Below are positions 1 through 64,000 of a DNA stretch of 64,000 nucleotides, in pieces. A model generated the notes under the pieces. The model searched no databases. It had not been told where the DNA came from and saw only the letters and a list, made by a program, of their open reading frames with translations. Location: NCBI RefSeq assembly GCF_024343775.1, contig NZ_RJUF01000182.1, positions 1-64,000 on the forward strand, written 5' to 3'. This DNA is from Lacihabitans soyangensis (GTDB lineage: Bacteria; Bacteroidota; Bacteroidia; Cytophagales; Spirosomataceae). Within the stretch, counting starts at the first letter, position 1. Every line of letters starts with the position of its first letter. The position numbers and the translations under genes were made by a program.

Positions 1-1856
1 CCCAACCTTCTCATCCGTAGTGATACTCTCCAAAACAAAAAAAGCGAACCTTTCGATTCGCTTTGTGACGACACCTTGTCGGCCACGTAGTGATCCAAAG
101 TCGGAAGCGACCCCTGCCCAACCTTCTCATCCGTAGTGATACGCTCCAAAATAAAAAAAGCGAACCGTTCGATTCGCTTTTTGATCGCACCTTGTCGGCC
201 ACGTAATGATCCAAAGTCGGAAGCGACCCCTGCCCAACCTTCTCATCCGTAGTGATACTCTCCAAAACAAAAAAAGCGAACCTTTCGATTCGCTTTGTGA
301 CGACACCTTGTCGGCCACGTAGTGATCCAAAGTCGGAAGCGACCCCTGCCCAACCTTCTCATCCGTAGTGATACGCTCCAAAATAAAAAAAGCGAACCGT
401 TCGATTCGCTTTTTGATCGCACCTTGTCGGCCACGTAATGATCCAAAGTCGGAAGCGACCCCTGCCCAACCTTCTCATCCGTAGTGATACTCTCCAAAAC
501 AAAAAAAGCGAACCTTTCGATTCGCTTTGTGACGACACCTTGTCGGCCACGTAGTGATCCAAAGTCGGAAGCGACCCCTGCCCAACCTTCTCATCCGTAG
601 TGATACGCTCCAAAATAAAAAAAGCGAACCGTTCGATTCGCTTTTTGATCGCACCTTGTCGGCCACGTAATGATCCAAAGTCGGAAGCGACCCCTGCCCA
701 ACCTTCTCATCCGTAGTGATACTCTCCAAAACAAAAAAAGCGAACCTTTCGATTCGCTTTGTGACGACACCTTGTCGGCCACGTAGTGATCCAAAGTCGG
801 AAGCGACCCCTGCCCAACCTTCTCATCCGTAGTGATACGCTCCAAAATAAAAAAAGCGAACCGTTCGATTCGCTTTTTGATCGCACCTTGTCGGCCACGT
901 AATGATCCAAAGTCGGAAGCGACCCCTGCCCAACCTTCTCATCCGTAGTGATACTCTCCAAAACAAAAAAAGCGAACCTTTCGATTCGCTTTGTGACGAC
1001 ACCTTGTCGGCCACGTAGTGATCCAAAGTCGGAAGCGACCCCTGCCCAACCTTCTCATCCGTAGTGATACGCTCCAAAATAAAAAAAGCGAACCGTTCGA
1101 TTCGCTTTTTGATCGCACCTTGTCGGCCACGTAATGATCCAAAGTCGGAAGCGACCCCTGCCCAACCTTCTCATCCGTAGTGATACTCTCCAAAACAAAA
1201 AAAGCGAACCTTTCGATTCGCTTTGTGACGACACCTTGTCGGCCACGTAGTGATCCAAAGTCGGAAGCGACCCCTGCCCAACCTTCTCATCCGTAGTGAT
1301 ACGCTCCAAAATAAAAAAAGCGAACCGTTCGATTCGCTTTTTGATCGCACCTTGTCGGCCACGTAATGATCCAAAGTCGGAAGCGACCCCTGCCCAACCT
1401 TCTCATCCGTAGTGATACTCTCCAAAACAAAAAAAGCGAACCTTTCGATTCGCTTTGTGACGACACCTTGTCGGCCACGTAGTGATCCAAAGTCGGAAGC
1501 GACCCCTGCCCAACCTTCTCATCCGTAGTGATACGCTCAAAAATAAAAAAAGCGAACCGTTCGATTCGCTTTTTGATCGCACCTTGTCGGCCACGTAATG
1601 ATCCAAAGTCGGAAGCGACCCCTGCCCAACCTTCTCATCCGTAGTGATACGCTCTAAAACAAAAAAAGCGAACCTTTCGATTCGCTTTGTGACGACACCT
1701 TGTCGGCCACGTAGTGATCCAAAGTCGGAAGCGACCCCTGCCCAACCTTCTCATCCGTAGTGATACGCTCCAAAATAAAAAAAGCGAACCGTTCGATTCG
1801 CTTTTTGATCGCACCTTGTCGGCCACGTAATGATCCAAAGTCGGAAGCGACCCCTG

Positions 1857-1973
1857 CCCAACCTTCATGTCTATAGTGAGACGCTTCAAAACAAAAAAAA
1901 GCGAACCTTTCGATTCGCTTTGTGACCGCACCTTGTCGGCCATGTAGTGATTCAAAGTCGGAAGCGACCCCTG
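1857..1973 (-). repeat. divergent 117-bp array unit, intermediate between repeat and tRNA
   Basis: This unit differs from its neighbours at many positions and has one extra A in the T-run of its hairpin. On the minus strand it keeps the tRNA-like TCTCA half of the anticodon stem, where other units have TATCA, and the tRNA-like end GCGGTCA. Its anticodon-loop triplet reads ATA rather than ACG. Sharing derived positions with the tRNA gene makes it look like an older, less homogenised copy and supports descent of the array from the tRNA-Arg gene. Confidence 0.85.
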
Positions 1974-2120
1974 CCCAACCTTCTCATCCGTAGTGATACG
2001 CTCCAAAACAAAAAAAGCGAACCTTTCGATTCGCTTTGTGACGGCACCTTGTCGGCCACGTAGTGATCCAAAGTCGGAAGCGACCCCTGCCCAACCTTCT
2101 CATCCGTAGTGATACGCTCT

Positions 2121-2153
2121 AAAACAAAAAAAGCGAACCTTTCGATTCGCTTT
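2121..2153 (-). terminator. intrinsic terminator of tRNA-Arg, the parent form of the array hairpins
   Basis: On the minus strand an 8-bp stem, AAAGCGAA with TTCGCTTT around an 8-base loop, is followed by TTTTTGTTTT. It starts one base after the tRNA discriminator position. The same hairpin recurs once in every upstream array unit, with the T-run on the same strand. Confidence 0.85.
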
Positions 2154-2154
2154 G

Positions 2155-2228
2155 TGACCGCGTAGGGATTCAAACCCCAAACCTTCTCATCCGTAGTGAG
2201 ACGCTCTATTCAGTTGAGCTACGCAGCC
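2155..2228 (-). tRNA. tRNA-Arg (anticodon ACG)
   Basis: The minus strand folds as a full cloverleaf of 74 nt: acceptor GGCTGCG/CGCGGTC with G-U pairs, D stem GCTC/GAGC, anticodon stem TCTCA/TGAGA with loop CTACGGA (ACG, U33, G37), variable loop AGGTT, T stem TGGGG/CCCTA with loop TTTGAAT, discriminator A. CCA is not encoded. A34 is expected to be deaminated to inosine to read CGU, CGC and CGA. Oddities: position 19 is A and position 56 is U, replacing the nearly invariant G19-C56 pair by a compatible A-U pair; 15/48 is also A-U. It has its own consensus promoter and lies just downstream of nuoK on the same strand. Confidence 0.92.
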
Positions 2229-2238
2229 AATTGGACTG

Positions 2239-2269
2239 CAAAAGTAGTGGTTTTCTTATGTATTCCAAA
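2239..2269 (-). promoter_or_regulatory. promoter of tRNA-Arg
   Basis: On the minus strand TTTG (2266-2269), a 19-base spacer and TACTTTTG (2239-2246) match the Bacteroidota primary-sigma consensus TTTG-N19-TAnnTTTG exactly. The tRNA 5' end is 10 bases past the -7 element. Confidence 0.85.
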
Positions 2270-2280
2270 AAAAATGTCAG

Positions 2281-2586
2281 TTAATTTTTCAATTCTGTTA
2301 GTTTTTCTGGGTTGATATTCTCGTAATATTTCTTTATTTTCAGGATAATTGCCAAGCCCACAGCTACTTCCGAAGCCGCAACTAGCATTATGAATAATGC
2401 AAAAATTTGACCCTGCTCTGGGATTTTATCAAATTTACTAAAGGCCACAAAGTTTATATTTACGGCATTTAGCATTAATTCCACACCCATAAGCATCAAA
2501 ATTAGATTTTTTTTGGTAACTATTACCGCAAATCCTATGGCAAACAATATGGCTGAAACAATAATATAGGGTGTTAAATTATTCAT
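2281..2586 (-). CDS. nuoK: NADH-quinone oxidoreductase subunit K
   Basis: Small integral membrane subunit of respiratory complex I (MrpC-like), part of the proton-pumping arm in the inner membrane. About 101 residues with three hydrophobic segments (roughly 5-21, 28-50, 61-83) and the family's conserved glutamate in MGVELMLNAVNINF, where the charged residue lies in the second helix. I chose the ATG at 2586 (MNNLTPYI) rather than an in-frame ATG nine codons earlier because it gives the standard NuoK length. It overlaps the end of nuoJ by 8 bases, which suggests translational coupling. The nuoL, M and N genes that usually follow are absent; the tRNA-Arg promoter starts 12 bases after the stop codon. 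Confidence 0.95.
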   Translation of the reverse strand: MNNLTPYIIVSAILFAIGFAVIVTKKNLILMLMGVELMLNAVNINFVAFSKFDKIPEQGQIFALFIMLVAASEVAVGLAIILKIKKYYENINPEKLTELKN

Positions 2587-3097
2587 CTTTTTTAGCAATA
2601 TAAGTGGCACCAATCAAGGCCATCAGCAATAACACACCAATAATCTCTAGTACCAAAACCGAGTCGGTCATTAAATTATATCCAAGGTTTTTGATGTGCT
2701 GTTGTGGTTTGAAACTGCTGGTGCTAAACTTTGACTCCAAAACCAAAAATGAGAGTAATAAAGACAAACTGACGGCTATGGTTAGACTAAAAACCATATC
2801 CATGTTCTCAATATTAAGCTTACCTTTTCCCATTTTTTTGTTGGAGCTTAGCATGATACCAAAAATAAGTAGTATCAATATGCCGCCTATGTAAATCATG
2901 ATTTGGGCAGCAGAAACAAACTCTCCACCAGCAAAAACAAATATACCCGCTACGCCCAAAAAGCTCACCAAAAGTCCATAGGATGCATATAAGACGTTTT
3001 TTGAAAACAAAACATACAATGCTCCGATAACTGCTATCAAACAAAATATACCAAATGCCACATTGCCATTTTGTAATTCCCTAAGTACTATTTCCAT
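2579..3097 (-). CDS. nuoJ: NADH-quinone oxidoreductase subunit J
   Basis: Membrane subunit of complex I, 172 residues with five hydrophobic helices. The third carries the family's glycine-rich stretch (MIYIGGILILLIFGIML, about 67-83), which contains the pi-bulge helix that couples quinone reduction to proton pumping in this family. It sits between nuoI and nuoK in the usual order: the start codon directly follows the nuoI stop and the end overlaps nuoK, so the three genes form one transcription unit. Length and topology are normal; nothing unusual was seen. Confidence 0.95.
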   Translation of the reverse strand: MEIVLRELQNGNVAFGIFCLIAVIGALYVLFSKNVLYASYGLLVSFLGVAGIFVFAGGEFVSAAQIMIYIGGILILLIFGIMLSSNKKMGKGKLNIENMDMVFSLTIAVSLSLLLSFLVLESKFSTSSFKPQQHIKNLGYNLMTDSVLVLEIIGVLLLMALIGATYIAKKDE

Positions 3098-4495
3098 TTA
3101 TGATTTTGGTTTAAGTTTAGGTACAAATTTGGCTGGACTTACTGGCGTTTCTATCCTTGCTTCAGCCTCATTAATTGAATCAATTGGGGTACTTTCGGTA
3201 ACTACGGGTTTGAGTTTAGGTACAAATCCAACAGGTTTTGGCGTTTCTCTCGTCTCATTGTTAGCAACTTCCGGTTTTATTTTTGGAATGAATGCCGACG
3301 GTTTATTTTCTGATGCAATTTGTTCTGGCTTTGCTTTCGGAACAAATTTTGGCTTGGCATTTTCAACATTTGGTACTGGTTGATAGACTGCCTCCGAAAC
3401 TACTTCTACTGGTTTTTTGGGAACGAATTTCGGTTTAGAATCACCATCTGATACTGAACTCACTGATTCGTCAGTAGCAATCACCGTCGGTTTTTTGGGA
3501 ACAAACTTAGGTTTCGTTTCTGCACCTGAATTTTCATTTGCTATTTCAACTGGCTTTTTAGGTAGAAATTTAGATTTTTCTGTTGGAGCAACATTTTCAG
3601 TCAGGATCTCTGAAGCACTTAACGGTTTCTTCGGAACAAACTTTGGTTTCGTATCTTCTGATTTAGCTTTAATCGCTTCTGCATTATCTGCTGCAGCCAT
3701 AATTGGCTTCTTAGGACTGAAAATTGGTTTTGGTTTATCAGCGGTTGATTGTTCTAGGTTTACTGGTGTTGATTCTGACTGAATAGGCTTTTTCGGAGCA
3801 AAAATTGGTTTTTTCACGGGTTCAACCTCCGTTTTTACTTGATCAGTCGCTGGTGGCTTAGGCTGAAATGCACTCGGTATTTTTGGTTTAAAAACAGAAT
3901 CTACCTCTGGATTGGGTGTTGCATCAGTTTTGGCCAATTTGGCTGCCTCTTTTTCGGCAACAAATTGCTCATAAAGATTTCTTTTTTCCTCAGCTTCTTT
4001 TTCTGATAAATTAGAGAAGGCCAAGTTTAAAAGATTGACATCTAGCACACTGTAGTCATACTCACTATTCATCGTAAGGCACTCGGTTGGGCAAACAGTG
4101 GTGCAAAGTCCACAAAAGCAACATTTGGCCAAGTCGATGTCGAATTTGGCCGCATGAAGTCTCACAGGAGAGCCATCTGAGGTGGTTCGGATCAATTCTG
4201 GCGACTTTATGGCTTCTATTTCGATACAATCTACCGGGCAGATTTTGGCACATTTATCACAAACTATACAGTCGTCAATCTCGCAATCTAACTGATATCT
4301 ACCGATTTCTGGAACAGAAATGCTTTCGTGGGGATACTGGAGCGTTACAAATCCTTCCGAAATTTTGAAATAATTTTCGTCCTGAACATTCAAGGCACCT
4401 TTGGTTTTTCTGGCTGCCCACAAATGCTTCAAGGTCAGACTTAAGCCCTTGGTGGTGGTTTTGATTCCTCTTTTTATGTTCTGAAAGAAGGCCAT
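3098..4495 (-). CDS. nuoI: NADH-quinone oxidoreductase subunit I with long repetitive C-terminal tail
   Basis: Subunit carrying clusters N6a and N6b, which pass electrons towards quinone at the membrane junction of complex I. Residues 1-190 are a normal NuoI: N-terminal amphipathic region, then two 4Fe-4S motifs with C76, C79, C82, C86 and C125, C128, C131, C135. I used the ATG at 4495 (MAFFQNIKRG), matching NuoI N-termini of related bacteria; an in-frame ATG lies six codons earlier. The remaining about 275 residues are unlike ordinary NuoI: low-complexity, rich in Lys, Pro, Ser, Thr and Glu, with about twelve copies of F-x-P-K-x-P or F-x-P-K-x-K-P spaced roughly 12-30 residues apart. The tail is predicted to be disordered and cytoplasmic; its role is unknown. 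There is no frameshift, and nuoJ follows at once. Confidence 0.93.
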   Translation of the reverse strand: MAFFQNIKRGIKTTTKGLSLTLKHLWAARKTKGALNVQDENYFKISEGFVTLQYPHESISVPEIGRYQLDCEIDDCIVCDKCAKICPVDCIEIEAIKSPELIRTTSDGSPVRLHAAKFDIDLAKCCFCGLCTTVCPTECLTMNSEYDYSVLDVNLLNLAFSNLSEKEAEEKRNLYEQFVAEKEAAKLAKTDATPNPEVDSVFKPKIPSAFQPKPPATDQVKTEVEPVKKPIFAPKKPIQSESTPVNLEQSTADKPKPIFSPKKPIMAAADNAEAIKAKSEDTKPKFVPKKPLSASEILTENVAPTEKSKFLPKKPVEIANENSGAETKPKFVPKKPTVIATDESVSSVSDGDSKPKFVPKKPVEVVSEAVYQPVPNVENAKPKFVPKAKPEQIASENKPSAFIPKIKPEVANNETRETPKPVGFVPKLKPVVTESTPIDSINEAEARIETPVSPAKFVPKLKPKS

Positions 4496-4530
4496 GTGCA
4501 AATATAGCTTCATTTTGAAACAATTTTAGT

Positions 4531-4538
4531 AGTTTTGA
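4531..4538 (+). promoter_or_regulatory. possible -7 element for the FAD oxidoreductase gene
   Basis: TAGTTTTG matches the Bacteroidota -7 consensus TAnnTTTG and would give a leader of about 25 bases before the ATG at 4568. No good -33 TTTG lies at the usual distance, so the call is tentative. Confidence 0.4.
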
Positions 4539-4567
4539 GAGAAAATTAAAGGATAAAAACCTTTCCG

Positions 4568-6151
4568 ATGGAAAATATACATGCATTTGTCTTACCTCCA
4601 AATATTGCTCTTGATGAGCAACTTTTAGAGCAATTTCTCAGAGATAATTTTAAAATTTCAGCTGACAAGAACTTTTATTTCAGGAAGTTAAAGCAGTCGA
4701 TAGATGCCCGAAAAAGAGAAGTTAAGATCAATCTAGAAATAGAAATCTCGCTTAATAGTCCTTTTCAAAATGCAGATTTTGTAAAGTATGATTATTTCAA
4801 AAAGCAATTTACCAAGACTTTAATAATCGTTGGATCAGGGCCAGCAGGTCTATTTGCTGCACTTAGGTGCCTGGAGCTGGGCATAAAGCCAATAGTATTG
4901 GAAAGAGGGAAAGACGTCAGAGCCAGAAGGCGAGACATTGCGGCCATTAACAAGGAGCATATCGTAAATTCGGATTCCAACTATTGCTTTGGCGAAGGTG
5001 GGGCAGGGACGTATTCCGACGGCAAACTTTATACCCGTTCAAAAAAACGCGGCGATGTTAGGCGGATTTTGGAAATATTGGTCAATCACCAAGCCACAGA
5101 ACAGATTTTGGTGGATGCCCACCCACATATAGGTACCAACAAACTTCCAGTGGTAGTGGCCAACATTCGGCAGACAATTCTGGATGGTGGTGGTGAGATT
5201 CATTTTGAGACCAAAATGACAGATGTCCTGCTAAAAAACAATAAAATTTTAGGAATAGTAATTAATAACCAAACTGAAATCCTTGCTGATGGTGTCATCT
5301 TAGCAACTGGGCACTCGGCCAGAGACATATTTCAGTTGTTGTTCGAAAGAAAGGTCCTGATTCAGGCTAAACCTTTTGCCATGGGTGTAAGGGTAGAACA
5401 TTCGCAATCGTTTGTGGATCAATGCCAATATCATTCAGACGACAGAGGGCTTTTGCCGGCGGCATCTTATTCTTTGGTTGCTCAAACTTACTACAATCAA
5501 ATCCAGAGAGGCGTTTTTAGTTTTTGCATGTGTCCAGGAGGTTTCATTGTTCCGTCCTCAACTGAACAACATGAGCTAGTGGTGAATGGAATGTCGCCAT
5601 CTAGAAGAGATTCTGTATTTGCTAACTCGGGGGTTGTAGTGGCTGTTAATGAGCATGACTGGAAGGAATTTGAGTCATTTGGTCCATTGGCGGCACTGGA
5701 ATATCAAAAATCTGTTGAGCAAAATGCTTATAAAAAGGTAAGGGAGGCAGTGGGTATGTCCAAAGAATATGTACAAACTATGCCTGCCCAAAAAATCAAA
5801 GATTTTTATAGAAGCAAGAAATCTTTTAAATTAAACGATACCTCCTATCAACCTGGACTTTTGGCTATGGATTTCAATGATGTTCTGCCCAAGTCAATTG
5901 CGGAGCCATTAAAGGAGGGATTTAAGCAGTTCAGTCAAAAAATGCGTAATTATGACGAAGGCCAGATGATCGGTATTGAAAGCAGAACTTCTTCGCCTGT
6001 GAGGGTTCCAAGAGACAAGGAGACGCTGGAACATCCAGAAATTGAAAGGCTCTTTCCTTGTGGAGAAGGTGCTGGTTATGCAGGAGGTATAGTTTCAGCC
6101 GCAATGGATGGCGAAAGATGTGTAGAAGCATTTGCAAAGAAGTATTTATAG
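4568..6151 (+). CDS. FAD-dependent oxidoreductase (COG2509-type)
   Basis: A 527-residue flavoprotein of the uncharacterised FAD-dependent dehydrogenase family often annotated as NAD(P)/FAD-dependent oxidoreductase. Residues 1-80 form a small N-terminal domain; the Rossmann dinucleotide fold follows with GSGPAG at 89-94 and an acidic strand end (LERG). A family-typical block FGEGGAGTYSDGKL is at 141-154, an ATG motif (LATGHSARD) near 250, and the C-terminal FAD-contact segment CGEGAGYAGGI near 498. The substrate is not known for the family. It is a single gene, divergent from nuoIJK with a short intergenic region, and followed by its own downstream promoter for the NUDIX gene. Confidence 0.85.
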   Translation: MENIHAFVLPPNIALDEQLLEQFLRDNFKISADKNFYFRKLKQSIDARKREVKINLEIEISLNSPFQNADFVKYDYFKKQFTKTLIIVGSGPAGLFAALRCLELGIKPIVLERGKDVRARRRDIAAINKEHIVNSDSNYCFGEGGAGTYSDGKLYTRSKKRGDVRRILEILVNHQATEQILVDAHPHIGTNKLPVVVANIRQTILDGGGEIHFETKMTDVLLKNNKILGIVINNQTEILADGVILATGHSARDIFQLLFERKVLIQAKPFAMGVRVEHSQSFVDQCQYHSDDRGLLPAASYSLVAQTYYNQIQRGVFSFCMCPGGFIVPSSTEQHELVVNGMSPSRRDSVFANSGVVVAVNEHDWKEFESFGPLAALEYQKSVEQNAYKKVREAVGMSKEYVQTMPAQKIKDFYRSKKSFKLNDTSYQPGLLAMDFNDVLPKSIAEPLKEGFKQFSQKMRNYDEGQMIGIESRTSSPVRVPRDKETLEHPEIERLFPCGEGAGYAGGIVSAAMDGERCVEAFAKKYL

Positions 6152-6159
6152 GTTAGTTA

Positions 6160-6190
6160 TTTCAATTCTCGTTTTTTAAGCCTATCTTTA
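6160..6190 (+). promoter_or_regulatory. probable promoter of the NUDIX gene
   Basis: TTTC (6160-6163), a 19-base spacer and TATCTTTA (6183-6190) resemble TTTG-N19-TAnnTTTG with one mismatch in each element, just upstream of the GTG start at 6213. Confidence 0.5.
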
Positions 6191-6212
6191 ACTATCAAAC
6201 TAGAGTCCAAAC

Positions 6213-6833
6213 GTGTATTTTGAACCCTTCGTAAACTCGCTTTCAAGCAAACTAAAAGGTCCTCTACCAGGTGTAGAGTTTCAGAGGAAATTTATGCATG
6301 AGGAACGCCTGTTATCTCACATTCAGCCTAACGAAACTACCAGACAAAGTGCAGTTTTGGTAGCTTTTTACCCGTCAGATGGTGAAGTGTTTTTACCATT
6401 AATACTCAGACCTGCCTATGACGGAACCCACGGTGGGCAAATGGCACTTCCTGGCGGAAAAATGGAATACGCCGATGAAAACTTGGTAAGAACAGCATTG
6501 AGAGAGGCTCAGGAGGAGATTGGGGTAAAGGCGATGGACGTAAATATTATAGGCGAACTAACGGATGTTTTTATTCCGGTTAGTAATTTCATTGTAAAAC
6601 CTATCGTGGGTTATTTGGACTACAAACCTGATTTTTTCCCTGACAAAAGAGAAGTAGAAAAAATAATTGAGGTTAAGTTTTCGGAGTTTTTAAAGCTTGA
6701 AAATAAAGGTATTCGGAGCATCACCGTTGGGAAAAGAAACCTAGTAGTACCCGGCTTTGATATTCAGAATCAGTGGGTTTGGGGTGCTACTGCGTTGATA
6801 ATTAACGAGATAGTAGAGGTTGTGGTTTCTTAA
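6213..6833 (+). CDS. NUDIX hydrolase, CoA-pyrophosphatase-like
   Basis: A 206-residue NUDIX protein with a GTG start. The segment LILRPAYDGTHGGQMALPGG (63-82) is the signature that precedes the NUDIX box in the NudL/UPF0035 coenzyme A pyrophosphatase group. The box itself runs from G82 to R97-E98, E101-E102 and G104, with the one-residue-longer spacing also seen in NudL. The likely reaction is cleavage of CoA or a related nucleotide diphosphate with a divalent metal, in the cytoplasm. The end overlaps that of the convergent beta-lactamase-like gene by 4 bases. Substrate assignment is by family only. Confidence 0.85.
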   Translation: MYFEPFVNSLSSKLKGPLPGVEFQRKFMHEERLLSHIQPNETTRQSAVLVAFYPSDGEVFLPLILRPAYDGTHGGQMALPGGKMEYADENLVRTALREAQEEIGVKAMDVNIIGELTDVFIPVSNFIVKPIVGYLDYKPDFFPDKREVEKIIEVKFSEFLKLENKGIRSITVGKRNLVVPGFDIQNQWVWGATALIINEIVEVVVS

Positions 6834-7711
6834 TTCATGTAATCATAAATGAGTTTTGATATTTGGGCCAAGGTTTTGACGCCATCATCTTCATTTTTTA
6901 GGTTTTTTGAAAGTAGTATTAATACATATTTTCGTCCGTCGGGTAAAAAAACAATTCCAGAGTCATGCTGAACTCCCTTTATAGAACCTGTCTTATGAGC
7001 CACTTTTACGTTTTTCGGTAAATTAGCAGGTATAATCTCATTAAATTTCTGGTCGAATAAGATGTTCATCATCAAAGAGTTATGTGCTTGTGTTGATGCT
7101 ATGTGTTCAAAAATTTGCATAAGACCGTAAGGGGTGGTTTTGTTATTCAAGCCCGCCTCAAATGCTTTTTGGTCCTCTACACCCCTTAGAACAATGTTTT
7201 CTTTGATATTTAAACTTTCCAATAGTTTTGTGACATTTTCAGCACCCACTTTATCTATCAGAATATTCGTGGATAGGTTGCTACTTTTGGTCATCATTTC
7301 ATAAGTCAGGTCTTGAATAGTCATTTTTTTGCCAATTTTTGCATAAAGTATGTCGTCACTATCGTCGAGTATGCTTAAAGAATAACTGCTTTTATCTACA
7401 ATACTCTGAAATTCATTCTTTACAATAATTGAATCCGTAATTTTGAATTTTGCTTGTTTTTCCTGATTAAATACCTCCAACATCACGGGAGTTTTCATAG
7501 TGCTGGCGGCATGAAAATACTCATGGGCATTAATGAAGATGGTGTCGTTGTTTTGTAGGTTTTTAAAAGCAATGCCAAAACGACCTTCAGTCTGTTCTAT
7601 CAAACGATTGATTTCATTTACAAGGCTCACGGTCTCTTGGCTTTTTTGGCCTGAAACGCTCACAATTTTAAAACAAACAAAAAGCAAAGAAAGAAGGGCG
7701 TATTTTTTCAT
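6830..7711 (-). CDS. class A beta-lactamase-related serine hydrolase
   Basis: An exported 293-residue protein with a signal peptide (about 1-21, ending in SVSG-Q). It has the serine beta-lactamase/transpeptidase fold motifs: S70-T-M-K73, SSN in the SDN position (MMTKSSNLS), TTPYGL after the omega loop, and K-T-G (HKTGSIKG) near residue 240. The length fits class A enzymes and PF13354. The omega-loop segment (RGVEDQKAFEAGLNN) does not clearly show the ExxLN catalytic motif, so it could be a true beta-lactamase or a related periplasmic hydrolase without strong antibiotic activity. Monocistronic, no mobile-element context, so probably an intrinsic gene. Confidence 0.85.
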   Translation of the reverse strand: MKKYALLSLLFVCFKIVSVSGQKSQETVSLVNEINRLIEQTEGRFGIAFKNLQNNDTIFINAHEYFHAASTMKTPVMLEVFNQEKQAKFKITDSIIVKNEFQSIVDKSSYSLSILDDSDDILYAKIGKKMTIQDLTYEMMTKSSNLSTNILIDKVGAENVTKLLESLNIKENIVLRGVEDQKAFEAGLNNKTTPYGLMQIFEHIASTQAHNSLMMNILFDQKFNEIIPANLPKNVKVAHKTGSIKGVQHDSGIVFLPDGRKYVLILLSKNLKNEDDGVKTLAQISKLIYDYMN

Positions 7712-7787
7712 TATTTTAAAATCAAGAAGAAAAAAAAATTAATTACGTCAAAATTATTTAGTTTCGCAATTGAACCAAGAATCAAAT

Positions 7788-9185
7788 ATGAAAAACATTT
7801 TACTCGGGCTATTTTTAGTTTCTCATTCTATTATTTCTTTCGCAAAAGAAAATAATGTAATTGACCCTAAAGCTGATGCCATTTTTACCCAATATTGCTC
7901 TAGTTGTCATGGTGAAAAGATTGAAGCCTTTGTGGATAGGAAATGGAAATATGGTACCTCTAAAACCGAAATAATCAAAACCATCACCACAGGAGCGGTA
8001 GATGCGGGTATGCCTTCTTGGAAAAATACGCTTTCTTCAAAACAAATAGACAATTTAGCTGCCCAAATAGTTAAAAGTCTGGCAAATGTTGATCAATACA
8101 AGTTCTCTTCTAAACCTAAAACAAACGTTTTTCAATCTGGAACGATGACACTAAAGTTGGATACTGTTGCTACAGGATTCGACAGTCCGTGGGGAATTAC
8201 TCAGCTTCCAGACGGTCAGCTTTTAGTAACCGACAGATCCGGTAAACTTTATAAAATTGACCAGAATAAACAGAAAATCGAAATAAAGAATACTCCCAAA
8301 GCTCTTTCAAAAGGACAAGGTGGCTTACTAGATGTGGAGATTCATCCACAATATTCGGCCAACGGTTGGGTATATTTGAGTTACTCCAAATTCAAGGAGG
8401 AAGCTGGATCAACCTGGACGACAACCGCACTCGTAAGAGGGAAAATAGTAGGGGATGAGTTTACAGAGTCAAAAGAAATATTTGAAGCCAACCCTTATAC
8501 CAAAACTACCCATCACTACGGTTCTAGAATTGTTTTTGATGGCAAAGGGTATCTTTATTTGAGTGTGGGCGAAAGAGGAAAGCATTTTGAGTATGCACAG
8601 GGAACCGATAATGACCTAGGTAAAGTGCATAGAATGTATGATGATGGAAGAATTCCAGAGGATAATCCATTTTATGGCAAATCACCTAATAGTCAGACTC
8701 TTTTTACCTATGGCAATAGAAACCCTCAAGGCTTAACACAAAATCCTGTAACAAAAGAAATTTGGGAGCATGAACACGGTCCAAGAGGTGGTGATGAGAT
8801 AAACATTGTAAAGAACGGAGTGAATTATGGCTGGCCTACAATCAGTTACGGGATAAACTATGACGGAAAACCTATTACCAATCTCTCTAAAAAAGAAGGA
8901 ATGGAGCAACCACTTCACTACTATTTGCCCTCTATTGCTCCTTCGGGTATGGCCTTTATTACAGGTGATAAATATCCTGCTTGGAAGGGAAGTCTTGTAA
9001 TTGGTTCTTTAAGGTTTAATTATTTGGAAAGAGTGGTTTTGAAAGATACAAAAGTTATTGAGAACCATAAAGAACTTCTAAATATTGGAAGAATGAGAAG
9101 TGTAAAAATGGGTCAAGATGGTTACATTTACATTGGAGTTGAGAATCCAGGAATGGTTTTCAGGTTGCTTCCTTCGGGCAAGTAA
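7788..9185 (+). CDS. cytochrome c / PQQ-dependent sugar dehydrogenase fusion
   Basis: An exported two-domain redox protein of about 465 residues. A signal peptide (1-19) is followed by a class I cytochrome c domain with heme motif C-S-S-C-H (about 35-39) and axial Met in AGMPSW, then from about residue 118 a six-bladed propeller of the glucose/sorbosone dehydrogenase family (FDSPWGITQLPDGQLLVTDR; HEHGPRGGDEIN; GVNYGWP). It probably oxidises a sugar or related alcohol in the periplasm and passes electrons to its own heme. I took the ATG at 7788, which gives a clean signal peptide, over one six codons upstream. Substrate unknown. Followed by two further exported-looking proteins on the same strand. 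Confidence 0.88.
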   Translation: MKNILLGLFLVSHSIISFAKENNVIDPKADAIFTQYCSSCHGEKIEAFVDRKWKYGTSKTEIIKTITTGAVDAGMPSWKNTLSSKQIDNLAAQIVKSLANVDQYKFSSKPKTNVFQSGTMTLKLDTVATGFDSPWGITQLPDGQLLVTDRSGKLYKIDQNKQKIEIKNTPKALSKGQGGLLDVEIHPQYSANGWVYLSYSKFKEEAGSTWTTTALVRGKIVGDEFTESKEIFEANPYTKTTHHYGSRIVFDGKGYLYLSVGERGKHFEYAQGTDNDLGKVHRMYDDGRIPEDNPFYGKSPNSQTLFTYGNRNPQGLTQNPVTKEIWEHEHGPRGGDEINIVKNGVNYGWPTISYGINYDGKPITNLSKKEGMEQPLHYYLPSIAPSGMAFITGDKYPAWKGSLVIGSLRFNYLERVVLKDTKVIENHKELLNIGRMRSVKMGQDGYIYIGVENPGMVFRLLPSGK

Positions 9186-9250
9186 TTATATTCCTGTGGT
9201 TGGTTTGATTTTTTAGTATGTTTTTAAGTATTTAATTATAAGTTTATTAT

Positions 9251-10192
9251 ATGTTAAAGGTTGTGCTTTTTGTGTCGTTTTTTCTTTCACTATTTATGGT
9301 GGATGATTTTGCGTCTTATACCCAGAATATACCAAATTCTAACGAAAAAATAGAAATGGTAGCCATAAAGGGAGGCAAGTTCTTAATTGGTAGTCCCGAA
9401 ACAGAGCCCTCTCGAAGACAAGACGAAGGGCCGCAAAAAGAAATTGAAATAAGTCCGTTTTGGATGTCAAAATTTGAGACAACTTGGGATACCTATTTGA
9501 TTTTTCAAAATAGGGAACTCGAAACGGAGAAAAATCTTAAAGTAGATGCGATTGCCAGACCTACTAAACCATATGTGGAAATGAGTTTCGGGCAAGGCAA
9601 AAATGGAGGATTTCCGGTATGTAATGTAACGCAATTCGCCGCAAGAGCTTATTGTAAATGGCTTTACCAGACTACAGGTATTTTTTACAGATTACCAACC
9701 GAAGCAGAATGGGAATATGCTGCCAGAGCCGGTACAAATACTCCATTTTATTTTGGAAATAATTCCAAAGAGCTTGGAGAGTATGCGTGGTTTTTCGATA
9801 ATTCGGATGGAGCCTACAAAAAAGTAGGTGGTAAAAAGCCGAATGCTTGGGGATTCTACGATATGTATGGCAACGTGGCAGAGTGGACCTCGGATTTCTA
9901 TGAAGAAAACTACTATGCTAAAGTTTCGGTTAAAGATCCTAGTAATCAAAGGTTTGAGCTGTATCCGCATACCATAAAAGGTGGGCATTGGGACGACGAT
10001 GCTGACATGTTGCGAAGTGCAGCTAGAAGACCGTCAACCCCTCGATTGAAACAACGTGACCCCCAGATACCTAGATCTAAATGGTGGCTAACAGATGCTC
10101 CTTTTTTAGGTTTTCGTATTGTGAGACCTTTGTTGGTACCATCTCAAAAGGAAATTGACGCCTATTTCGCCCTTCCCCCTGTAGACGAGTGA
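9251..10192 (+). CDS. SUMF1/FGE-domain protein lacking the catalytic cysteine pair
   Basis: A 313-residue protein with a hydrophobic N-terminus (about 1-20, signal or anchor) and a C-type-lectin-like formylglycine-generating-enzyme domain: GGKFLIGSPETEPSRRQDEG, FWMSKFETTWDTY, YRLPTEAEWEYAARAG, WGFYDMYGNVAEW and the final GFRIVRP. In true aerobic FGE the C-terminal region carries two redox cysteines; here the equivalent stretch (DMLRSAARRPSTPR) has none, so it is unlikely to modify sulfatases. Similar proteins in this phylum are common and of unknown or structural role. It lies between the sugar dehydrogenase and a Tat-signalled oxidoreductase; a consensus promoter separates it from the latter. 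Confidence 0.85.
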   Translation: MLKVVLFVSFFLSLFMVDDFASYTQNIPNSNEKIEMVAIKGGKFLIGSPETEPSRRQDEGPQKEIEISPFWMSKFETTWDTYLIFQNRELETEKNLKVDAIARPTKPYVEMSFGQGKNGGFPVCNVTQFAARAYCKWLYQTTGIFYRLPTEAEWEYAARAGTNTPFYFGNNSKELGEYAWFFDNSDGAYKKVGGKKPNAWGFYDMYGNVAEWTSDFYEENYYAKVSVKDPSNQRFELYPHTIKGGHWDDDADMLRSAARRPSTPRLKQRDPQIPRSKWWLTDAPFLGFRIVRPLLVPSQKEIDAYFALPPVDE

Positions 10193-10219
10193 AAGTGCGG
10201 GCTTTATTTTCCAGCATAG

Positions 10220-10250
10220 TTTGAAATCCAATTTAAAAAGTCTATTTTCG
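10220..10250 (+). promoter_or_regulatory. promoter of the Gfo/Idh/MocA gene
   Basis: TTTG (10220-10223), a 19-base spacer and TATTTTCG (10243-10250) match the Bacteroidota consensus except for one base in the -7 element. The ATG at 10289 is about 38 bases further on. Confidence 0.7.
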
Positions 10251-10288
10251 ATAAAAAATAAAATTCAACCATTTTAAAAAATATTAAT

Positions 10289-11596
10289 ATGAGCAATTTG
10301 GACAGACGATCCTTCTTAAAAACTTCAAGCATTGCTTCTGGAGCATTGTTAACAGCTGCACCTCAAATGAGTTCTGCTTTTTATGCTTCGGCTGCGGATG
10401 AAATCAAAGTAGCACTGATAGGCTGCGGTGGCAGAGGTACTGGTGCGGCATTTCAGGCTCTCTCAGTGAAAGAAAATGTTACTCTGGTGGCAATGGCAGA
10501 CGCCTTTAAAGATAGAGTAGACAAATGTTACACCTCTTTAATGTCAGATAAAAACCCAAAAGTGAAGGCCAGAGTAAAGGTTGCTGAAGAAAATAAGTTT
10601 GTGGGTTTTGAGGGTTACAAAAAGGCCATAGCCCTGGCCGATGTGGTGATTTTAACTACACCTCCTGGTTTCAGGCCCATACATTTTGAGGAGGCAGTGG
10701 CACAAGGAAAGCACGTTTTCATGGAAAAGCCTGTTGCTACAGATGCTTTAGGAATCAGAAGAGTGTTAAAAGCGGCCGAAGAATCAAAAAAGAAAAACCT
10801 CAAAGTGGTAGTAGGTTTACAAAGACATTATCAGAAGTCTTACCTAGAAACTTACGAAAGGGTCATTAATCAGAAAATGATTGGAGATATTGTGTCGGCT
10901 AGGTGTTATTGGAACAACGATGGTGTTTGGATGGTGAAGCGTGAAAAGGAAATGACCGAAATGGAGTACCAAATGCGTAACTGGTACTATTTTGTTTGGT
11001 TATGTGGTGATCATATCTGTGAGCAACATATACATAACATAGACGTAATAAACTGGTTTAAAGGAGGTCATCCGACGGAGGCAATAGGAATGGGCGGCCG
11101 TGAGGTAAGGAAAGGAAAAGAGTATGGTGAGATATTTGATCACCACTATGTGGAGTTTCAATACGGCGATGGCATGATTCTAAACAGTCAGTGCAGACAT
11201 CAGCCGGGTACGGTTTCCAACGTTTCGGAGCATTTGGTCGGAACTAAAGGTCGTGCCACAGAGGGGAAAATAACTGATATTGCAGGAAACAGCATTTGGA
11301 GGCACCGTGATACTGACGACAAAAATCCTTACCAAGTGGAGCATGATGTATTATTTGATTGCATTGTGAACAACAAACCTATAAATGATGCTGAAAATGG
11401 TGCAATGGCTACCATGACGAGTATATTGGGTAGAATGGCCACCTATTCGGGGCAGAAAGTTAAATGGGAAGATGCACTTAACTCAAATATCAATCTTATG
11501 CCAGATAAGTTTGATTGGAATGCTATGCCAAAAGTACTACCAGACAGCAACGGTTTTTATCCAATTCCTGTACCCGGTAAAGATAAAATCATTTAA
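10289..11596 (+). CDS. Gfo/Idh/MocA family oxidoreductase with Tat-type signal
   Basis: A 435-residue NAD(P)-dependent oxidoreductase. The N-terminus DRRSFLKTSSIASGALL (5-21) is a twin-arginine signal, so folding with cofactor in the cytoplasm and export is likely. The Rossmann motif is KVALIGCGGRGTGAA (about 39-53) and the family EKP motif (HVFMEKPVATD) is near 145. The C-terminal half is the substrate-binding alpha/beta domain; a conserved segment DHICEQHIHNIDVINWF supplies the usual catalytic His. Proteins of this kind in Bacteroidota act on sugars or glycosides, but the substrate cannot be read from sequence. It has its own promoter. Confidence 0.88.
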   Translation: MSNLDRRSFLKTSSIASGALLTAAPQMSSAFYASAADEIKVALIGCGGRGTGAAFQALSVKENVTLVAMADAFKDRVDKCYTSLMSDKNPKVKARVKVAEENKFVGFEGYKKAIALADVVILTTPPGFRPIHFEEAVAQGKHVFMEKPVATDALGIRRVLKAAEESKKKNLKVVVGLQRHYQKSYLETYERVINQKMIGDIVSARCYWNNDGVWMVKREKEMTEMEYQMRNWYYFVWLCGDHICEQHIHNIDVINWFKGGHPTEAIGMGGREVRKGKEYGEIFDHHYVEFQYGDGMILNSQCRHQPGTVSNVSEHLVGTKGRATEGKITDIAGNSIWRHRDTDDKNPYQVEHDVLFDCIVNNKPINDAENGAMATMTSILGRMATYSGQKVKWEDALNSNINLMPDKFDWNAMPKVLPDSNGFYPIPVPGKDKII

Positions 11597-11624
11597 TACT
11601 TTCAGAATTAACACTGATTTTTGA

Positions 11625-12308
11625 ATGAGAAGAATTTCTTTTATTTTTCTAGTAGGCCTTGGCATTACTGGTATTTGCACCAAGTTATTGAAACTCGAAA
11701 CCTATTTCGATATCTTTCTTGGTTTGTTCATACCAATCTTGATGTTTTACTATACGGGAAAAAAAAAGAATGATAATTTAGATCCTGAGTATGCCGTGAT
11801 AGGTGGCTTGGTTTTACTTTTTGTATCTGATATTCTTGAACTTAGTTATTTCAAGAATTTTATATTTAAGGATAAGATTCAAATTGTTCTTCATTTATTG
11901 GTTCAGTTTTTATTTCTAACAGTTTTTAGAAAAGAGGGAGCTATATTAGTGCAGGAATCAAAAGTCGATGTTTTTAAGATTTTTATTCCTGCACTTCTTG
12001 TTTTTTTGATGTTTGGTTATTTCGTTTTTGAAGAAAATGAAATTCTAAACTATTTCTTACTAATTGTTTTTGCTATACAGCTAGCCATATTTTTGATCTT
12101 AACCATGTTCAGGCCTGTCAACAACTATTCTTTTTATTTTGGAGTGGCCGGTGTTAGCTTTCTTTTATTGTACGGGCTATTCTATTTTTTATTTACCTTT
12201 GGACCTCATCATAAAACCTTCTATGACATTAGTTTCAGCTTTTATGTATTTTCACAGGTCTTCCTGATTGAGAGTTTCTCAACAAACGTAAAAACTGAAC
12301 ATGAATAG
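11625..12308 (+). CDS. membrane protein, possibly YhhN-like
   Basis: A 227-residue, strongly hydrophobic protein with about seven or eight predicted membrane segments separated by short loops, and no signal peptide. The pattern of evenly spaced helices with KLLKLET near the N-terminus resembles the YhhN/TMEM86 (lysoplasmalogenase-like) group, but I see no motif that proves it. It overlaps the next gene by 8 bases; the two have similar size, topology and composition and may be diverged duplicates working as a pair. Confidence 0.7.
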   Translation: MRRISFIFLVGLGITGICTKLLKLETYFDIFLGLFIPILMFYYTGKKKNDNLDPEYAVIGGLVLLFVSDILELSYFKNFIFKDKIQIVLHLLVQFLFLTVFRKEGAILVQESKVDVFKIFIPALLVFLMFGYFVFEENEILNYFLLIVFAIQLAIFLILTMFRPVNNYSFYFGVAGVSFLLLYGLFYFLFTFGPHHKTFYDISFSFYVFSQVFLIESFSTNVKTEHE

Positions 12309-13020
12309 GAATCTACTTCTTTTTGGCTCGATAATTTTACTTTTGATCGTCGAGATTTTCCTCTATCGGTTTGGTTATATTTACTTAAACATTCTCTCGA
12401 AATTCTTCATAGCTGCTCTGCTTATTTATTTTTACAAAATGCAGCACGGCGGTAATATTATTTACACCGATAAAATTTTCTTTACAGCTTCTTTTTTTGG
12501 TTTTCTGGGCGAAATAGTCTTTGTATTTCAAAACACCGAAGTTTTGAAGTCTATACTTTTGTTTTTGTATCTTATTGAACACCAGTTGTATATCGTGTTG
12601 CTAAGGTATCCAGGATTTCAGAAAAAGAATATGACCAATTTAGATTTACTTAGAAAAGGCTGGCCATATATACTAACAGCTTTTCTATTTTTCGGTTTCT
12701 TTTTGATGGAAATAGTACCAGATTCAATATTCGTATTGATGATATTTTACGTTTTTCAGTTTGCTATTTTGGGTGCTTATTCTCTTATGCTCAACAATAA
12801 TTTTGAAGGTAAAAAATACATTATTGCGGGCGTGTTTGTGATGGCGGCTACTGACATTATATCGTCTTGGTATGTTTTTCTTGGCGATTTTTGGAATGAT
12901 TATCCAATTATACGAACACTGTATATCGCTTCGAAATTTCTATTGGTATGGGGTTTTGCACTTAATCGCAAAAGAGTCATTTCTGACTCTGTTAATCATT
13001 GGGGAACGGAAGATATATAA
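12301..13020 (+). CDS. membrane protein, YhhN-like
   Basis: A 239-residue polytopic membrane protein with about eight helices. NILSKFFIAALLIYFY (about 30-45) resembles the first conserved helix of YhhN/TMEM86 proteins (K-x-x..LL), and a late segment (YIASKFLLVWGFAL) resembles their last one. Family members in other organisms hydrolyse the vinyl-ether bond of lysoplasmalogens; that activity is not established here. Its start lies inside the end of the previous gene, indicating coupled translation, and its end overlaps a convergent hypothetical gene by 29 bases. Confidence 0.7.
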   Translation: MNRNLLLFGSIILLLIVEIFLYRFGYIYLNILSKFFIAALLIYFYKMQHGGNIIYTDKIFFTASFFGFLGEIVFVFQNTEVLKSILLFLYLIEHQLYIVLLRYPGFQKKNMTNLDLLRKGWPYILTAFLFFGFFLMEIVPDSIFVLMIFYVFQFAILGAYSLMLNNNFEGKKYIIAGVFVMAATDIISSWYVFLGDFWNDYPIIRTLYIASKFLLVWGFALNRKRVISDSVNHWGTEDI

Positions 13021-13396
13021 AACCCGCAAACGCATTGTCTATCACAAAAAGGCAGCAATATTCTTCGGGGTCTTTGTAGTTTTCCTTAAAAAACTCAATC
13101 GATTCTTCTCCTATCATTCCTCTAGTTAAAAACTCTTCCAAATAGCTTGCTTTGTATTCGTAAATGGTCTTGAAATCTTGTTTTTGGAACAAGGTAACGC
13201 CAATTTCAACCGAAGTTTCAGCTAAGACAAAAATAGGATTCTCAGAGTATTTGCGTTTTATTATCTGATAGGCGGCCTCTTTTAAGTGTTCGGATACTTT
13301 TATAAAATCAGAAGAAACCTTCCCCATCAATTTTTGATTGATTTCTGGTGAATTTGCATCATCCATCAATGCGTTTTCGTTACTATGACTTATCAT
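12992..13396 (-). CDS. conserved hypothetical protein
   Basis: A 134-residue soluble protein that I do not assign to a named family. It is acidic to neutral, mixed alpha/beta in appearance, with no signal peptide, membrane segment or metal motif. It follows the alanine dehydrogenase gene on the same strand by 11 bases and so is probably in the tsaE-ald transcription unit. The 29-base tail-to-tail overlap with the membrane protein gene is consistent with both frames being real, because both proteins end in ordinary codons. Confidence 0.6.
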   Translation of the reverse strand: MISHSNENALMDDANSPEINQKLMGKVSSDFIKVSEHLKEAAYQIIKRKYSENPIFVLAETSVEIGVTLFQKQDFKTIYEYKASYLEEFLTRGMIGEESIEFFKENYKDPEEYCCLFVIDNAFAGFIYLPFPND

Positions 13397-13407
13397 CTTT
13401 TATTGAA

Positions 13408-14625
13408 TTAAAATCTGGCCGATAAAATCAGTCCTAGGTCTTTATATTTTAAATTATATCTTTTGGCAAGGTGTAGATTGGTCACACTTCCTTTGTAACA
13501 CACCACACCTTTCATAAACCATTTATTTTGAAAAATCATTTCATTTACTCCTCCCAATCCTTCCGTTTTTATTAGAACTGGTGTGAAAATATTGCTTAAA
13601 GCTATGCTGGCCGTATGAGCAAAACGCGATGCGATGTTTGGCACACAATAGTGAATAACCTCGTGTTTTTTGAAAACAGGTTTGCCATGACTCGTCATCT
13701 CGGAAGTTTCGCAGCAGCCACCTTGGTCAATGGCTACATCAATAATCAACGAATTGGGTTTCATTTGACTCACCATTTCTTCTGTTATTACTTGTGGTGC
13801 CATGCCTATTTCACTTCTTAATGCTCCAATTACCACATCTGCCTCTTTGATGGCTTGACCAAGGTTAACTGAGTCTATTATTGAGGTGAAAATCCTACTC
13901 CCAACGGCATATTGTAATCTCTGCAGTCTGTACAATTGCCTGTCAAATACTTTAATATTGGCTCCCAAACCCAGTGCAGACCTCGTTGCAAATTCACCTA
14001 CTGTTCCTGCTCCGAGTATGACAACATTTGTTGGAGGCACCCCCGTTATACCACCGAGTATTATACCTTTTCCGTTGTTTACACTACTCAAATACTCCGT
14101 TGCAATCAATAATACCGCACTTCCCGCAATTTCGCTCATCGCCCTAATGATAGGAAATTCGCCAACTTTGTCCTCAATAAATTCGAAGGCGATAGCCGTA
14201 ATTTTCTTTTTGTTGAGGTTACTAAAATAGGTTTGATCTAAGGTTGGCAGATTGAGCGTAGAAATTAACGTGGTGTTGGGTTTAATAAAGTCAAACTCTT
14301 CATTTTTAAGAGGTTCTATTTTTAAAATTATGTCATTTTCGAAAATCTCTTTGTGGCTGTAAACTATCTGAGCTCCAGCATTGGCATAATCTACATCGGA
14401 ATAGTTGGCACTTTGACCTGCGAGCGTTTCCACTGAAACCGACATGCCATTTCTTACTAAAATAGCGACGGCATCTGGTGTTAATGCTATGCGTTTCTCA
14501 AATTCAGACGATTCCTTGGGCAAACCTAGGCTTAGATTAAACTGTTTGGCTTGAATCGCGAATGGGGATTCTTTCGGACTAATGGCCGATGCTCTCGCCA
14601 ACTCTTTTAAAGTATCAGTTGCCAT
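13408..14625 (-). CDS. ald: alanine dehydrogenase / NAD(P) transhydrogenase-alpha-like protein
   Basis: A 405-residue member of the AlaDH/PNT family. Residues 30-50 hold the N-terminal motif GLPKESSEFEKRIALTP with the substrate-binding Arg; the Rossmann domain begins at VVILGAGTVGEFATRSAL (about 202-219), and ATCDVAIDQGGC-like sequence (SLIIDVAIDQGGCCETS) marks the conserved C-terminal part of the NAD domain. It should catalyse reversible oxidative deamination of alanine to pyruvate with NAD, in the cytoplasm. It is some 30 residues longer at the N-terminus than typical AlaDH, as is common in Bacteroidota. Starts 1 base after tsaE, in one operon. Confidence 0.85.
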   Translation of the reverse strand: MATDTLKELARASAISPKESPFAIQAKQFNLSLGLPKESSEFEKRIALTPDAVAILVRNGMSVSVETLAGQSANYSDVDYANAGAQIVYSHKEIFENDIILKIEPLKNEEFDFIKPNTTLISTLNLPTLDQTYFSNLNKKKITAIAFEFIEDKVGEFPIIRAMSEIAGSAVLLIATEYLSSVNNGKGIILGGITGVPPTNVVILGAGTVGEFATRSALGLGANIKVFDRQLYRLQRLQYAVGSRIFTSIIDSVNLGQAIKEADVVIGALRSEIGMAPQVITEEMVSQMKPNSLIIDVAIDQGGCCETSEMTSHGKPVFKKHEVIHYCVPNIASRFAHTASIALSNIFTPVLIKTEGLGGVNEMIFQNKWFMKGVVCYKGSVTNLHLAKRYNLKYKDLGLILSARF

Positions 14626-14626
14626 C

Positions 14627-15037
14627 TTAATTAATAGTTTTTACAGAAATATTTCGAGAAAAATTTTGGGCGTGTTCAATCACAATTTCAAGCTTGGGGA
14701 GAGGAATAATACTCTCTATGATTTGCGGCCATTCGACCCAACACATTTTGCCTGAGTCGAGGTATTCTTCAAGTCCAAAGTCTAGAGCTTCCTCTACTGA
14801 TTGCAGTCGATAACAATCAAAGTGAAAAATTTTGTGGTCGTATTCATTAACATACGAAAAAGTAGGACTGCTGATGGGGTCTATAATTCCTAGTTTTTTT
14901 GCCAATATTTTAATCAAAGTTGTTTTGCCAGCACCAAGATTACCCTCAAATGTCCAAATCGGAATTTTACTTCCTATTCGAATAATTTCATCGGCCACCG
15001 CAGACATATCCACTTCTTTGATTTGTAAAAAATTCAA
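14627..15037 (-). CDS. tsaE: tRNA threonylcarbamoyladenosine biosynthesis ATPase TsaE
   Basis: The ATPase subunit of the TsaBDE complex that installs t6A37 on ANN-decoding tRNAs. 136 residues with Walker A GNLGAGKTT (32-40), the TsaE motifs SSPTFSYVNEY (57-67) and HFDCYRL (72-78), and the C-terminal CWVEWP (99-104). Length is typical. First gene of a probable tsaE-ald-hypothetical unit, divergent from the PBP2-rodA pair. Confidence 0.93.
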   Translation of the reverse strand: MNFLQIKEVDMSAVADEIIRIGSKIPIWTFEGNLGAGKTTLIKILAKKLGIIDPISSPTFSYVNEYDHKIFHFDCYRLQSVEEALDFGLEEYLDSGKMCWVEWPQIIESIIPLPKLEIVIEHAQNFSRNISVKTIN

Positions 15038-15053
15038 GCGTTTTAATTTTTTA

Positions 15054-15061
15054 CAAATTTA
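15054..15061 (-). promoter_or_regulatory. possible -7 element for tsaE-ald
   Basis: TAAATTTG on the minus strand matches TAnnTTTG and lies 17 bases before the tsaE start codon. No TTTG is found at the usual -33 position. Confidence 0.4.
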
Positions 15062-15283
15062 ATATTTTTACTTGGACGACTTAAGCTTTTGGATTTTTTT
15101 TGAAGGTATGGTGACTTCTTTATAAATGAAAATGCTAAAAATCAGCTTTTTATCCAAAATTGTAAATTCTTGGTGATTTTGTAAGATTATAACAACATGC
15201 TCAAATATTTTTTATTGATGTTTGTACAAAAATCATCCAAAATTTTCGGAACTTTGGGGTGTAATTTTGTCCTCATTACATTC

Positions 15284-17155
15284 ATGCTCGAAAGTAGAAA
15301 ACCAGTTATTTTAATATTCTTTTATTCTATAGGTATCATCTATATCCTTAGATTATTTTATTTACAAATATTAGACCCCAAGTATCAGTCTTTAGGTGCT
15401 TTGAATTCCATTCGTCGAGAAATAAATATACCACTTCGAGGGCAGATTTATGACAGAAATGGTAAGCTTATTGTGGCCAATGAAGAGGTTTACGACGTAT
15501 ATGTAACCCCCAAGAAAGTTGTAAATTTTGACACCACTTCGTTTTGTAAATTATTTAACATAACAAAAGGGTTTTTAGATAGCACACTTACAGCTGCCAG
15601 AGAGTATTCCAAAGACAGACCCTCTCTCTTTCTGCGTCAACTGACCAAAGAAGAATATGCAAGCGTAGTAGATGCCATGATTCAGTATCCAGGCTTTACC
15701 TTCGAGCAGTCGTTCTTTAGAACTTACCCAGGTAAAACAATGGCAAACGCCTTGGGATATATTGGTGAAATTCCCCAAAAGAAATTTGAGGAACAGGAGG
15801 AAGAATATTACAGAAAAGGAGATTATATTGGTCTTTCGGGTTTAGAAAAATATTACGAGAATGAACTTCGAGGAATTAGGGGCGTGAAGTTTACTTTGAT
15901 GAATGTGAAAGGTGAGGAGAAAGGTCAATACAATGATGGCAAATATGATACTTTAGCAGTTATTGGTCAAAACCTTTACACCTCAATCGATCTAGAACTT
16001 CAACAGTTGGCGGATACGCTGTTTAGAAACAAAGTAGGCTCGGTTGTGGCTATCGATCCTTCCACTGGAGAAATATTGGCCATGGGTTCATACCCAACCT
16101 ATGATCCAAGTTTATTATCAGGTAAGCAATTTTCGAAAAATTACGCAGCACTTAGCCGAAATCCTGATAGACCACTTAACAACCGTGCAATTTCGGCCTT
16201 TTATAGACCCGGTTCAACTTTCAAATTGGTTCAAGCTGCTATAGGTTTAGAAATGGGCGTTATAACGCCAAGAACTTCCTTTGTTGGTTCTCCAACAATG
16301 TTCGCTTATCACAGTGGCACCTATGAGGCAGCCAATCTTTACAACGCAATTGAGAAATCAAGTAATCCATATTTCTATAATGTTTTTAGAAAAATTATAG
16401 CCAATAATAGTGAGACCAGCCCTTTTGCACAAGCTAGGGTAGGTTTAGAGACTTGGGGCGAGATTGTTTCTAAATTTGGATTTGGTAAAAAATTGGGAAT
16501 TGATCTTCCATCAGAAACCAAAGGAGTACTACCAGATGTCAAAAGATATGATAAAGTTTATGGAAAAAATCAGTGGAAATTTTCAAATATCTATTCACTT
16601 AGTATTGGGGAGGGTGAATATGGGGTAAATGTACTTAAACTTGGAAACCTCTGTGCCACATTGGCCAATAGAGGTTATTGGTTAACACCTCATTTGGTTA
16701 GAAGCACTGGAGTTAGTAAGGATAATATCAAGGGCTTCAAAGTAGAAACCCACCGCACCGGCATAAGTCCGAGACACTTTGAAGAAGTAGTGAAGGGTAT
16801 GGGCTTGGTGGTATCTAATGGTACTGGTAGGTCAGCACAAGTTGAAGGAATAGAGGTATGTGGTAAAACCGGAACATCACAAAACAAAAGAGGCAAGGAT
16901 CACGCGATATTCATAGCATTTGCACCAAAATATAAGCCTAAAATCGCCATAGCAGTTGTAGTGGAAAATGGAGGATTTGGTGGCGTGGCCTCAGCTCCAA
17001 TCTGTGGACTTATGATAGAACAATATTTAAAGGGTAAAGTGTCAAGGTTGGCCTACAAAGAACAGGTTTCAAATACCCGCTGGACCACCGTAGCAGCATC
17101 GTCTTCTAGTAAATCTTTAGAACCGAAAAGCACACCTGTAAATACTAAAAACTGA
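15284..17155 (+). CDS. mrdA: penicillin-binding protein 2 (elongasome transpeptidase)
   Basis: Class B transpeptidase that cross-links peptidoglycan during elongation with RodA. About 623 residues from the ATG at 15284 (MLESRKPV), chosen because the membrane anchor (VILIFFYSIGIIYILRLFYL) then lies at the N-terminus as usual; an in-frame ATG 29 codons earlier exists. Dimerisation domain with RGQIYDRNG near 52 and SGLEKYYE near 185; active-site S311-T-F-K314, S359-S-N361 and K528-T-G. Stop codon overlaps the rodA start by one base (TGATG), the classic PBP2-RodA operon. The mreBCD genes often found upstream are not in this window. Confidence 0.95.
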   Translation: MLESRKPVILIFFYSIGIIYILRLFYLQILDPKYQSLGALNSIRREINIPLRGQIYDRNGKLIVANEEVYDVYVTPKKVVNFDTTSFCKLFNITKGFLDSTLTAAREYSKDRPSLFLRQLTKEEYASVVDAMIQYPGFTFEQSFFRTYPGKTMANALGYIGEIPQKKFEEQEEEYYRKGDYIGLSGLEKYYENELRGIRGVKFTLMNVKGEEKGQYNDGKYDTLAVIGQNLYTSIDLELQQLADTLFRNKVGSVVAIDPSTGEILAMGSYPTYDPSLLSGKQFSKNYAALSRNPDRPLNNRAISAFYRPGSTFKLVQAAIGLEMGVITPRTSFVGSPTMFAYHSGTYEAANLYNAIEKSSNPYFYNVFRKIIANNSETSPFAQARVGLETWGEIVSKFGFGKKLGIDLPSETKGVLPDVKRYDKVYGKNQWKFSNIYSLSIGEGEYGVNVLKLGNLCATLANRGYWLTPHLVRSTGVSKDNIKGFKVETHRTGISPRHFEEVVKGMGLVVSNGTGRSAQVEGIEVCGKTGTSQNKRGKDHAIFIAFAPKYKPKIAIAVVVENGGFGGVASAPICGLMIEQYLKGKVSRLAYKEQVSNTRWTTVAASSSSKSLEPKSTPVNTKN

Positions 17156-18429
17156 TGGCAAAAGAGATAGATATAAAACAAGGAATAGACTGGACTACCA
17201 TCTGGATTTATGTGGCTTTACTTTTGGTAGGCTTAATGAATATTTATGCGGCTGTTTACAACGTCGACAATCCGAAACCAATTTTTTCATTAGAACACAA
17301 TGCTGGAAGACAAATCCTGTTCATGTCTGTGTCTTTTATGCTTATTTTGATTATACTTTTCGTTGATTTTAAAGTCTACGATACCTTTGCATATATATTT
17401 TATGGCATCTGGATAGTAGTCTTGATAGGGACGATTTTTCTGGGCAGCGACATTAAAGGTTCTAAGTCTTGGATTAAATTTGGTGCCTTTTCGCTTCAAC
17501 CAGCTGAGTTTGCCAAAACCTTTACGGTAATGGCCTTAGCCAAGTATCTGAGTACGATGGGGGTGAATGTATCCAAAATGAAGTATGCCGTGCGTGCTGC
17601 TTTGTTTATTTTTGTTCCACCAATCATTATTATTCTACAAAAAGAAACGGGTTCTGCACTAACCTTTGCAGCACTTATTATAGTCCTTTATAGAGAAGGC
17701 CTTCCAGGTGTTTATCCGGCTCTTATTATATCCTTTATCGTCTTATTGATATTGGCCTTAATTTTTCCAAACTGGGTGGTTGTTTTGGGTTTGGCTTTGT
17801 TTGGGGTATTGTTTTGGTATTTGTTCTTGAAACGTTATGAACGCAACAAACAGAACCTTCAACGGGTAATTGGATTATTTATTTTGTTTTCAGGGTTTGT
17901 TCTTACAGTTGATTTTATCATCAATAATGTTTTAGCACCACACCAACAAAAGCGTATTAAAGTATTGGTAAACCCTGATATTGACCCTTTGGGTGCCGCT
18001 TGGAACGTTACGCAGTCAAAGCTTGCCATCGGCAGTGGCGGAGCAATCGGAAAAGGTTATTTGAAAGGTACCCAAACAAAGTTTGACTTTGTGCCTGAGC
18101 AATCCACCGATTTTATTTTCTGCACAGTGGGTGAGGAGTGGGGCTTCTTCGGCAGTTTCGTTTTGCTTGGTTTGTATTTTATTTTACTTACTCGTCTGCT
18201 CAGTTTAGCGGAAAAACAGAAGTCTAAATTCGCTCGAGTTTACGGTTATGGTGTGGCCAGTATTTTATTCTTCCATATTTTAGTAAACATAGGTATGACA
18301 GTGGGTCTTATGCCCGTGATTGGTATTCCGCTTCCATTCGTAAGCTCCGGAGGATCTTCCTTAATGTCGTTTACACTTTTACTTTTTGTTTTTCTGAAGC
18401 TGGATGCTCACCGAAGTTATAAGGTTTAA
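17155..18429 (+). CDS. rodA: rod shape-determining peptidoglycan glycosyltransferase RodA
   Basis: SEDS-family lipid II polymerase of the elongasome, 424 residues with about ten membrane segments. Conserved SEDS features are seen: SWIKFGAFSLQPAEFAK (about 103-119), QKETGSALTF (about 163), the DFVPEQSTDFIFCTVGEEWGF block in the large periplasmic loop (about 303), and the C-terminal GIPLPFVSSGGSSL. Partner of the PBP2 encoded immediately upstream, with a one-base overlap. Its end overlaps the convergent hydrolase gene by 4 bases. Confidence 0.95.
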   Translation: MAKEIDIKQGIDWTTIWIYVALLLVGLMNIYAAVYNVDNPKPIFSLEHNAGRQILFMSVSFMLILIILFVDFKVYDTFAYIFYGIWIVVLIGTIFLGSDIKGSKSWIKFGAFSLQPAEFAKTFTVMALAKYLSTMGVNVSKMKYAVRAALFIFVPPIIIILQKETGSALTFAALIIVLYREGLPGVYPALIISFIVLLILALIFPNWVVVLGLALFGVLFWYLFLKRYERNKQNLQRVIGLFILFSGFVLTVDFIINNVLAPHQQKRIKVLVNPDIDPLGAAWNVTQSKLAIGSGGAIGKGYLKGTQTKFDFVPEQSTDFIFCTVGEEWGFFGSFVLLGLYFILLTRLLSLAEKQKSKFARVYGYGVASILFFHILVNIGMTVGLMPVIGIPLPFVSSGGSSLMSFTLLLFVFLKLDAHRSYKV

Positions 18430-19145
18430 AAGGAAGACAGAAAAGAATTGATGAACTGAGCACATATTTTTGGACTTTCGAACATACCTGCGTGGCAAAT
18501 GTTGTCCATTAGCAACAGATTTGGTCTCTGCATTCTTACGGTTTGGTCTAAAGCATCTTTGTAATTTACAAAAGTATCTTGTTGGCCAAGTATTTGAAAA
18601 ATTGGAAATTTGAAGTCACTGATGTTTTCTACGTGGCTTTGTCTACTTTTCATAGCTAAGGTAGACGCAAGCAGAGCTTCATTAGGGATTTTACTAAACT
18701 CCTCAATGTTTTTTTGTATGAAATCACTGTTGCTGGCCTTGAATTCCTCCGTAAACATGTTTGGATAAAAATGTTTTATGAAGAGATTCGTGTCGTGTTT
18801 TATCAAAAACTGAATGGTTTTATCCCTGTTTTCCTTTTTTTCTTCGCTGTCGGCAGCCACCGAGGAGTGAAATAAACCAAGGCCCAGAACCATTTCGGGG
18901 TATTTATGGCAAAATTCAACAGATATATAACCACCCATGGAATGACCTATAATTACCGCCTCGTTTATTTTTTTCTTGTCCAAATAATTCTTCAACCAAT
19001 CGGCGTACTCGGGTATGGAGAAACAATCTTTCTTTTCCGAGAAGTCAGGAAAGTGATATTGGTTTTGAGGATTTAATAGTTTTGTGAATTCCGACCAAAT
19101 TGATGCATTCTCACCAAAACCATGTAAAAAAACGATGTTTTTCAT
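18426..19145 (-). CDS. alpha/beta hydrolase
   Basis: A 239-residue cytoplasmic alpha/beta-fold hydrolase. The oxyanion-hole segment FLHGFGENASIW is at 4-15, the nucleophile elbow GHSMGG at about 67-72 with Ser69, an acid after the cap domain in GQQDTF (about 191) and the final His in NICHAGM (about 221). Family members cleave esters or C-C bonds; the substrate is unknown. It overlaps the upstream lipoprotein gene by 4 bases (ATGA), so the two are co-translated. Confidence 0.82.
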   Translation of the reverse strand: MKNIVFLHGFGENASIWSEFTKLLNPQNQYHFPDFSEKKDCFSIPEYADWLKNYLDKKKINEAVIIGHSMGGYISVEFCHKYPEMVLGLGLFHSSVAADSEEKKENRDKTIQFLIKHDTNLFIKHFYPNMFTEEFKASNSDFIQKNIEEFSKIPNEALLASTLAMKSRQSHVENISDFKFPIFQILGQQDTFVNYKDALDQTVRMQRPNLLLMDNICHAGMFESPKICAQFINSFLSSF

Positions 19146-19741
19146 TTTTTAAATATATCTTTAATTTTCTCCTTTCTAATTTGATTATTCTCTTTTCGAA
19201 TTTTCTTTTTCTTGATTTTTGCCCTGCGGTTGAAAAGCTTTTTGAGCCCAATGAACAAGAATACCATGGCTACCACTGCAAACAAAACAGCAAGTTGGAG
19301 TAAAGCAGGCACAAACGCTAAAGCCGAGGCAATTAATAAAAATACAAGACCTATCTTTAAACTGTCATTAAAAACTGGATTCCGTTTAATTGGCTTCAAA
19401 TTAACTTTCTCGGTAGATTTTTCTGATATTGTAGTTTCACCGGCAATCTGACTTGTTTGTATTTTCGAGTTGTTTCTGATTCTATTGACACTTACAGGGT
19501 AATGTTTAATTTCCGACGCAAGACTTTCTATTCTAAGTTCGTTAGAATTGTTGGCTGTAACTTCTTCAAATTCGGGTCCTAGTTTTTCTGTTAAAATAGG
19601 ATTTTCAGATACAAGAGGCTGGCTAGCATTTCGAGTTTTTGTAGTGAATGTTTCTCGCGTAGATCGCTGAAAGCCGCCCATTTTTTTATGACATGAAAGT
19701 AGAGAGAGACAAAAAAGTACAAATAAGGTAAGTCTTAACAT
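19142..19741 (-). CDS. predicted lipoprotein with C-terminal membrane segments
   Basis: A 199-residue protein I cannot assign to a family. A type II signal is present (MLRLTLFVLFCLSLLSC, lipidation at about C17). The middle (20-125) is polar and Ser/Thr/Asn-rich, followed by a hydrophobic stretch of about 40 residues (two membrane passes) and an extremely Lys/Arg-rich C-terminus. A protein anchored by both a lipid and helices suggests envelope location. Coupled to the hydrolase gene. Confidence 0.65.
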   Translation of the reverse strand: MLRLTLFVLFCLSLLSCHKKMGGFQRSTRETFTTKTRNASQPLVSENPILTEKLGPEFEEVTANNSNELRIESLASEIKHYPVSVNRIRNNSKIQTSQIAGETTISEKSTEKVNLKPIKRNPVFNDSLKIGLVFLLIASALAFVPALLQLAVLFAVVAMVFLFIGLKKLFNRRAKIKKKKIRKENNQIRKEKIKDIFKK

Positions 19742-19773
19742 GAAAAATATTTTAATGATGCAATTTACTACGT

Positions 19774-20130
19774 TTATTCTTTGCTTCTATTGTCTTTTAC
19801 TATCAAAAAAAAGTCATTGTCAAGTTCTAAGTATCCATAATCGTATACAAACAAATAAACTGAGCCGGCCTGAGTTTTTCGTTGATGAGTGATAAAGTTA
19901 AAGTCAAAACCCTTCTTATTTAATGTAGCTCTGGTTGTTTTTTGTTTTTCTTCAGGGCAGATTTCTTCTAAAATTCTTCTATTTTTTTTAAGAATGTTGT
20001 TGATATTGCGAACATAATTTACATCTACAGCCTTTAGCTTATTATTGAAATTATTGCGGCACATATCAGAGCAAAACTTTTTGTCTACTCTTCCTAAAAT
20101 GATATTTCCGCATTCCGGGCAGTTTTTCAT
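19774..20130 (-). CDS. zinc-ribbon protein (DUF2116-like)
   Basis: A small protein of about 118 residues. The N-terminal CPECG...FCSDMCRNNF (C4, C7, then C21, C25 counted from the ATG at 20130) is a treble-clef/zinc-ribbon of the type found in DUF2116 proteins. The rest is basic, helical, then beta-rich (GSVYLFVYDYGYLELDNDFF). I preferred the ATG directly before the zinc motif (MKNCPEC) to one nine codons earlier. Function unknown; the zinc ribbon may bind nucleic acid or protein. Confidence 0.65.
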   Translation of the reverse strand: MKNCPECGNIILGRVDKKFCSDMCRNNFNNKLKAVDVNYVRNINNILKKNRRILEEICPEEKQKTTRATLNKKGFDFNFITHQRKTQAGSVYLFVYDYGYLELDNDFFLIVKDNRSKE

Positions 20131-20351
20131 TGTTTTTACGGATTTTTCGAACGACAAAATACAAACTTTGAATTAATAATTGGATGAATTACCATAATTT
20201 TTACAATTCAACAAACTTCGTGAAGCACACTATTCTCTTCGTTTTATAACCTTTGTCGCTCAAATGTATCCGTATAATAATTTTTGGCATACTTCTTGAC
20301 CATAACAAACAAGTTCCTAATAAGAAAATGATTCTTTCAAAATAAGATATT

Positions 20352-21074
20352 ATGCTTAAGTATACTTCCCTAATCACATTGCTGATCCTCCAGCTTTCTT
20401 TCGTTTCGTTTGGACAATCAAACATTGATTTGTCATTAAGATCCTCTTCCGTTAGCCAAAAGGTTGAGATTGGAACCGAAGGTACCATTACCTTTACCTT
20501 AGAAAATCAGGGCTCTGCAAATGCGAGTAACATAAAGGTTTTTATCAACATACCATATTTCCCACCTTTCGTAAAGTTCGTTTCTGCAGTAGGTTCGAAG
20601 GGTTCTTTTGATGTTGCTACAGGTATATGGTCATTGCCTGGTTTAATTGGTCAAGAGACTGCAATCTTAACCATGAAATATACACCAATGGAATATGGAG
20701 TGTGGTATGCCGAGGGAGAAGTTTATAGTGTAAATGAGGTAGATTCTGATTCATCACCGAACAATGGTCTAGATACCGAAGATGATTTCACAAGGAGTTG
20801 TTTTACAATGCCCATTAAGGTATCTGGATCTTCGTTCGGCGGTAGACAAATTATTCTTGAAGATTCTAAAATTACAAATGTAGTTTGGAGGAAAGGCGGT
20901 CAAGTGATTCAAAACCAAAATGCTAATACCCTTTCAGTTACGTCAGAAGGTAGTTATACATTTGATAGCCCAACCTTTATTTGCCCTAGCCAGGGTTGTT
21001 GTCCTTTTATTTTCGAACAAGGTACCCAAACCCTTTGTTGCGAGCCTTTGGAGTATTTTTTTACCAGGAAATAA
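20352..21074 (+). CDS. secreted protein with DUF11/CARDB-like domain and Cys-rich end
   Basis: A 240-residue exported protein with a signal peptide (about 1-22, ending SFG-Q). Residues 25-150 form a beta-rich domain typical of DUF11/CARDB repeats (GTITFTLENQGSANASNIKVFINIP), found in cell-surface proteins. The last 35 residues hold seven cysteines in CPSQGCCP and LCCEP clusters, probably disulfide-bonded after export. There is no type IX sorting domain at the C-terminus. No operon partner is evident. Confidence 0.7.
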   Translation: MLKYTSLITLLILQLSFVSFGQSNIDLSLRSSSVSQKVEIGTEGTITFTLENQGSANASNIKVFINIPYFPPFVKFVSAVGSKGSFDVATGIWSLPGLIGQETAILTMKYTPMEYGVWYAEGEVYSVNEVDSDSSPNNGLDTEDDFTRSCFTMPIKVSGSSFGGRQIILEDSKITNVVWRKGGQVIQNQNANTLSVTSEGSYTFDSPTFICPSQGCCPFIFEQGTQTLCCEPLEYFFTRK

Positions 21075-21389
21075 TTTAGCAACATATCGTTCCTTGCATT
21101 TTCAACGAAGTCATTCTTCAATTTAAGAATATGCTAAAATTAGGACATTGATTGGTTAAACTGAAACTGATAATTTTATTATTGTGATTCTTCAAAAAAA
21201 ATGACCTTGTGGTTTATTGCTAATATGTTTTAAACCGTACTTTTCTGGTTAATCTCTCGTTTTGTTGGTCTTAATAATTTTATACCGAATTTTAATGCCT
21301 CACCTCAACTATACGGGTATTTAGGAAGATTATAAATTCTGTAATTATAAGATTTTAGTCTTTCAAGATTTTCATTGTTTGGTTTTTCT
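21075..21389. other. intergenic stretch without recognised feature
   Basis: AT-rich, many stop codons in all frames, no strong hairpin, tRNA, repeat or consensus promoter seen. It lies next to the methyltransferase pseudogene and may be decayed sequence too. Confidence 0.6.
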
Positions 21390-22300
21390 TTAAAGACTAT
21401 AATCGATAAATGCTGATAGGGAATTATTGTTAAAACGCATAAATAGGTCATTCAGTTTTCTTTTTATGGCCTGGAAGGTTTTTGATTGATATTTTTGCTC
21501 CCATTGCAGAATTACAGCCCTTGCAGTAAGTGTAGGGAGACCTAGTCCGACCGCCATTTTTTTAAACTCTCGCAACGAAATTTTAAATACATAGTTTCCA
21601 ACTGATTCGTAAGAATACTGATTTTTCCAAATTCTCTTCATCAAGGAAGTGTTTATTCTGTATAGGATATTTCTGACAAAAGAAAGTGCGGGAAAGGAAA
21701 TACCAATATCATTTGGTTCTATAATTTTCACCCCATTTTTAGCTGTTCGAATTAGCTCCTAAAACCCAGTAGAAGGTCTCGAAAAATGATAATAAGCTTC
21801 TGTACAGCATACAGAATAAATTGAATTATTTTCAGAAGAAATTTTCTCCACATTCTGAGTGGTTCATTCGTCTATTAATCCCAAAGGAATGTTATCTTCC
21901 ACAAGTGTTTTGTGCTCAAGTCCGATGCCATAGTACATTCACCTTTTTTTCTTCATGTAGGCGGCACCTACGTCCGAAAATTCCCCGACCTTAAATCATT
22001 TTTCGCCTTTAATATTAACGGGTCAATGTTTTTGAAAAAAGTCATTTTGAAATGATACGGAGGATGTGTTTCATCAAAAAGTATTGAATTGTATTTTTTA
22101 CCAATCCCTCCGTCTATTAAACCTTGGTGGCTAAGAACTTTCAAAGTTAGATATTGGTATTTTGGGTTTTCTTTCAGAACAATGTCGATATTTAATGATT
22201 TTTCTAAACCTTGCTTACATAGGTAACTAAACAGGTTATGTACTTCAATCGGCTTTATAATTTCAATTGGAATTTTGCATTTTTAAGAAAAATTGACTTC
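21390..22300 (-). pseudogene. decayed SAM-dependent methyltransferase gene
   Basis: Read on the minus strand, an open C-terminal piece (113 codons, starting IIEPNDIGISFPALSF) is the end of a longer broken gene. Upstream in the same frame the translation continues with VGEFSDVGAAY (decayed glycine-rich motif I), YYGIGLEHKTLVEDNIPLG (motif II) and SVCCTEAYYHFSRPSTGF (the DxVxxxEAxxHF-like motif before the EPN strand). It is interrupted by three in-frame stops, near 21764, 21876 and 21944. Further upstream, after one frameshift near 22000, about 90 more codons are open (IEIIKPIEVHNLFSYLCKQG). The original start is lost, so the upstream boundary is approximate. It is adjacent to an intact methyltransferase gene on the other strand, to which it is not obviously similar. 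Confidence 0.75.
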
Positions 22301-22427
22301 AAAAACCACACTTATCCCGTGATATTTTGAATTTTATTGTTAATCTCGTTTACTTATTTCTAAATTTGGTCAAGTTTTTGGTATTACTAATTCGTAGCAA
22401 CCAAAAACTAGTACTATTTTCCTAAGA

Positions 22428-23327
22428 ATGCAGTTAATTAACAAAGAAAATTCGGAGTTTTATTCTTCAAAGACTGGCTTGCCTATTCATGTCTTAGAAG
22501 AAATGTATGTTTCAGAATCTAAGTTCCATGAAGAGATTTTAGCCGAAAATGACTTTGATAGGAGAACCGCACTTTATGAGTATATTTATACCAAGTCAGC
22601 CAAGGCAACAGCACCTTACTTAAAAGAATATTTCTTTGACTTAATAGATGCGAAAAAATTAATTCTAAATATTTACAAAAAGGAGTTCGAGGGAAAGTCT
22701 ATCATTGATATTGGTTGTGGCAGTGGTGCTTTTTTGTATGTGGTTGCACAATCAGGACTAAGTTATAAAACCCTGTATGGATTGGATGTAAAAGCTCCGA
22801 CTTTTCCAAAGGATGCCTTCTCGGAAAACATCAAAACCATTCAATCGAGTATTATAAAATTCTCTGTGCCTCAACAATTTGAGGCCGCTATGTTAGATAA
22901 TGTGTATGAACATATAGTCCCAGCAGACAAAGCTTTCTTTTTAAAATCACTGTCAGATAGTTTGGTCATTGGTGGTAAATTGGTTTTGATTATTCCTAGT
23001 AGACTTTTTGGCCCGGCGGATTGGACATTGCTTGTAGATAGAACTTTTTCAGGGAATTTGGAAGCAACCTGTCTACATGTAGATGAAACCACTTTTAAAG
23101 AAACGATGGATAATCTGGAGAAGTATGGTTTCGGTAACTTTAAGTCACCCATTCCCTTTATTGCTTTGAATCCATTAAAACAAATATTCCCAAATTTCAG
23201 GTTGCCAAGTAGTTTTTATGCTGCCATTGAGGATTCTTGGTTGATGAGATTATTGAAGAAAATTAAGTTTAGGGGTAAATCCTTGTTCCGTATGGAAGTA
23301 ACAATTATTGCTGAAAAAATAAAATAA
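22428..23327 (+). CDS. class I SAM-dependent methyltransferase
   Basis: A 299-residue methyltransferase. Motif I IIDIGCGSGAFLYVV lies at about 91-105, motif II GLDVKAP near 119, and AAMLDNVYEHI (about 153) and LVLIIPSRLFG (about 185) mark the following strands. The N-terminal 85 residues are helical and may form a lid. First of three co-directional genes with short gaps (8 bases to the YfhO-like gene), which places it in the surface-polysaccharide region; a sugar or lipid-linked glycan could be the substrate, but this is inference from context. Confidence 0.82.
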   Translation: MQLINKENSEFYSSKTGLPIHVLEEMYVSESKFHEEILAENDFDRRTALYEYIYTKSAKATAPYLKEYFFDLIDAKKLILNIYKKEFEGKSIIDIGCGSGAFLYVVAQSGLSYKTLYGLDVKAPTFPKDAFSENIKTIQSSIIKFSVPQQFEAAMLDNVYEHIVPADKAFFLKSLSDSLVIGGKLVLIIPSRLFGPADWTLLVDRTFSGNLEATCLHVDETTFKETMDNLEKYGFGNFKSPIPFIALNPLKQIFPNFRLPSSFYAAIEDSWLMRLLKKIKFRGKSLFRMEVTIIAEKIK

Positions 23328-23335
23328 TTATATAG

Positions 23336-25831
23336 ATGAAAAAGTTGATTTTCAACAAATCCAATTTAAACCATTTATTCGTAGCTGTGTTTTTTGCATT
23401 GCTTTCTGTTGGTTTTATGAGTCCAATTTTGAGTGGTAAATCTTTACTTCAAAGCGATACCTACCAAATGAGAGCCGTACAATCCGAAATTCGAAAGTTT
23501 TCTATCGAGAACAACAACGAGTACACAGGTTGGACCAACAGCATGTTTGGTGGGATGCCTACCTACTTTGTGGGAGGGGACTACTCCGAAGGTATATTTG
23601 TTAAGCTCCAGCCATACATATATTATTTGTTTACCCAAGATGGTACATTTATATTTCTATATTTGATTGGTGCGTACCTACTTTTAATTTCTTTAGGTGT
23701 TGGAGTTTTTCCCGCAATTATGGGAGCCATAGGTTATGCATTTTTCTCCTATAACATACTTATTATTGAGGCAGGGCATTTGGCGAAAGTCTACGCTTTG
23801 GCTTTTGTGCCTTTGATGCTTTCGGGTCTTATTTGGGGTTTCAGAGACAAGCCGTGGTTGGGTGCTGCAATATTCAGTTTGGGTTTAGGATTGGAATTAA
23901 ACGCCAACCACTTTCAAATAACCTATTATTCTGCTTTTATCATCATTATTTTAAGCATTTTTGAAGTCGTAAGGGCTATTAGAAACAAGAAATTGGGTAA
24001 TTTTATACTGGCTTCTGGCTTATGTTTGACTTTGGGTTTGTTGGTAATTGGTACTAACACCTCAAGACTTTGGACATCAAACGATTATGCCAAATATACC
24101 ATGCGTGGTGGAAGTGAGTTAAGCGATAACGGCAGTAGTACAAAAGGTCTTGAGAAAGATTACGCTTTTGAATGGAGTTACGGCAAATTGGAATCTTTTT
24201 CGTTTTTAATACCAAATTTCTCAGGTGGTGGTTCAGGAGAATTGGACAAAAATTCAGAGTCTTTCAAGGCACTTACGTCTTTAGGCGTGGACTTTGAACA
24301 AGCTCAACAATTCGTAAAAAGCTTACCGACTTACTGGGGTGATCAACAGTTTGTGAGTGGCACAACTTATTCCGGAGCAATTTTATTATTCTTGTTTCTT
24401 TTAGGTCTTTTTTATGCTAACGAAAGATACAAATTACCGTTTTTGGTAAGTGGAGTGCTTTGTTTGTTTATTTCATGGGGAGGAAATCTAGGATTGTTCA
24501 ATAATTTATTGTTTGATTATTTACCCTATTTTAATAAGTTCAGAGCTGTGAGTATGATTCTAACATTATTCCAGCTCTGTGTAGTAGCTATTGCGGCTAT
24601 GGGTCTTCATACCATTATTACCAACAAACCTATATGGAGTGATTTTAAAAAGCCTTTTCTTGTTAGTTTGGGTATAGCTGGGGGCTTATGTTTGATTTTC
24701 GCTGTTGTGCCAGGTATTTTTAACTTTACATCTACGAAAGATGCCCAGTTTAAAGAAGTGCTTGGACAAAGTTTTGGAAATAATCAAACCGCCGTAAATC
24801 AGGTTTACAATGCTCTCTTGGCTGATAGAGAATCTCTAATGAGTTCGGATGCCATAAGAAGTTTAATCCTTATCTTAGTAACAGCCTTGGTGCTATGGCT
24901 TTATGTCAAAAACACTTTGAAAAATACGACTATCGTTGGGGCTTTGGTTGTGATTTTGGTATTGTTTGACCTTTGGTCGGTCGACAAGAGATATTTAACA
25001 AAGGATGATTTTCAGAAGAAACCTGACGCTATTGATAATTTATTTTCTCCAACGGCTGCAGATCAACAGATATTGCAAGATAAGTCCTTGTCTTACAGGG
25101 TAATAGATGTTAGTTCAAGTCCTTTTACCAATTCCTTAACTTCGGTTTATCATAAATCTATAGGTGGGTATAGTGCAGCAAAACTAAGTAGATTTAATGA
25201 CCTCATAGAACAGCAGATATCGAAAAACAACATGGGAGTTTTGAATATGCTGAATACCAAATATTTTATTGTGAAAGGTCAAGACGGTAACCCAACTTCT
25301 CAGCTGAATCCGGCAGCACTGGGCAACGCATGGTTTGTGTCTGACCTGAAAGTTGTGAGTGGTGCTAAGGAGGAGATGAAAGCTCTTGATAGCCTGAACC
25401 CCGCAAAAACATTAGTGGTTGAGAAAGCGTTTTTAACAGACCTGGGTAACACGAAACCAGCGAGTGACCCGACGGGCAGCATAACTTTAACCAGTTACAG
25501 TCCAAAACACTTGGAATATAACTTTGAGAGTGAAAAAGATCAGATTGTGGTGTTTTCTGAAGTTTACTATAAAGGAAACGTGGATTGGGTTTCAACTATA
25601 GATGGTAAACCAGCCAAGCATATCAGAGGTAATTATTTGTTGAGAGCCATGGCCGTACCGGCAGGGAAACACAAAATAGAATTTACCTTTGATCCAGTAT
25701 CTATAAAAGTGGGTCAAAAATATGACCGCAACACCTCAATAGCCTGGGTTGTTTTAGTATTTGGTTCTTTGTTTATGCATTTTAGGGAGATAGGAAAAAA
25801 GGAAGAGACTAAAGATAATTCGAAAAACTAA
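23336..25831 (+). CDS. YfhO-like multi-pass membrane protein
   Basis: An 831-residue protein with an N-terminal helix, at least eleven further membrane helices up to about residue 530, and a C-terminal periplasmic beta-rich domain (about 540-800) ending in one last helix. The N-terminal QSDTYQMRAVQSEIRKF and TNSMFGGMPTYF blocks and the C-terminal VVFSEVYYKGNVDW are typical of the Bacteroidota YfhO group, which has a GT-C-like architecture. Firmicutes YfhO affects glycosylation of teichoic acids; the substrate here is unknown. It lies between a methyltransferase and a flippase gene, suggesting lipid-linked glycan modification. Confidence 0.83.
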   Translation: MKKLIFNKSNLNHLFVAVFFALLSVGFMSPILSGKSLLQSDTYQMRAVQSEIRKFSIENNNEYTGWTNSMFGGMPTYFVGGDYSEGIFVKLQPYIYYLFTQDGTFIFLYLIGAYLLLISLGVGVFPAIMGAIGYAFFSYNILIIEAGHLAKVYALAFVPLMLSGLIWGFRDKPWLGAAIFSLGLGLELNANHFQITYYSAFIIIILSIFEVVRAIRNKKLGNFILASGLCLTLGLLVIGTNTSRLWTSNDYAKYTMRGGSELSDNGSSTKGLEKDYAFEWSYGKLESFSFLIPNFSGGGSGELDKNSESFKALTSLGVDFEQAQQFVKSLPTYWGDQQFVSGTTYSGAILLFLFLLGLFYANERYKLPFLVSGVLCLFISWGGNLGLFNNLLFDYLPYFNKFRAVSMILTLFQLCVVAIAAMGLHTIITNKPIWSDFKKPFLVSLGIAGGLCLIFAVVPGIFNFTSTKDAQFKEVLGQSFGNNQTAVNQVYNALLADRESLMSSDAIRSLILILVTALVLWLYVKNTLKNTTIVGALVVILVLFDLWSVDKRYLTKDDFQKKPDAIDNLFSPTAADQQILQDKSLSYRVIDVSSSPFTNSLTSVYHKSIGGYSAAKLSRFNDLIEQQISKNNMGVLNMLNTKYFIVKGQDGNPTSQLNPAALGNAWFVSDLKVVSGAKEEMKALDSLNPAKTLVVEKAFLTDLGNTKPASDPTGSITLTSYSPKHLEYNFESEKDQIVVFSEVYYKGNVDWVSTIDGKPAKHIRGNYLLRAMAVPAGKHKIEFTFDPVSIKVGQKYDRNTSIAWVVLVFGSLFMHFREIGKKEETKDNSKN

Positions 25832-25851
25832 CAAGGCTCAAACAGCAAATA

Positions 25852-27342
25852 ATGGGTATTATAATCCGTCAGAGTATTAAATCAAGTGTAGGCTATTATT
25901 TGGGAGTAATACTTGGTGCAGTTAATACCCTTTTCATTGCAACACATTTTTTATCAACTGATCAACTAGCAGTTTCAAGAATATTGCTTGAAAACAGTTT
26001 GATTTTTGCGGCATTTATTCATTTGGGGGCCCCACATATTAGCGATAAATTTTTTGCTAGATTTAAGGATGAAGCTAAAGGGCACAATGGGATATTGGGT
26101 TATTTGATGCTTTTCCCATTAATTGGTTCACTTTTATTGTGTTTAATTTTCTTTCTATTTAGGCAAAATATTCAGGAGATTTATGTGGCAAAATCGCCTT
26201 CAATTGTGCCTTTTCTTTGGTTGAGCCTGCCAATGTCATTCTTCTGGGCTTTCATTATGATTTTGGAAGCCTACTCCAGAGCAAACAATCGTATTGCATT
26301 TCCAACTTTTTTTAGAGAGGCTGTTTTTAGAATTCTTAATATAAGCTTGATAATTGCTTTTGGCCTAGGTTGGATTAGTTTTGAAGCCTTTCTATATTTA
26401 AATGCAGGGGCAATATTTCTAATAATTATTGCACTGATGATTTACCTAAAAGTGTTAGATAAACTTTATTTGAATTTCGGATTTTTGAAAATCAAAAAAG
26501 AGCTATTTTGGGAAAGTGTAAAGTTTGGAGGTTTGGTAATAATCGGAGGTTTGGGCGTAAATCTGATTCTCTTTCTGGATAGAAACATTATTGCACAAAA
26601 AATTGGTACAGAGGCGGTTGCAATCTTTTTAGTAGCTTCATATATAGCTTCTACCATTGAAATTCCCGCCAAAGCCGTTAAGCAAATTTCAGGGCCAATT
26701 TTATCGGAGTATATTTTTAATTCTAATCTAAAAAAAATAGATGAGCTATATAAAAAGTCGGCCCTCAACTTAATGATTATCGGTGGTATTATGTTTGTTT
26801 TGGTCAGTATAAATATTGAAGCTTTATTGGGTGTTTTACCCAAAAGTTCAGTTTACACCCAAGGAAAGTGGATTGTTATAGTAATTGCTTTTGCGAAATG
26901 GATTGATATGAGTTTGGGCCTCAATAATGAAATGATTTCTTATTCTAAGCATTATAAGGTGAATACCTTGTTGATAATACTCATGGCTGGCTTGGTTGTT
27001 TTGTTAAACTATTTACTTATACCAATGTATGGTTTATTGGGTTCAGCAATTGCCACTGGTTTGGTTACATTGGTTTCTAGTTTTGTTAGACTATTTTACG
27101 TTAAGTATAGATTTAATCTCAATCCCTTCTCTTTAAAAGAACTTCTGTTGGTTTTATTTTTAATTTTACTGATGGTTTTGGGTTCTATAATTCCAAGTTT
27201 TGGGAACTCAAAAATCCAGTTGCTTTTTAATATTGGGATAAAGTCTTTACTGGTTTTGTCAATTTATTTCTATGTATTGATAAGATACAGAATCTCTGAA
27301 GATATTTCGTCTTTGTATAATAAACTGAAATCAATTATTTAG
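25852..27342 (+). CDS. polysaccharide flippase (Wzx/MOP family)
   Basis: A 496-residue integral membrane protein with about 13-14 predicted helices, starting SIKSSVGYYLGVILGAVNTLFIA, the usual first helix of oligosaccharide flippases of the MOP superfamily. It is expected to move undecaprenyl-linked oligosaccharide across the inner membrane. Polar and charged residues within helices are sparse, as in other Wzx proteins. Convergent with the WecF-like gene, overlapping by 12 bases; co-directional with the YfhO-like gene 20 bases upstream. Confidence 0.88.
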   Translation: MGIIIRQSIKSSVGYYLGVILGAVNTLFIATHFLSTDQLAVSRILLENSLIFAAFIHLGAPHISDKFFARFKDEAKGHNGILGYLMLFPLIGSLLLCLIFFLFRQNIQEIYVAKSPSIVPFLWLSLPMSFFWAFIMILEAYSRANNRIAFPTFFREAVFRILNISLIIAFGLGWISFEAFLYLNAGAIFLIIIALMIYLKVLDKLYLNFGFLKIKKELFWESVKFGGLVIIGGLGVNLILFLDRNIIAQKIGTEAVAIFLVASYIASTIEIPAKAVKQISGPILSEYIFNSNLKKIDELYKKSALNLMIIGGIMFVLVSINIEALLGVLPKSSVYTQGKWIVIVIAFAKWIDMSLGLNNEMISYSKHYKVNTLLIILMAGLVVLLNYLLIPMYGLLGSAIATGLVTLVSSFVRLFYVKYRFNLNPFSLKELLLVLFLILLMVLGSIIPSFGNSKIQLLFNIGIKSLLVLSIYFYVLIRYRISEDISSLYNKLKSII

Positions 27343-28401
27343 AACCTCTGAAATAATTTTGGAAGTCTTTTGATGAATATATTCTTTGCCAAAGAATTTT
27401 TCCACCAACAGTCTGTTTGTTTCTTTGTTCTCTAATGTTAGTGTTTTCAAGCCATTTAGGTCCTCGAGCGTAGAGACTTTAAATTCTTTTGAGATTAGGA
27501 ATTTATAGATATTAGATTTTTTGTTGAGATATAGGTGTGAACCATTAAAAATTAGTTTAACAATATTGCCTAGAGCTTGCTGCCTGATATGAGGCATTAC
27601 ACTTATTTCACATGTATTTAAAAGCTCTACATAATCACCAAAAGGCATAAATCCCGTTAATACTTCTGCCTTATTTCCTAATTTTTCCTTGGCATACTTT
27701 TCTACGGCTTTGCTATTAGTTTTGTCACCATAGCTAACGGGAATTATTACTTTTCTGTTTGCAAGTTCTAATGTCGAAAGTATGTCAATAGCTTCGTAAT
27801 GATTATTAGTATATTCAGCTGAATTGCCAAGCAGAATGTTATTACCTTCATTAAATTTAGTAGGTAGTAAATTTATGAAAATAGGGTCTAAATAATTCAA
27901 ATGATAACTATTTGCCACTAAACCATAATGTTTCTTCAATTCAATATCGTCGCCCGGTGCTAAAGTTATGACATTTTTTATTTTTTTTATGCAACTTATT
28001 TGCCTTTGAAACATCGTTTGATAGTCAAAAAGAGTGGGGCTAATTATTCGAACACAATTTAATAAACCCTTATAAAATCCTTTTGAAAATTCATTGAGGA
28101 ATCTATGCTTTTTAGTCTGAGGCATTAAATGAAGGTTAAAGTACCTTCCAAGTTGAAAGGCGTCTGCTCCCCAAATGGTCCAAATGATTTTATCGACCTC
28201 AAAATATTTCCCACTTAAAAGGGGAGCATATTCTCTCCTTAAAAAATGAATGATAATAAGGTCAAAGGATTCTCGTAAATTAAACAGGTCAATATCAGAA
28301 TATGTAGAATAATAGTTTTCATAATTGTTGATTTCATAAGTAGCTTTTACGTAATCTATGAAATTACTTCCATCAATTATATGCAGTATTCTTGCTCCCA
28401 A
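27331..28401 (-). CDS. WecF-like (GT56) Fuc4NAc transferase family glycosyltransferase
   Basis: A 356-residue protein of the TDP-N-acetylfucosamine:lipid II N-acetylfucosaminyltransferase family. The N-terminal ARILHIIDGSNFIDYV, the IIWTIWGADAFQLG block (about 91-104, WGAD being a family hallmark) and the C-terminal LLNTCEISVMPHIRQQALGN (donor-binding helix) are recognised. It would transfer a deoxy-aminosugar to a lipid-linked acceptor at the cytoplasmic face of the membrane. The gene starts 4 bases after the NeuD-like acyltransferase gene, so an operon is likely. The donor sugar cannot be deduced. Confidence 0.82.
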   Translation of the reverse strand: MGARILHIIDGSNFIDYVKATYEINNYENYYSTYSDIDLFNLRESFDLIIIHFLRREYAPLLSGKYFEVDKIIWTIWGADAFQLGRYFNLHLMPQTKKHRFLNEFSKGFYKGLLNCVRIISPTLFDYQTMFQRQISCIKKIKNVITLAPGDDIELKKHYGLVANSYHLNYLDPIFINLLPTKFNEGNNILLGNSAEYTNNHYEAIDILSTLELANRKVIIPVSYGDKTNSKAVEKYAKEKLGNKAEVLTGFMPFGDYVELLNTCEISVMPHIRQQALGNIVKLIFNGSHLYLNKKSNIYKFLISKEFKVSTLEDLNGLKTLTLENKETNRLLVEKFFGKEYIHQKTSKIISEVLNN

Positions 28402-28405
28402 CTGA

Positions 28406-29023
28406 TTACAATGATTTAATTATCTTGCCAGGGACGCCTACAATGAGTTTATTGTCGGGTACGTCGGAGGTGACAACAGTACCTGCTCCAACTATTACAT
28501 TATTTCCGATTCTTATTTTTGGCAGTATCGTACAATTTCCGCCTAAACTACATAGATTTCCAACCTTAACTTTGCCCAAAAGTAAAGCTCTTGGTGAGAT
28601 TTCTGTGAATTCACCAATTTCTACTTCGTGATGTATTTGGGCCCCAGTATTTATCAAAGTACCTTTTCCGATGTTTGTTTCTGGTCCAAGGTAGCAAAGG
28701 TTCATTAAATCGAACTCTTTGTTTATTAATTGGGAAGAATGAACACTTTTGTTAGAAATAACACTTGAAAGATCACCGCCTAGAGATTTAAATTTTTCAT
28801 ACATATTCTTTCTATGAATCGGATTCCCAATACCCAAAACGAAGAAAAAGTTGGCAGGGTAAATCTCTTTAAGCATAGTTTCGTTCTTTACGACGGGAAA
28901 ACCTCTGAACGAAGTCAAAGATGGTGTGATATCGTCATAAAAATATATTGGATGAGGATAATTGTCTTGTAACAAAACATCCAATATCTCAAGAGCATGA
29001 CCACCCGCACCAATTACTAGCAT
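28406..29023 (-). CDS. NeuD/PglD-type sugar O- or N-acyltransferase
   Basis: A 205-residue acetyltransferase with an N-terminal Rossmann-like PglD_N domain (MLVIGAGGHALEILDVL) and a C-terminal left-handed beta-helix built from hexapeptide repeats (about 95-200; IGKGTLINTGAQIHHEV, IGNNVIVGAGTVV), including the catalytic His. Homologues acetylate UDP-amino sugars or sialic acid. The order next to WbpB-, WbpD- and WbpE-like genes suggests acetylation of an amino sugar in the same glycan. Confidence 0.85.
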   Translation of the reverse strand: MLVIGAGGHALEILDVLLQDNYPHPIYFYDDITPSLTSFRGFPVVKNETMLKEIYPANFFFVLGIGNPIHRKNMYEKFKSLGGDLSSVISNKSVHSSQLINKEFDLMNLCYLGPETNIGKGTLINTGAQIHHEVEIGEFTEISPRALLLGKVKVGNLCSLGGNCTILPKIRIGNNVIVGAGTVVTSDVPDNKLIVGVPGKIIKSL

Positions 29024-29078
29024 TTATTTCAAATTTATTTCTTAGAAACCCATTACTTATATTCAAATCTAAGTCTTC

Positions 29079-29978
29079 TTATCCCTTCTTCTTTCTAATC
29101 TCACTAACTATTTCTATAGCTTTCTTTGTTTCAATAACTCCAAATCCAACGCCTTCCAGAATATTTTGATAGCTATGCGTATGAAGTTCGGTAAAACCGT
29201 CAGAGAACTCTATTTCTTCTCCTTCCATATTCAATGTCCTGAAAGTTCGTTTTCCTTGTAATCTGACATCTTCAGGTATTTGGTTATAATCGATGCTTAA
29301 GAACCAGTTTACGTTGGCTTTTTCTAGAACCAAATGACCTTCTGCGAGGTCATCAGTATGTCTAATCACATTGTTTTCTTTAACATCACCAAATATCCAT
29401 GTGAGCATGTCAAAAAAATGAACTCCGATGTTGGTGGCTATTCCCCCAGACTTTTGAATTTCCCCTTTCCAGCTGCGGTGATACCATTTACCACGAGAGG
29501 TAATATATTTTAGGTCAACATTGAATACCTTATCTTTTGGGCTGTTTTTTACTTTTTCTCTTAAAGCTATGATAGAAGGGTGAAGTCGCAACTGTAGAAT
29601 AGTATATATTTTTTTGCCAGTTTCTTTTTCAATTTCTACGAGAGAATCAATATTCCAAGGGTTTAGAACTAAGGGTTTTTCGCAAATCACGTCACAGCCA
29701 GATTTTAACCCAAACCTTATGTGAGCGTCGTGCAGATAATTGGGCGAACAAATACTTACATAATCAATCGGATTTCCCTGTCTGCGTAATTTATCGATGT
29801 GTCTGTCGAACCTTTCAAATTCTGTAAAGAAATCGGCATTTGGAAAATGACTGTCCATTATTCCAACACCGTCATATGGATCAAAGGCCGCTACAAGGTC
29901 GTTTCCTGTATCCTTTATGGCCTTCATATGTCTTGGAGCGATGTAACCAGCAGCTCCTATAAGTGCAAATTTTTTCAT
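29079..29978 (-). CDS. UDP-GlcNAcA 3-dehydrogenase-like (WbpB/WlbA family)
   Basis: A 299-residue Gfo/Idh/MocA oxidoreductase. NAD fold starts at [21 protein letters not shown] (the APRHMKAI sequence is characteristic of WbpB/WlbA), EKPLVL at about 100, [15 protein letters not shown] with the conserved His near 184. The family oxidises C3 of UDP-GlcNAcA to the 3-keto sugar, the first step to UDP-2,3-diacetamido-2,3-dideoxyglucuronate. It overlaps the WbpD-like gene by 4 bases and acts with the neighbouring WbpE- and WbpD-like proteins. Confidence 0.87.
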
Positions 29979-30553
29979 TTTATTTTTGTAACAATCCCGT
30001 TCTCTAATTTATACTTTTCCTTTGATTCCAAACAAACGGCCAATCCTTCTTTATCAAAATTGAGTTTATGACCATACTCGCTCATCCAGCCTGTTTGTTT
30101 GGCAGGATTGCCTACCACCAACGCGTATGGCTTTACATATTTGGTTACCACAGCACCAGCTCCAATAAAAGCATATTCTCCTATATCGTGCCCACAAACA
30201 ATGGTGGCATTTGCCCCAATTGAAACCCCTTTAGAAACCCTTGTTTGCGTATATTGACCCCGTCTGTTTACTGCACTTCTTGGATTTATGACATTGGTGA
30301 AAACCATTGAAGGTCCAAGAAAAACATCATCTTCACAAATCACACCCGTGTAAATTGAGACGTTGTTTTGGACTTTCACATTGTTGCCAAGAATAACTTC
30401 TGGTGAGACCACAACATTTTGCCCTATGTTGCAGTTTTGTCCAATCTTACTACCCGACATGATATGAGAGAAGTGCCAAATTTTGGTTCCTTCACCGATT
30501 TCACAGTTTGCATCAACAATAGCACTGGGGTGAATATAAACGCTACTTTCCAT
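29975..30553 (-). CDS. UDP-2-acetamido-3-amino-uronate N-acetyltransferase-like (WbpD/WlbB)
   Basis: A 192-residue left-handed beta-helix acetyltransferase. [20 protein letters not shown] and [17 protein letters not shown] show the hexapeptide repeats; [20 protein letters not shown] (about 91-110) is the signature loop of WbpD/WlbB enzymes. It should acetylate the 3-amino group made by the WbpE-like aminotransferase. Overlaps its neighbours by 11 and 4 bases, so three steps of the pathway are translationally coupled. Confidence 0.88.
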
Positions 30554-31679
30554 TAAAAAATGATTTAATGGAGTCTGTAATATAGTTCAATTGTTCGAGG
30601 TTCATTTCCGTATGTATTGGCAAAGATAAAACTTCCGAACAAAGTTGGCTTGAAACCTCCAAATTACCAACGATTTTGCCTAAGTTTTCAAATGCTTTTT
30701 GCTTGTGTAAAGGTTTTGGATAGTATATCATAGCAGGAATCTCCTTCGATTTTAGATAATCCTTCAAGTCATTTCTTAGATTATTCTTGACCTTTATGGT
30801 ATATTGATGAAAAACGTGTGTAGAATTGGCTTGCCTGTAAGGAATCTCTAAGTATTCTATTTGACTTAATTCTTTGTCATAATGATTAGCTACTAAATTT
30901 CGTCTTAAGGCAAAATCATCCAATTGTTGAAGCTTTACCCTTAAAATAGCAGCTTGAATTTCGTCCAATCTTGAATTTATACCAATGATATCGTGCACGT
31001 ATTGGACTGATTGACCATGATTGGCTACCATTCTCATTTTTTCGGCTAGTTCCAAGTTATTTGAAAAAACAGCACCACCGTCACCATAACATCCTAAGTT
31101 TTTGGATGGGAAAAATGAGGTAGTTCCAATATCGCCGATGCAACCAGCTTTTCGGCTTTCTCCATCACTGAATCGATATTCAGCTCCGATAGCTTGAGCG
31201 GTATCTTCAATTACTTTCAGGTTATTTTTGCCGGCTAATTTCATAATGGGTTCCATATCTGTACATTGCCCAAATAGGTGTACAGGAACAATAAGCTTTG
31301 TTTTTTCAGTTATAGCTTCTTCAATAATGTCAGCCGTGATATTGAATGTTTTTTGATCAACATCCACCATAACTGGTGTTAAACCTAGTAAACCTATTAC
31401 CTCTGCAGTAGCTACGTATGTAAAGGCTGGTACAATTACTTCATCACCAGGCTTCAAATCGAGGGCCATCATGGCTATCTGCAAAGCATCAGTACCGTTA
31501 CCGCAAGCAATCAATTTCGCAACGCTCAGATATTCAGCCAATTCGTTCTGGAAGGCATTAAAATTATGACCTTTAATAAATTGACTTTTTTGTATGGTTT
31601 CAAAAATAGCATGGTCAATGTCTTCCTTTAGTCTAAGATATTGCTGCTTTAAATCTACCATTTGGATGCTGTAGTCCAT
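30543..31679 (-). CDS. DegT/DnrJ/EryC1/StrS aminotransferase (WbpE/WlbC-like)
   Basis: A 378-residue PLP-dependent sugar aminotransferase. The PLP lysine is in [16 protein letters not shown] (about 188-203), the Asp that pairs with the PLP nitrogen in [14 protein letters not shown] (about 153-166). FKGHNFNAF-type N-terminus and GCYGDGG are typical of WbpE-type enzymes that place an amino group at C3 of UDP-3-keto-GlcNAcA. Located directly upstream of the WbpD- and WbpB-like genes; first in the operon, with a -7-like element 52 bases upstream. Confidence 0.88.
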
Positions 31680-31730
31680 TTTTTCTATTGAGGTTAAATA
31701 TTTGAGTGATTCTACACTCTAAACTTCATG

Positions 31731-31738
31731 CAAAAGTA
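31731..31738 (-). promoter_or_regulatory. -7-like element upstream of the WbpE-like operon
   Basis: TACTTTTG on the minus strand fits TAnnTTTG exactly. No TTTG at 18-21 bases upstream, so only the -7 half is supported. Confidence 0.4.
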
Positions 31739-31811
31739 TGAAATTTGATAAACGATTTTTTAGTTTGTTCGCATTTAAAGAAGTGAATTATTTACAAAAT
31801 ACTTATGAAGT

Positions 31812-32522
31812 TCATTTTATCCATTGTTTCCAAAACTCAGGGTCGTATTTCTCCCAAGCATGTACTCCAAAAGGTAACTGGTGTTTTGTGATTTCAAAAG
31901 CTTTTCTGGGTTCCATTTCGAAGGCAAAATAAAGGGCTTCTAAAGCCTTTGGTCTTCTAAAAAATGGATTAAGGAAATACAAGAATAATCCCCAAAACAT
32001 ATCTTCGTTTTTTACGAAATTCTTTAATAATGGCATAAATATCAGGCAATTCCTATAATGGCTTTTTACTTTTCTTAATGATAATCCTCCATTTCCAACT
32101 CGGTTTACGAAATAAGGACTTAAGTCAAACTTTGGTTTGCCCCTGGTCAAAGGAGGCTTTGATATCCATGGTGCTCCAATATAATCATAACCTTTATTAC
32201 ACCATTTTTCAAGAGCATCTTCAAATACCCAAGCGTCGAGTTGGTAAATCAGTATGTACTCGTAACTAAAGAATTGTTTGTAAAAATTAGGCGAAAGCAT
32301 AAGGGCACTATATCCGTCAATGGAGTTGAAATAGGTGGGTTCAAAGCCAATCCATTCAAAATTTGGGAGGATTTTTTTATAGTTTTCAAGATTCAAACTA
32401 TACGGTCCAAATAATATAACTTTATATCTTCCGAGTATATTTTTAACTTGAATCAAAGATTTCTCCTCGCTTTCAGATAGAACTTCTTTATATATTGGTA
32501 TAACGACTGCTACTTTCTTCAA
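31812..32522 (-). CDS. DUF5672 protein, probable glycosyltransferase
   Basis: A 236-residue protein of the DUF5672 family, proteins found in glycan clusters and thought to be GT-A-like transferases. Blocks seen: VAVVIPIYKE at the N-terminus, EYILIYQLDAWVFEDALEKW (about 89-108, with a D-x-W in the place of a DxD motif), YDYIGAPW and VGNGGLSLRK (about 143-152). No membrane segment. It overlaps the start of the preceding glycosyltransferase's end by 4 bases, so they form a pair. Confidence 0.82.
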   Translation of the reverse strand: MKKVAVVIPIYKEVLSESEEKSLIQVKNILGRYKVILFGPYSLNLENYKKILPNFEWIGFEPTYFNSIDGYSALMLSPNFYKQFFSYEYILIYQLDAWVFEDALEKWCNKGYDYIGAPWISKPPLTRGKPKFDLSPYFVNRVGNGGLSLRKVKSHYRNCLIFMPLLKNFVKNEDMFWGLFLYFLNPFFRRPKALEALYFAFEMEPRKAFEITKHQLPFGVHAWEKYDPEFWKQWIK

Positions 32523-33655
32523 TTCTCTATAAATTTATCTCTTACTGGTTTTAACTTTGACTCCCATGTAAAGTTTTCAATGGCATATTTATTCATTACG
32601 AGGTGATAATTCGGGAATTCTTTGAGTTTCTCAACGAAGTTCACAATCAGATTTACGTCAATTGCCTCATCAGATGCTGGTAGTTTTAATATGAAAGGGT
32701 AGCCGTCAGGGAAACCGAAATCATCATGCGATGCCATAAATGGCAGACCTCTGGAAGCAAATTCTCTGGCTTTTAAAGCGGAAGCATGGCTTAAGTTCAC
32801 CCTATGTAAGCCTAAAACGCCGACACCCATTTGGCACTTGGCAAACATTTCAATGAGCTCATTTCCACTTAAGAAACCATGGAATTTTACATAATCGGAT
32901 AAATTGTTATCTTTGGTTTGCTTTTTCAAGTCTTCCAAAACATCTCCATTGCCTACCACATGAAGTATGACTTTTTTAAGAGGGTTGGTTATGACATAAT
33001 TTGATATGCCAGCAATTAGTCGGTCAAAGCCGTGCCAACTTTGAACGTTTGCGAGCCCTAATAAATTCAAGATGCCGTCTTCGGCATGCTGTGGTTTAAT
33101 TGGGCCGAATTTTTCGACATCGATGCCATTATCTGTTTTGATAGTCGGAATATCAAAAATGGTATCATGGAGTGAAATAGTGACTATTTGATCAATGTAC
33201 TTTTTGAAAAAAGGAGTACAGACTTCGTCGATTTTTTGTTGAATTCTTAAGCTAAAACTCAGTTTGTTGTTTTGATATTTATATGGATATGTAGGTAACT
33301 CCATATAAATTTTGATACTCGGGTTTTGTTTTTTTATGCTTTTCAGCATCCATAAAAAAAGTGGGTTTGTCAGGAAATGTCTAATGTAAACGAAATCATA
33401 TTTTTTTACATCTATTGCCGATAAATAACCAAAATATAGAAATTTAAGAAAGTCGATTTTAGATTTGCAGAAGCTTTGTATATTTTGATTTTTGCCCTCA
33501 ATTTTAATGGTTTTGTTTTCAAAATAAAGAACATCTGTGGCCAATCCTAAGTTATTAAAAGCTTTAGCCTGTGCAAAAACTTTGTTTTTTATGCCAGAGT
33601 TAGCAACATTTCCAAAGTTCATTTTTGTATAAAACAATAACCTCTTCTGATCCAT
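32519..33655 (-). CDS. glycosyltransferase, GT4-like
   Basis: A 378-residue GT-B fold transferase. The N-terminal KRLLFYTKMNFGNVANSGI resembles acceptor domains of GT4 enzymes; the C-terminal donor domain has LLGLANVQSWHGFDRLIAGI (about 195-215), HVVGNGDVLEDLKK and LSHASALKAREFASRGLPF (about 282-300). The canonical E-x7-E is only partly visible (KAREFASRGLPF), so it is a divergent member. It overlaps the DUF5672 gene by 4 bases. Sugar specificity unknown. Confidence 0.8.
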   Translation of the reverse strand: MDQKRLLFYTKMNFGNVANSGIKNKVFAQAKAFNNLGLATDVLYFENKTIKIEGKNQNIQSFCKSKIDFLKFLYFGYLSAIDVKKYDFVYIRHFLTNPLFLWMLKSIKKQNPSIKIYMELPTYPYKYQNNKLSFSLRIQQKIDEVCTPFFKKYIDQIVTISLHDTIFDIPTIKTDNGIDVEKFGPIKPQHAEDGILNLLGLANVQSWHGFDRLIAGISNYVITNPLKKVILHVVGNGDVLEDLKKQTKDNNLSDYVKFHGFLSGNELIEMFAKCQMGVGVLGLHRVNLSHASALKAREFASRGLPFMASHDDFGFPDGYPFILKLPASDEAIDVNLIVNFVEKLKEFPNYHLVMNKYAIENFTWESKLKPVRDKFIEN

Positions 33656-33769
33656 TATTTGATTGTTATTATTATTTCGACCTTGTTTTATGAAATAATA
33701 AAGGATTTGATTCTATTTGAAATAAGCGTAAAATTAACCAATTTTGGAGGAATTTACTAATCGTAATCA

Positions 33770-34531
33770 ATGCCTTTAATCTCTATTATAACCATTACCT
33801 ACAACGCCCAAGATTTCCTTGAACGAACGCTGGATAGTATTCGTAGGCAGACGAGTTCTGATTTCGAATATATTTTGATAGATGGTGGCTCCAAGGATGG
33901 TACCATGGCAATAGTTGAGGCGAATAAGGCAATGTTTTCGGTAATAGTATCTGAAAAGGATAAAGGCCTTTACGATGCCATGAATAAGGGTTTAAGAAAG
34001 GCAAGTGGCAATTATGTTTGGTTTATGAATGCTGGTGATGAAATTGCTGAATTCGACGCCATCGAGAAGTTAAAAACATTGATACTTAAAAATCCAGATA
34101 TTATCTACTCCGACACCATGATGGTTGATAATTCGGGAGATTTGATTGGGCTTAGAACGGAAATTACCCCGCATAAAATTCCTCCGAGCCTTTCATGGAA
34201 GGCCTACAAAATGGGCATGTTAATTTGTCATCAATCCTTTATAGCGAGGAGGTCAATAGCCCCAAGCTATATTGAAAATAACTTGAGTGCGGACATCGAT
34301 TGGGAAATAAAATGCTTGAAATCATCTAAAAGTAATCTGCCTTACCCTGGTATTTTGGCCAAATATTTAGAAGGTGGAACGTCACACCAACAACTTTTTA
34401 AATCTTGGAAAGATAGATACTTGGTACTAAAGACACATTTTGGTTTTTTTTCAAATCTATGGAATCATTTCAAAATTATCCTGAGAGCAGATATTTTTAA
34501 TATCTTCAGAATCTCAAAGTATATCAAATAG
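33770..34531 (+). CDS. glycosyltransferase family 2
   Basis: A 253-residue GT-A transferase with classic GT2 motifs: ISIITITYNAQDFLERTLDS (3-22), FEYILIDGGSKDGT (33-46, first Asp), EKDKGLYDAMNKGL (about 63-76) and YVWFMNAGDEI (about 82-92, in place of DxD the motif reads N-A-G-D). It belongs to the WcaA/WcaE-like group. It is the only plus-strand gene within this part of the cluster and overlaps the convergent bshB1 by 18 bases. Confidence 0.88.
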   Translation: MPLISIITITYNAQDFLERTLDSIRRQTSSDFEYILIDGGSKDGTMAIVEANKAMFSVIVSEKDKGLYDAMNKGLRKASGNYVWFMNAGDEIAEFDAIEKLKTLILKNPDIIYSDTMMVDNSGDLIGLRTEITPHKIPPSLSWKAYKMGMLICHQSFIARRSIAPSYIENNLSADIDWEIKCLKSSKSNLPYPGILAKYLEGGTSHQQLFKSWKDRYLVLKTHFGFFSNLWNHFKIILRADIFNIFRISKYIK

Positions 34532-35233
34532 GTCATTGACGGCTATGGTTTTGGTCTTCGTGTAACCTTCACCATATTTAACACCGATTTTATGCCCCAT
34601 TTCTCTAGAACGAGCCTCTACGAATTCGATGAATTCTAGCGAAGATATATAACTTGCAGGTTCAGGAGAATTTGGATCAAAAAACTGGCTCTTAAATGCT
34701 TTAATAGAAGCTACTTTTTTATCCCATTGTGCCGTTATATCTACAACAAAGTCAGGTTCAATATACCTGTCTTGTATGTAGTGGAATAAATTCTTGGGTC
34801 GCCACGCTGCTTGCTCTTCGCCATTCTGACCAACAGTTTTTATCATCCGTAAACCACTGTAAAAACAAGCATCTACGGCAAGTTGAGCAGCTCTTCCGTG
34901 GTCTGGATGTCTGTCTTCAACTGCATTAGCAAGCACTATTTCTGGTTGATATTTTCTAATTGCTCTAATTACTTCGAGTTGGTGTGCTTCATCATTTTTA
35001 AAGAATCCATCTCTTAAACCTAGATTTTCTCTTGCACATAGTCCAAGAATCTGTTTCGAATCTTCAGATTCCTGTAGTCTAATTTCTGCGGTACCTCTTG
35101 TTCCCAGTTCACCTTTTGAAAAATCAACAATAGCTACTTTTTTACCTAGTGCTATTTGCTTAAGTATTGTTCCTGAGCAACTTAGCTCCGCATCGTCAGG
35201 GTGAACAGCAAGAACCAATATATCAACTTTCAT
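34514..35233 (-). CDS. bshB1: bacillithiol biosynthesis deacetylase BshB1
   Basis: Zn-dependent de-N-acetylase that converts GlcNAc-malate to GlcN-malate, the second step of bacillithiol synthesis. 239 residues; metal motif AVHPDDAELSCSGT (9-22), catalytic Asp in the same block, GELGTRGTAEIR (41-52), and DRHPDHGRAAQLAVDACFY (about 107-125) with further metal and catalytic His. TIGR04001-type sequence with SEEPEYYVxLx-like SPEPASYISSLEF block. Starts one base before the M23 peptidase gene ends. BshA and BshC are not in the window. Confidence 0.9.
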   Translation of the reverse strand: MKVDILVLAVHPDDAELSCSGTILKQIALGKKVAIVDFSKGELGTRGTAEIRLQESEDSKQILGLCARENLGLRDGFFKNDEAHQLEVIRAIRKYQPEIVLANAVEDRHPDHGRAAQLAVDACFYSGLRMIKTVGQNGEEQAAWRPKNLFHYIQDRYIEPDFVVDITAQWDKKVASIKAFKSQFFDPNSPEPASYISSLEFIEFVEARSREMGHKIGVKYGEGYTKTKTIAVNDLFDIL

Positions 35234-36450
35234 TATTTTACTCTAAGTTTTAGGCCGACATATAGCTTTTTGTAGGCACTTATTTTATTTAATCTGCAAA
35301 TTTCACCAACCGACGAATGAAACTTTCTAGATATTTCTGTTAAATTATCTCCATGTCTAACGGTGTACCAAACTTTCTTTTCAACCTTCACTGGCACCTC
35401 TTCCTCATCGTCTATTTCTTCCTCTATATCTTCCACTACACCACTGCTTTGCACCGAGCTCGGTTCGGAAATTATGCTATTTGGACGAGATGAACCACCC
35501 CTTAAATAATCAAAAACTTTGGGAGACAAAACAAACTCCGAGCTGCGAAGTTCCATCGGGTTGTTTTTGAAATTATAAATATTTTCAGGGTCAAACTGAT
35601 TGCCTTCAAATCTGGTTTCGTAATGCAGGTGAGAACCCGAACTTCTTCCGGAGTTTCCGCCACGGCCAATCTCTTCGCCCGCTTTTATAAATGTGCCAGG
35701 CTCGTAATTAAATTTTGACAAGTGACCGTAAAGGGTTTCAATGCCATTATAGTGTCGTAGTATAATGGTTCTACCATAACCAGAGTGTACACCAGAAATC
35801 CTTACGACCCCATCAAATGGAGCATAAATTTTATCGCCTGTTTCAAGGTCTAGATCAGTGCCTTTGTGCCATCTGCGATTTCTCCAGCCAAAATGTGACG
35901 TAACCACACTTTTGTCTAATACGGGTGACCAATTTCTTCCTTCACTTACATTATAAAGTGTGATCGGTACCACTTCTTCAAATTCTTTGGGGTTTAAACC
36001 GTAAGGATTCAGACTTTTCGTATCCCAAACGGAGTAGTACGAGGCTATTTCCACCATATTATCAGCACCTTGAAATTGGGCATCCTCTTCAATTTCTACG
36101 ACCAATAGTTCTCCCTCGTCAATGCTTGAAGTATCCTCGTGAACAATCTGATTTAGTTCTCTCAAGGGTTCTATTTTTATCCCCTCCAAGCTCTTTTGAG
36201 TGGCATTTTCGGTATTGGAAACTTTATTTGTTGAACTGTTTTCGTATTGATTGGAAAATCGCAGTTTGGGTTCATCTTCAAATTTAAAATCAAACTCGTC
36301 ACTTGATTTCTGATTAGGATTCTTAGTGTTAGTATTGGTAGTTTTGTTATTTTTTGGAATTTTCGGAGCATTTAGCTTTCCCTTTTCTTGTGAAAAGGCC
36401 GAAAAACTAACCATGACTGATAGAAGAGTAATATTTAAAAATAACTTCAT
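35233..36450 (-). CDS. M23 peptidoglycan endopeptidase with LysM domain
   Basis: An exported cell-wall hydrolase of about 405 residues. Signal peptide from the ATG at 36450 (MKLFLNITLLSVMVSFSAFSQ), chosen over an in-frame ATG 34 codons upstream; a disordered Asn/Thr/Glu-rich linker follows. The lysostaphin-type M23 domain (about 175-280) has VVTSHFGWRNRRWHKGTDLD with the metal His and Asp and SHLHYE (HxH). An acidic linker (DIEEEIDDEEEVPV) leads to a single C-terminal LysM (WYTVRHGDNLTEISRKF). Likely trims peptide cross-links. Ends inside the bshB1 start codon. Confidence 0.9.
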   Translation of the reverse strand: MKLFLNITLLSVMVSFSAFSQEKGKLNAPKIPKNNKTTNTNTKNPNQKSSDEFDFKFEDEPKLRFSNQYENSSTNKVSNTENATQKSLEGIKIEPLRELNQIVHEDTSSIDEGELLVVEIEEDAQFQGADNMVEIASYYSVWDTKSLNPYGLNPKEFEEVVPITLYNVSEGRNWSPVLDKSVVTSHFGWRNRRWHKGTDLDLETGDKIYAPFDGVVRISGVHSGYGRTIILRHYNGIETLYGHLSKFNYEPGTFIKAGEEIGRGGNSGRSSGSHLHYETRFEGNQFDPENIYNFKNNPMELRSSEFVLSPKVFDYLRGGSSRPNSIISEPSSVQSSGVVEDIEEEIDDEEEVPVKVEKKVWYTVRHGDNLTEISRKFHSSVGEICRLNKISAYKKLYVGLKLRVK

Positions 36451-36529
36451 TTCATTTGCTTTATATATACAACTTAGCGAATCAAAGATTATTACTGATA
36501 AGCTAACAAAAATGTCAATTTTTAAGAAA

Positions 36530-37672
36530 TTAACATTTTTCAATAATTTCATTTATAATAGTCTCAATTTTTTTTATCGAAATATTGAAACCATAGTTGT
36601 TCAAGACTTTATTTTTGGCATTTATTCCAAGTTTAGTAATCTTTTCAGTGTCAAGTTTTATTATTTCGCCAGACATTTGTGCTACATCGAGATAATCGGC
36701 TTTGTAACCACAAGTTTCATCAATAAACTCATCGGCTCCGCCCGTATTCTTGAAACCGAAAATAGGTTTTTCTGAAAGGGCAGCCTCCAAAACAACCAAT
36801 GGGAATGGATCTTCCCGAGAACTCACCAAAAATACATCACTGGCGTTGATTATCTCCACAGCTTCCTTAGTTGGACTTATCCATTTTATGGCAGCTGAAA
36901 CACCAAACTTATTTGCATCGTACGTCAGTTGATCAAAATGTTCTCCTTCATTCGGAATACCAATCCATAAGAAACCATATTTATCACTATTCTTAAGGGT
37001 TGCGGCAGCTATTTGAAGAAAAATATCTGGAGCTTTTCTCCAATCTGCATTTCCGCAAGCACAAATCCATATTTTGTCATTCGTCAGTTCATATTTTGTC
37101 CGAATGGCAGCCTTATCTGACTTCTTGCAAATATCAAGAATTTGGTCATTTTCTACAAATGAATGAACAACGCGTAGCTGGTCCGAGGCTTTGTATAAAG
37201 AAAGATTATCCGCTACAGCCTGCGAACATGCAATTATCTTTGTAGAAAAATTGAATAACAATTCCATCGAATTCGTCGGTCCATATTGTGCTATGGAGTA
37301 CTGTAACTCGTGAATATGACTGATAATTGGTGCAGAAAACAAGGAATTGAGTTTTGGCAATAAGTCAACACTGGCAATGGTGTTAAGATAAATTAAATCA
37401 ATTTGATGCTTATTTTGAATTATTTCTAAAGCTGTTTTTTTGCTTCCCAAAAATGACTTTTTCTTAGGCTTGGCGGTCTGGTTTAGAAAATAAACTTCAA
37501 ATTGTGACTCAAGCTCACCTTTTAGATTACCCCAATCGTTGATTATTAAAAGAATTACCTCGTAGCCCTTAGCCTTAAAGTGCTTCATGACGCTCAATAA
37601 AAAAAGTTGAGCACCCGCCCTGTTGGCATCGTGACTAACGAAAAGTATTTTCTTTAATTTACTCAATATCAA
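36530..37672 (-). CDS. glycosyltransferase family 4
   Basis: A 380-residue GT-B enzyme. KILFVSHDANRAGAQLFLL (8-26) is the typical N-terminal acceptor-side block; the donor domain carries SREDPFPLVVLEAALSEKP (about 284-302) with the retaining-GT4 E-x7-E motif. The preceding gene's end overlaps its start by 4 bases, tying it to the aminotransferase gene upstream in one transcription unit. Sugar donor not predictable. Confidence 0.88.
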   Translation of the reverse strand: MILSKLKKILFVSHDANRAGAQLFLLSVMKHFKAKGYEVILLIINDWGNLKGELESQFEVYFLNQTAKPKKKSFLGSKKTALEIIQNKHQIDLIYLNTIASVDLLPKLNSLFSAPIISHIHELQYSIAQYGPTNSMELLFNFSTKIIACSQAVADNLSLYKASDQLRVVHSFVENDQILDICKKSDKAAIRTKYELTNDKIWICACGNADWRKAPDIFLQIAAATLKNSDKYGFLWIGIPNEGEHFDQLTYDANKFGVSAAIKWISPTKEAVEIINASDVFLVSSREDPFPLVVLEAALSEKPIFGFKNTGGADEFIDETCGYKADYLDVAQMSGEIIKLDTEKITKLGINAKNKVLNNYGFNISIKKIETIINEIIEKC

Positions 37673-38751
37673 ATATTTGAATTAATTATTGCTGAAATTT
37701 TTTCAACAATAGAATGGTCTAAATCAGGGTAGAGTGGGAGTGAAAGGACTCTGCTCGAAATATCCTCGCTCACTGGACAACTTTGGTAGTTGGTCAGATA
37801 GGTTAACTGATTGAGTGAGGGATAAAAGTATCTTCTTGGGAAGATATTTTCTTTGTTTAGAGCTTGAATAACCCTATCCGTAATGATATTACTCTCGAAA
37901 ACTACTGGATAGTATGCAAAATTATAGTCTAAATTATCAGTTTTTTCTGTTGGCTTTTCTAGGTGATTCCAGTCCAATAAACTGTCGTAAATCCTGAAAA
38001 TATCTTTCCTTCCCTGGATTATGCTCTCAAGGTGATTGAGGTTACATAGCCCCATAGCTGCATGAAACTCAGAGTTTTTTCCATTTACACCCGCCACGTA
38101 ATAATTGTCAAGGATATGTCCGAAACTTCTCAAAAGTTTAATTTTTTCGTGGAGTTCAGGATTATGACAAATTATTGAGCCCCCCTCTACAGTATGAAAA
38201 ACCTTGGTGGAATGAAAACTACAAGTGGAAATATCACCATAATCAAGTAGAGACTTACCTTGATATTTTACGCCAAAAGCATGTGCGGCGTCGTAAATTA
38301 TCTTAAGATTATGTTTTTTTGCAATGCTTTCAATTTTCTCAACATCACAAGGGTTACCATAAACATGGGTAGCCATTATGGCTGAAGTTTTTTCTGTTAT
38401 CGCAGCCTCAATGAGATTAGCATTGATATTCAAATCTTCTTTGTTGATGTCAACAAAAACAGGCACTAAATTTTCCCAAATAATAGAGGTAGTGGTGGCA
38501 CAATAGGAAAAGGGCGTAGTAATGATTTCTCCCTTTAGATCCAGAGCTTTCAATGCTATTTGAAGTGCAATGGTTCCATTTCCTAGAAATGAAAAATAGG
38601 GGGTATTCAGGTATTGCTTTAACTTTTCTTCTAGTTCTACTACCAACGGTCCATTATTAGTCAACCAACTCGAATCCCATATTCGGGTGAGGTATGATTG
38701 ATATTCCTCTTTTGGCGGTAAAAAAGATTTTGTTACGTTAATTCTCTCCAA
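37669..38751 (-). CDS. DegT/DnrJ/EryC1/StrS aminotransferase
   Basis: A 360-residue PLP-dependent sugar aminotransferase. The PLP lysine lies in CSFHSTKVFHTVEGG (about 180-194), the Asp in LKIIYDAAHAFGVKY (about 152-166); TTPFSYCATTTSIIWENLVPVFVDI is the usual substrate-loop region. The sequence around the lysine (STKVFHTVEGG) is typical of FdtB/VioA-type enzymes that make TDP-linked 3- or 4-amino sugars, which could supply the WecF-like transferase. No TDP-sugar synthesis genes are in the window. Confidence 0.85.
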   Translation of the reverse strand: MERINVTKSFLPPKEEYQSYLTRIWDSSWLTNNGPLVVELEEKLKQYLNTPYFSFLGNGTIALQIALKALDLKGEIITTPFSYCATTTSIIWENLVPVFVDINKEDLNINANLIEAAITEKTSAIMATHVYGNPCDVEKIESIAKKHNLKIIYDAAHAFGVKYQGKSLLDYGDISTCSFHSTKVFHTVEGGSIICHNPELHEKIKLLRSFGHILDNYYVAGVNGKNSEFHAAMGLCNLNHLESIIQGRKDIFRIYDSLLDWNHLEKPTEKTDNLDYNFAYYPVVFESNIITDRVIQALNKENIFPRRYFYPSLNQLTYLTNYQSCPVSEDISSRVLSLPLYPDLDHSIVEKISAIINSNI

Positions 38752-38803
38752 AACTATTTTATTTTTTGCAATACTAACTTCAAAATTAATCTGAAAATAT
38801 GAT

Positions 38804-40045
38804 TTACAGCAATTCTTTTTGAACAGAATTAACGGTAATCAATTTTGGTCGAACCGCACCTGGCCATTTTCCGTACCAATCGGTTCCTTCTCGGTAATCG
38901 AGAATATCAAAGGCCAATGCATCTTCAAAGAAAAATACAGGTGCCAATCTGTCTTTCACGATCATGGCTGATATATAGTATGACCCATCATTTAAGAAGT
39001 CACCTGGTATATTACACTCCGCTCTGACAATACCTTTTTGATATATTTTGGCATCATCGCCGATATTAAAAACACATTCTCCAGTCATACTGTATAGAAA
39101 AATGCTGACATTAAGTTCGGCATTATCCATCATGTTCCAGTATTCAAACACCATTTTCAAGGGCGTGCGTGTATCAAAATTGTCCACCACTATTTCTTGA
39201 TTAGGAGTTAGACTGATACTTTTTATTCTTACTTGATCATTGCCAGGTGCTTCGTTGGGATCTGCCCATTTTTGCTTAAGCTGAAACTTCGAAACCGTCT
39301 TCACATACTCGTTCACGACTTCATCTATTTTACCGGCTTTAATCAGTTCTCCGTTTCTTAAATATGCTCCTTTGTTGCACAAACCTTGTACGGCAGTGAG
39401 GTTATGACTTACGAATATTAGCGTACGACCACTGTTTGAAACATCACGCATTTTACCTATACTTTTCTTTTGAAAGTCAGCATCGCCCACAGCTAAGACT
39501 TCGTCTACCACCAATATTTCTGGCTCAAGATGGGCAGCAATAGCAAAACCAAGCCTGACGTACATTCCTGATGAATAGCGTTTTACAGGGGTGTCGATAA
39601 ACTTGTTTATGCCAGCAAAGTCTACAATTGCATCAAAATGTCTTAAAATTTCAGCCTTCTGCATTCCCAAGATAGCACCGTTCAAGAAAATGTTTTCTCT
39701 TCCAGTCAATTCGGGGTGAAAACCTGTACCCACTTCTAAAAGACTGGCCATTCTACCTTTCACTCTCACTATTCCGGTGGTTGGCTCTGTGATTTGGCTT
39801 AGAACTTTTAGTAGGGTAGATTTACCGGCACCATTGGCACCAACTAAACCTAACCTATCACCTTGTTTTACATCGAGATTAATATCTTTTAAAGCCCAAA
39901 AGTCTTCTTTGGTATTTTTGTTCTTGGAAGGTTTAAATAAGGAGTTTGACCAACGGGTGATTGTATCCCTCAGGTCGTCGGTAGAGTTCCCTTTTTGGTT
40001 GAGTTGATACCGCTTCGTTACGTTTTCTATGCTGAGTACGGTCAT
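38804..40045 (-). CDS. polysaccharide ABC exporter ATPase with Wzt C-terminal domain
   Basis: A 413-residue ATP-binding subunit of an O-antigen/capsule ABC exporter. Nucleotide-binding domain 1-245: Walker A GANGAGKST (69-77), signature KRYSSGMYVRLGFA (about 153-166), Walker B EILVVDEVLAVGD (about 174-186). Residues about 260-413 form the beta-sandwich of Wzt-type proteins that binds the non-reducing terminal cap of the glycan before export. Paired with the permease gene 13 bases upstream. Confidence 0.92.
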   Translation of the reverse strand: MTVLSIENVTKRYQLNQKGNSTDDLRDTITRWSNSLFKPSKNKNTKEDFWALKDINLDVKQGDRLGLVGANGAGKSTLLKVLSQITEPTTGIVRVKGRMASLLEVGTGFHPELTGRENIFLNGAILGMQKAEILRHFDAIVDFAGINKFIDTPVKRYSSGMYVRLGFAIAAHLEPEILVVDEVLAVGDADFQKKSIGKMRDVSNSGRTLIFVSHNLTAVQGLCNKGAYLRNGELIKAGKIDEVVNEYVKTVSKFQLKQKWADPNEAPGNDQVRIKSISLTPNQEIVVDNFDTRTPLKMVFEYWNMMDNAELNVSIFLYSMTGECVFNIGDDAKIYQKGIVRAECNIPGDFLNDGSYYISAMIVKDRLAPVFFFEDALAFDILDYREGTDWYGKWPGAVRPKLITVNSVQKELL

Positions 40046-40058
40046 TGATTTGAGCTAA

Positions 40059-40898
40059 TTAAATATGGTCAACAAAAGAGTTTTCGTGTTTACGGAAAAA
40101 TCTAATGGAATAGAAAAAAGTAACGACTATGAAAATCACCAATGGTACAAAACTGTCCCAATTAAAGGCAGCGAAGTCATCTAACATACACCATCTTAAG
40201 GCATCGATACAACCTGTAACGGGGTTAAGTACAAATAACTTATAAAACCAAGGTTGACCAGTTGAACGAACGCTTTCAGTAAGATAACCAACTGGCGAAA
40301 TAAAATAGCCGAACTGTATAACGAAAGGGATTATCTGCCCAATATCTCTAAACTTTACATTCAAAACCGCCGAAATTAGGCCAATGCCAAAAGCCGCAAG
40401 AAAAGTCATTAGAATAAATAATGGAACCAAAAGCAATTTCCAATCCGGTAAAAATTGATACCAGATACAGATTATAAAAAAAAGTATTATCGAAATGAGT
40501 ACATCTACCAAACCAAGAAAAATGGTAGAAAGAGGTATGATTAACCTTGGGAAATATACTTTGGAAACCAGGTTTGAATTAAGCACAATACTTTGGCTTA
40601 ATGCCTGCAAAGATTGCGAGAAAAATAGCCAAATGATAACTCCTGGGGCCACAACTAAGGTAAATGGAATAGCAGTGTTCGTATCTAATTTGCCTATTTT
40701 ACCGAATGCAAAAGCCATCACAATCATGGTCACCAGCGGTCGGATAACACTCCAGCCGATTCCAAGAACAGTTTGCTTATATTTAACCAAAATATCTCTT
40801 TTGGCCAATATCCAGAAAAGTTCTTTAAAACCCCAGATTTCTTTCAAATAGTCAGTAGTGGATTTCTTTGCGGTAATTATTCGCTCTCTTGAATTCAT
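40059..40898 (-). CDS. polysaccharide ABC exporter permease (Wzm-like)
   Basis: A 279-residue ABC-2-type permease with a cytoplasmic N-terminal gate helix region (GFKELFWILAKRDILVKYKQTVLGIGW) and six predicted membrane helices, including NPVTGCIDALRW before the last pair, typical of Wzm/KpsM proteins. With the Wzt-like ATPase it exports undecaprenyl-linked polysaccharide to the periplasm. Gene order Wza-, Wzz-like, Wzm, Wzt on one strand with gaps of 2-13 bases indicates one operon. Confidence 0.92.
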   Translation of the reverse strand: MNSRERIITAKKSTTDYLKEIWGFKELFWILAKRDILVKYKQTVLGIGWSVIRPLVTMIVMAFAFGKIGKLDTNTAIPFTLVVAPGVIIWLFFSQSLQALSQSIVLNSNLVSKVYFPRLIIPLSTIFLGLVDVLISIILFFIICIWYQFLPDWKLLLVPLFILMTFLAAFGIGLISAVLNVKFRDIGQIIPFVIQFGYFISPVGYLTESVRSTGQPWFYKLFVLNPVTGCIDALRWCMLDDFAAFNWDSFVPLVIFIVVTFFYSIRFFRKHENSFVDHI

Positions 40899-40908
40899 AA
40901 AATTTATT

Positions 40909-42000
40909 TCAGTTGCTATTTTCAGACATTATATCGAGATAAGTCTTGCGTATGGTAATGATCAAAATCATGGCCACAAAGGCAATTAAACCACTCAATC
41001 GTGTACTGAAACCAGTTTTCTTTATTACCGATAAGGGTAACCTCACTGGTTCTAAGACGGTAAAAATAGGCGTTTGTTCAATTATTAATCTATTCAATCC
41101 TTCTACGTTCGCCAGTTGCGTATAATATTGGTTCGATAAGTAGGTGTTGTCACGACTTATCTGTTGTTGCTTCATAATGCCTGACGGATCCACAACATTA
41201 GGATTGTCAAAAGTCAGTCGTGCAATTCTCTTGTCATTGTATTTCATTGCATAGGCAAGACTGTCAAGTCGACCTTCCTGAACTTTCAAGATCTGTTTGG
41301 TCTTTTTGGTCTTCATTTCTCTGTAAAAATCCTCGGTACTGGCCATCAATACCTCAATCCAATCTTTAGTTAACTGCTCATTTGTCGTTGTAGCATAAAT
41401 ACTTATTAGGCTCGAGTTTTCATCAGGTTCTACACGTGTAAAGTTGTATATTTTGGTGTAAACGTCAGAAAGTATCTGATTTTCGTAAGGTGTAAACTCT
41501 GAAATAGCTTTCTTTTTGAATCTGTAATTAGCAAATGGTGAGGCTGGCTTTATTAGACTTCCGGCCCATTCATTTCTTTTTATATCACTGCTGTCAATAA
41601 AATAATTGATAAACAAGTCTGTTCTGTCTCCAATTTTCACTTCTCTCATAAAGGCATTCTGGAATACATTTACAGAAAGAATAATTGCCTCAAAATTCGA
41701 AGATGCCAAAAGGCTTCCACCTTGTTGCTGGTTAGCGGCTCCACCCAAGCCGAATGCCGAAGCGAAACCTCCTAATTGGTTTTGTGCTCCCGCTCCTTCA
41801 AGCTCCAAGTGAAATGTTGTTTGTCCACTGTAGGTATCCTCGGAGTCCAAGAAAGTATTGTTGAAAGTATCATAAATAGACCCTACTATGAGAGCCACGA
41901 AAAGAATCTGCCAATTGTTTCCGAGAAATTTGAAATATTTAAATACCGATAAAAAAAACTCTCTGGTTGATACTTGGTCGTCTTTAATATTTTGATCCAT
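40909..42000 (-). CDS. Wzz-type chain-length determinant / polysaccharide co-polymerase
   Basis: A 363-residue inner-membrane protein with one helix near 30-50 and one near 338-355, and a large periplasmic domain with coiled-coil potential (about 225-290), the Wzz/PCP architecture. It carries no tyrosine-kinase domain. A Gly/Gln/Ala-rich loop (GAGAQNQLGGFASAFGLGG) after the first helix is notable. The gene starts 2 bases after the Wza-like gene; both probably control export and length of the same polysaccharide. Confidence 0.85.
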   Translation of the reverse strand: MDQNIKDDQVSTREFFLSVFKYFKFLGNNWQILFVALIVGSIYDTFNNTFLDSEDTYSGQTTFHLELEGAGAQNQLGGFASAFGLGGAANQQQGGSLLASSNFEAIILSVNVFQNAFMREVKIGDRTDLFINYFIDSSDIKRNEWAGSLIKPASPFANYRFKKKAISEFTPYENQILSDVYTKIYNFTRVEPDENSSLISIYATTTNEQLTKDWIEVLMASTEDFYREMKTKKTKQILKVQEGRLDSLAYAMKYNDKRIARLTFDNPNVVDPSGIMKQQQISRDNTYLSNQYYTQLANVEGLNRLIIEQTPIFTVLEPVRLPLSVIKKTGFSTRLSGLIAFVAMILIITIRKTYLDIMSENSN

Positions 42001-42002
42001 TC

Positions 42003-44501
42003 TTAATTTTGGTTAAGTTTTAAGAATCCGAAGATAGTCACAATGGTTGTTAGTGTAGCACTAAGAGTGGCTACTAGACCTCCAAATTGAGCAATTTGTG
42101 CCTGCGTATTTTCGGTTTTTCCAGGAATAATTATTTCACTGCCAGGTTCTACTTTTGGGTGAATTTTTACGAAAACAAATTTTCTTGTCCTATCTACAGA
42201 GCCGTTGGGATAAATAACAAATGCTTTGCCTCTTGCTGATTTTTTGGTAAAACCACCAGATTTTGAGACGTAATCAATGAATTTCAAGTCAGGGTGGTAT
42301 TTAACCGTAGTAGGGTAAAGTACTTCACCTTCAATACGTATAGTTTGAAGTTTTTTGGGAATGTTTATTTCATCACCGTCTTGCAGGATTAAGTCCTCAA
42401 CAGAACCTGGACTCTTCAAAATCTTTTCAAGATCTATTCCAACTGATTCTGTTATCATATTGTTCAAAACCTCACCCTCCTCCGTCAATTCGGGTTCTTC
42501 TTCTTCTAAGTTCTCGGTAACTGTTTTAACTTTTACATTGATATTCAAGTTATTCAGGACTTCCTCCCTTTGAGTTTTTTGGAAATCACTTATCAAGGTT
42601 TTTCTAACCAAAGTAGCCCCTTTTATATAAGCCTGAGGAGACAGACCCCCAGCTCTCGAAATAAGGTCAGAGATTTTTTCGTCTTTGTATTTGATACCAT
42701 AAATACCAGGATAAATCACCTCACCTTTGGTGATAGCGAAATTTTGTTTTTCGTAGTTTGGAGATGTTCTTACAAATACTTCATCATATGGAAGTAGTTT
42801 AACACTTTCGTTTTTCGAATCGAAATTCAAGTCAGAGCGAATCTCAAATTCAATTATGTCAGATATTTGAGCGTCAATTTGCTTGGCATCTACGTTTCTT
42901 TTTCTCCTGACAATCTCTATTTTAGATAATGATGCCGCTTCGGTAAGTCCGCCAACTTTGACAATCAAATCCTGAATGGTCATTTCCTTAATATACGGCA
43001 CTTGTACACCTGTTAAGGCGTCAGGATTGTTTATGGCACCTTGTATCTTTACATAAGAAGTCTCAGTGAGGTCAAAAATACTTGGTATAATAACCTTATC
43101 CATTCTCCTCAGAGTTTGGTCTGCACTTTTACCGCTTTTTATGTCAAAAAGATTGACGGTGATATTTGAAATAGACAAATCTTCATTGGTTCTAATAATA
43201 TTGACTCTACCTTGAAGCGACTCTTCTCTTAGACCTTCGGCCGAGTTTATTAAAGCCAATAAAGTTGGGTTACTGTCTAAAGAATATTCACCCGGACGAT
43301 AAATGGCACCTTGAATAGATATTAAGTTTTCAAAACGTTCAAGTAATTTCTCTACTACAATCGAATCACCGCTGTACACCTGACTTGTTTTGAAATCCGA
43401 ATTTTTGATGTCAATGATGCGTTTTTCCTTCGATGTATTTCTGTAAACTTTGACTCTTTCGGAGTAGGCATATTGGTCAAAACCACCCGCATAGTTGATT
43501 ACAGTACTCAAATTTTCATTAGGAAGGACTTCAAATAATCCCTTTCTCTTCAAGTTGCCTTCCATCGCTATTCTCGAAACATAGGGCCCAACTTGAATAA
43601 TATCTTGGTCCTTGAGTAACATATCACCTTTCGAAAATCCTTTTGTTATGACATCATAAAGGTCCAAAGTACTCACAACTCTGTTGTTTCTTACTAGTTT
43701 TATATCTCTGTAGGTACCTATGTCATTAGGGCCTCCAGAGGCATAAAGTGCATTCAGTAAACTCGTAAATGAAGTAACGGTGTAGGTTCCAGGTGCAACT
43801 ACCTCTCCTGTGATTTTAACCTTAATCATTCTGTAGCCTGTTAAAGAAACCTTCAGAAATGTATTTGCAGGATAGCCGCTACCACCGTTCAAACCTAAAA
43901 ATATTTTTGAGAAAGCGTTCTTTATTTTTCTTTCGGCTTCTTCTATGTTCAAACCAGATACATTCACTACGCCAGCTTTTTCTAAAACAATAAATCCGTC
44001 TGGGTTAACTGTAGCAGTTTGTTTAAACTGTGAGTAACCATAAATATCCATCACGATCTTATCACCAGGTCCTAATACGTAGTTGTTTGGTGTAGAAACA
44101 TTAACTGTGGCGGTTGGATCAAATTTAGAATTCGTAAATATGGAACTACCAAACGTTCTCTTAATGATTTTACTTTTTTCTAAGTCGGCAGCAAGTTCCG
44201 TTTCTTTTTCAATTCGTTGCTTTTCTTCGGCATCAATCGCTTTTTGATCTGCTGGAGCGAGTTCAACTTCTCGGGTATTTGTTGGGTCATTTAGTGGAGT
44301 CCTATTTACAGGAGTTGTTCTATTATTATTGGGAGACTTCTCTTTTGTAGTGGCAGGTGTTGTGGTGGTCGGAACTGTAGTCGGAATTTGAAGTGCGGGA
44401 GTAGTTTGGGCAAAAATGGTGTTTTTTATAGCAAATTGTATTAATATTAATACGAGTGCTTTTGCTATTCGATTTGTCTTCCTAAATTTGGGAGATTTCA
44501 T
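42003..44501 (-). CDS. SLBB-domain polysaccharide export protein (Wza-like)
   Basis: An 832-residue exported protein. An N-terminal signal (about 10-32) is followed by a Thr/Pro/Asn-rich linker (33-75), the polysaccharide-export domain (NYVLGPGDKIVMDIYGYS, about 139-156) and several soluble-ligand-binding beta-grasp (SLBB) repeats with GEVVAPGTYTV, GAIYRPGEYSL, GEVIYPGIYGI and GEVLYPTTVKY. A final hydrophobic stretch near residue 805 may anchor it. It probably forms the periplasmic and outer-membrane channel for the polysaccharide. First gene of the export operon, with a promoter upstream. Confidence 0.9.
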   Translation of the reverse strand: MKSPKFRKTNRIAKALVLILIQFAIKNTIFAQTTPALQIPTTVPTTTTPATTKEKSPNNNRTTPVNRTPLNDPTNTREVELAPADQKAIDAEEKQRIEKETELAADLEKSKIIKRTFGSSIFTNSKFDPTATVNVSTPNNYVLGPGDKIVMDIYGYSQFKQTATVNPDGFIVLEKAGVVNVSGLNIEEAERKIKNAFSKIFLGLNGGSGYPANTFLKVSLTGYRMIKVKITGEVVAPGTYTVTSFTSLLNALYASGGPNDIGTYRDIKLVRNNRVVSTLDLYDVITKGFSKGDMLLKDQDIIQVGPYVSRIAMEGNLKRKGLFEVLPNENLSTVINYAGGFDQYAYSERVKVYRNTSKEKRIIDIKNSDFKTSQVYSGDSIVVEKLLERFENLISIQGAIYRPGEYSLDSNPTLLALINSAEGLREESLQGRVNIIRTNEDLSISNITVNLFDIKSGKSADQTLRRMDKVIIPSIFDLTETSYVKIQGAINNPDALTGVQVPYIKEMTIQDLIVKVGGLTEAASLSKIEIVRRKRNVDAKQIDAQISDIIEFEIRSDLNFDSKNESVKLLPYDEVFVRTSPNYEKQNFAITKGEVIYPGIYGIKYKDEKISDLISRAGGLSPQAYIKGATLVRKTLISDFQKTQREEVLNNLNINVKVKTVTENLEEEEPELTEEGEVLNNMITESVGIDLEKILKSPGSVEDLILQDGDEINIPKKLQTIRIEGEVLYPTTVKYHPDLKFIDYVSKSGGFTKKSARGKAFVIYPNGSVDRTRKFVFVKIHPKVEPGSEIIIPGKTENTQAQIAQFGGLVATLSATLTTIVTIFGFLKLNQN

Positions 44502-44544
44502 AAATTAAAAATTTGCTCTTTCTAGGTTTTTGCTTGATAAACTG

Positions 44545-44576
44545 CAAAATTAACAGAAGAATTTTGGTTAATTAAA
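44545..44576 (-). promoter_or_regulatory. promoter of the polysaccharide export operon
   Basis: On the minus strand TTTA (44573-44576), a 20-base spacer and TAATTTTG (44545-44552) fit the Bacteroidota consensus with one mismatch in the -33 element; the Wza-like gene starts 43 bases downstream. Confidence 0.6.
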
Positions 44577-44660
44577 TTAAAAAGTCTTTATTTTAAAAAG
44601 TACTTTGAATTGCAAAGTTAAATATTAAATTGATTTTAACCTCATTATTGATAAAAAATT

Positions 44661-46544
44661 ATGTCAGAAGAAAGTAAAGTGTTATATGACGAAGACAGTA
44701 TTAAATCTCTAGACTGGAAGGAGCATATTCGTTTACGACCTGGAATGTACATTGGAAAACTTGGCGATGGTACCTCACCTGATGACGGTATCTATGTGTT
44801 GTTGAAAGAGGTAATGGACAATTGTATTGACGAATACGCCATGGGACATGGAAAATCAATTGAAATTGGTATAGATGAAGGTAAAGTGACAGTGAGAGAC
44901 CACGGTCGTGGTATACCACTTGGTAAGGTGGTGGATGTTGTTTCGAAAATCAATACAGGAGCAAAATATGACAGTAAGGCTTTCCAAAAATCTGTTGGTT
45001 TGAATGGTGTCGGTACCAAAGCGGTGAATGCCCTATCTTCCTATTTTAAGGTTATATCATACAGAGAAGGCGAATGTAAAAGAGCGGTATTCGAACGAGG
45101 TGAGTTAATTGAAGAATCTCCAGTGGAGCTTACTTCTGAAAAAAATGGTACCTATGTTGAGTTTATTCCAGACAATACTGTCTTCAAAAACTATCATTTT
45201 ATTCCGCATTACGTTGAAAACATGATTTGGAACTACTGTTATCTTAACGCCGGTTTGGCCTTGAACTTTAACAGGAAAAAATACATCTCTCAAAACGGCT
45301 TATTGGATTTATTGCTTAGAAAAACTGATGAGTCAACACTGAGGTATAACATTATTCACCTGAAAGGACCAGATATTGAAATTGCCTTAACGCACGGAAA
45401 TCAATATGGGGAGGAGTATTATTCGTTCGTAAACGGCCAAAATACAACACAAGGAGGAACTCACCTTTCGGCTTTCAAAGAGGCCATTGTAAAGACCGTT
45501 CGTGATCACTTTAACAAAGATTATGCCCCCGAAGACATACGTCAGTCCATTATTGGGGCAGTTTCCGTAAGAATTCAGGAACCGGTTTTCGAATCCCAAA
45601 CCAAAACCAAACTAGGTTCGACCAATATTTCGTTAGAAGATAACGCTCCAACCGTAAGGACCTTCGTCAATGATTTCATAAAAGAACATCTTGACAATTT
45701 CTTGCACATGCACCCAGAGGTGAAAGACGCGTTAAAAAAGCGTGTGGAACAGTCAGAAAGAGAACGCAAAGAACTGGCAGGTGTAAAGAAAATTGCAAAT
45801 GAGAGAGCCAAAAAAGCCAATTTGCACAATAAAAAGCTTCGTGATTGTAGGTTCCACTTGCCTGATGAAAAATTTGAAGGACGCCTGGATACCATGCTGT
45901 TTATAACGGAAGGAGACTCTGCCAGTGGTTCTATCACCAAAGCTCGTAATCCAGAAACGCAGGCCGTATTTAGTCTACGTGGAAAACCGCTGAATTGCTA
46001 TGGCTTGAGCAAAAAGGTAGTTTATGAGAATGAAGAATTCAATCTCCTTCAACATGCCTTAGACATAGAAAATGGCATAGATACTCTGAGGTACAATCAA
46101 ATCATCATAGCCACTGATGCCGACGTTGATGGTTCGCACATTAGGTTGTTACTATTGACTTTCTTTCTTCAGTTTTTCCCTGATGTTGTACGGGAAGGCC
46201 ATTTGTATATACTCCAAACACCACTTTTTAGGGTAAGAAACAAGAAGGAAACTTTTTATTGTTACAACGACGAAGAAAAGCAAGCAGCTATCGCTAATTT
46301 AGGAGGCAAGCCTGAAATAACTCGATTTAAGGGTTTAGGTGAAATATCTCCGAATGAATTTGAAGCATTTATAGGAAAAGAAATTAAGCTGGATCCAGTA
46401 ATTTTCGAGAAAGAATCATCAATTCCGAAAATATTGGGATACTACATGGGCAAGAATACTCCTGAAAGACAAGTGTTTATCATTGACAACCTCATCATCG
46501 AGCAGGATATTTTAGAAGAAAAAGAATTGATTATTGAAGACTAA
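44661..46544 (+). CDS. parE: DNA topoisomerase IV subunit B
   Basis: ATPase subunit of a type IIA topoisomerase, 627 residues. The GHKL ATPase motifs are [12 protein letters not shown] (about 54-65, catalytic Glu nearby), [10 protein letters not shown] (about 79) and [11 protein letters not shown] (about 115). The TOPRIM domain starts at EGDSASGS (about 417), has RGKPLNCYG and [14 protein letters not shown], and [12 protein letters not shown] completes it. The length (about 630) suits GyrB/ParE of this phylum lacking an insert; [13 protein letters not shown] agrees with ParE rather than GyrB. Followed after 12 bases by pheA. Confidence 0.88.
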
Positions 46545-46556
46545 AAAAATAGGATA

Positions 46557-47630
46557 GTGACTTTAGACGAAGTAAGGAAAGAAATTGATAAAATTGACGA
46601 TGACCTTTTGCAACTTTTAAACAAAAGAATGCTTTGGGTACAAAAAGTAGGAGAAATTAAGAATAAATCGAAGGAGATTATTTATCGACCAGAGCGGGAA
46701 AAACAAATAATTGAAAGACTAAACAACCAGTCCGACGGTTTGCTTTCAAGAGACGCCATAGAGGCCATTTTTCTCGAGATTTTTGCCACAGCCCGCAACA
46801 TTGAACTTCCCGAACGCATAGCCTATCTTGGGCCGGAGGGTAGTTTTACCCACCAAGCTGCTGAGAGTCGCTTTGGAGCACTTTCTGAGTACATGACTTT
46901 GCCAACTATTAAGTCTGTTTTTGAGGCTGTGGAGACAGAAAGAGTAAGGTTTGGAGTTGTACCTATCGAAAATAATCAGGAAGGCATAGTTTACGAGACA
47001 GTTGATTTGCTTAACGAAACCAACGTTAACATTGCGGCTGAACTCAAGATTCCTGTTCATTTTTGTCTGGCAACGGAGGCTGAAAATCCAGCCAAAATCA
47101 AAAGAATCTACTCAAAAGATATAGCATTTAGGCAGTGTAGAGGCTTTTTGAACAAATATTTTGAGCAACATCAGCCAGAAGAAATACAGGTAGAGTCTAC
47201 TTCAAAAGCAGCAAAATTAGCGGCTGAAGATCCAGAAGCCGCAGCTATATGTAGCGAAATTGCAGCAAAGTTGTTTAGAATACCAGTGTTGTTTCACAAC
47301 ATTGAAGATAACAGCAACAACCGCACGAGGTTCTTTATCCTTTCTAAGAAATTTGAGAACCTGCCATCAGGAAATGACAAAACCACCTTAATAGCTCGAC
47401 TACCGCATACAGACGAAGCTGGTGTTTTGGCAAGTTTTTTACAAGATTTTAAAGATTTTAATATCAACTTGACAAAAATAGAAAGTCGCCCCTATAAAGG
47501 AGATGAGGACTTTAATTTTTGGTTTTTCATAGAGCTTTTGGGTTATTTTAAAGATGATAACTTCCAGAAAGTGTTGGAGAAACATCACGAAAGTATCAAG
47601 ATATTAGGTAGTTATGTCAGAAATGCTTAG
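46557..47630 (+). CDS. pheA: bifunctional chorismate mutase / prephenate dehydratase
   Basis: Converts chorismate to phenylpyruvate in phenylalanine synthesis. 357 residues from a GTG start. AroQ chorismate mutase helix bundle 1-85 (LDEVRKEIDKIDDDLLQLLNKR), prephenate dehydratase 90-270 (IAYLGPEGSFTHQAAESRFG; NNRTRFFIL with the TRF motif), and an ACT regulatory domain from about 280 (GVLASFLQDF; ESRP motif), through which phenylalanine feedback is expected. Closely follows parE on the same strand; its stop overlaps the convergent membrane-protein gene by 4 bases. Confidence 0.92.
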   Translation: MTLDEVRKEIDKIDDDLLQLLNKRMLWVQKVGEIKNKSKEIIYRPEREKQIIERLNNQSDGLLSRDAIEAIFLEIFATARNIELPERIAYLGPEGSFTHQAAESRFGALSEYMTLPTIKSVFEAVETERVRFGVVPIENNQEGIVYETVDLLNETNVNIAAELKIPVHFCLATEAENPAKIKRIYSKDIAFRQCRGFLNKYFEQHQPEEIQVESTSKAAKLAAEDPEAAAICSEIAAKLFRIPVLFHNIEDNSNNRTRFFILSKKFENLPSGNDKTTLIARLPHTDEAGVLASFLQDFKDFNINLTKIESRPYKGDEDFNFWFFIELLGYFKDDNFQKVLEKHHESIKILGSYVRNA

Positions 47631-49315
47631 ATGATAATCGGACTTGGGCCATAAGTTTTGCCCAAGTCATATTTCTTAACTTCTCCGGCCTTCACCACAA
47701 TCTTATAGATACGGTACTTGCCTTTCGGTATAAGTTTTACAGGGTAAATAGTTCTGTAGAATCCCGAAAAATATCTCAGCGATAAAATACTTTTTAGAGG
47801 GTTGTTTTTCTGGTGAACCGCTGGGAAAATGAATTGCTTTTCGTCATTTTCTAAAGAAAAATAGATCCCGTCTTCATCATTTACAGGGTGAAAGTTTTCT
47901 GTTAATTCACCTGAAATCTCTAAAATGCCATCATTAATTCCATAGCTTAAGTTTTCACGAGAACTTTCTGTTGCCAAATTATTAAAGTTGTCTAAAACAG
48001 ATGTCGGAAAAACATATTTCTTGGCTTTGTAAGGTTCCTCGAGAAGTGGGTTTAACTTGACACTGTGCACTGAATCAATGTATTGGTTGGACCAAGTTCC
48101 TACTTTTTGATAATTTATTCCATCTGAAATGGCATTCTTTTTATTGAATATAGCGACTTCATAATTATTGAAATAGCTAAAAATTAACAAAGAAAAAGTA
48201 AATATACTCGCCAATGTGGCGATGACTTTTTTATGTACAATGTTTGAAATCAAGAAAAGATAAACAGAAATAACCATAAAAGAAGAATTTATGGTGTACC
48301 TGCTTAACATCGCAAATCCTGTTCTTGAAATACCAATCATCAGGCCTGGGGCGAATACAAAGCCAAAAACGCAAATAATAAATTGATCTTTTTTTGAATG
48401 ACGCAGCTTTTCGAAGACTTCTTTTCTGTTTTTACCGAATATGGGATACTTTCGAAGAAAAAGAACCAAGAAAATAAGTACCAAAAATAGTCCAAACACT
48501 TGTGAAACAAGATGCGAATATTGGTTTTTTGCCGTTGTGGAAAGGTCTGTAATGTTTAGTGAATAAGCACCAAAAAACTCAAAAACGTATCTTATCGCCG
48601 CCACGGGCTGTGAAATGGGAGAAACACCTGAGCTCCATTCTGGTTTTTCATAACCCCAGAAATACATCAAAATTGTAACAATTGACAATAAGCTCCAAAT
48701 TATTAAGTCCTTTGTTCTTTTATTGGCTGCAAGAATTATTATACCTATCAAGAATGCCAAGATGCCATTTCCATGAGAAAATATGGCAAGAAGGGCAAAT
48801 ATAAATGCTGGTAATAGACTGTTTATCTTTTTGTAAATCAAAAAATAGAATGTCAGAAAAACATATAAGATTACCGAGAAATTCTGAAACGGAACCATCA
48901 AAGACTGAAGACTTTCATAGTATTGGGCATGAAAAATCAAGAAAGGGATAGGTAGCAATAGAAGCAAGTTTCCTACTAGTGGTTTTGCTATTCTGAAAAT
49001 TAGAATAAAGATGCCTATTAGGTTAAGGAAGCCCAACATGGCCAATGTTTTTAGCTCAAATTTGCCTGATATTAAATAAGTTAGTAGTAAAAAAAGTCGG
49101 TCGTTAACTACTCTGTGTTCATTATTTAAAGAGAAGAACAACCTGAGTTTTTCTGATACAGGAATATTAGAAAAGAGATGAAAAACGGGAAGGATAATGC
49201 CGTGAAAATCGTCCCACCAAGGGATGTTTACAGAAATTTTATATTGAAAAAGCCATAATAATGCAATAAGTATTGAGGAAACTGACCAAAATATGTACTT
49301 GTTTCTTTTATGCAT
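47627..49315 (-). CDS. large multi-pass membrane protein, GT-C-like
   Basis: A 562-residue protein I cannot place in a named family. It has about ten or eleven hydrophobic helices in the first 430 residues and a C-terminal soluble beta-rich domain. After the first helix the loop VNIPWWDDFHGI contains an Asp pair at the spot where GT-C glycosyltransferases (PMT/GT39 type) carry catalytic Asp, so a lipid-linked-sugar transferase is plausible but unproven. It overlaps ribF by 8 bases and is the last gene of the ribF-truB-uppP-ftsX strand. Confidence 0.72.
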   Translation of the reverse strand: MHKRNKYIFWSVSSILIALLWLFQYKISVNIPWWDDFHGIILPVFHLFSNIPVSEKLRLFFSLNNEHRVVNDRLFLLLTYLISGKFELKTLAMLGFLNLIGIFILIFRIAKPLVGNLLLLLPIPFLIFHAQYYESLQSLMVPFQNFSVILYVFLTFYFLIYKKINSLLPAFIFALLAIFSHGNGILAFLIGIIILAANKRTKDLIIWSLLSIVTILMYFWGYEKPEWSSGVSPISQPVAAIRYVFEFFGAYSLNITDLSTTAKNQYSHLVSQVFGLFLVLIFLVLFLRKYPIFGKNRKEVFEKLRHSKKDQFIICVFGFVFAPGLMIGISRTGFAMLSRYTINSSFMVISVYLFLISNIVHKKVIATLASIFTFSLLIFSYFNNYEVAIFNKKNAISDGINYQKVGTWSNQYIDSVHSVKLNPLLEEPYKAKKYVFPTSVLDNFNNLATESSRENLSYGINDGILEISGELTENFHPVNDEDGIYFSLENDEKQFIFPAVHQKNNPLKSILSLRYFSGFYRTIYPVKLIPKGKYRIYKIVVKAGEVKKYDLGKTYGPSPIII

Positions 49316-50243
49316 TTTTTGAAAATATTGATTTTGCTAATTGACAATCTATTTCTATTTGTTTTATCAATTCTCCAATATTCTCAAATTTAGTCTCTTC
49401 TCTTATAAATTCCAATATTTCTACTTTTATGGTTTCGCCATAAATGTCATCCGAAAAATCAAAAATATGTACCTCTTGTGTTCTTCCAAGGCCTTCTACA
49501 GTGGGTCTATTGCCGATGTTCATAATTCCCTGATATCTCTTATTCCTTAGAAACACATAAGTGGCATAGACACCGTTTTTGGGTATTAGCTTATATTTTT
49601 TTTGAACTTGGATGTTTGCAGTTGGAAAACCAATGGTTCTACCAAGTTGTCTTCCTTTAACTACTGGGCCCGAAAATTGATAATCTCGCCCAAGTAGCTC
49701 ATTGGCTGTTTTTACATCACCCGTCAATATGGCATTCCTTATTTTGGTAGAACTGATTGTGATGTTTTCTAGTTCTTGTCTTGAAATTTCCTCTATTTCA
49801 ATTTTAAATCGCTCAGAATGTTGTCTGAGATAATCAATTCCACCTTCACGGTTTTTGCCGAATCTATGGTCATACCCTATCACCATAGCTTTTGTACCTA
49901 GGCCATGAAGTAATATTTCTTCTATATATTTTTCAGAACTAAGCTCTGAAAACTCTCTGGTAAAAGGTAAAACAACAAAGTGGTCAATTCCTAATTTCTC
50001 AAGAATTTCTGTTTTTTCGTCTATTGTAGTTAAAAGTTTAAGATTGTCATCATTCGGTGAAATAATCAACCTGGGGTGGGGCCAAAAAGTCAATAAAACA
50101 GATTCGCCGTTTATTTCTTTTGCTTTCTCTATTAATCGCTGAATTATTTTTTGGTGGCCCACATGTATACCATCGAAAGTGCCGGTGGTCACTACGGCAT
50201 TGCCTCTAGGTTCAAAATCAGAGAGTTTATTGTAAATCTTCAT
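49308..50243 (-). CDS. ribF: bifunctional riboflavin kinase / FAD synthetase
   Basis: Makes FMN from riboflavin and FAD from FMN. 311 residues. FAD synthetase domain 1-180 with TTGTFDGIHVGHQKII (nucleotidyl-transferase HxGH, about 19-34) and TFWPHPRLII (about 51-60); ISSTKIRNAI (about 168). Riboflavin kinase domain 185-310 with GRTIGFPTANIQ and GVYATYVF. Overlaps truB by 17 bases and the downstream gene by 8. Typical family length. Confidence 0.95.
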   Translation of the reverse strand: MKIYNKLSDFEPRGNAVVTTGTFDGIHVGHQKIIQRLIEKAKEINGESVLLTFWPHPRLIISPNDDNLKLLTTIDEKTEILEKLGIDHFVVLPFTREFSELSSEKYIEEILLHGLGTKAMVIGYDHRFGKNREGGIDYLRQHSERFKIEIEEISRQELENITISSTKIRNAILTGDVKTANELLGRDYQFSGPVVKGRQLGRTIGFPTANIQVQKKYKLIPKNGVYATYVFLRNKRYQGIMNIGNRPTVEGLGRTQEVHIFDFSDDIYGETIKVEILEFIREETKFENIGELIKQIEIDCQLAKSIFSKNA

Positions 50244-50913
50244 TAGAATCTTTGATTTTTTGCACCATATTTTCTACCGATTCGGCATTGTCTACCGAAA
50301 AATCTCCAATTTTAGTCCTTCTAAGTTCACTTAAATAAGAACCAGAACCAACCGCCACACCGAAATCACGTGCCAAACTTCTAATATAGGTACCTTTAGA
50401 ACAAACTACTCTGAACCATATTTCAGGGAAATTTGTGGTGTCTATTTCAAATTCCCTGATTTCTATTTCTCTAGCTTTGAGTTCCAAAGTTTTTCCTTCT
50501 CTGGCAGCTTCGTAGGCTCTTTTGCCTTTTACTTTAATGGCTGAAAATAGGGGAGGGATTTGTGAGACATGGCCAACGAATTGTTTCCTTGCCTTCTCCA
50601 GTGTTTCCTCTGTAATATGGTTAATTGGAAAAATAGAATCTACTTCAGTTTCCAAATCTACAGATGGGGTAGTTTTTCCTAGTATAAACTTCCCCGTATA
50701 TTCTTTTTCTTGGGCTTGATATTGATCTATTTCTTTGGTTTTTTTACCTGTACAGAGTATGAGTAAACCAGTGGCCAAAGGGTCAAGAGTACCTGCATGA
50801 CCTACTTTTTTAAATTTGCCAGCATATCTGACTTTATTGACCACATCAAACGAAGTCCAGGTGAGCGGTTTATCGAGTAGCAGAACGGAGTCGTTGTATT
50901 GGGTATTCATCAA
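50227..50913 (-). CDS. truB: tRNA pseudouridine(55) synthase
   Basis: Forms pseudouridine at position 55 in the T loop of nearly all tRNAs. 228 residues, with [16 protein letters not shown] (14-29) and [14 protein letters not shown] (about 39-52), which carries the catalytic Asp, and [13 protein letters not shown] (about 179). The PUA domain found in some homologues is absent, as is usual in this phylum. Overlaps uppP by 4 bases and ribF by 17 bases. Confidence 0.95.
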
Positions 50914-51701
50914 ACTATTTTTAAATCAACACCCGCAAAAAGCAAAGCCAAAAGTATTATTCCAAGCACAATCCGATAGTAGCCGAAAATCTTGAAACCA
51001 TGTTTTTGTAGATAACCAATGAAGAACTTAATGGCTACAATTGATACCAAAAATGCCACTAAATTACCAATGCCTAATAACATAAGTTGTTCATTATCAA
51101 ATGTTAAGTCTCCATTTTTATAACCCTTTAGTAATTTATATCCCGCAGCAGCAAACATGGTTGGTACTGCCAAGAAAAATGACATTTCTGCAGCAGCTTT
51201 TCTAGTTAAACCCATAAACATACCACCAATTATGGTTGACGCTGAGCGTGAAACTCCTGGTATCATGGCTATGCATTGGAACAAACCTATAACGAAACTG
51301 TCTTTAAAACTTGGTCCGTCTTTGTGTGTTTTATCTTCAAAATACTTATCAATAAAAATAAGAATAATGCCACCAATCAATAGGCTTATCGCCACCACCC
51401 ATACATTTTCGAGAATGGAGTCTATGAAATCATTGAGTAAAAAGCCAATAATGGCGGCCGGTATAAAGGCCACGAATAGTTTGTAGTAGAAATCAAGATT
51501 TTGAAAGAAGCGTTTCCAATAGAGGAAAATCACGGCTAGAATAGCTCCAAACTGGATGTTAACCTCAAATATTTTAGTAAAAGGGTGCTCCGCTATCCCC
51601 AAAAAAGAAGCTCCAATAATCATGTGACCAGTAGAGCTTATTGGAAGATATTCGGTAATACCTTCAATGATAGCCAGTAATATGGCTTGAATTACGTTCA
51701 T
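50910..51701 (-). CDS. uppP: undecaprenyl-diphosphatase
   Basis: BacA-family membrane phosphatase that recycles undecaprenyl diphosphate to the lipid carrier for peptidoglycan and surface glycans. 263 residues with about seven or eight helices; [18 protein letters not shown] (13-30, catalytic Glu and Ser) and [15 protein letters not shown] (about 145-159, the Arg motif) are intact. The gene follows the DUF3098 gene by 3 bases and overlaps truB by 4. Relevant to the polysaccharide genes through the shared carrier lipid. Confidence 0.95.
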
Positions 51702-51704
51702 GAA

Positions 51705-51938
51705 TTATTTTTTAAGAAGGGCGTAAAATTCTATCATAAAACCTACAAAGGCCACGATAGGTCCAAGGGTTATGCCGAAAAATCCAAAACCGAATTCTTC
51801 CTTGTCTAACGTCATAATGATGAAACCAATCACTATCAGGGCTATTCCAATCAACATTATGGTGTAATTTCCTTTTTTGAAAGGTAAGTCAGAGGCTGTA
51901 TTTACAGCGGTTTCTTTAGTTTCTTTAGTGTTTTTCAT
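51705..51938 (-). CDS. DUF3098 small membrane protein
   Basis: A 77-residue protein of the DUF3098 family, which is found almost only in Bacteroidota and regularly lies between ftsX and uppP. It has a short polar N-terminus and two membrane helices (about 26-44 and 53-73). Function is unknown; the stable position next to ftsX suggests a link to cell division or wall remodelling. It starts 4 bases after ftsX ends. Confidence 0.85.
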   Translation of the reverse strand: MKNTKETKETAVNTASDLPFKKGNYTIMLIGIALIVIGFIIMTLDKEEFGFGFFGITLGPIVAFVGFMIEFYALLKK

Positions 51939-51942
51939 TATT

Positions 51943-52821
51943 TCAATATAATTTATCTAAATCCATTTTATGATATCTTACAATAGACTGAAAGGTACTT
52001 AAAACTCCTATCGTAGGTCCTAATATGAGTAAAATTACAAACAAAAGAACAATATTCGTATTGTTCTGAATAAGGTTTAAACCATCTATTTGACTGGTCG
52101 AAACATATTTTGTCAAAAATATCAAGATGATACTGATGATACTAGCAATTAGTCCTTGTACAAATCCTTTAATCAAAAAAGGTTTCTGAATAAAGAAATC
52201 AGTTGCACCTACCAATTGCATTGTTCTGATGATAAATCTTTGCGAATACAGTGCCAATTTGATGGTATTGTTTATCAAAAGTAAAGTTGCTACAAAGAAA
52301 ATAACGACAATAAGAGCTAAAACTTTGTAAACTTTGTTAACGTTACTGATAATTCCCTTTAAGAAATCCTTGGCATATTCTACCTCAAATACACCTTGTA
52401 TCTTTTCGATTTCGGTCTTTATAAGCACAAGCTTGTCCTCCGTTATGTTTTCCTCTTTTAAACGAACGCTAAAGGCATCACGGAAAGGATTATCTCCCAA
52501 TACATCTTTAAAATCTTCTTTGGTGTCCTTGTAGAATATTTCCGCTGCTTGTTCTTTTGAGGTTAGAGTAATCTGAGGCTTTCCATTTTTTACCTCTGCA
52601 AAACCAAAACTTTCTATTTTTTTAGAAATGGCGGCTAATTCGTCTTTTCCCAAATCCCTTTCTAAATAAACCTGAATTTCAATATTTTGCTTTACGTATT
52701 TTATCAGTTCTTTTGAAGAAATAGCAATCCAGCCGCAAAATCCAATTAAAAACAATGCAACAGTTAGACTTATGGTTATAAGTATACCTGGGTAACTGCC
52801 TAATTTTTTGTTAAAACTCAT
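51943..52821 (-). CDS. ftsX: cell division protein FtsX
   Basis: Permease-like subunit of the FtsEX complex that controls peptidoglycan hydrolases at the septum. 292 residues: short cytoplasmic N-terminus, one helix (about 13-33), an extracytoplasmic domain (35-165) with the usual DELAAISKKIESFGF fold, and three more helices (about 168-285). The ATP-binding partner ftsE is separately encoded 6 kb away in this window on the same strand, rather than adjacent as in many bacteria. Confidence 0.92.
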   Translation of the reverse strand: MSFNKKLGSYPGILITISLTVALFLIGFCGWIAISSKELIKYVKQNIEIQVYLERDLGKDELAAISKKIESFGFAEVKNGKPQITLTSKEQAAEIFYKDTKEDFKDVLGDNPFRDAFSVRLKEENITEDKLVLIKTEIEKIQGVFEVEYAKDFLKGIISNVNKVYKVLALIVVIFFVATLLLINNTIKLALYSQRFIIRTMQLVGATDFFIQKPFLIKGFVQGLIASIISIILIFLTKYVSTSQIDGLNLIQNNTNIVLLFVILLILGPTIGVLSTFQSIVRYHKMDLDKLY

Positions 52822-52844
52822 TTTGATTGCGAAAAGCTTAAGTA

Positions 52845-52852
52845 CAAAGATA
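52845..52852 (-). promoter_or_regulatory. -7-like element upstream of ftsX
   Basis: TATCTTTG on the minus strand fits TAnnTTTG and lies 23 bases before the ftsX start codon. A -33 TTTG is not evident. Confidence 0.45.
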
Positions 52853-52908
52853 AATAATTATTTAGGTTTGAGATTTAAAGCAGATTGATTTTAAGGTTTT
52901 TTAATTAA

Positions 52909-53769
52909 TTATTCGCCCTTTTTTGCTAATTCTTTTAATGCGTTCCACTCTGATATCATTTCTGGCATATTTTGCTCTATGATTTCTTCCACCGTTTTGG
53001 TGATGTAGTCTAAGCTATGGTTTTCGTCAAAATAGATGGGCTTTTTGAACTTTACCGTCAAAAGTGTATTTCTTCTTTTGTATTTTAGTCCTGTTTTGTT
53101 GAAAGCCCTTCTAAATCCGTTTATGACAACAGGCACTACGATGGGTCTGTTGGCCAAAATAATGTGGGCAGTACCTTTTCTCACAGGAGCATAAGGGCTA
53201 GTTGTTCCTTGCGGAAAGCTTATCACCCAACCCGAGCCCAAGCCTTTTGAAACATTATCTCCAGCAGAAGAGTCCACTTCGCGTTTAACATTTACTCCCT
53301 CTGCACGCCAACTTCTTTCTACCAATATGGCTCCGGCCAAACTAAAAAGTTTGGGAATTAAGCCAGCTTTCATGGTTTCCTTAGCTGCTACATAGTAAAT
53401 AGAGGCTCTTGGTGAAAAAAGATAAAGAGGCATTAATTTCTTTCCAAAGCCCCATTTGAGATTACAAAAGATATGATAAAAAGAAATAACGTCGGCAAAG
53501 TAGGTTTGGTGATTGGAGATAAAGAAAACGTTCGTATTTGGTAAATCTTTGAGGTTTTCTAATCCTTCTATTTTCAACTTATTGGCTACGGCTATTCTCC
53601 AATAGGTTGGCCACCCAGCTATAAAGATTACTATTCTTTTCAACACCATCCAGTTGCCAAATGGGTCTTTTTGGAACAAACCCAGTACGTCAAAATAAGA
53701 CAAAGTCCTAATGAACGGGTTGGCGTTTTTAGCAGGTATTGGTAAGAAATTCTTTAAAATTTTTAGCAT
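52909..53769 (-). CDS. 1-acyl-sn-glycerol-3-phosphate acyltransferase-like protein
   Basis: A 286-residue PlsC-family acyltransferase, probably in phospholipid synthesis at the inner membrane. The catalytic block reads FISNHQTYFADVISF, so His and Asp are separated by five residues instead of the usual four, and the later FPEGTRS motif is FPQGTTS. HIILANRPIVVPVVINGF marks the conserved fourth block. The variant motifs suggest a subfamily with its own acceptor; a partial loss of activity cannot be ruled out. Monocistronic, between ftsX and the bifunctional nuclease gene. Confidence 0.82.
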   Translation of the reverse strand: MLKILKNFLPIPAKNANPFIRTLSYFDVLGLFQKDPFGNWMVLKRIVIFIAGWPTYWRIAVANKLKIEGLENLKDLPNTNVFFISNHQTYFADVISFYHIFCNLKWGFGKKLMPLYLFSPRASIYYVAAKETMKAGLIPKLFSLAGAILVERSWRAEGVNVKREVDSSAGDNVSKGLGSGWVISFPQGTTSPYAPVRKGTAHIILANRPIVVPVVINGFRRAFNKTGLKYKRRNTLLTVKFKKPIYFDENHSLDYITKTVEEIIEQNMPEMISEWNALKELAKKGE

Positions 53770-53808
53770 TTGGGTTAAATTTATAAGCCGTAAAACCGCT
53801 GGTTGCCC

Positions 53809-54393
53809 TCAATTACGCTTATCTATTTCGTCTCTTATTTTGGCGGCCTTTTCGTATTCTTCGTTTCTGATGGCCTCATCGAGCATTTTGAGTAAGTCAT
53901 CGGCAGTCATTGACATTAGGTCAGAGCTTGACTTCACCTTTATGTTTTTGGGGGCAGTTTTTGGTTTTTCTTGGCCACCAAGGTCATCGGCACTAATTCC
54001 AGCTTCATTCAAGACATTTTCTGTGGTGTAAATAGAGGCATTGAAGCGTAGAGCTATAGCGATGGCATCGGATGGACGGGCATCGATATTTTTCTGGCGT
54101 ATACCATCCGTACAAATTATTTTGGAATAAAAAACTCCTTCTGAAATGTCCGAAATGTGAATTTCTTCGACCGAAAAATCAAAGGATTTCGAGAATGACT
54201 TAAATAAATCGTGCGTTAAGGGCCGGGTAGGAGTTATTTTCTCCATTTCGATGGCTATAGCCTGTGCCTCAAACATGCCTATGATTATAGGTAAACGACG
54301 ATCTCCATTCGCCTCTGTAAGAATCAAAGTAAACGAACCAGCCTGCAATTGGCTTGGCGAAAGGTCTAATATTTCTAGCTTTATTTTATCCAC
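53809..54393 (-). CDS. bifunctional nuclease (BFN/DUF151) with UVR motif
   Basis: A 194-residue protein. Residues 1-125 are the DUF151 bifunctional nuclease domain (KLEILDLSPSQLQAGSFTLIL; RRLPIIIGMFEAQAIAIEME; DARPSDAIAIALRF), and 155-192 is a UVR helix hairpin (EAIRNEEYEKAAKIRDEID) like that of UvrB/UvrC. Family members have nuclease activity in vitro; the cellular role in bacteria is uncertain. GTG start; a perfect -7 element ends only about 5 bases upstream of it, so the mRNA may be leaderless. Confidence 0.88.
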   Translation of the reverse strand: MDKIKLEILDLSPSQLQAGSFTLILTEANGDRRLPIIIGMFEAQAIAIEMEKITPTRPLTHDLFKSFSKSFDFSVEEIHISDISEGVFYSKIICTDGIRQKNIDARPSDAIAIALRFNASIYTTENVLNEAGISADDLGGQEKPKTAPKNIKVKSSSDLMSMTADDLLKMLDEAIRNEEYEKAAKIRDEIDKRN

Positions 54394-54397
54394 GATA

Positions 54398-54405
54398 CAA
54401 ATATA
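54398..54405 (-). promoter_or_regulatory. -7-like element immediately before the BFN gene
   Basis: TATATTTG on the minus strand matches TAnnTTTG. It ends 5 bases before the GTG start, implying a leaderless or nearly leaderless transcript if used. No clear -33 element. Confidence 0.4.
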
Positions 54406-54454
54406 GTCTCCTTTGGTTTATTAAGAGTTAAGTTTTTACAGAAAAATAACTTTT

Positions 54455-55240
54455 TTAGGTGCCAAAATATTTTTCAATTCCCATTCCAAATAAGGCAAAA
54501 TCATATTTTGATGGGTCTTCGGGGTCTAAATGTGAGAGGTATTCGGTAATTTCCTCCGCCATTTTCCAGTCGGCCTTTGGTCGGTTAGTTAAATTTAATC
54601 TTCTGGCAATGTTTTCAACGTGTACGTCACAAGGAATGACCAACTGAGCGGGTTTCAATCTATTCCAAATCCCAAAATCCACTCCATTATTGTCTTTTCT
54701 TACCATCCATCTCAAATACATGTTTATTCGTTTACAAGCACTGTTGGAATCGGGGCTTGAAATATGTTTCCTAGTTCTATGAGGCGAATCTTCCAATGAA
54801 AAAAAATATTTCCGAAAGTTACTTAGATTTTCCTTGAGGTTGTTTTCAGAATTATTACCAATCAAAAAAGCATCCTCGAATGATTCATATTGCTTGTAAT
54901 GTGCTTTGAAAAACTCAATGAAATACATCAGGTCAACGAAGTTGAAAGTGCGATGGACGAAGTTTTCGAGTTTTTTTAAATCTTTGTCGCCTGCATTTTG
55001 AATAAACTCAAAAGGAGTATTATCCATTTTTTGCATTAATTCTGTACACTTGTTTATGATGGTTTTACGCTGTCCCCATGCTAAAACAGCCGCAAAGAAC
55101 CCTGATATTTCTATGTCTTGTTTGTTGGTAAAACGGTGAGGAATACAAATGGGGTCTAACTCAATAAAGTTTAAATTGTTGAATTTTAGGTATTTACTAT
55201 TCAAGAGGTCAGAAACCTCAGTCGATATCATTCTAACCAT
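54455..55240 (-). CDS. TIGR02757 / DUF2400 family protein
   Basis: A 261-residue protein of the uncharacterised TIGR02757 family, widespread in Bacteroidota and some Proteobacteria. Conserved segments seen are DPICIPHRFTNKQDIEISGFFAAVLAWGQRKTI (in two parts, from about 30), KRINMYLRWMVRK (about 169) and GIWNRLKPAQLVIPCDVHV (about 188), plus the C-terminal DPSKYDFALFGMGI. These resemble helix-hairpin-helix DNA glycosylases of the EndoIII group in overall pattern, but no activity is established. It starts 3 bases after the LysM gene. Confidence 0.85.
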   Translation of the reverse strand: MVRMISTEVSDLLNSKYLKFNNLNFIELDPICIPHRFTNKQDIEISGFFAAVLAWGQRKTIINKCTELMQKMDNTPFEFIQNAGDKDLKKLENFVHRTFNFVDLMYFIEFFKAHYKQYESFEDAFLIGNNSENNLKENLSNFRKYFFSLEDSPHRTRKHISSPDSNSACKRINMYLRWMVRKDNNGVDFGIWNRLKPAQLVIPCDVHVENIARRLNLTNRPKADWKMAEEITEYLSHLDPEDPSKYDFALFGMGIEKYFGT

Positions 55241-55243
55241 TTT

Positions 55244-56137
55244 TTACTTTATGGCCATTGTTTTTCTGGTAGCAGGGAGATAATACTCTACAGTAGCTCT
55301 CATTTTAGAATCTCTAGGTCTAAGTTTGTAAAAAGCATAAGGTGAGAGTTTCAACATGATGTTTTCGTCAGGTCCTTTTTGACTCAAATTGGCCACAACT
55401 TTGGCTGTGATGGTTACACCAGTGGCTTCGTTGGTAACTTTTATGTTGGAGCCCACTTTGGCTGTACGGTGTAAAGCTAAATATTTTGTAGTCCTGTTCG
55501 AAGTGTTTATAACTTCCGCTACGCCGGTTTCTGACATTTTAATACCAACAGGCTCAACAACCAAGGTTTGAGCCATTTTCTTTTCAAGTGCAGTGCTAAT
55601 TTTTTCAATTTCTACCTTGTCTATTAATAGCTTATCCCCAACTTTTATTTTGTTGTCGCTTATATTATTGGCTTCTACTAAGTATGAGATATCTAGTTCA
55701 TATAGTTTTGATATCGAAAAAATGGTTTCTCCTGCTTTAATAATATGAAATTTGCCACTTGGTTGACTAGTTGCTTGTGCTGTTTTGGTCTGATTTTCTG
55801 AGTTTTTGGTTGGCTTTGCAAGAGTACTTTTTTTGAGACCCGCTTGATAAGCCCAGGCACTTACATGCTTTCCATTTCTTATCATTGGAAATTTCAGCGT
55901 CTGTCCCACTTTTATGGCTACATCAGACTTGAGCGTCGGATTTATGTTTGAAACTTCAGCAACGCTACAATTGTATTTGTTTACCAAACTATATAAAGTT
56001 TGACCTGGCTCAACTTTGTGAAGAATGTAAACAATGTTATTTATTATCTCCGTGTTAAGAGTGTCTTTCTGAGGATTCTGACCAAACGCAATTACCGTTA
56101 CACTTGTTACTAGGAAAAAGAAAATGGTTTTTATCAT
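55244..56137 (-). CDS. exported LysM-domain protein
   Basis: A 297-residue protein with a signal peptide (about 1-19, ending AFG-Q) and two LysM domains (about 35-80, KVEPGQTLYSLVNKYNCSV; about 129-172, IIKAGETIFSISKLYELDI), separated by a Thr/Ser/Lys linker. The C-terminal 100 residues form a beta-rich domain resembling the double-psi RlpA-like domain (NTSNRTTKYLALHRTAKVGS), which in other proteins binds or cleaves denuded glycan. It likely binds peptidoglycan. Divergent from kdsB. Confidence 0.82.
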   Translation of the reverse strand: MIKTIFFFLVTSVTVIAFGQNPQKDTLNTEIINNIVYILHKVEPGQTLYSLVNKYNCSVAEVSNINPTLKSDVAIKVGQTLKFPMIRNGKHVSAWAYQAGLKKSTLAKPTKNSENQTKTAQATSQPSGKFHIIKAGETIFSISKLYELDISYLVEANNISDNKIKVGDKLLIDKVEIEKISTALEKKMAQTLVVEPVGIKMSETGVAEVINTSNRTTKYLALHRTAKVGSNIKVTNEATGVTITAKVVANLSQKGPDENIMLKLSPYAFYKLRPRDSKMRATVEYYLPATRKTMAIK

Positions 56138-56158
56138 GGATTAAGGGAAATTGAACTA

Positions 56159-56166
56159 CAAAAGTA
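56159..56166 (-). promoter_or_regulatory. -7-like element for the LysM gene
   Basis: TACTTTTG on the minus strand, 21 bases before the start codon, fits TAnnTTTG; the -33 half is weak. Confidence 0.45.
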
Positions 56167-56226
56167 CGTTTTAATGAATTAAGTGCATAATTTTTTTTAT
56201 TGATAAACAAATACATTAATTTATTT

Positions 56227-56234
56227 TAGTTTTG
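56227..56234 (+). promoter_or_regulatory. -7-like element for kdsB
   Basis: TAGTTTTG fits TAnnTTTG and lies 15 bases before the kdsB start codon. No TTTG at the usual -33 spacing. Confidence 0.4.
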
Positions 56235-56249
56235 TGTTTCTAAATATCT

Positions 56250-57005
56250 ATGTCTTTGAAAATTCTTGGAATTATACCTGCACGCTATTCTTCATCGCGT
56301 TTTCCCGCTAAATTGCTTAAAACTATTCATGGTAAATCCATATTACAAATGGTTTATGAGCAATGCGAAAAAACCCAAAGTTTGAGTAAAATAGTAGTTG
56401 CCACCGACCATGAGGCTATCTTTGAGCACGTAGAGGGTTTTCATGGCGAGGTGGTAATGACCAGTACCAAGCACGAAAGCGGAACGGACCGATGTGCCGA
56501 GGCATTGAAGCTCTTTGGGGGCAATAGTTCGTATGACTATGTAGTTAATATTCAAGGAGATGAGCCATTGATTGATCCTAATACGATAGATGGTTTATGC
56601 AGTATTCTTGACGATAAGATAGAAATTGCTTCGGCGTGTTTTCCAATTGGTAAAATGGAGGATTTGCTCAGCCCCAATGTTGTAAAAGTGGTCATTGGAG
56701 AGAAAAAACAGGCCTTGTACTTTAGCAGGTCTCCCATTCCGCATATTCGTGACCAAAAGATAGACCAATGGCTTGAGCATAACGTTTTTTACAAACACCT
56801 CGGAATCTATGCCTATCGTGTGGATATACTAGAAAAATTAGGAAAGTATCCGATGGCAAAATTGGAATCGCAAGAGAAACTTGAGCAGCTCCGGTGGCTG
56901 TCTAATGGCTTTAAAATTAATATGGTAGAAGCCACAAGTGAAGGTTTTGGGATAGATACCGAACAAGATTTTGAACGTTTAAAGCAATTTTTAGATAAAA
57001 AATAG
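56250..57005 (+). CDS. kdsB: 3-deoxy-manno-octulosonate cytidylyltransferase
   Basis: Activates Kdo as CMP-Kdo for lipid A core synthesis, so the cell makes Kdo-containing lipopolysaccharide. 251 residues with the nucleotide-binding N-terminus LGIIPARYSSSRFPAKLL (6-23), VVATDHEAI (about 48), NIQGDEPLID (about 98-107) with catalytic Asp, and FSRSPIPHIRD (about 160). Usual length. Followed 35 bases later by porX on the same strand. Confidence 0.95.
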   Translation: MSLKILGIIPARYSSSRFPAKLLKTIHGKSILQMVYEQCEKTQSLSKIVVATDHEAIFEHVEGFHGEVVMTSTKHESGTDRCAEALKLFGGNSSYDYVVNIQGDEPLIDPNTIDGLCSILDDKIEIASACFPIGKMEDLLSPNVVKVVIGEKKQALYFSRSPIPHIRDQKIDQWLEHNVFYKHLGIYAYRVDILEKLGKYPMAKLESQEKLEQLRWLSNGFKINMVEATSEGFGIDTEQDFERLKQFLDKK

Positions 57006-57040
57006 CGTATAAACTATATATCATTAAAATAAACCAATTT

Positions 57041-58606
57041 ATGCAGCGATTCACCATTCTTTGGGCTGACGACGAAATAGAACTTCTCAAACCATATATA
57101 GTTTTTCTAGAAAATAAAGGATACGATGTAACACCAGTGCCTAGTGGTGCCGACGCCTTGGATTTGGTCGAAAAAAACAACTACGATATTATTTTTCTTG
57201 ATGAAATGATGGCTGGTATGACTGGCCTCGACACATTGGTGCAGATCAAAAAGATAAAGCCGTCTATTCCGGTAGTAATGATTACCAAGTCTGAAGAGGA
57301 AAGGATAATGGAAGAGGCCATAGGCTCTAAAATTGCCGATTATTTGATAAAACCCATTAATCCGAATCAAATCTTGCTTTCGATTAAGAAACTTTTGGAC
57401 AACAAAAGATTGGTGTCGGAAAAGACAAACTCAAGTTATATGCAAGACTTCAGACAGTTAAGTATGCAATACAACGACGAGTTGGACTTCAATGAATGGT
57501 CTGAAATATACAAGAAGTTGGTTTTTTGGGAGTTAGAAATTGACCGATCTTCTGATAAATCCATGGAAGAGGTTTATCAAATGCAAAAGGCGGAGGCAAA
57601 TGCAAGATTTTCGGATTTTATCGAGGATAATTATGCCAGCTGGATGACAGATCCGAACGTTAAAAAACCGGTAATGTCGCACAATCTTCTGAAAACCAAA
57701 GTGTTTCCGTTGGTTAATAGCGGTTCTCCCTTATTCTTTATTTTGATTGATAACTTCCGACTGGACCAGTGGAAAATTATGGAGGATATCATAGGAGAAT
57801 TTTTTACGATTGAATCAGATGAGACTTATTTTTCCATATTGCCTACGGCAACTTCCTATGCTCGAAATTCAATTTTTTCTGGTCTTACACCCCTCGAAAT
57901 GTCAAAACAGCATGCCGATATTTGGGTAAACGACGAAGGTGATAATGAGGACGGATTGAATAAGAACGAGGACGAGTTTTTGAGAAGACAATTGAAAAAG
58001 AACAACTTGCAGCACAAGTTTTCTTATCACAAAATCCTGAACAATGGGCAAGCGAAATCTTTGGTTGATAATTTTAATAATCTTATGAAAGACGATTTAG
58101 TTGTGGTGGTTTACAACTTTATCGATATGCTTTCTCATGCCCGAACAGACATGGCAGTTATAAAAGAGCTTGCTCCTGACGAAGCCGCATATAGGTCTAT
58201 TACAAAGTCTTGGATTCAACACTCGCCTATGTTAGATTTCTTGAAGTTAATAGCCTCTAAAAATGGTAGACTCGTAATAACCACCGACCATGGTATGGTG
58301 AAGGTTAAGAATGCGAAGAGAATAGTGGGCGACCGAAATGTCAATACTAATTTAAGATACAAACAAGGGCGTAATCTTAACTTGGATGACAAACGTGATT
58401 TTGTCATAGAAGTCAGAAAACCAGAGACTTATAAATTGCCAAGCCCGAATCTGTCCACCTCGTATTTTTTTACAACGTGTGACTATTTCTTTGCTTATCC
58501 GAACAATTACAATCACTATGTGAGTCATTACAAGGATACTTTCCAACATGGTGGAGTTTCTTTGGAAGAGGTTATTATTCCGTTTGCGGTTTTGAAAGCC
58601 AAGTAG
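57041..58606 (+). CDS. porX: PorX response regulator with PglZ phosphatase domain
   Basis: Regulator of the type IX secretion system. 521 residues: a CheY-like receiver at 1-120 (ILWADDE with D10/D11, phospho-acceptor D54 in IIFLDEMM, and K at the end of DYLIKPINP), a helical linker (130-205), and an alkaline-phosphatase-superfamily PglZ domain (from about 210) with metal-binding ILIDNFRLDQWK, a Thr-containing PTATSYARNS and TTDHGM (about 410). In Porphyromonas PorX pairs with the kinase PorY and hydrolyses phosphodiester-type oligonucleotide bonds. A porY gene is not visible here. Next gene begins 2 bases after its stop. Confidence 0.93.
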   Translation: MQRFTILWADDEIELLKPYIVFLENKGYDVTPVPSGADALDLVEKNNYDIIFLDEMMAGMTGLDTLVQIKKIKPSIPVVMITKSEEERIMEEAIGSKIADYLIKPINPNQILLSIKKLLDNKRLVSEKTNSSYMQDFRQLSMQYNDELDFNEWSEIYKKLVFWELEIDRSSDKSMEEVYQMQKAEANARFSDFIEDNYASWMTDPNVKKPVMSHNLLKTKVFPLVNSGSPLFFILIDNFRLDQWKIMEDIIGEFFTIESDETYFSILPTATSYARNSIFSGLTPLEMSKQHADIWVNDEGDNEDGLNKNEDEFLRRQLKKNNLQHKFSYHKILNNGQAKSLVDNFNNLMKDDLVVVVYNFIDMLSHARTDMAVIKELAPDEAAYRSITKSWIQHSPMLDFLKLIASKNGRLVITTDHGMVKVKNAKRIVGDRNVNTNLRYKQGRNLNLDDKRDFVIEVRKPETYKLPSPNLSTSYFFTTCDYFFAYPNNYNHYVSHYKDTFQHGGVSLEEVIIPFAVLKAK

Positions 58607-58608
58607 AT

Positions 58609-59313
58609 ATGAAGAGAATTCTAATTTTGCTGCTATTGTCGTCTAAAGTCTTTGCTCAAGAAGAAGCCAAAGATGTTATTTATAAAGGTTTTTATAATTT
58701 ATCTTTTTTGGTAAAAAGTCCAGTTGGGCGGTTCAAGGACGCTATTTCTTCCGATTTTTCGAAACTTAACAGTAGCGGTCTTTCGATTTCGTATTTGACT
58801 AATCCAAGAATAAAAGTAGGTGAGCTGAGTACGTTGCTCATAGGCGGCGAGGTAGGTTTTGTTGGGAATCGACAAAATAAATTCTTCCAGCCCGCCACTT
58901 CTGGAGATTTTTTCATGAATCACCGCCAAGCATGGGCTAATTTGAGGTTTAGATATTTGCCCAATTTGGCCATTAAAAAGGTTATTCCTTATTTAGATGG
59001 AGGCTTAGGGCCAAAATTTTATTTCTCTAGAATGATGGAAAATGTGGGCGAAGATGAAATTTATAAGGTATATGGATTTACCTCCACGACACTAAGTTAT
59101 AATCTGGAAGCTGGTGCGTCTTATAAAATTTCTGGTGAAAAGAGACCTTTTTCTTATTTGGAGTTTGGATTAGGTTATTCGCAAGCCAACTCTCTTAAAA
59201 TCATCGATAGAGAAAGAGTGGGTTTCCTTTCAAACTTCGATGTTATTGATCCTAAAAAATCAGTTAGGCCACAGGATTTTTATCTCAAAATAGGTATTAC
59301 GAGTTACCTGTAA
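58609..59313 (+). CDS. predicted outer-membrane beta-barrel protein
   Basis: A 234-residue exported protein of no family I can name. Signal peptide about 1-16 (ending VFA-Q). The mature part alternates polar and hydrophobic residues in strands separated by Gly/Asn turns (YNLSFLVKSPVGRF; LIGGEVGFVGN; PYLDGGLGPKFYF; YLEFGLGYSQAN), as in small porin-like barrels of Bacteroidota. It ends in hydrophobic KIGITSYL, as outer-membrane barrels do. Two bases separate it from porX, so they are cotranscribed; the convergent ftsE overlaps by 17 bases. Confidence 0.7.
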   Translation: MKRILILLLLSSKVFAQEEAKDVIYKGFYNLSFLVKSPVGRFKDAISSDFSKLNSSGLSISYLTNPRIKVGELSTLLIGGEVGFVGNRQNKFFQPATSGDFFMNHRQAWANLRFRYLPNLAIKKVIPYLDGGLGPKFYFSRMMENVGEDEIYKVYGFTSTTLSYNLEAGASYKISGEKRPFSYLEFGLGYSQANSLKIIDRERVGFLSNFDVIDPKKSVRPQDFYLKIGITSYL

Positions 59314-59980
59314 GGTCATTGATTATTCCGCCGTCGCAGTAGAGTGTTCTTCTTGGAAATCTTTCTATCAAACCTAATTCATGAGTAGCCATCAATACAG
59401 CGGTGTCGGACACTTCATTGATTTTAAAAAACAATTTCAAAATTTCTATAGATTTTTCTGGGTCCAAGTTACCAGTAGGTTCATCTGCTAATAATATCTC
59501 TGGGTGATTTAGAAGTGCTCTTGCTATCGCAATTCTTTGTTGCTCACCACCTGACAATTGGTGCGGATGTTTTTTTAGCACATCAGGTAATCCAACCAGT
59601 TCCAATACTTCCATGATTCTATCATCAATCTTCATTTTGTCATCCCAGCCCATAGCCTCCATAAAAAACCTTAGATTCTGTAAAACATTACGGTCGGGCA
59701 ATAGCTGAAAATCCTGAAAAATGATACCGATTTTTCTGCGTAAGAATGGAATTTCCTTGTATTTGATGTTTTCTAATTCAAAACCAGCCACTTTTCCGTG
59801 TCCTTTTTCGAGCCACAGGTCGGCATAAAGTGTTTTAAGAAGTGAGCTTTTACCACTACCAGTTTTGCCAATCAGATAAACAAACTCTCCTTTGTTGATA
59901 GAGAAGTTTACGTCAGAAAGTATAAGGTTTTCTTTCTGATAAATAAATGCATTTGAAAGTGAAATTACAGCTTCGCTCAT
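59297..59980 (-). CDS. ftsE: cell division ATP-binding protein FtsE
   Basis: ATPase of the FtsEX complex. 227 residues with Walker A GKTGSGKSS (38-46), Q-loop FQDFQLLPDR (about 88-97), signature LSGGEQQRIAIARAL (about 141-155) and Walker B ILLADEPTGNLD (about 161-172). The sequence is FtsE-type rather than a LolD-type transporter by its length and the QLLPDRNVLQN segment, though this distinction is not certain. Its partner ftsX is 6 kb away. A terminator separates it from the upstream aldolase gene. Confidence 0.88.
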   Translation of the reverse strand: MSEAVISLSNAFIYQKENLILSDVNFSINKGEFVYLIGKTGSGKSSLLKTLYADLWLEKGHGKVAGFELENIKYKEIPFLRRKIGIIFQDFQLLPDRNVLQNLRFFMEAMGWDDKMKIDDRIMEVLELVGLPDVLKKHPHQLSGGEQQRIAIARALLNHPEILLADEPTGNLDPEKSIEILKLFFKINEVSDTAVLMATHELGLIERFPRRTLYCDGGIINDLTGNS

Positions 59981-59986
59981 TGTAAA

Positions 59987-60018
59987 TAAAAAAAGGCGGA
60001 AAAAAACTTTCCGCCTAA
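59987..60018 (-). terminator. intrinsic terminator after the aldolase gene
   Basis: On the minus strand a GC-rich stem AGGCGGAAA / TTTCCGCCT is followed by seven T residues, 9 bases after the end of the aldolase gene. Confidence 0.8.
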
Positions 60019-60026
60019 ATTAAATA

Positions 60027-60683
60027 TTATTTGTTAACCTTGGCGTGATCCGATAGGAATTTTGCTAGGCCGCTATCTGTCAAAGGGTGATTTAAAAGTG
60101 CAAGAATGGCCGATAGTGGACCAGTCATAACATCTGCACCAATTTTGGCACAGCCCAAAATATGCATAGGATGTCTTACTGAGGCAGCCAATATTTGAGT
60201 TTCGTATCCGTAGTTATCGTAAATAGTTCTTATTTCTTCTATTAAACTAAGTCCATCAGTGCTGATATCGTCTAATCTACCGACAAATGGAGACACATAG
60301 GTGGCACCAGCCTTTGCAGCCAATAGAGCCTGACCAGCCGAAAATACTAGCGTGCAGTTGGTTCTAATACCTCTTTCTGAAAAATATTTGATTGCTTTTA
60401 TACCGTCTTTAATCATCGGTATTTTTACAACTATCTGATCATCAATTTTTACCAACTCTTCGCCTTCACGAATCATCCCTTCGTAGTCTGTAGATATAAC
60501 TTCAGCACTTACGTCGCCGTCTACAATTTCGCAGATAGCTTTGTAGTGTTTTCTAACGTTTTCTTCTCCGCCAATACCTTCTTTTGCCATAAGCGAAGGG
60601 TTGGTGGTTACTCCGTCCAAAATACCTAAATCCTGAGCCTCTTTGATTTCTGAAAGGCTTGCTGTGTCAATAAAAAACTTCAT
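60027..60683 (-). CDS. transaldolase-family aldolase (fructose-6-phosphate aldolase-like)
   Basis: A 218-residue short transaldolase of the TalC/FSA type. [17 protein letters not shown] (1-17) is the first beta-strand with the family Asp, [10 protein letters not shown] (23-32), Schiff-base lysine in QIVVKIPM (K87), [11 protein letters not shown] (about 109-119) and GADVMTGP (about 182). Short proteins of this kind in Bacteroidota usually act as transaldolase in the pentose phosphate pathway. Ends in a clear terminator. Confidence 0.9.
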
Positions 60684-60721
60684 GATATAAATTTTGATTG
60701 AAAAAACGAAGAAAAAAAAAT

Positions 60722-60798
60722 GGCAAATTCACCGCTACAACCACCTACCCTTGCTACCTTCCGGTCCTGGGGGATTCAGCAGGAGCTGGTAATTTGCC
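60722..60798 (-). ncRNA. ffs: small bacterial signal recognition particle RNA (4.5S)
   Basis: The minus strand contains the SRP apical domain: CCAGGACCGGAAGGTAGCAA..GGGTAG-type core with the GGAAG tetraloop region and symmetric internal loop. Flanking arms pair as GGCAAATT with AATTTGCC, and a GTAGCGGTG segment matches ACCAGCTCC-side pairing. This RNA binds Ffh in the SRP that targets membrane proteins. The final stem plus a nine-T run (60711-60720) probably doubles as terminator. A consensus promoter lies directly upstream. Confidence 0.9.
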
Positions 60799-60802
60799 GT
60801 CA

Positions 60803-60833
60803 CAAAAGTACGAACTTTCTTCGGTTTGACAAA
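60803..60833 (-). promoter_or_regulatory. promoter of the SRP RNA gene
   Basis: On the minus strand TTTG (60830-60833), a 19-base spacer and TACTTTTG (60803-60810) match the Bacteroidota consensus perfectly; transcription should begin within a few bases of the RNA's GGCAAATT start. Confidence 0.85.
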
Positions 60834-60939
60834 TGCAGGCCTAATTATTTAGATATTTTTTTAAACCTGACCACAATCAGTTTCTTTTTGTTGCATTGTT
60901 GATTGAAATGTAATTACTTCGACCTTTTAACAAAACCAT

Positions 60940-61272
60940 ATGAAATACGTATATTATATTCTGATGCTGGTCTTTGTGTATTTTACAGCCGTGCAATACA
61001 ACGATCCAGATCCTTGGTTGTGGATTCCAACCTATTTGTTCCCCATTTATCTTTTATTTCAAAAATCAAGAGGGAAACTTGCCAGAAGTACCTTGTTTTT
61101 AGTAGCGATTCCTTATTTGTTTTGGGCTATCAACCAGTTTCCACCTGAGTGGGAGGGAGTAATGCTCAATACCATGGGAATGAAAACCATCAACATTGAG
61201 CTCGGCAGAGAATCTCTTGGCCTCGGATTTACGGCCTTGGTGTTGTTTTTAGTTTCTTTTTCAAAAAAATAA
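60940..61272 (+). CDS. TMEM220-like small membrane protein
   Basis: A 110-residue transmembrane family 220 protein, a family found in bacteria and eukaryotes without known function. It starts KYVYYILMLVFVYFTAVQYNDPDP (first helix, then the family-defining QYNDPDPWLWIP segment at about 19-30) and has three or four helices in total. Monocistronic, and followed by a strong intrinsic terminator. Confidence 0.82.
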   Translation: MKYVYYILMLVFVYFTAVQYNDPDPWLWIPTYLFPIYLLFQKSRGKLARSTLFLVAIPYLFWAINQFPPEWEGVMLNTMGMKTINIELGRESLGLGFTALVLFLVSFSKK

Positions 61273-61285
61273 TCAGATGGTTTTC

Positions 61286-61325
61286 AAAATGGTTTGTGGG
61301 TTGTTCACCCTCAAACCATTTTTTT
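61286..61325 (+). terminator. intrinsic terminator after the TMEM220 gene
   Basis: AAATGGTTTG-t-GGGT pairs with ACCC-t-CAAACCATTT around a 5-base loop, followed by TTTTTTT. A very stable hairpin with a T-run on the plus strand. Confidence 0.9.
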
Positions 61326-61352
61326 GTTTTTGATGTTAGTTTTCTAAGTTTG
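61323..61352 (+). promoter_or_regulatory. probable promoter of uvrC
   Basis: TTTG (61323-61326), an 18-base spacer and TAAGTTTG (61345-61352) match the consensus apart from a one-base short spacer. It begins inside the T-run of the preceding terminator; uvrC starts 47 bases further on. Confidence 0.55.
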
Positions 61353-61399
61353 ATGTCTCTCTTTGACTTTAGATGGAGTGATTTTTACAAAATGCTACA

Positions 61400-63214
61400 A
61401 TGGCCGATATAAATTTTGATTACAAAGATATTATTTCCCGACTTCCTAGTGAACCTGGTATCTACAAGTATTTTGATGAACTAGGTACAATCATATACGT
61501 TGGCAAGGCTAAAAGTTTAAAAAATAGAGTTAGCAGCTACTTCTATAACTTTGACAGGGTAGACAGGAAAACAAGAAGGCTGATTCAGAATATACATAGA
61601 CTAGAATATACTGTTGTTCCTACCGAATGGGATGCCCTTTTGCTTGAAAATACACTTATAAAAGAGCATCAGCCTAAGTACAATATCCTTTTGCGGGACG
61701 ATAAAACTTATCCTTATGTCTGCGTAACGAATGAGCGTTTTCCACGTGTTATAACCACCAGAAGGATTGAGGATAGGGGTAGAGGCAAGCTTTATGGTCC
61801 TTATGTAAATGCCAAGGCCATGTATGCTTTGCTTGATATGTTCACCAGTTTGTTTACAATCCGTACCTGCAAGTACAACCTTAGTGAAGAAAACGTTTGG
61901 GCAAAAAAATATAAAATTTGCCTAGAATATCACATTGGCAACTGTAAAGGTCCTTGCGAGAATCTGCAGTCAGAGGCTGATTATTTGAAAGAAATAGACC
62001 AAATTCATCAGATACTGAAAGGGAATCTATCACCAGCCAAGAAATATTTTCAAGAGAAAATGGGTGAATCTGCGGCCAAAATGGCTTTTGAAGAAGCTCA
62101 TCAATATAAGCTGAAGTTGGAGTTTTTAGAAAATTACCAATCAAAGGCTACGGTTGTTACTCCCACTATTCAAGATGCCGACGTCTTTACCATTCAATCT
62201 GACGAGTCGGCAGGTTATGTAAATTATCTTAAAGTTGTGAATGGAACAATCATCAGAACCCAAACTTTAGAAGTCAAAAAGCGTCTGGACGAAACCGACG
62301 AGGAGATTTTGGGTATTGTGATTTTTGATTTAAGACACAAATACGAAAGTGAGGCCAAGGAAATAATTAGTAACATCAATCCGGATATTGATTTCAAGGC
62401 CAATATTATTATTCCTCAAATAGGGGATAAGAAGAAACTGATAGAAATGTCGCTCCGGAATATTATGTATTTCAGGCATGATAAGGCCGAGAGAGATGCC
62501 GCCGCAGCCAGTGGGACTACCAACAAGAGAGATAGAGTCCTAATAAAGCTAAAGCAAGATTTACAATTAAAAACGCTTCCAAGACATATTGAGTGTTTTG
62601 ACAACTCTAACATTCAAGGCACTAATCCAGTGTCGGCCATGGTGTGTTTTATGAATGGACAACCTTCTACGAGAGATTACAGACACTATATACCCAAGAC
62701 GGTTGTCGGCCCGGATGATTTTGCCACTATGAATGAAGTAGTAGGCAGAAGATACGCCAGACTGATGGAAGAAAAGGCCGACTTGCCCGATTTAATAATC
62801 ATTGATGGAGGCAAAGGACAACTTTCTGCCGCTTGTGATGCTCTTAAATCGTTGGGATTGTATGGTCAGATTCCTATAATTGGCATCGCAAAACGTCTTG
62901 AAGAAATATATTTTCCAGAGGATACGCTACCCATTTACATTGATAAAAAATCAGAATCTTTGAAACTAATTCAAAGATGTAGAGACGAAGCTCACCGTTT
63001 TGGTATAACACACCACAGGAATCGTCGTAGTAAAAACTTCTTGATTAGTAGTTTGGAGTCTGCACCTGGTATAGGTAAGACTACAGCCACAAAGGTTTTG
63101 AGTCATTTCAAGTCCATACCTAACATTAAAAATGCCCCAGATGAGGAACTCATAACACTTTTGGGGAAAGACAAAGCAAGACGAATCAAAGAGTTTTTGG
63201 AAAAGGAAAGTTAG
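61400..63214 (+). CDS. uvrC: excinuclease ABC subunit C
   Basis: Endonuclease subunit of UvrABC nucleotide excision repair that makes both incisions. 604 residues: GIY-YIG nuclease domain 1-100 (PGIYKYFDELGTIIYVGKAKSLKNR, in two parts, from about 20), a four-Cys zone (CKYNLSEENVWAKKYKICLEYHIGNCKGPC, spaced 156-186), UVR region near 230, RNase H-like nuclease domain (about 380-540; IECFDNSNIQGT, LIIIDGGKGQLSAA) and C-terminal helix-hairpin-helix (SAPGIGKTTATKVL). All motifs look intact. Confidence 0.95.
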   Translation: MADINFDYKDIISRLPSEPGIYKYFDELGTIIYVGKAKSLKNRVSSYFYNFDRVDRKTRRLIQNIHRLEYTVVPTEWDALLLENTLIKEHQPKYNILLRDDKTYPYVCVTNERFPRVITTRRIEDRGRGKLYGPYVNAKAMYALLDMFTSLFTIRTCKYNLSEENVWAKKYKICLEYHIGNCKGPCENLQSEADYLKEIDQIHQILKGNLSPAKKYFQEKMGESAAKMAFEEAHQYKLKLEFLENYQSKATVVTPTIQDADVFTIQSDESAGYVNYLKVVNGTIIRTQTLEVKKRLDETDEEILGIVIFDLRHKYESEAKEIISNINPDIDFKANIIIPQIGDKKKLIEMSLRNIMYFRHDKAERDAAAASGTTNKRDRVLIKLKQDLQLKTLPRHIECFDNSNIQGTNPVSAMVCFMNGQPSTRDYRHYIPKTVVGPDDFATMNEVVGRRYARLMEEKADLPDLIIIDGGKGQLSAACDALKSLGLYGQIPIIGIAKRLEEIYFPEDTLPIYIDKKSESLKLIQRCRDEAHRFGITHHRNRRSKNFLISSLESAPGIGKTTATKVLSHFKSIPNIKNAPDEELITLLGKDKARRIKEFLEKES

Positions 63215-63218
63215 AACT

Positions 63219-64000
63219 TTAATTTTTTAACTTTATGATAATTGTTCCATTGCCTCCACGAGACCCGAGCATAGAATTGCTGCCGTACTTCACAAGTCCG
63301 ATTTCAGTTATATTGTTAGTTTCGATGAATTCTAAGGCATTTAGCACATCAGCCTTTCCAAAATAAAGTTTTTGGTTTAATAGTAATGAAGGAGTATTAT
63401 CCCCATTGGTACTCATGCCAGCTATGGAAATTGAATACTGTCCTGTTTCTGGGTTATAACCAACTCGTAATCCAGGTACACGTCTTAGTAGCGTATAAAT
63501 ATCAGCATTTTTTTCGAGTTCAGTTGGCCGAAATAACACATCTGGTTTAATGAAATAATCATCATTAGCATCTTTTGATGTTGTATTATTTACGAAGCCG
63601 ATGTTTTGGTTTTCTGTATATTGCCTATTTATCGCCGTCGAATCACTTTTCCTGTTTTCAAAAACCAATTCAATCAAAGGTACTACGGCTTCTACTGGCG
63701 TTTCACTTGGAACTTCGTAGTTTTCCGGAAGTGCGGAGGATAGTCCTTCGTTACCCCAATGGAAATGAAAAGTTATGCCATTAGGTATTGAAATAAAACC
63801 ATTGTTGTTAAAAACAGCAAAATGGTTTGGAAGGTCAATTTTAGAAAAAGCATAGGTGTAATCCGTGAAAGGATTTCGGAAATAATTCAGAACGTTTTTG
63901 TTGAATACCAAAAGAGGCAAGTCAGAATAAATTAGATGTCTTTTACTAAGTGAATCATATTGATAAATGGTAGAATCGGTCGTTTTAATTAATCTACCTT
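63219..64000 (-). CDS. TonB-plug-type protein, 5' end beyond the window
   Basis: The frame is open from the right edge to the stop at 63219, so this is the C-terminal part of a larger gene that starts beyond the window; there is no need for the internal TTG that would otherwise serve as start. The C-terminal 100 residues resemble a TonB-dependent-receptor plug: LLRRVPGLRVGYNPETGQYSISIAG, LLLNQKLYFGKADVLNALEFIETNNITEIGLVK and GGNGTIIIKLK. Upstream are Thr/Asn-rich beta sequences. The protein lacks a beta-barrel, so it is likely a plug-only surface or periplasmic protein of the kind common in Bacteroidota. Convergent with uvrC. Confidence 0.75.
   Translation of the reverse strand, partial: GRLIKTTDSTIYQYDSLSKRHLIYSDLPLLVFNKNVLNYFRNPFTDYTYAFSKIDLPNHFAVFNNNGFISIPNGITFHFHWGNEGLSSALPENYEVPSETPVEAVVPLIELVFENRKSDSTAINRQYTENQNIGFVNNTTSKDANDDYFIKPDVLFRPTELEKNADIYTLLRRVPGLRVGYNPETGQYSISIAGMSTNGDNTPSLLLNQKLYFGKADVLNALEFIETNNITEIGLVKYGSNSMLGSRGGNGTIIIKLKN

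Follow-up and report, generated by a model that had tools for sequence, protein, structure and literature searches.

A tandem array of tRNA-Arg(ACG)-derived units with a conserved insert in Lacihabitans soyangensis

The window analyzed here comprises 64,000 nt of the freshwater bacterium Lacihabitans soyangensis (the source genome, G000; other G numbers denote relatives, C182 and C193 are contigs, and L numbers are loci cut out for analysis) and opens with the first base of contig C182. Read along the minus strand, nuoJ and nuoK are followed by a promoter, a tRNA-Arg(ACG) gene, its terminator and then 116-bp units that run up to the contig edge. The features of this region are as follows.

2239..2269, minus strand: Bacteroidota-type promoter of the tRNA, TTTG, 19 bases and TACTTTTG (exact pattern match)
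2154..2228, minus strand: intact tRNA-Arg(ACG) (ARAGORN; Rfam RF00005, 56.1 bits)
2130..2153, minus strand: terminator hairpin of the tRNA, recurring in the units (terminator scan; no gap after the tRNA)
2005..2120, minus strand: first complete unit, made of D-stem 3′ strand, anticodon arm, insert, T-loop remnant, tail and terminator (unit listing)
2066..2092, minus strand: insert of the first unit, conserved among 16 aligned units of five species, with the consensus GGGCAGGGGTCGCTYCCGACTTTGAAT
1..2153, minus strand: tandem array, 18.6 units of 116 bp (TRF, unit listing and second contig)
1..1538, minus strand: exact run of the 232-bp two-unit repeat, a recent expansion (comparison with the repeated dimer)

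TRF on the window returned a period of 116 with 18.6 copies spanning 1-2158, and the tRNA was placed at 2154-2228 by both ARAGORN and Rfam, which bears out the first-pass annotation in its description of at least 18 tandem minus-strand units directly after tRNA-Arg(ACG). The 116-bp period given there stands, but two unit types alternate in the unit listing, so that most of the array is a 232-bp dimer, and the array goes on in a second contig. Being truncated at the end of C182, it resumes on C193:67387-69315 (L011 12388-14316) with 16.6 units and ends beside msrA. A genome pattern search placed the insert core without mismatch at 34 sites, 18 on C182 and 16 on C193. The two contigs combined hold 4082 bp of array, or 35.2 units, while exact overlaps of 217 to 1377 bp between their array ends are possible in six registers, of which the largest would leave 2705 bp, or ~23 units. 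The array as assembled thus totals about 23 to 35 units, with an exact copy number that is uncertain because both contigs end within exact repeats, and the assembler may have collapsed or expanded it. Unique unit forms were found at several places near the tRNA and once near the far end. These head-to-tail, near-identical copies with a higher-order structure make the array a tandem satellite repeat; the array is real, and the earlier observation of it is confirmed. An array this long was found only in the source genome among the genus members searched. A separate 21-bp short tandem repeat of slightly more than two copies lies at window 19160-19212.

The promoter scan used the Bacteroidota consensus. 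The match at 2239-2269 was the sole exact one in window 1-2600, the same scan detected no promoter pattern inside the array even when one mismatch was allowed, and neither of two promoter consensus scans placed a promoter in the array units. A terminator scan of window 1-2400 identified 19 hairpins, the tRNA's own included, all 19 of them on the minus strand (shuffle mean 3.1), which agrees with the earlier statement that each unit repeats the tRNA's terminator. On C193, the far end of the array borders the convergent msrA gene at its stop codon and terminator, and all 19 window terminators point toward this gene.

Each unit corresponds to the tRNA from the D-stem to the 3′ end plus the terminator, with the T-arm interrupted by an insert and with a tail that resembles the acceptor 3′ strand. 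The unit is 116 bp long in the source genome and ~93 to 112 bp in four relatives. Least decayed are the units of G008, in which the T-loop, the T-stem 3′ strand and the acceptor 3′ strand are intact; in the units of the source genome, the copied tRNA 3′ end is partly decayed. Aligned with the G003/G005 tRNA, which served as reference since the G008 contig carries no tRNA, a G008 unit could be followed from the D-stem to the last base, the T-arm region having 15 extra bases and the whole a single substitution. The "about 45 unrelated bases" reported earlier for each unit therefore hold true only in part: new sequence does exist, but it amounts to ~15 bases in the T-arm, and the rest is decayed T-arm, as the G008 units reveal.

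To gauge the conservation of the unit parts, 16 unit forms from five genomes (G000, G002, G003, G005 and G008) were aligned, with the insert defined as columns 29-56. The mean between-species difference was 6.8% for the insert, 10.6% for the terminator, which is nearly as conserved, 21.1% for the D-stem and anticodon part, and 41.1% for the tail, the last serving as a neutral yardstick inside the unit with ~13 aligned, gapped columns in most pairs; all these figures sample one clade, and units of one genome are non-independent. When only the closest unit pair of each genome pair was taken, the differences were 3.0%, 4.6%, 15.1% and 26.2%, respectively. Inserts of one genome differed by 1.5 to 7.4%, a level similar to that between genomes, and tails of one genome by 5 to 31%. 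At four-fold sites of nine flanking genes (204 to 840 sites per comparison, genes missing from a contig dropping out), G000 differed from the four genomes with the same unit by 42 to 54% and all ten pairs by 25 to 54%, while msrA alone gave 24 to 55% among the five genomes. The 6.8% of the insert corresponds to about 2 of 27 sites, and the probability of two or fewer changes is ~1e-4 at 41% divergence and ~3e-6 at 50%. In several species the anticodon-arm palindrome has decayed and the insert has been kept. A decoy attachment site was rejected as the role of the unit, the palindrome and the crossover bases being less conserved than the insert.

Homogenization within an array leaves the between-species rate unlowered. 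Conversion, whether from the tRNA or from elsewhere, cannot hold the insert constant, because the tRNA itself has no insert and no near copy exists elsewhere: outside the array, the source genome contains no copy of the insert core within two mismatches, and within three mismatches there are four places versus two in the control. Recent exchange between species is disfavoured as well, because it would also have levelled the arms and tails. Being conserved relative to the tail and the four-fold sites, the insert therefore looks selected, and we infer that it is under purifying selection. What is new here is this far lower between-species divergence of the insert than of the tail or silent sites, which makes selection on it likely.

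The first-pass annotation had also raised the array as a source of structured RNAs, which the folding results do not support. Without the terminator, 16 unit cores folded no better than their shuffles (mean z +0.20 for the tRNA strand and +0.28 for the opposite one). Six units with the terminator gave z from −0.55 to −1.96, which we attribute mostly to the hairpin. RNAalifold yielded no pair with changes on both sides among 17, and the helices named by hand yielded one among 11. One possible helix, between the D-stem strand and the insert, is paired in 90% of cells with one-sided changes only and no compensatory change, a pattern that is compatible with pairing but is not proof of it. A structured noncoding RNA would fold more stably than shuffled sequence and show compensatory changes, and the unit cores failed on these points; likewise, a structured tRNA mimic was unsupported by the shuffles, RNAalifold and the pair counts.

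Several further roles were considered and dropped. In L011, open frames of 84-86 aa cross the array on the tRNA strand, but a repeat-coded peptide was rejected, since the period of 116 is not a multiple of three and the frames shift. By eye, no small tpr-like ORF was present in the unit, its ATG being lost in G005_2 and its frame being shifted by single-base indels. The units were also rejected as substrates of the tRNA-Arg deaminase TadA, whose recognition loop in tRNA-Arg is UACG, as the motif is lost in all three G003 units. No paired core sites of an integron attC were seen by eye. Sites resembling the insert core or its complement with at most two mismatches outside the arrays numbered 34, versus 55 in a reversed control, across five genomes, with no target seen among them. 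The source genome also has a REP-like repeat around GAGCGNAGTCGAA, often clustered, at L076 1300-1720 and other places, where GAGCGGAGTCGAA has 95 matches with at most one mismatch versus 3 in the reversed control. As a source of the insert this repeat was rejected, the copy read at one locus sharing only a few bases with it in an informal comparison.

A family search of 222 genomes, with the unit minus the tRNA 5′ half as query, matched 28 genomes, among which only G000, G002, G003, G005 and G008 had matches covering the insert; in the other 23, only the query's 3′ part around the terminator matched. The exact insert pattern, searched in one genome each of 84,980 species (a collection that possibly does not include the source genome itself), hit four stretches, those of G005, G003, G002 and G008, which are labelled, in this order, Lacihabitans sp. 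CS3-21, Lacihabitans sp. CCS-44 and, for two metagenome bins, Leadbetterella and Spirosoma fluviale. Neither this exact-pattern search nor the 222-genome family search placed the insert outside the genus Lacihabitans, and the exact pattern had no match in viral contigs. Unit copies numbered two in G005, three in G003, three in G002 and at least three in G008 (three inserts plus a cut unit at the contig end). In all five genomes, the units lie near a convergent msrA, at a distance of ~0.6 kb in G008.

Local alignment downstream of the tRNA at 30 loci, each compared with the best of 200 shuffles, exceeded all shuffles at five, those of G000, G003, G005, G001 (z 9.1) and G007 (z 5.9); at the remaining 25 loci, three of which had <400 bases to search, it did not. 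Altogether, partial-tRNA units, homologous or similar, occur in six other Lacihabitans genomes. In four of them (G001, G003, G005 and G007) the units lie directly behind the same tRNA, in G002 other sequence occupies that place, and in G008 the contig stops inside the array. The tRNA origin proposed earlier is thus upheld by the relatives. The 77%-complete bin G002 carries other sequence with a repressor-like HTH_3 gene where the tRNA is expected (L045, G002:C46), followed by a short tRNA 3′ end and then by the units; we read this sequence as an integrated element, though it may reflect a misjoined contig. G001 has one unit and G007 has one plus a second, truncated one, and their inserts differ from that of the five-genome unit. 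The G007 units match the anticodon stem of their own tRNA save for one base, with a different insert in the same place. Both independent origins and conversion from the tRNA could account for the G001 and G007 units. Within the stretch searched, no msrA lies beyond the units of either genome. The tRNA stands without units in G004 and G006 and was not detected in G009. A candidate unit in genus g27 (G193, L065) was rejected, as its score lay inside the shuffle range. Two full tRNA-Arg(ACG) genes in tandem were seen in relatives at L065, L019, L029, L034 and L038, two of these being in genus g27 of the same family.

Element-like regions also lie behind the same tRNA. In G004, a region behind it with a tyrosine integrase (L078 6541-7782) ends in a 50-bp tRNA copy from the anticodon stem to the 3′ end, and a further 34-bp copy lies ~21.6 kb beyond; similar partial copies were found in G025, G055 and G058. 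Across L049 and L078 (G004:C1:726000-755500), element-like genes are stacked, namely those for a tyrosine integrase, a DUF3871 protein and a D5_N/DUF5906 protein, together with the two partial tRNA copies. Within this family, elements thus leave truncated tRNA copies downstream of the gene, and a remnant of this kind may be where the units began. The five-genome units start in the D-stem, at tRNA position ~22-25, and the element-type copies at ~28-30, close to where the G007 units start. In the five-genome clade, the D-stem start and the copied terminator argue for plain tandem duplication, while G007 appears to fit an element origin better. The units resemble attR-type fragments of integrative elements, such as those of G004, in being partial tRNA copies that reach the 3′ end behind an intact tRNA, with the start at about the anticodon stem fitting in G007; they differ in being tandem and split by an insert, with no element between them. 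An integrase was present in G004, a genome without units, and an integrase domain in none of four flanking genes tested in G000.

Among known systems, the closest in layout are the E. coli tyrT/tyrV repeats with RtT (RttR) RNA and Tpr, which likewise stand in tandem directly behind a tRNA and each contain the tRNA 3′ end. At tyrT of E. coli K-12, we found 3.1 repeats of 178 bp, each with the last 19 bases of the tRNA 3′ end, and a short match to the T-arm 5′ side upstream of the insert, which is weak, 44 to 132 of 1000 shuffles being equally good. In both the E. coli and the Lacihabitans units, new sequence stands where the T-arm would continue upstream of the 3′ end, with the E. coli tRNA match beyond the insert being weak. 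Unlike the E. coli repeats, the Lacihabitans units have 116 instead of 178 bp, include the anticodon arm, carry a terminator each and are present in far more copies. The Rfam RtT model (RF00391) gave four matches of 132.9-137.5 bits on E. coli tyrT, one of them between two tRNA genes, but none at E up to 1 in L012 (the window region), L042, L043, L044, L045, L046 and L048, the loci scanned. The parallel with tyrT drawn earlier therefore applies to anatomy and not to sequence family: the Lacihabitans array is RtT-like by its anatomy and is not an RtT family member by the model.

A second point of comparison is 3′ETS-leuZ of E. coli, which is single copy and whose sequence, unlike that of the Lacihabitans units, is not known to be tRNA-derived. 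According to PMC8166272, this leuZ tRNA 3′ trailer acts as an sRNA sponge, and the likeness lies in a short RNA made from sequence downstream of a tRNA, the Lacihabitans RNA being putative. PMC4986893, citing Bosl and Kersten (1991), describes RtT as freed from tRNA transcripts and as modulating the stringent response. Bacterial higher-order tandem repeats share with the array a dimeric block multiplied at near-perfect identity and differing edge units, whereas the unit here derives from a tRNA and a terminator and holds a conserved insert. Among the matches listed in the open-access literature, none described this array or any tRNA-tail array in Bacteroidota, and passages of PMC9897764 add nothing on tandem copies.

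Taking these results together, we tentatively favour a tRNA-tail repeat that would work like the E. coli RtT repeats, a reading we hold to be quite possible though short of probable. Behind the gene lie head-to-tail copies of a stretch of tRNA-Arg(ACG) that reaches from the D-stem to the terminator end, their T-arm interrupted by an insert, and in the source genome a two-unit block has multiplied, probably by unequal exchange or slippage. The units would be reached only by read-through from the tRNA promoter, and mainly the first units would give RNA. With a terminator closing the units and no promoter found in the array, RNA output is expected to drop sharply with distance from the tRNA. A conserved stretch ahead of a terminator is the usual layout of a base-pairing RNA. 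Each unit is laid out like a small regulatory RNA, with a conserved stretch without excess structure and then an intrinsic terminator. The first units may yield a short RNA that acts by base pairing or protein binding through the insert, and the distal copies would be passengers, the long array being most simply a by-product of exchange between repeats. In favour of this reading are the units kept near a convergent msrA in five genomes whose msrA differs at 24 to 55% of four-fold sites, the low divergence of the insert, the single exact promoter match at the tRNA and the 19 terminators on its strand; against it count the unit cores that fold like shuffles, the insert-like sites no more frequent than in the control, and the differing inserts of G001 and G007.

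This preferred reading has to be weighed against others. The array might be a functionless satellite that arose by chance partial duplication and grows and shrinks by slippage and unequal exchange, which we consider somewhat unlikely. The exact 232-bp higher-order repeat with differing units toward both edges, the range of copy number from one (G001) to ~23-35 (G000), the absence of a fold excess, the insert-complementary sites that do not exceed the control and the lack of units in G004 and G006 all suit it, but it leaves unexplained why the insert diverges so much less between species than the tail, the anticodon part and silent sites do, and why the units persist near msrA in five genomes. 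Selfish slippage, as suggested in the first-pass annotation, hence fits the expansion in the source genome and misfits the insert. It is unlikely, too, that the units are attachment-site leftovers of elements integrating in this tRNA, possibly multiplied with integrase help: G004 has its integrase region with the 50-bp and 34-bp copies, G025, G055 and G058 have similar ones, HTH_3-gene sequence takes the tRNA's place in G002, and the G007 units start near the element-type start, but in the five genomes the unit begins a little farther upstream, within the D-stem, and includes the terminator of the tRNA, the anticodon-arm palindrome has decayed in several species with the insert kept, and the four flanking G000 genes tested are devoid of integrase domains.

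That the stacked terminators buffer termination, keeping tRNA read-through from going antisense into convergent msrA, would be in keeping with 19 window terminators facing that gene, with the conservation of the terminator part (10.6%) and with the convergent msrA in G000, G002, G003, G005 and G008. We nevertheless regard it as improbable, given that the insert and not the terminator is the most conserved part, that a few terminators would suffice and that G001 and G007 have units with no msrA behind them in the stretch searched. Least credible, to the point of being very improbable, is a long array made by the assembler. Both contigs end in exact repeats with six exact overlap registers; against this, unique unit forms occur near the tRNA and once near the far end, and the same unit is present in four separately assembled relatives, so that the copy number may be wrong while the presence of the array is not in doubt.

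Beyond the RtT-like reading of this one locus, it is conceivable, though distinctly doubtful, that bacteria have repeatedly gained new tandem regulatory elements by duplicating part of a tRNA together with its terminator and then acquiring an insertion in the T-arm of the copy. Lacihabitans would have done so, possibly on two occasions (in the G000 clade and G007), and E. coli tyrT, judging from its units, would be a further instance. Genes arising in this way would borrow a strong tRNA promoter, come with a terminator of their own and multiply like a satellite. The E. coli tyrT repeats have long been an oddity, and the present array adds a second case from a different phylum, its new sequence being similarly placed within the tRNA copy. 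With unit numbers ranging from one to dozens among the species, the origin of such repeats becomes testable, the part that is kept (the insert) can be separated from the part that merely multiplies (the array), and the relatives offer a natural copy-number series for tandem terminators behind one tRNA.

Two other features of the window were recorded. At 3104-4513 on the minus strand lies a gene for a 470-aa protein, NuoI by position, whose 4Fe-4S domains end near residue 147, beyond which a repetitive extension of the KPKFVPKK type is apparent by eye; its identity is 53 to 78% in G001, G005 and G003. At 60718-60805, also on the minus strand, lies a small signal recognition particle RNA (Rfam RF04183, 67.8 bits).
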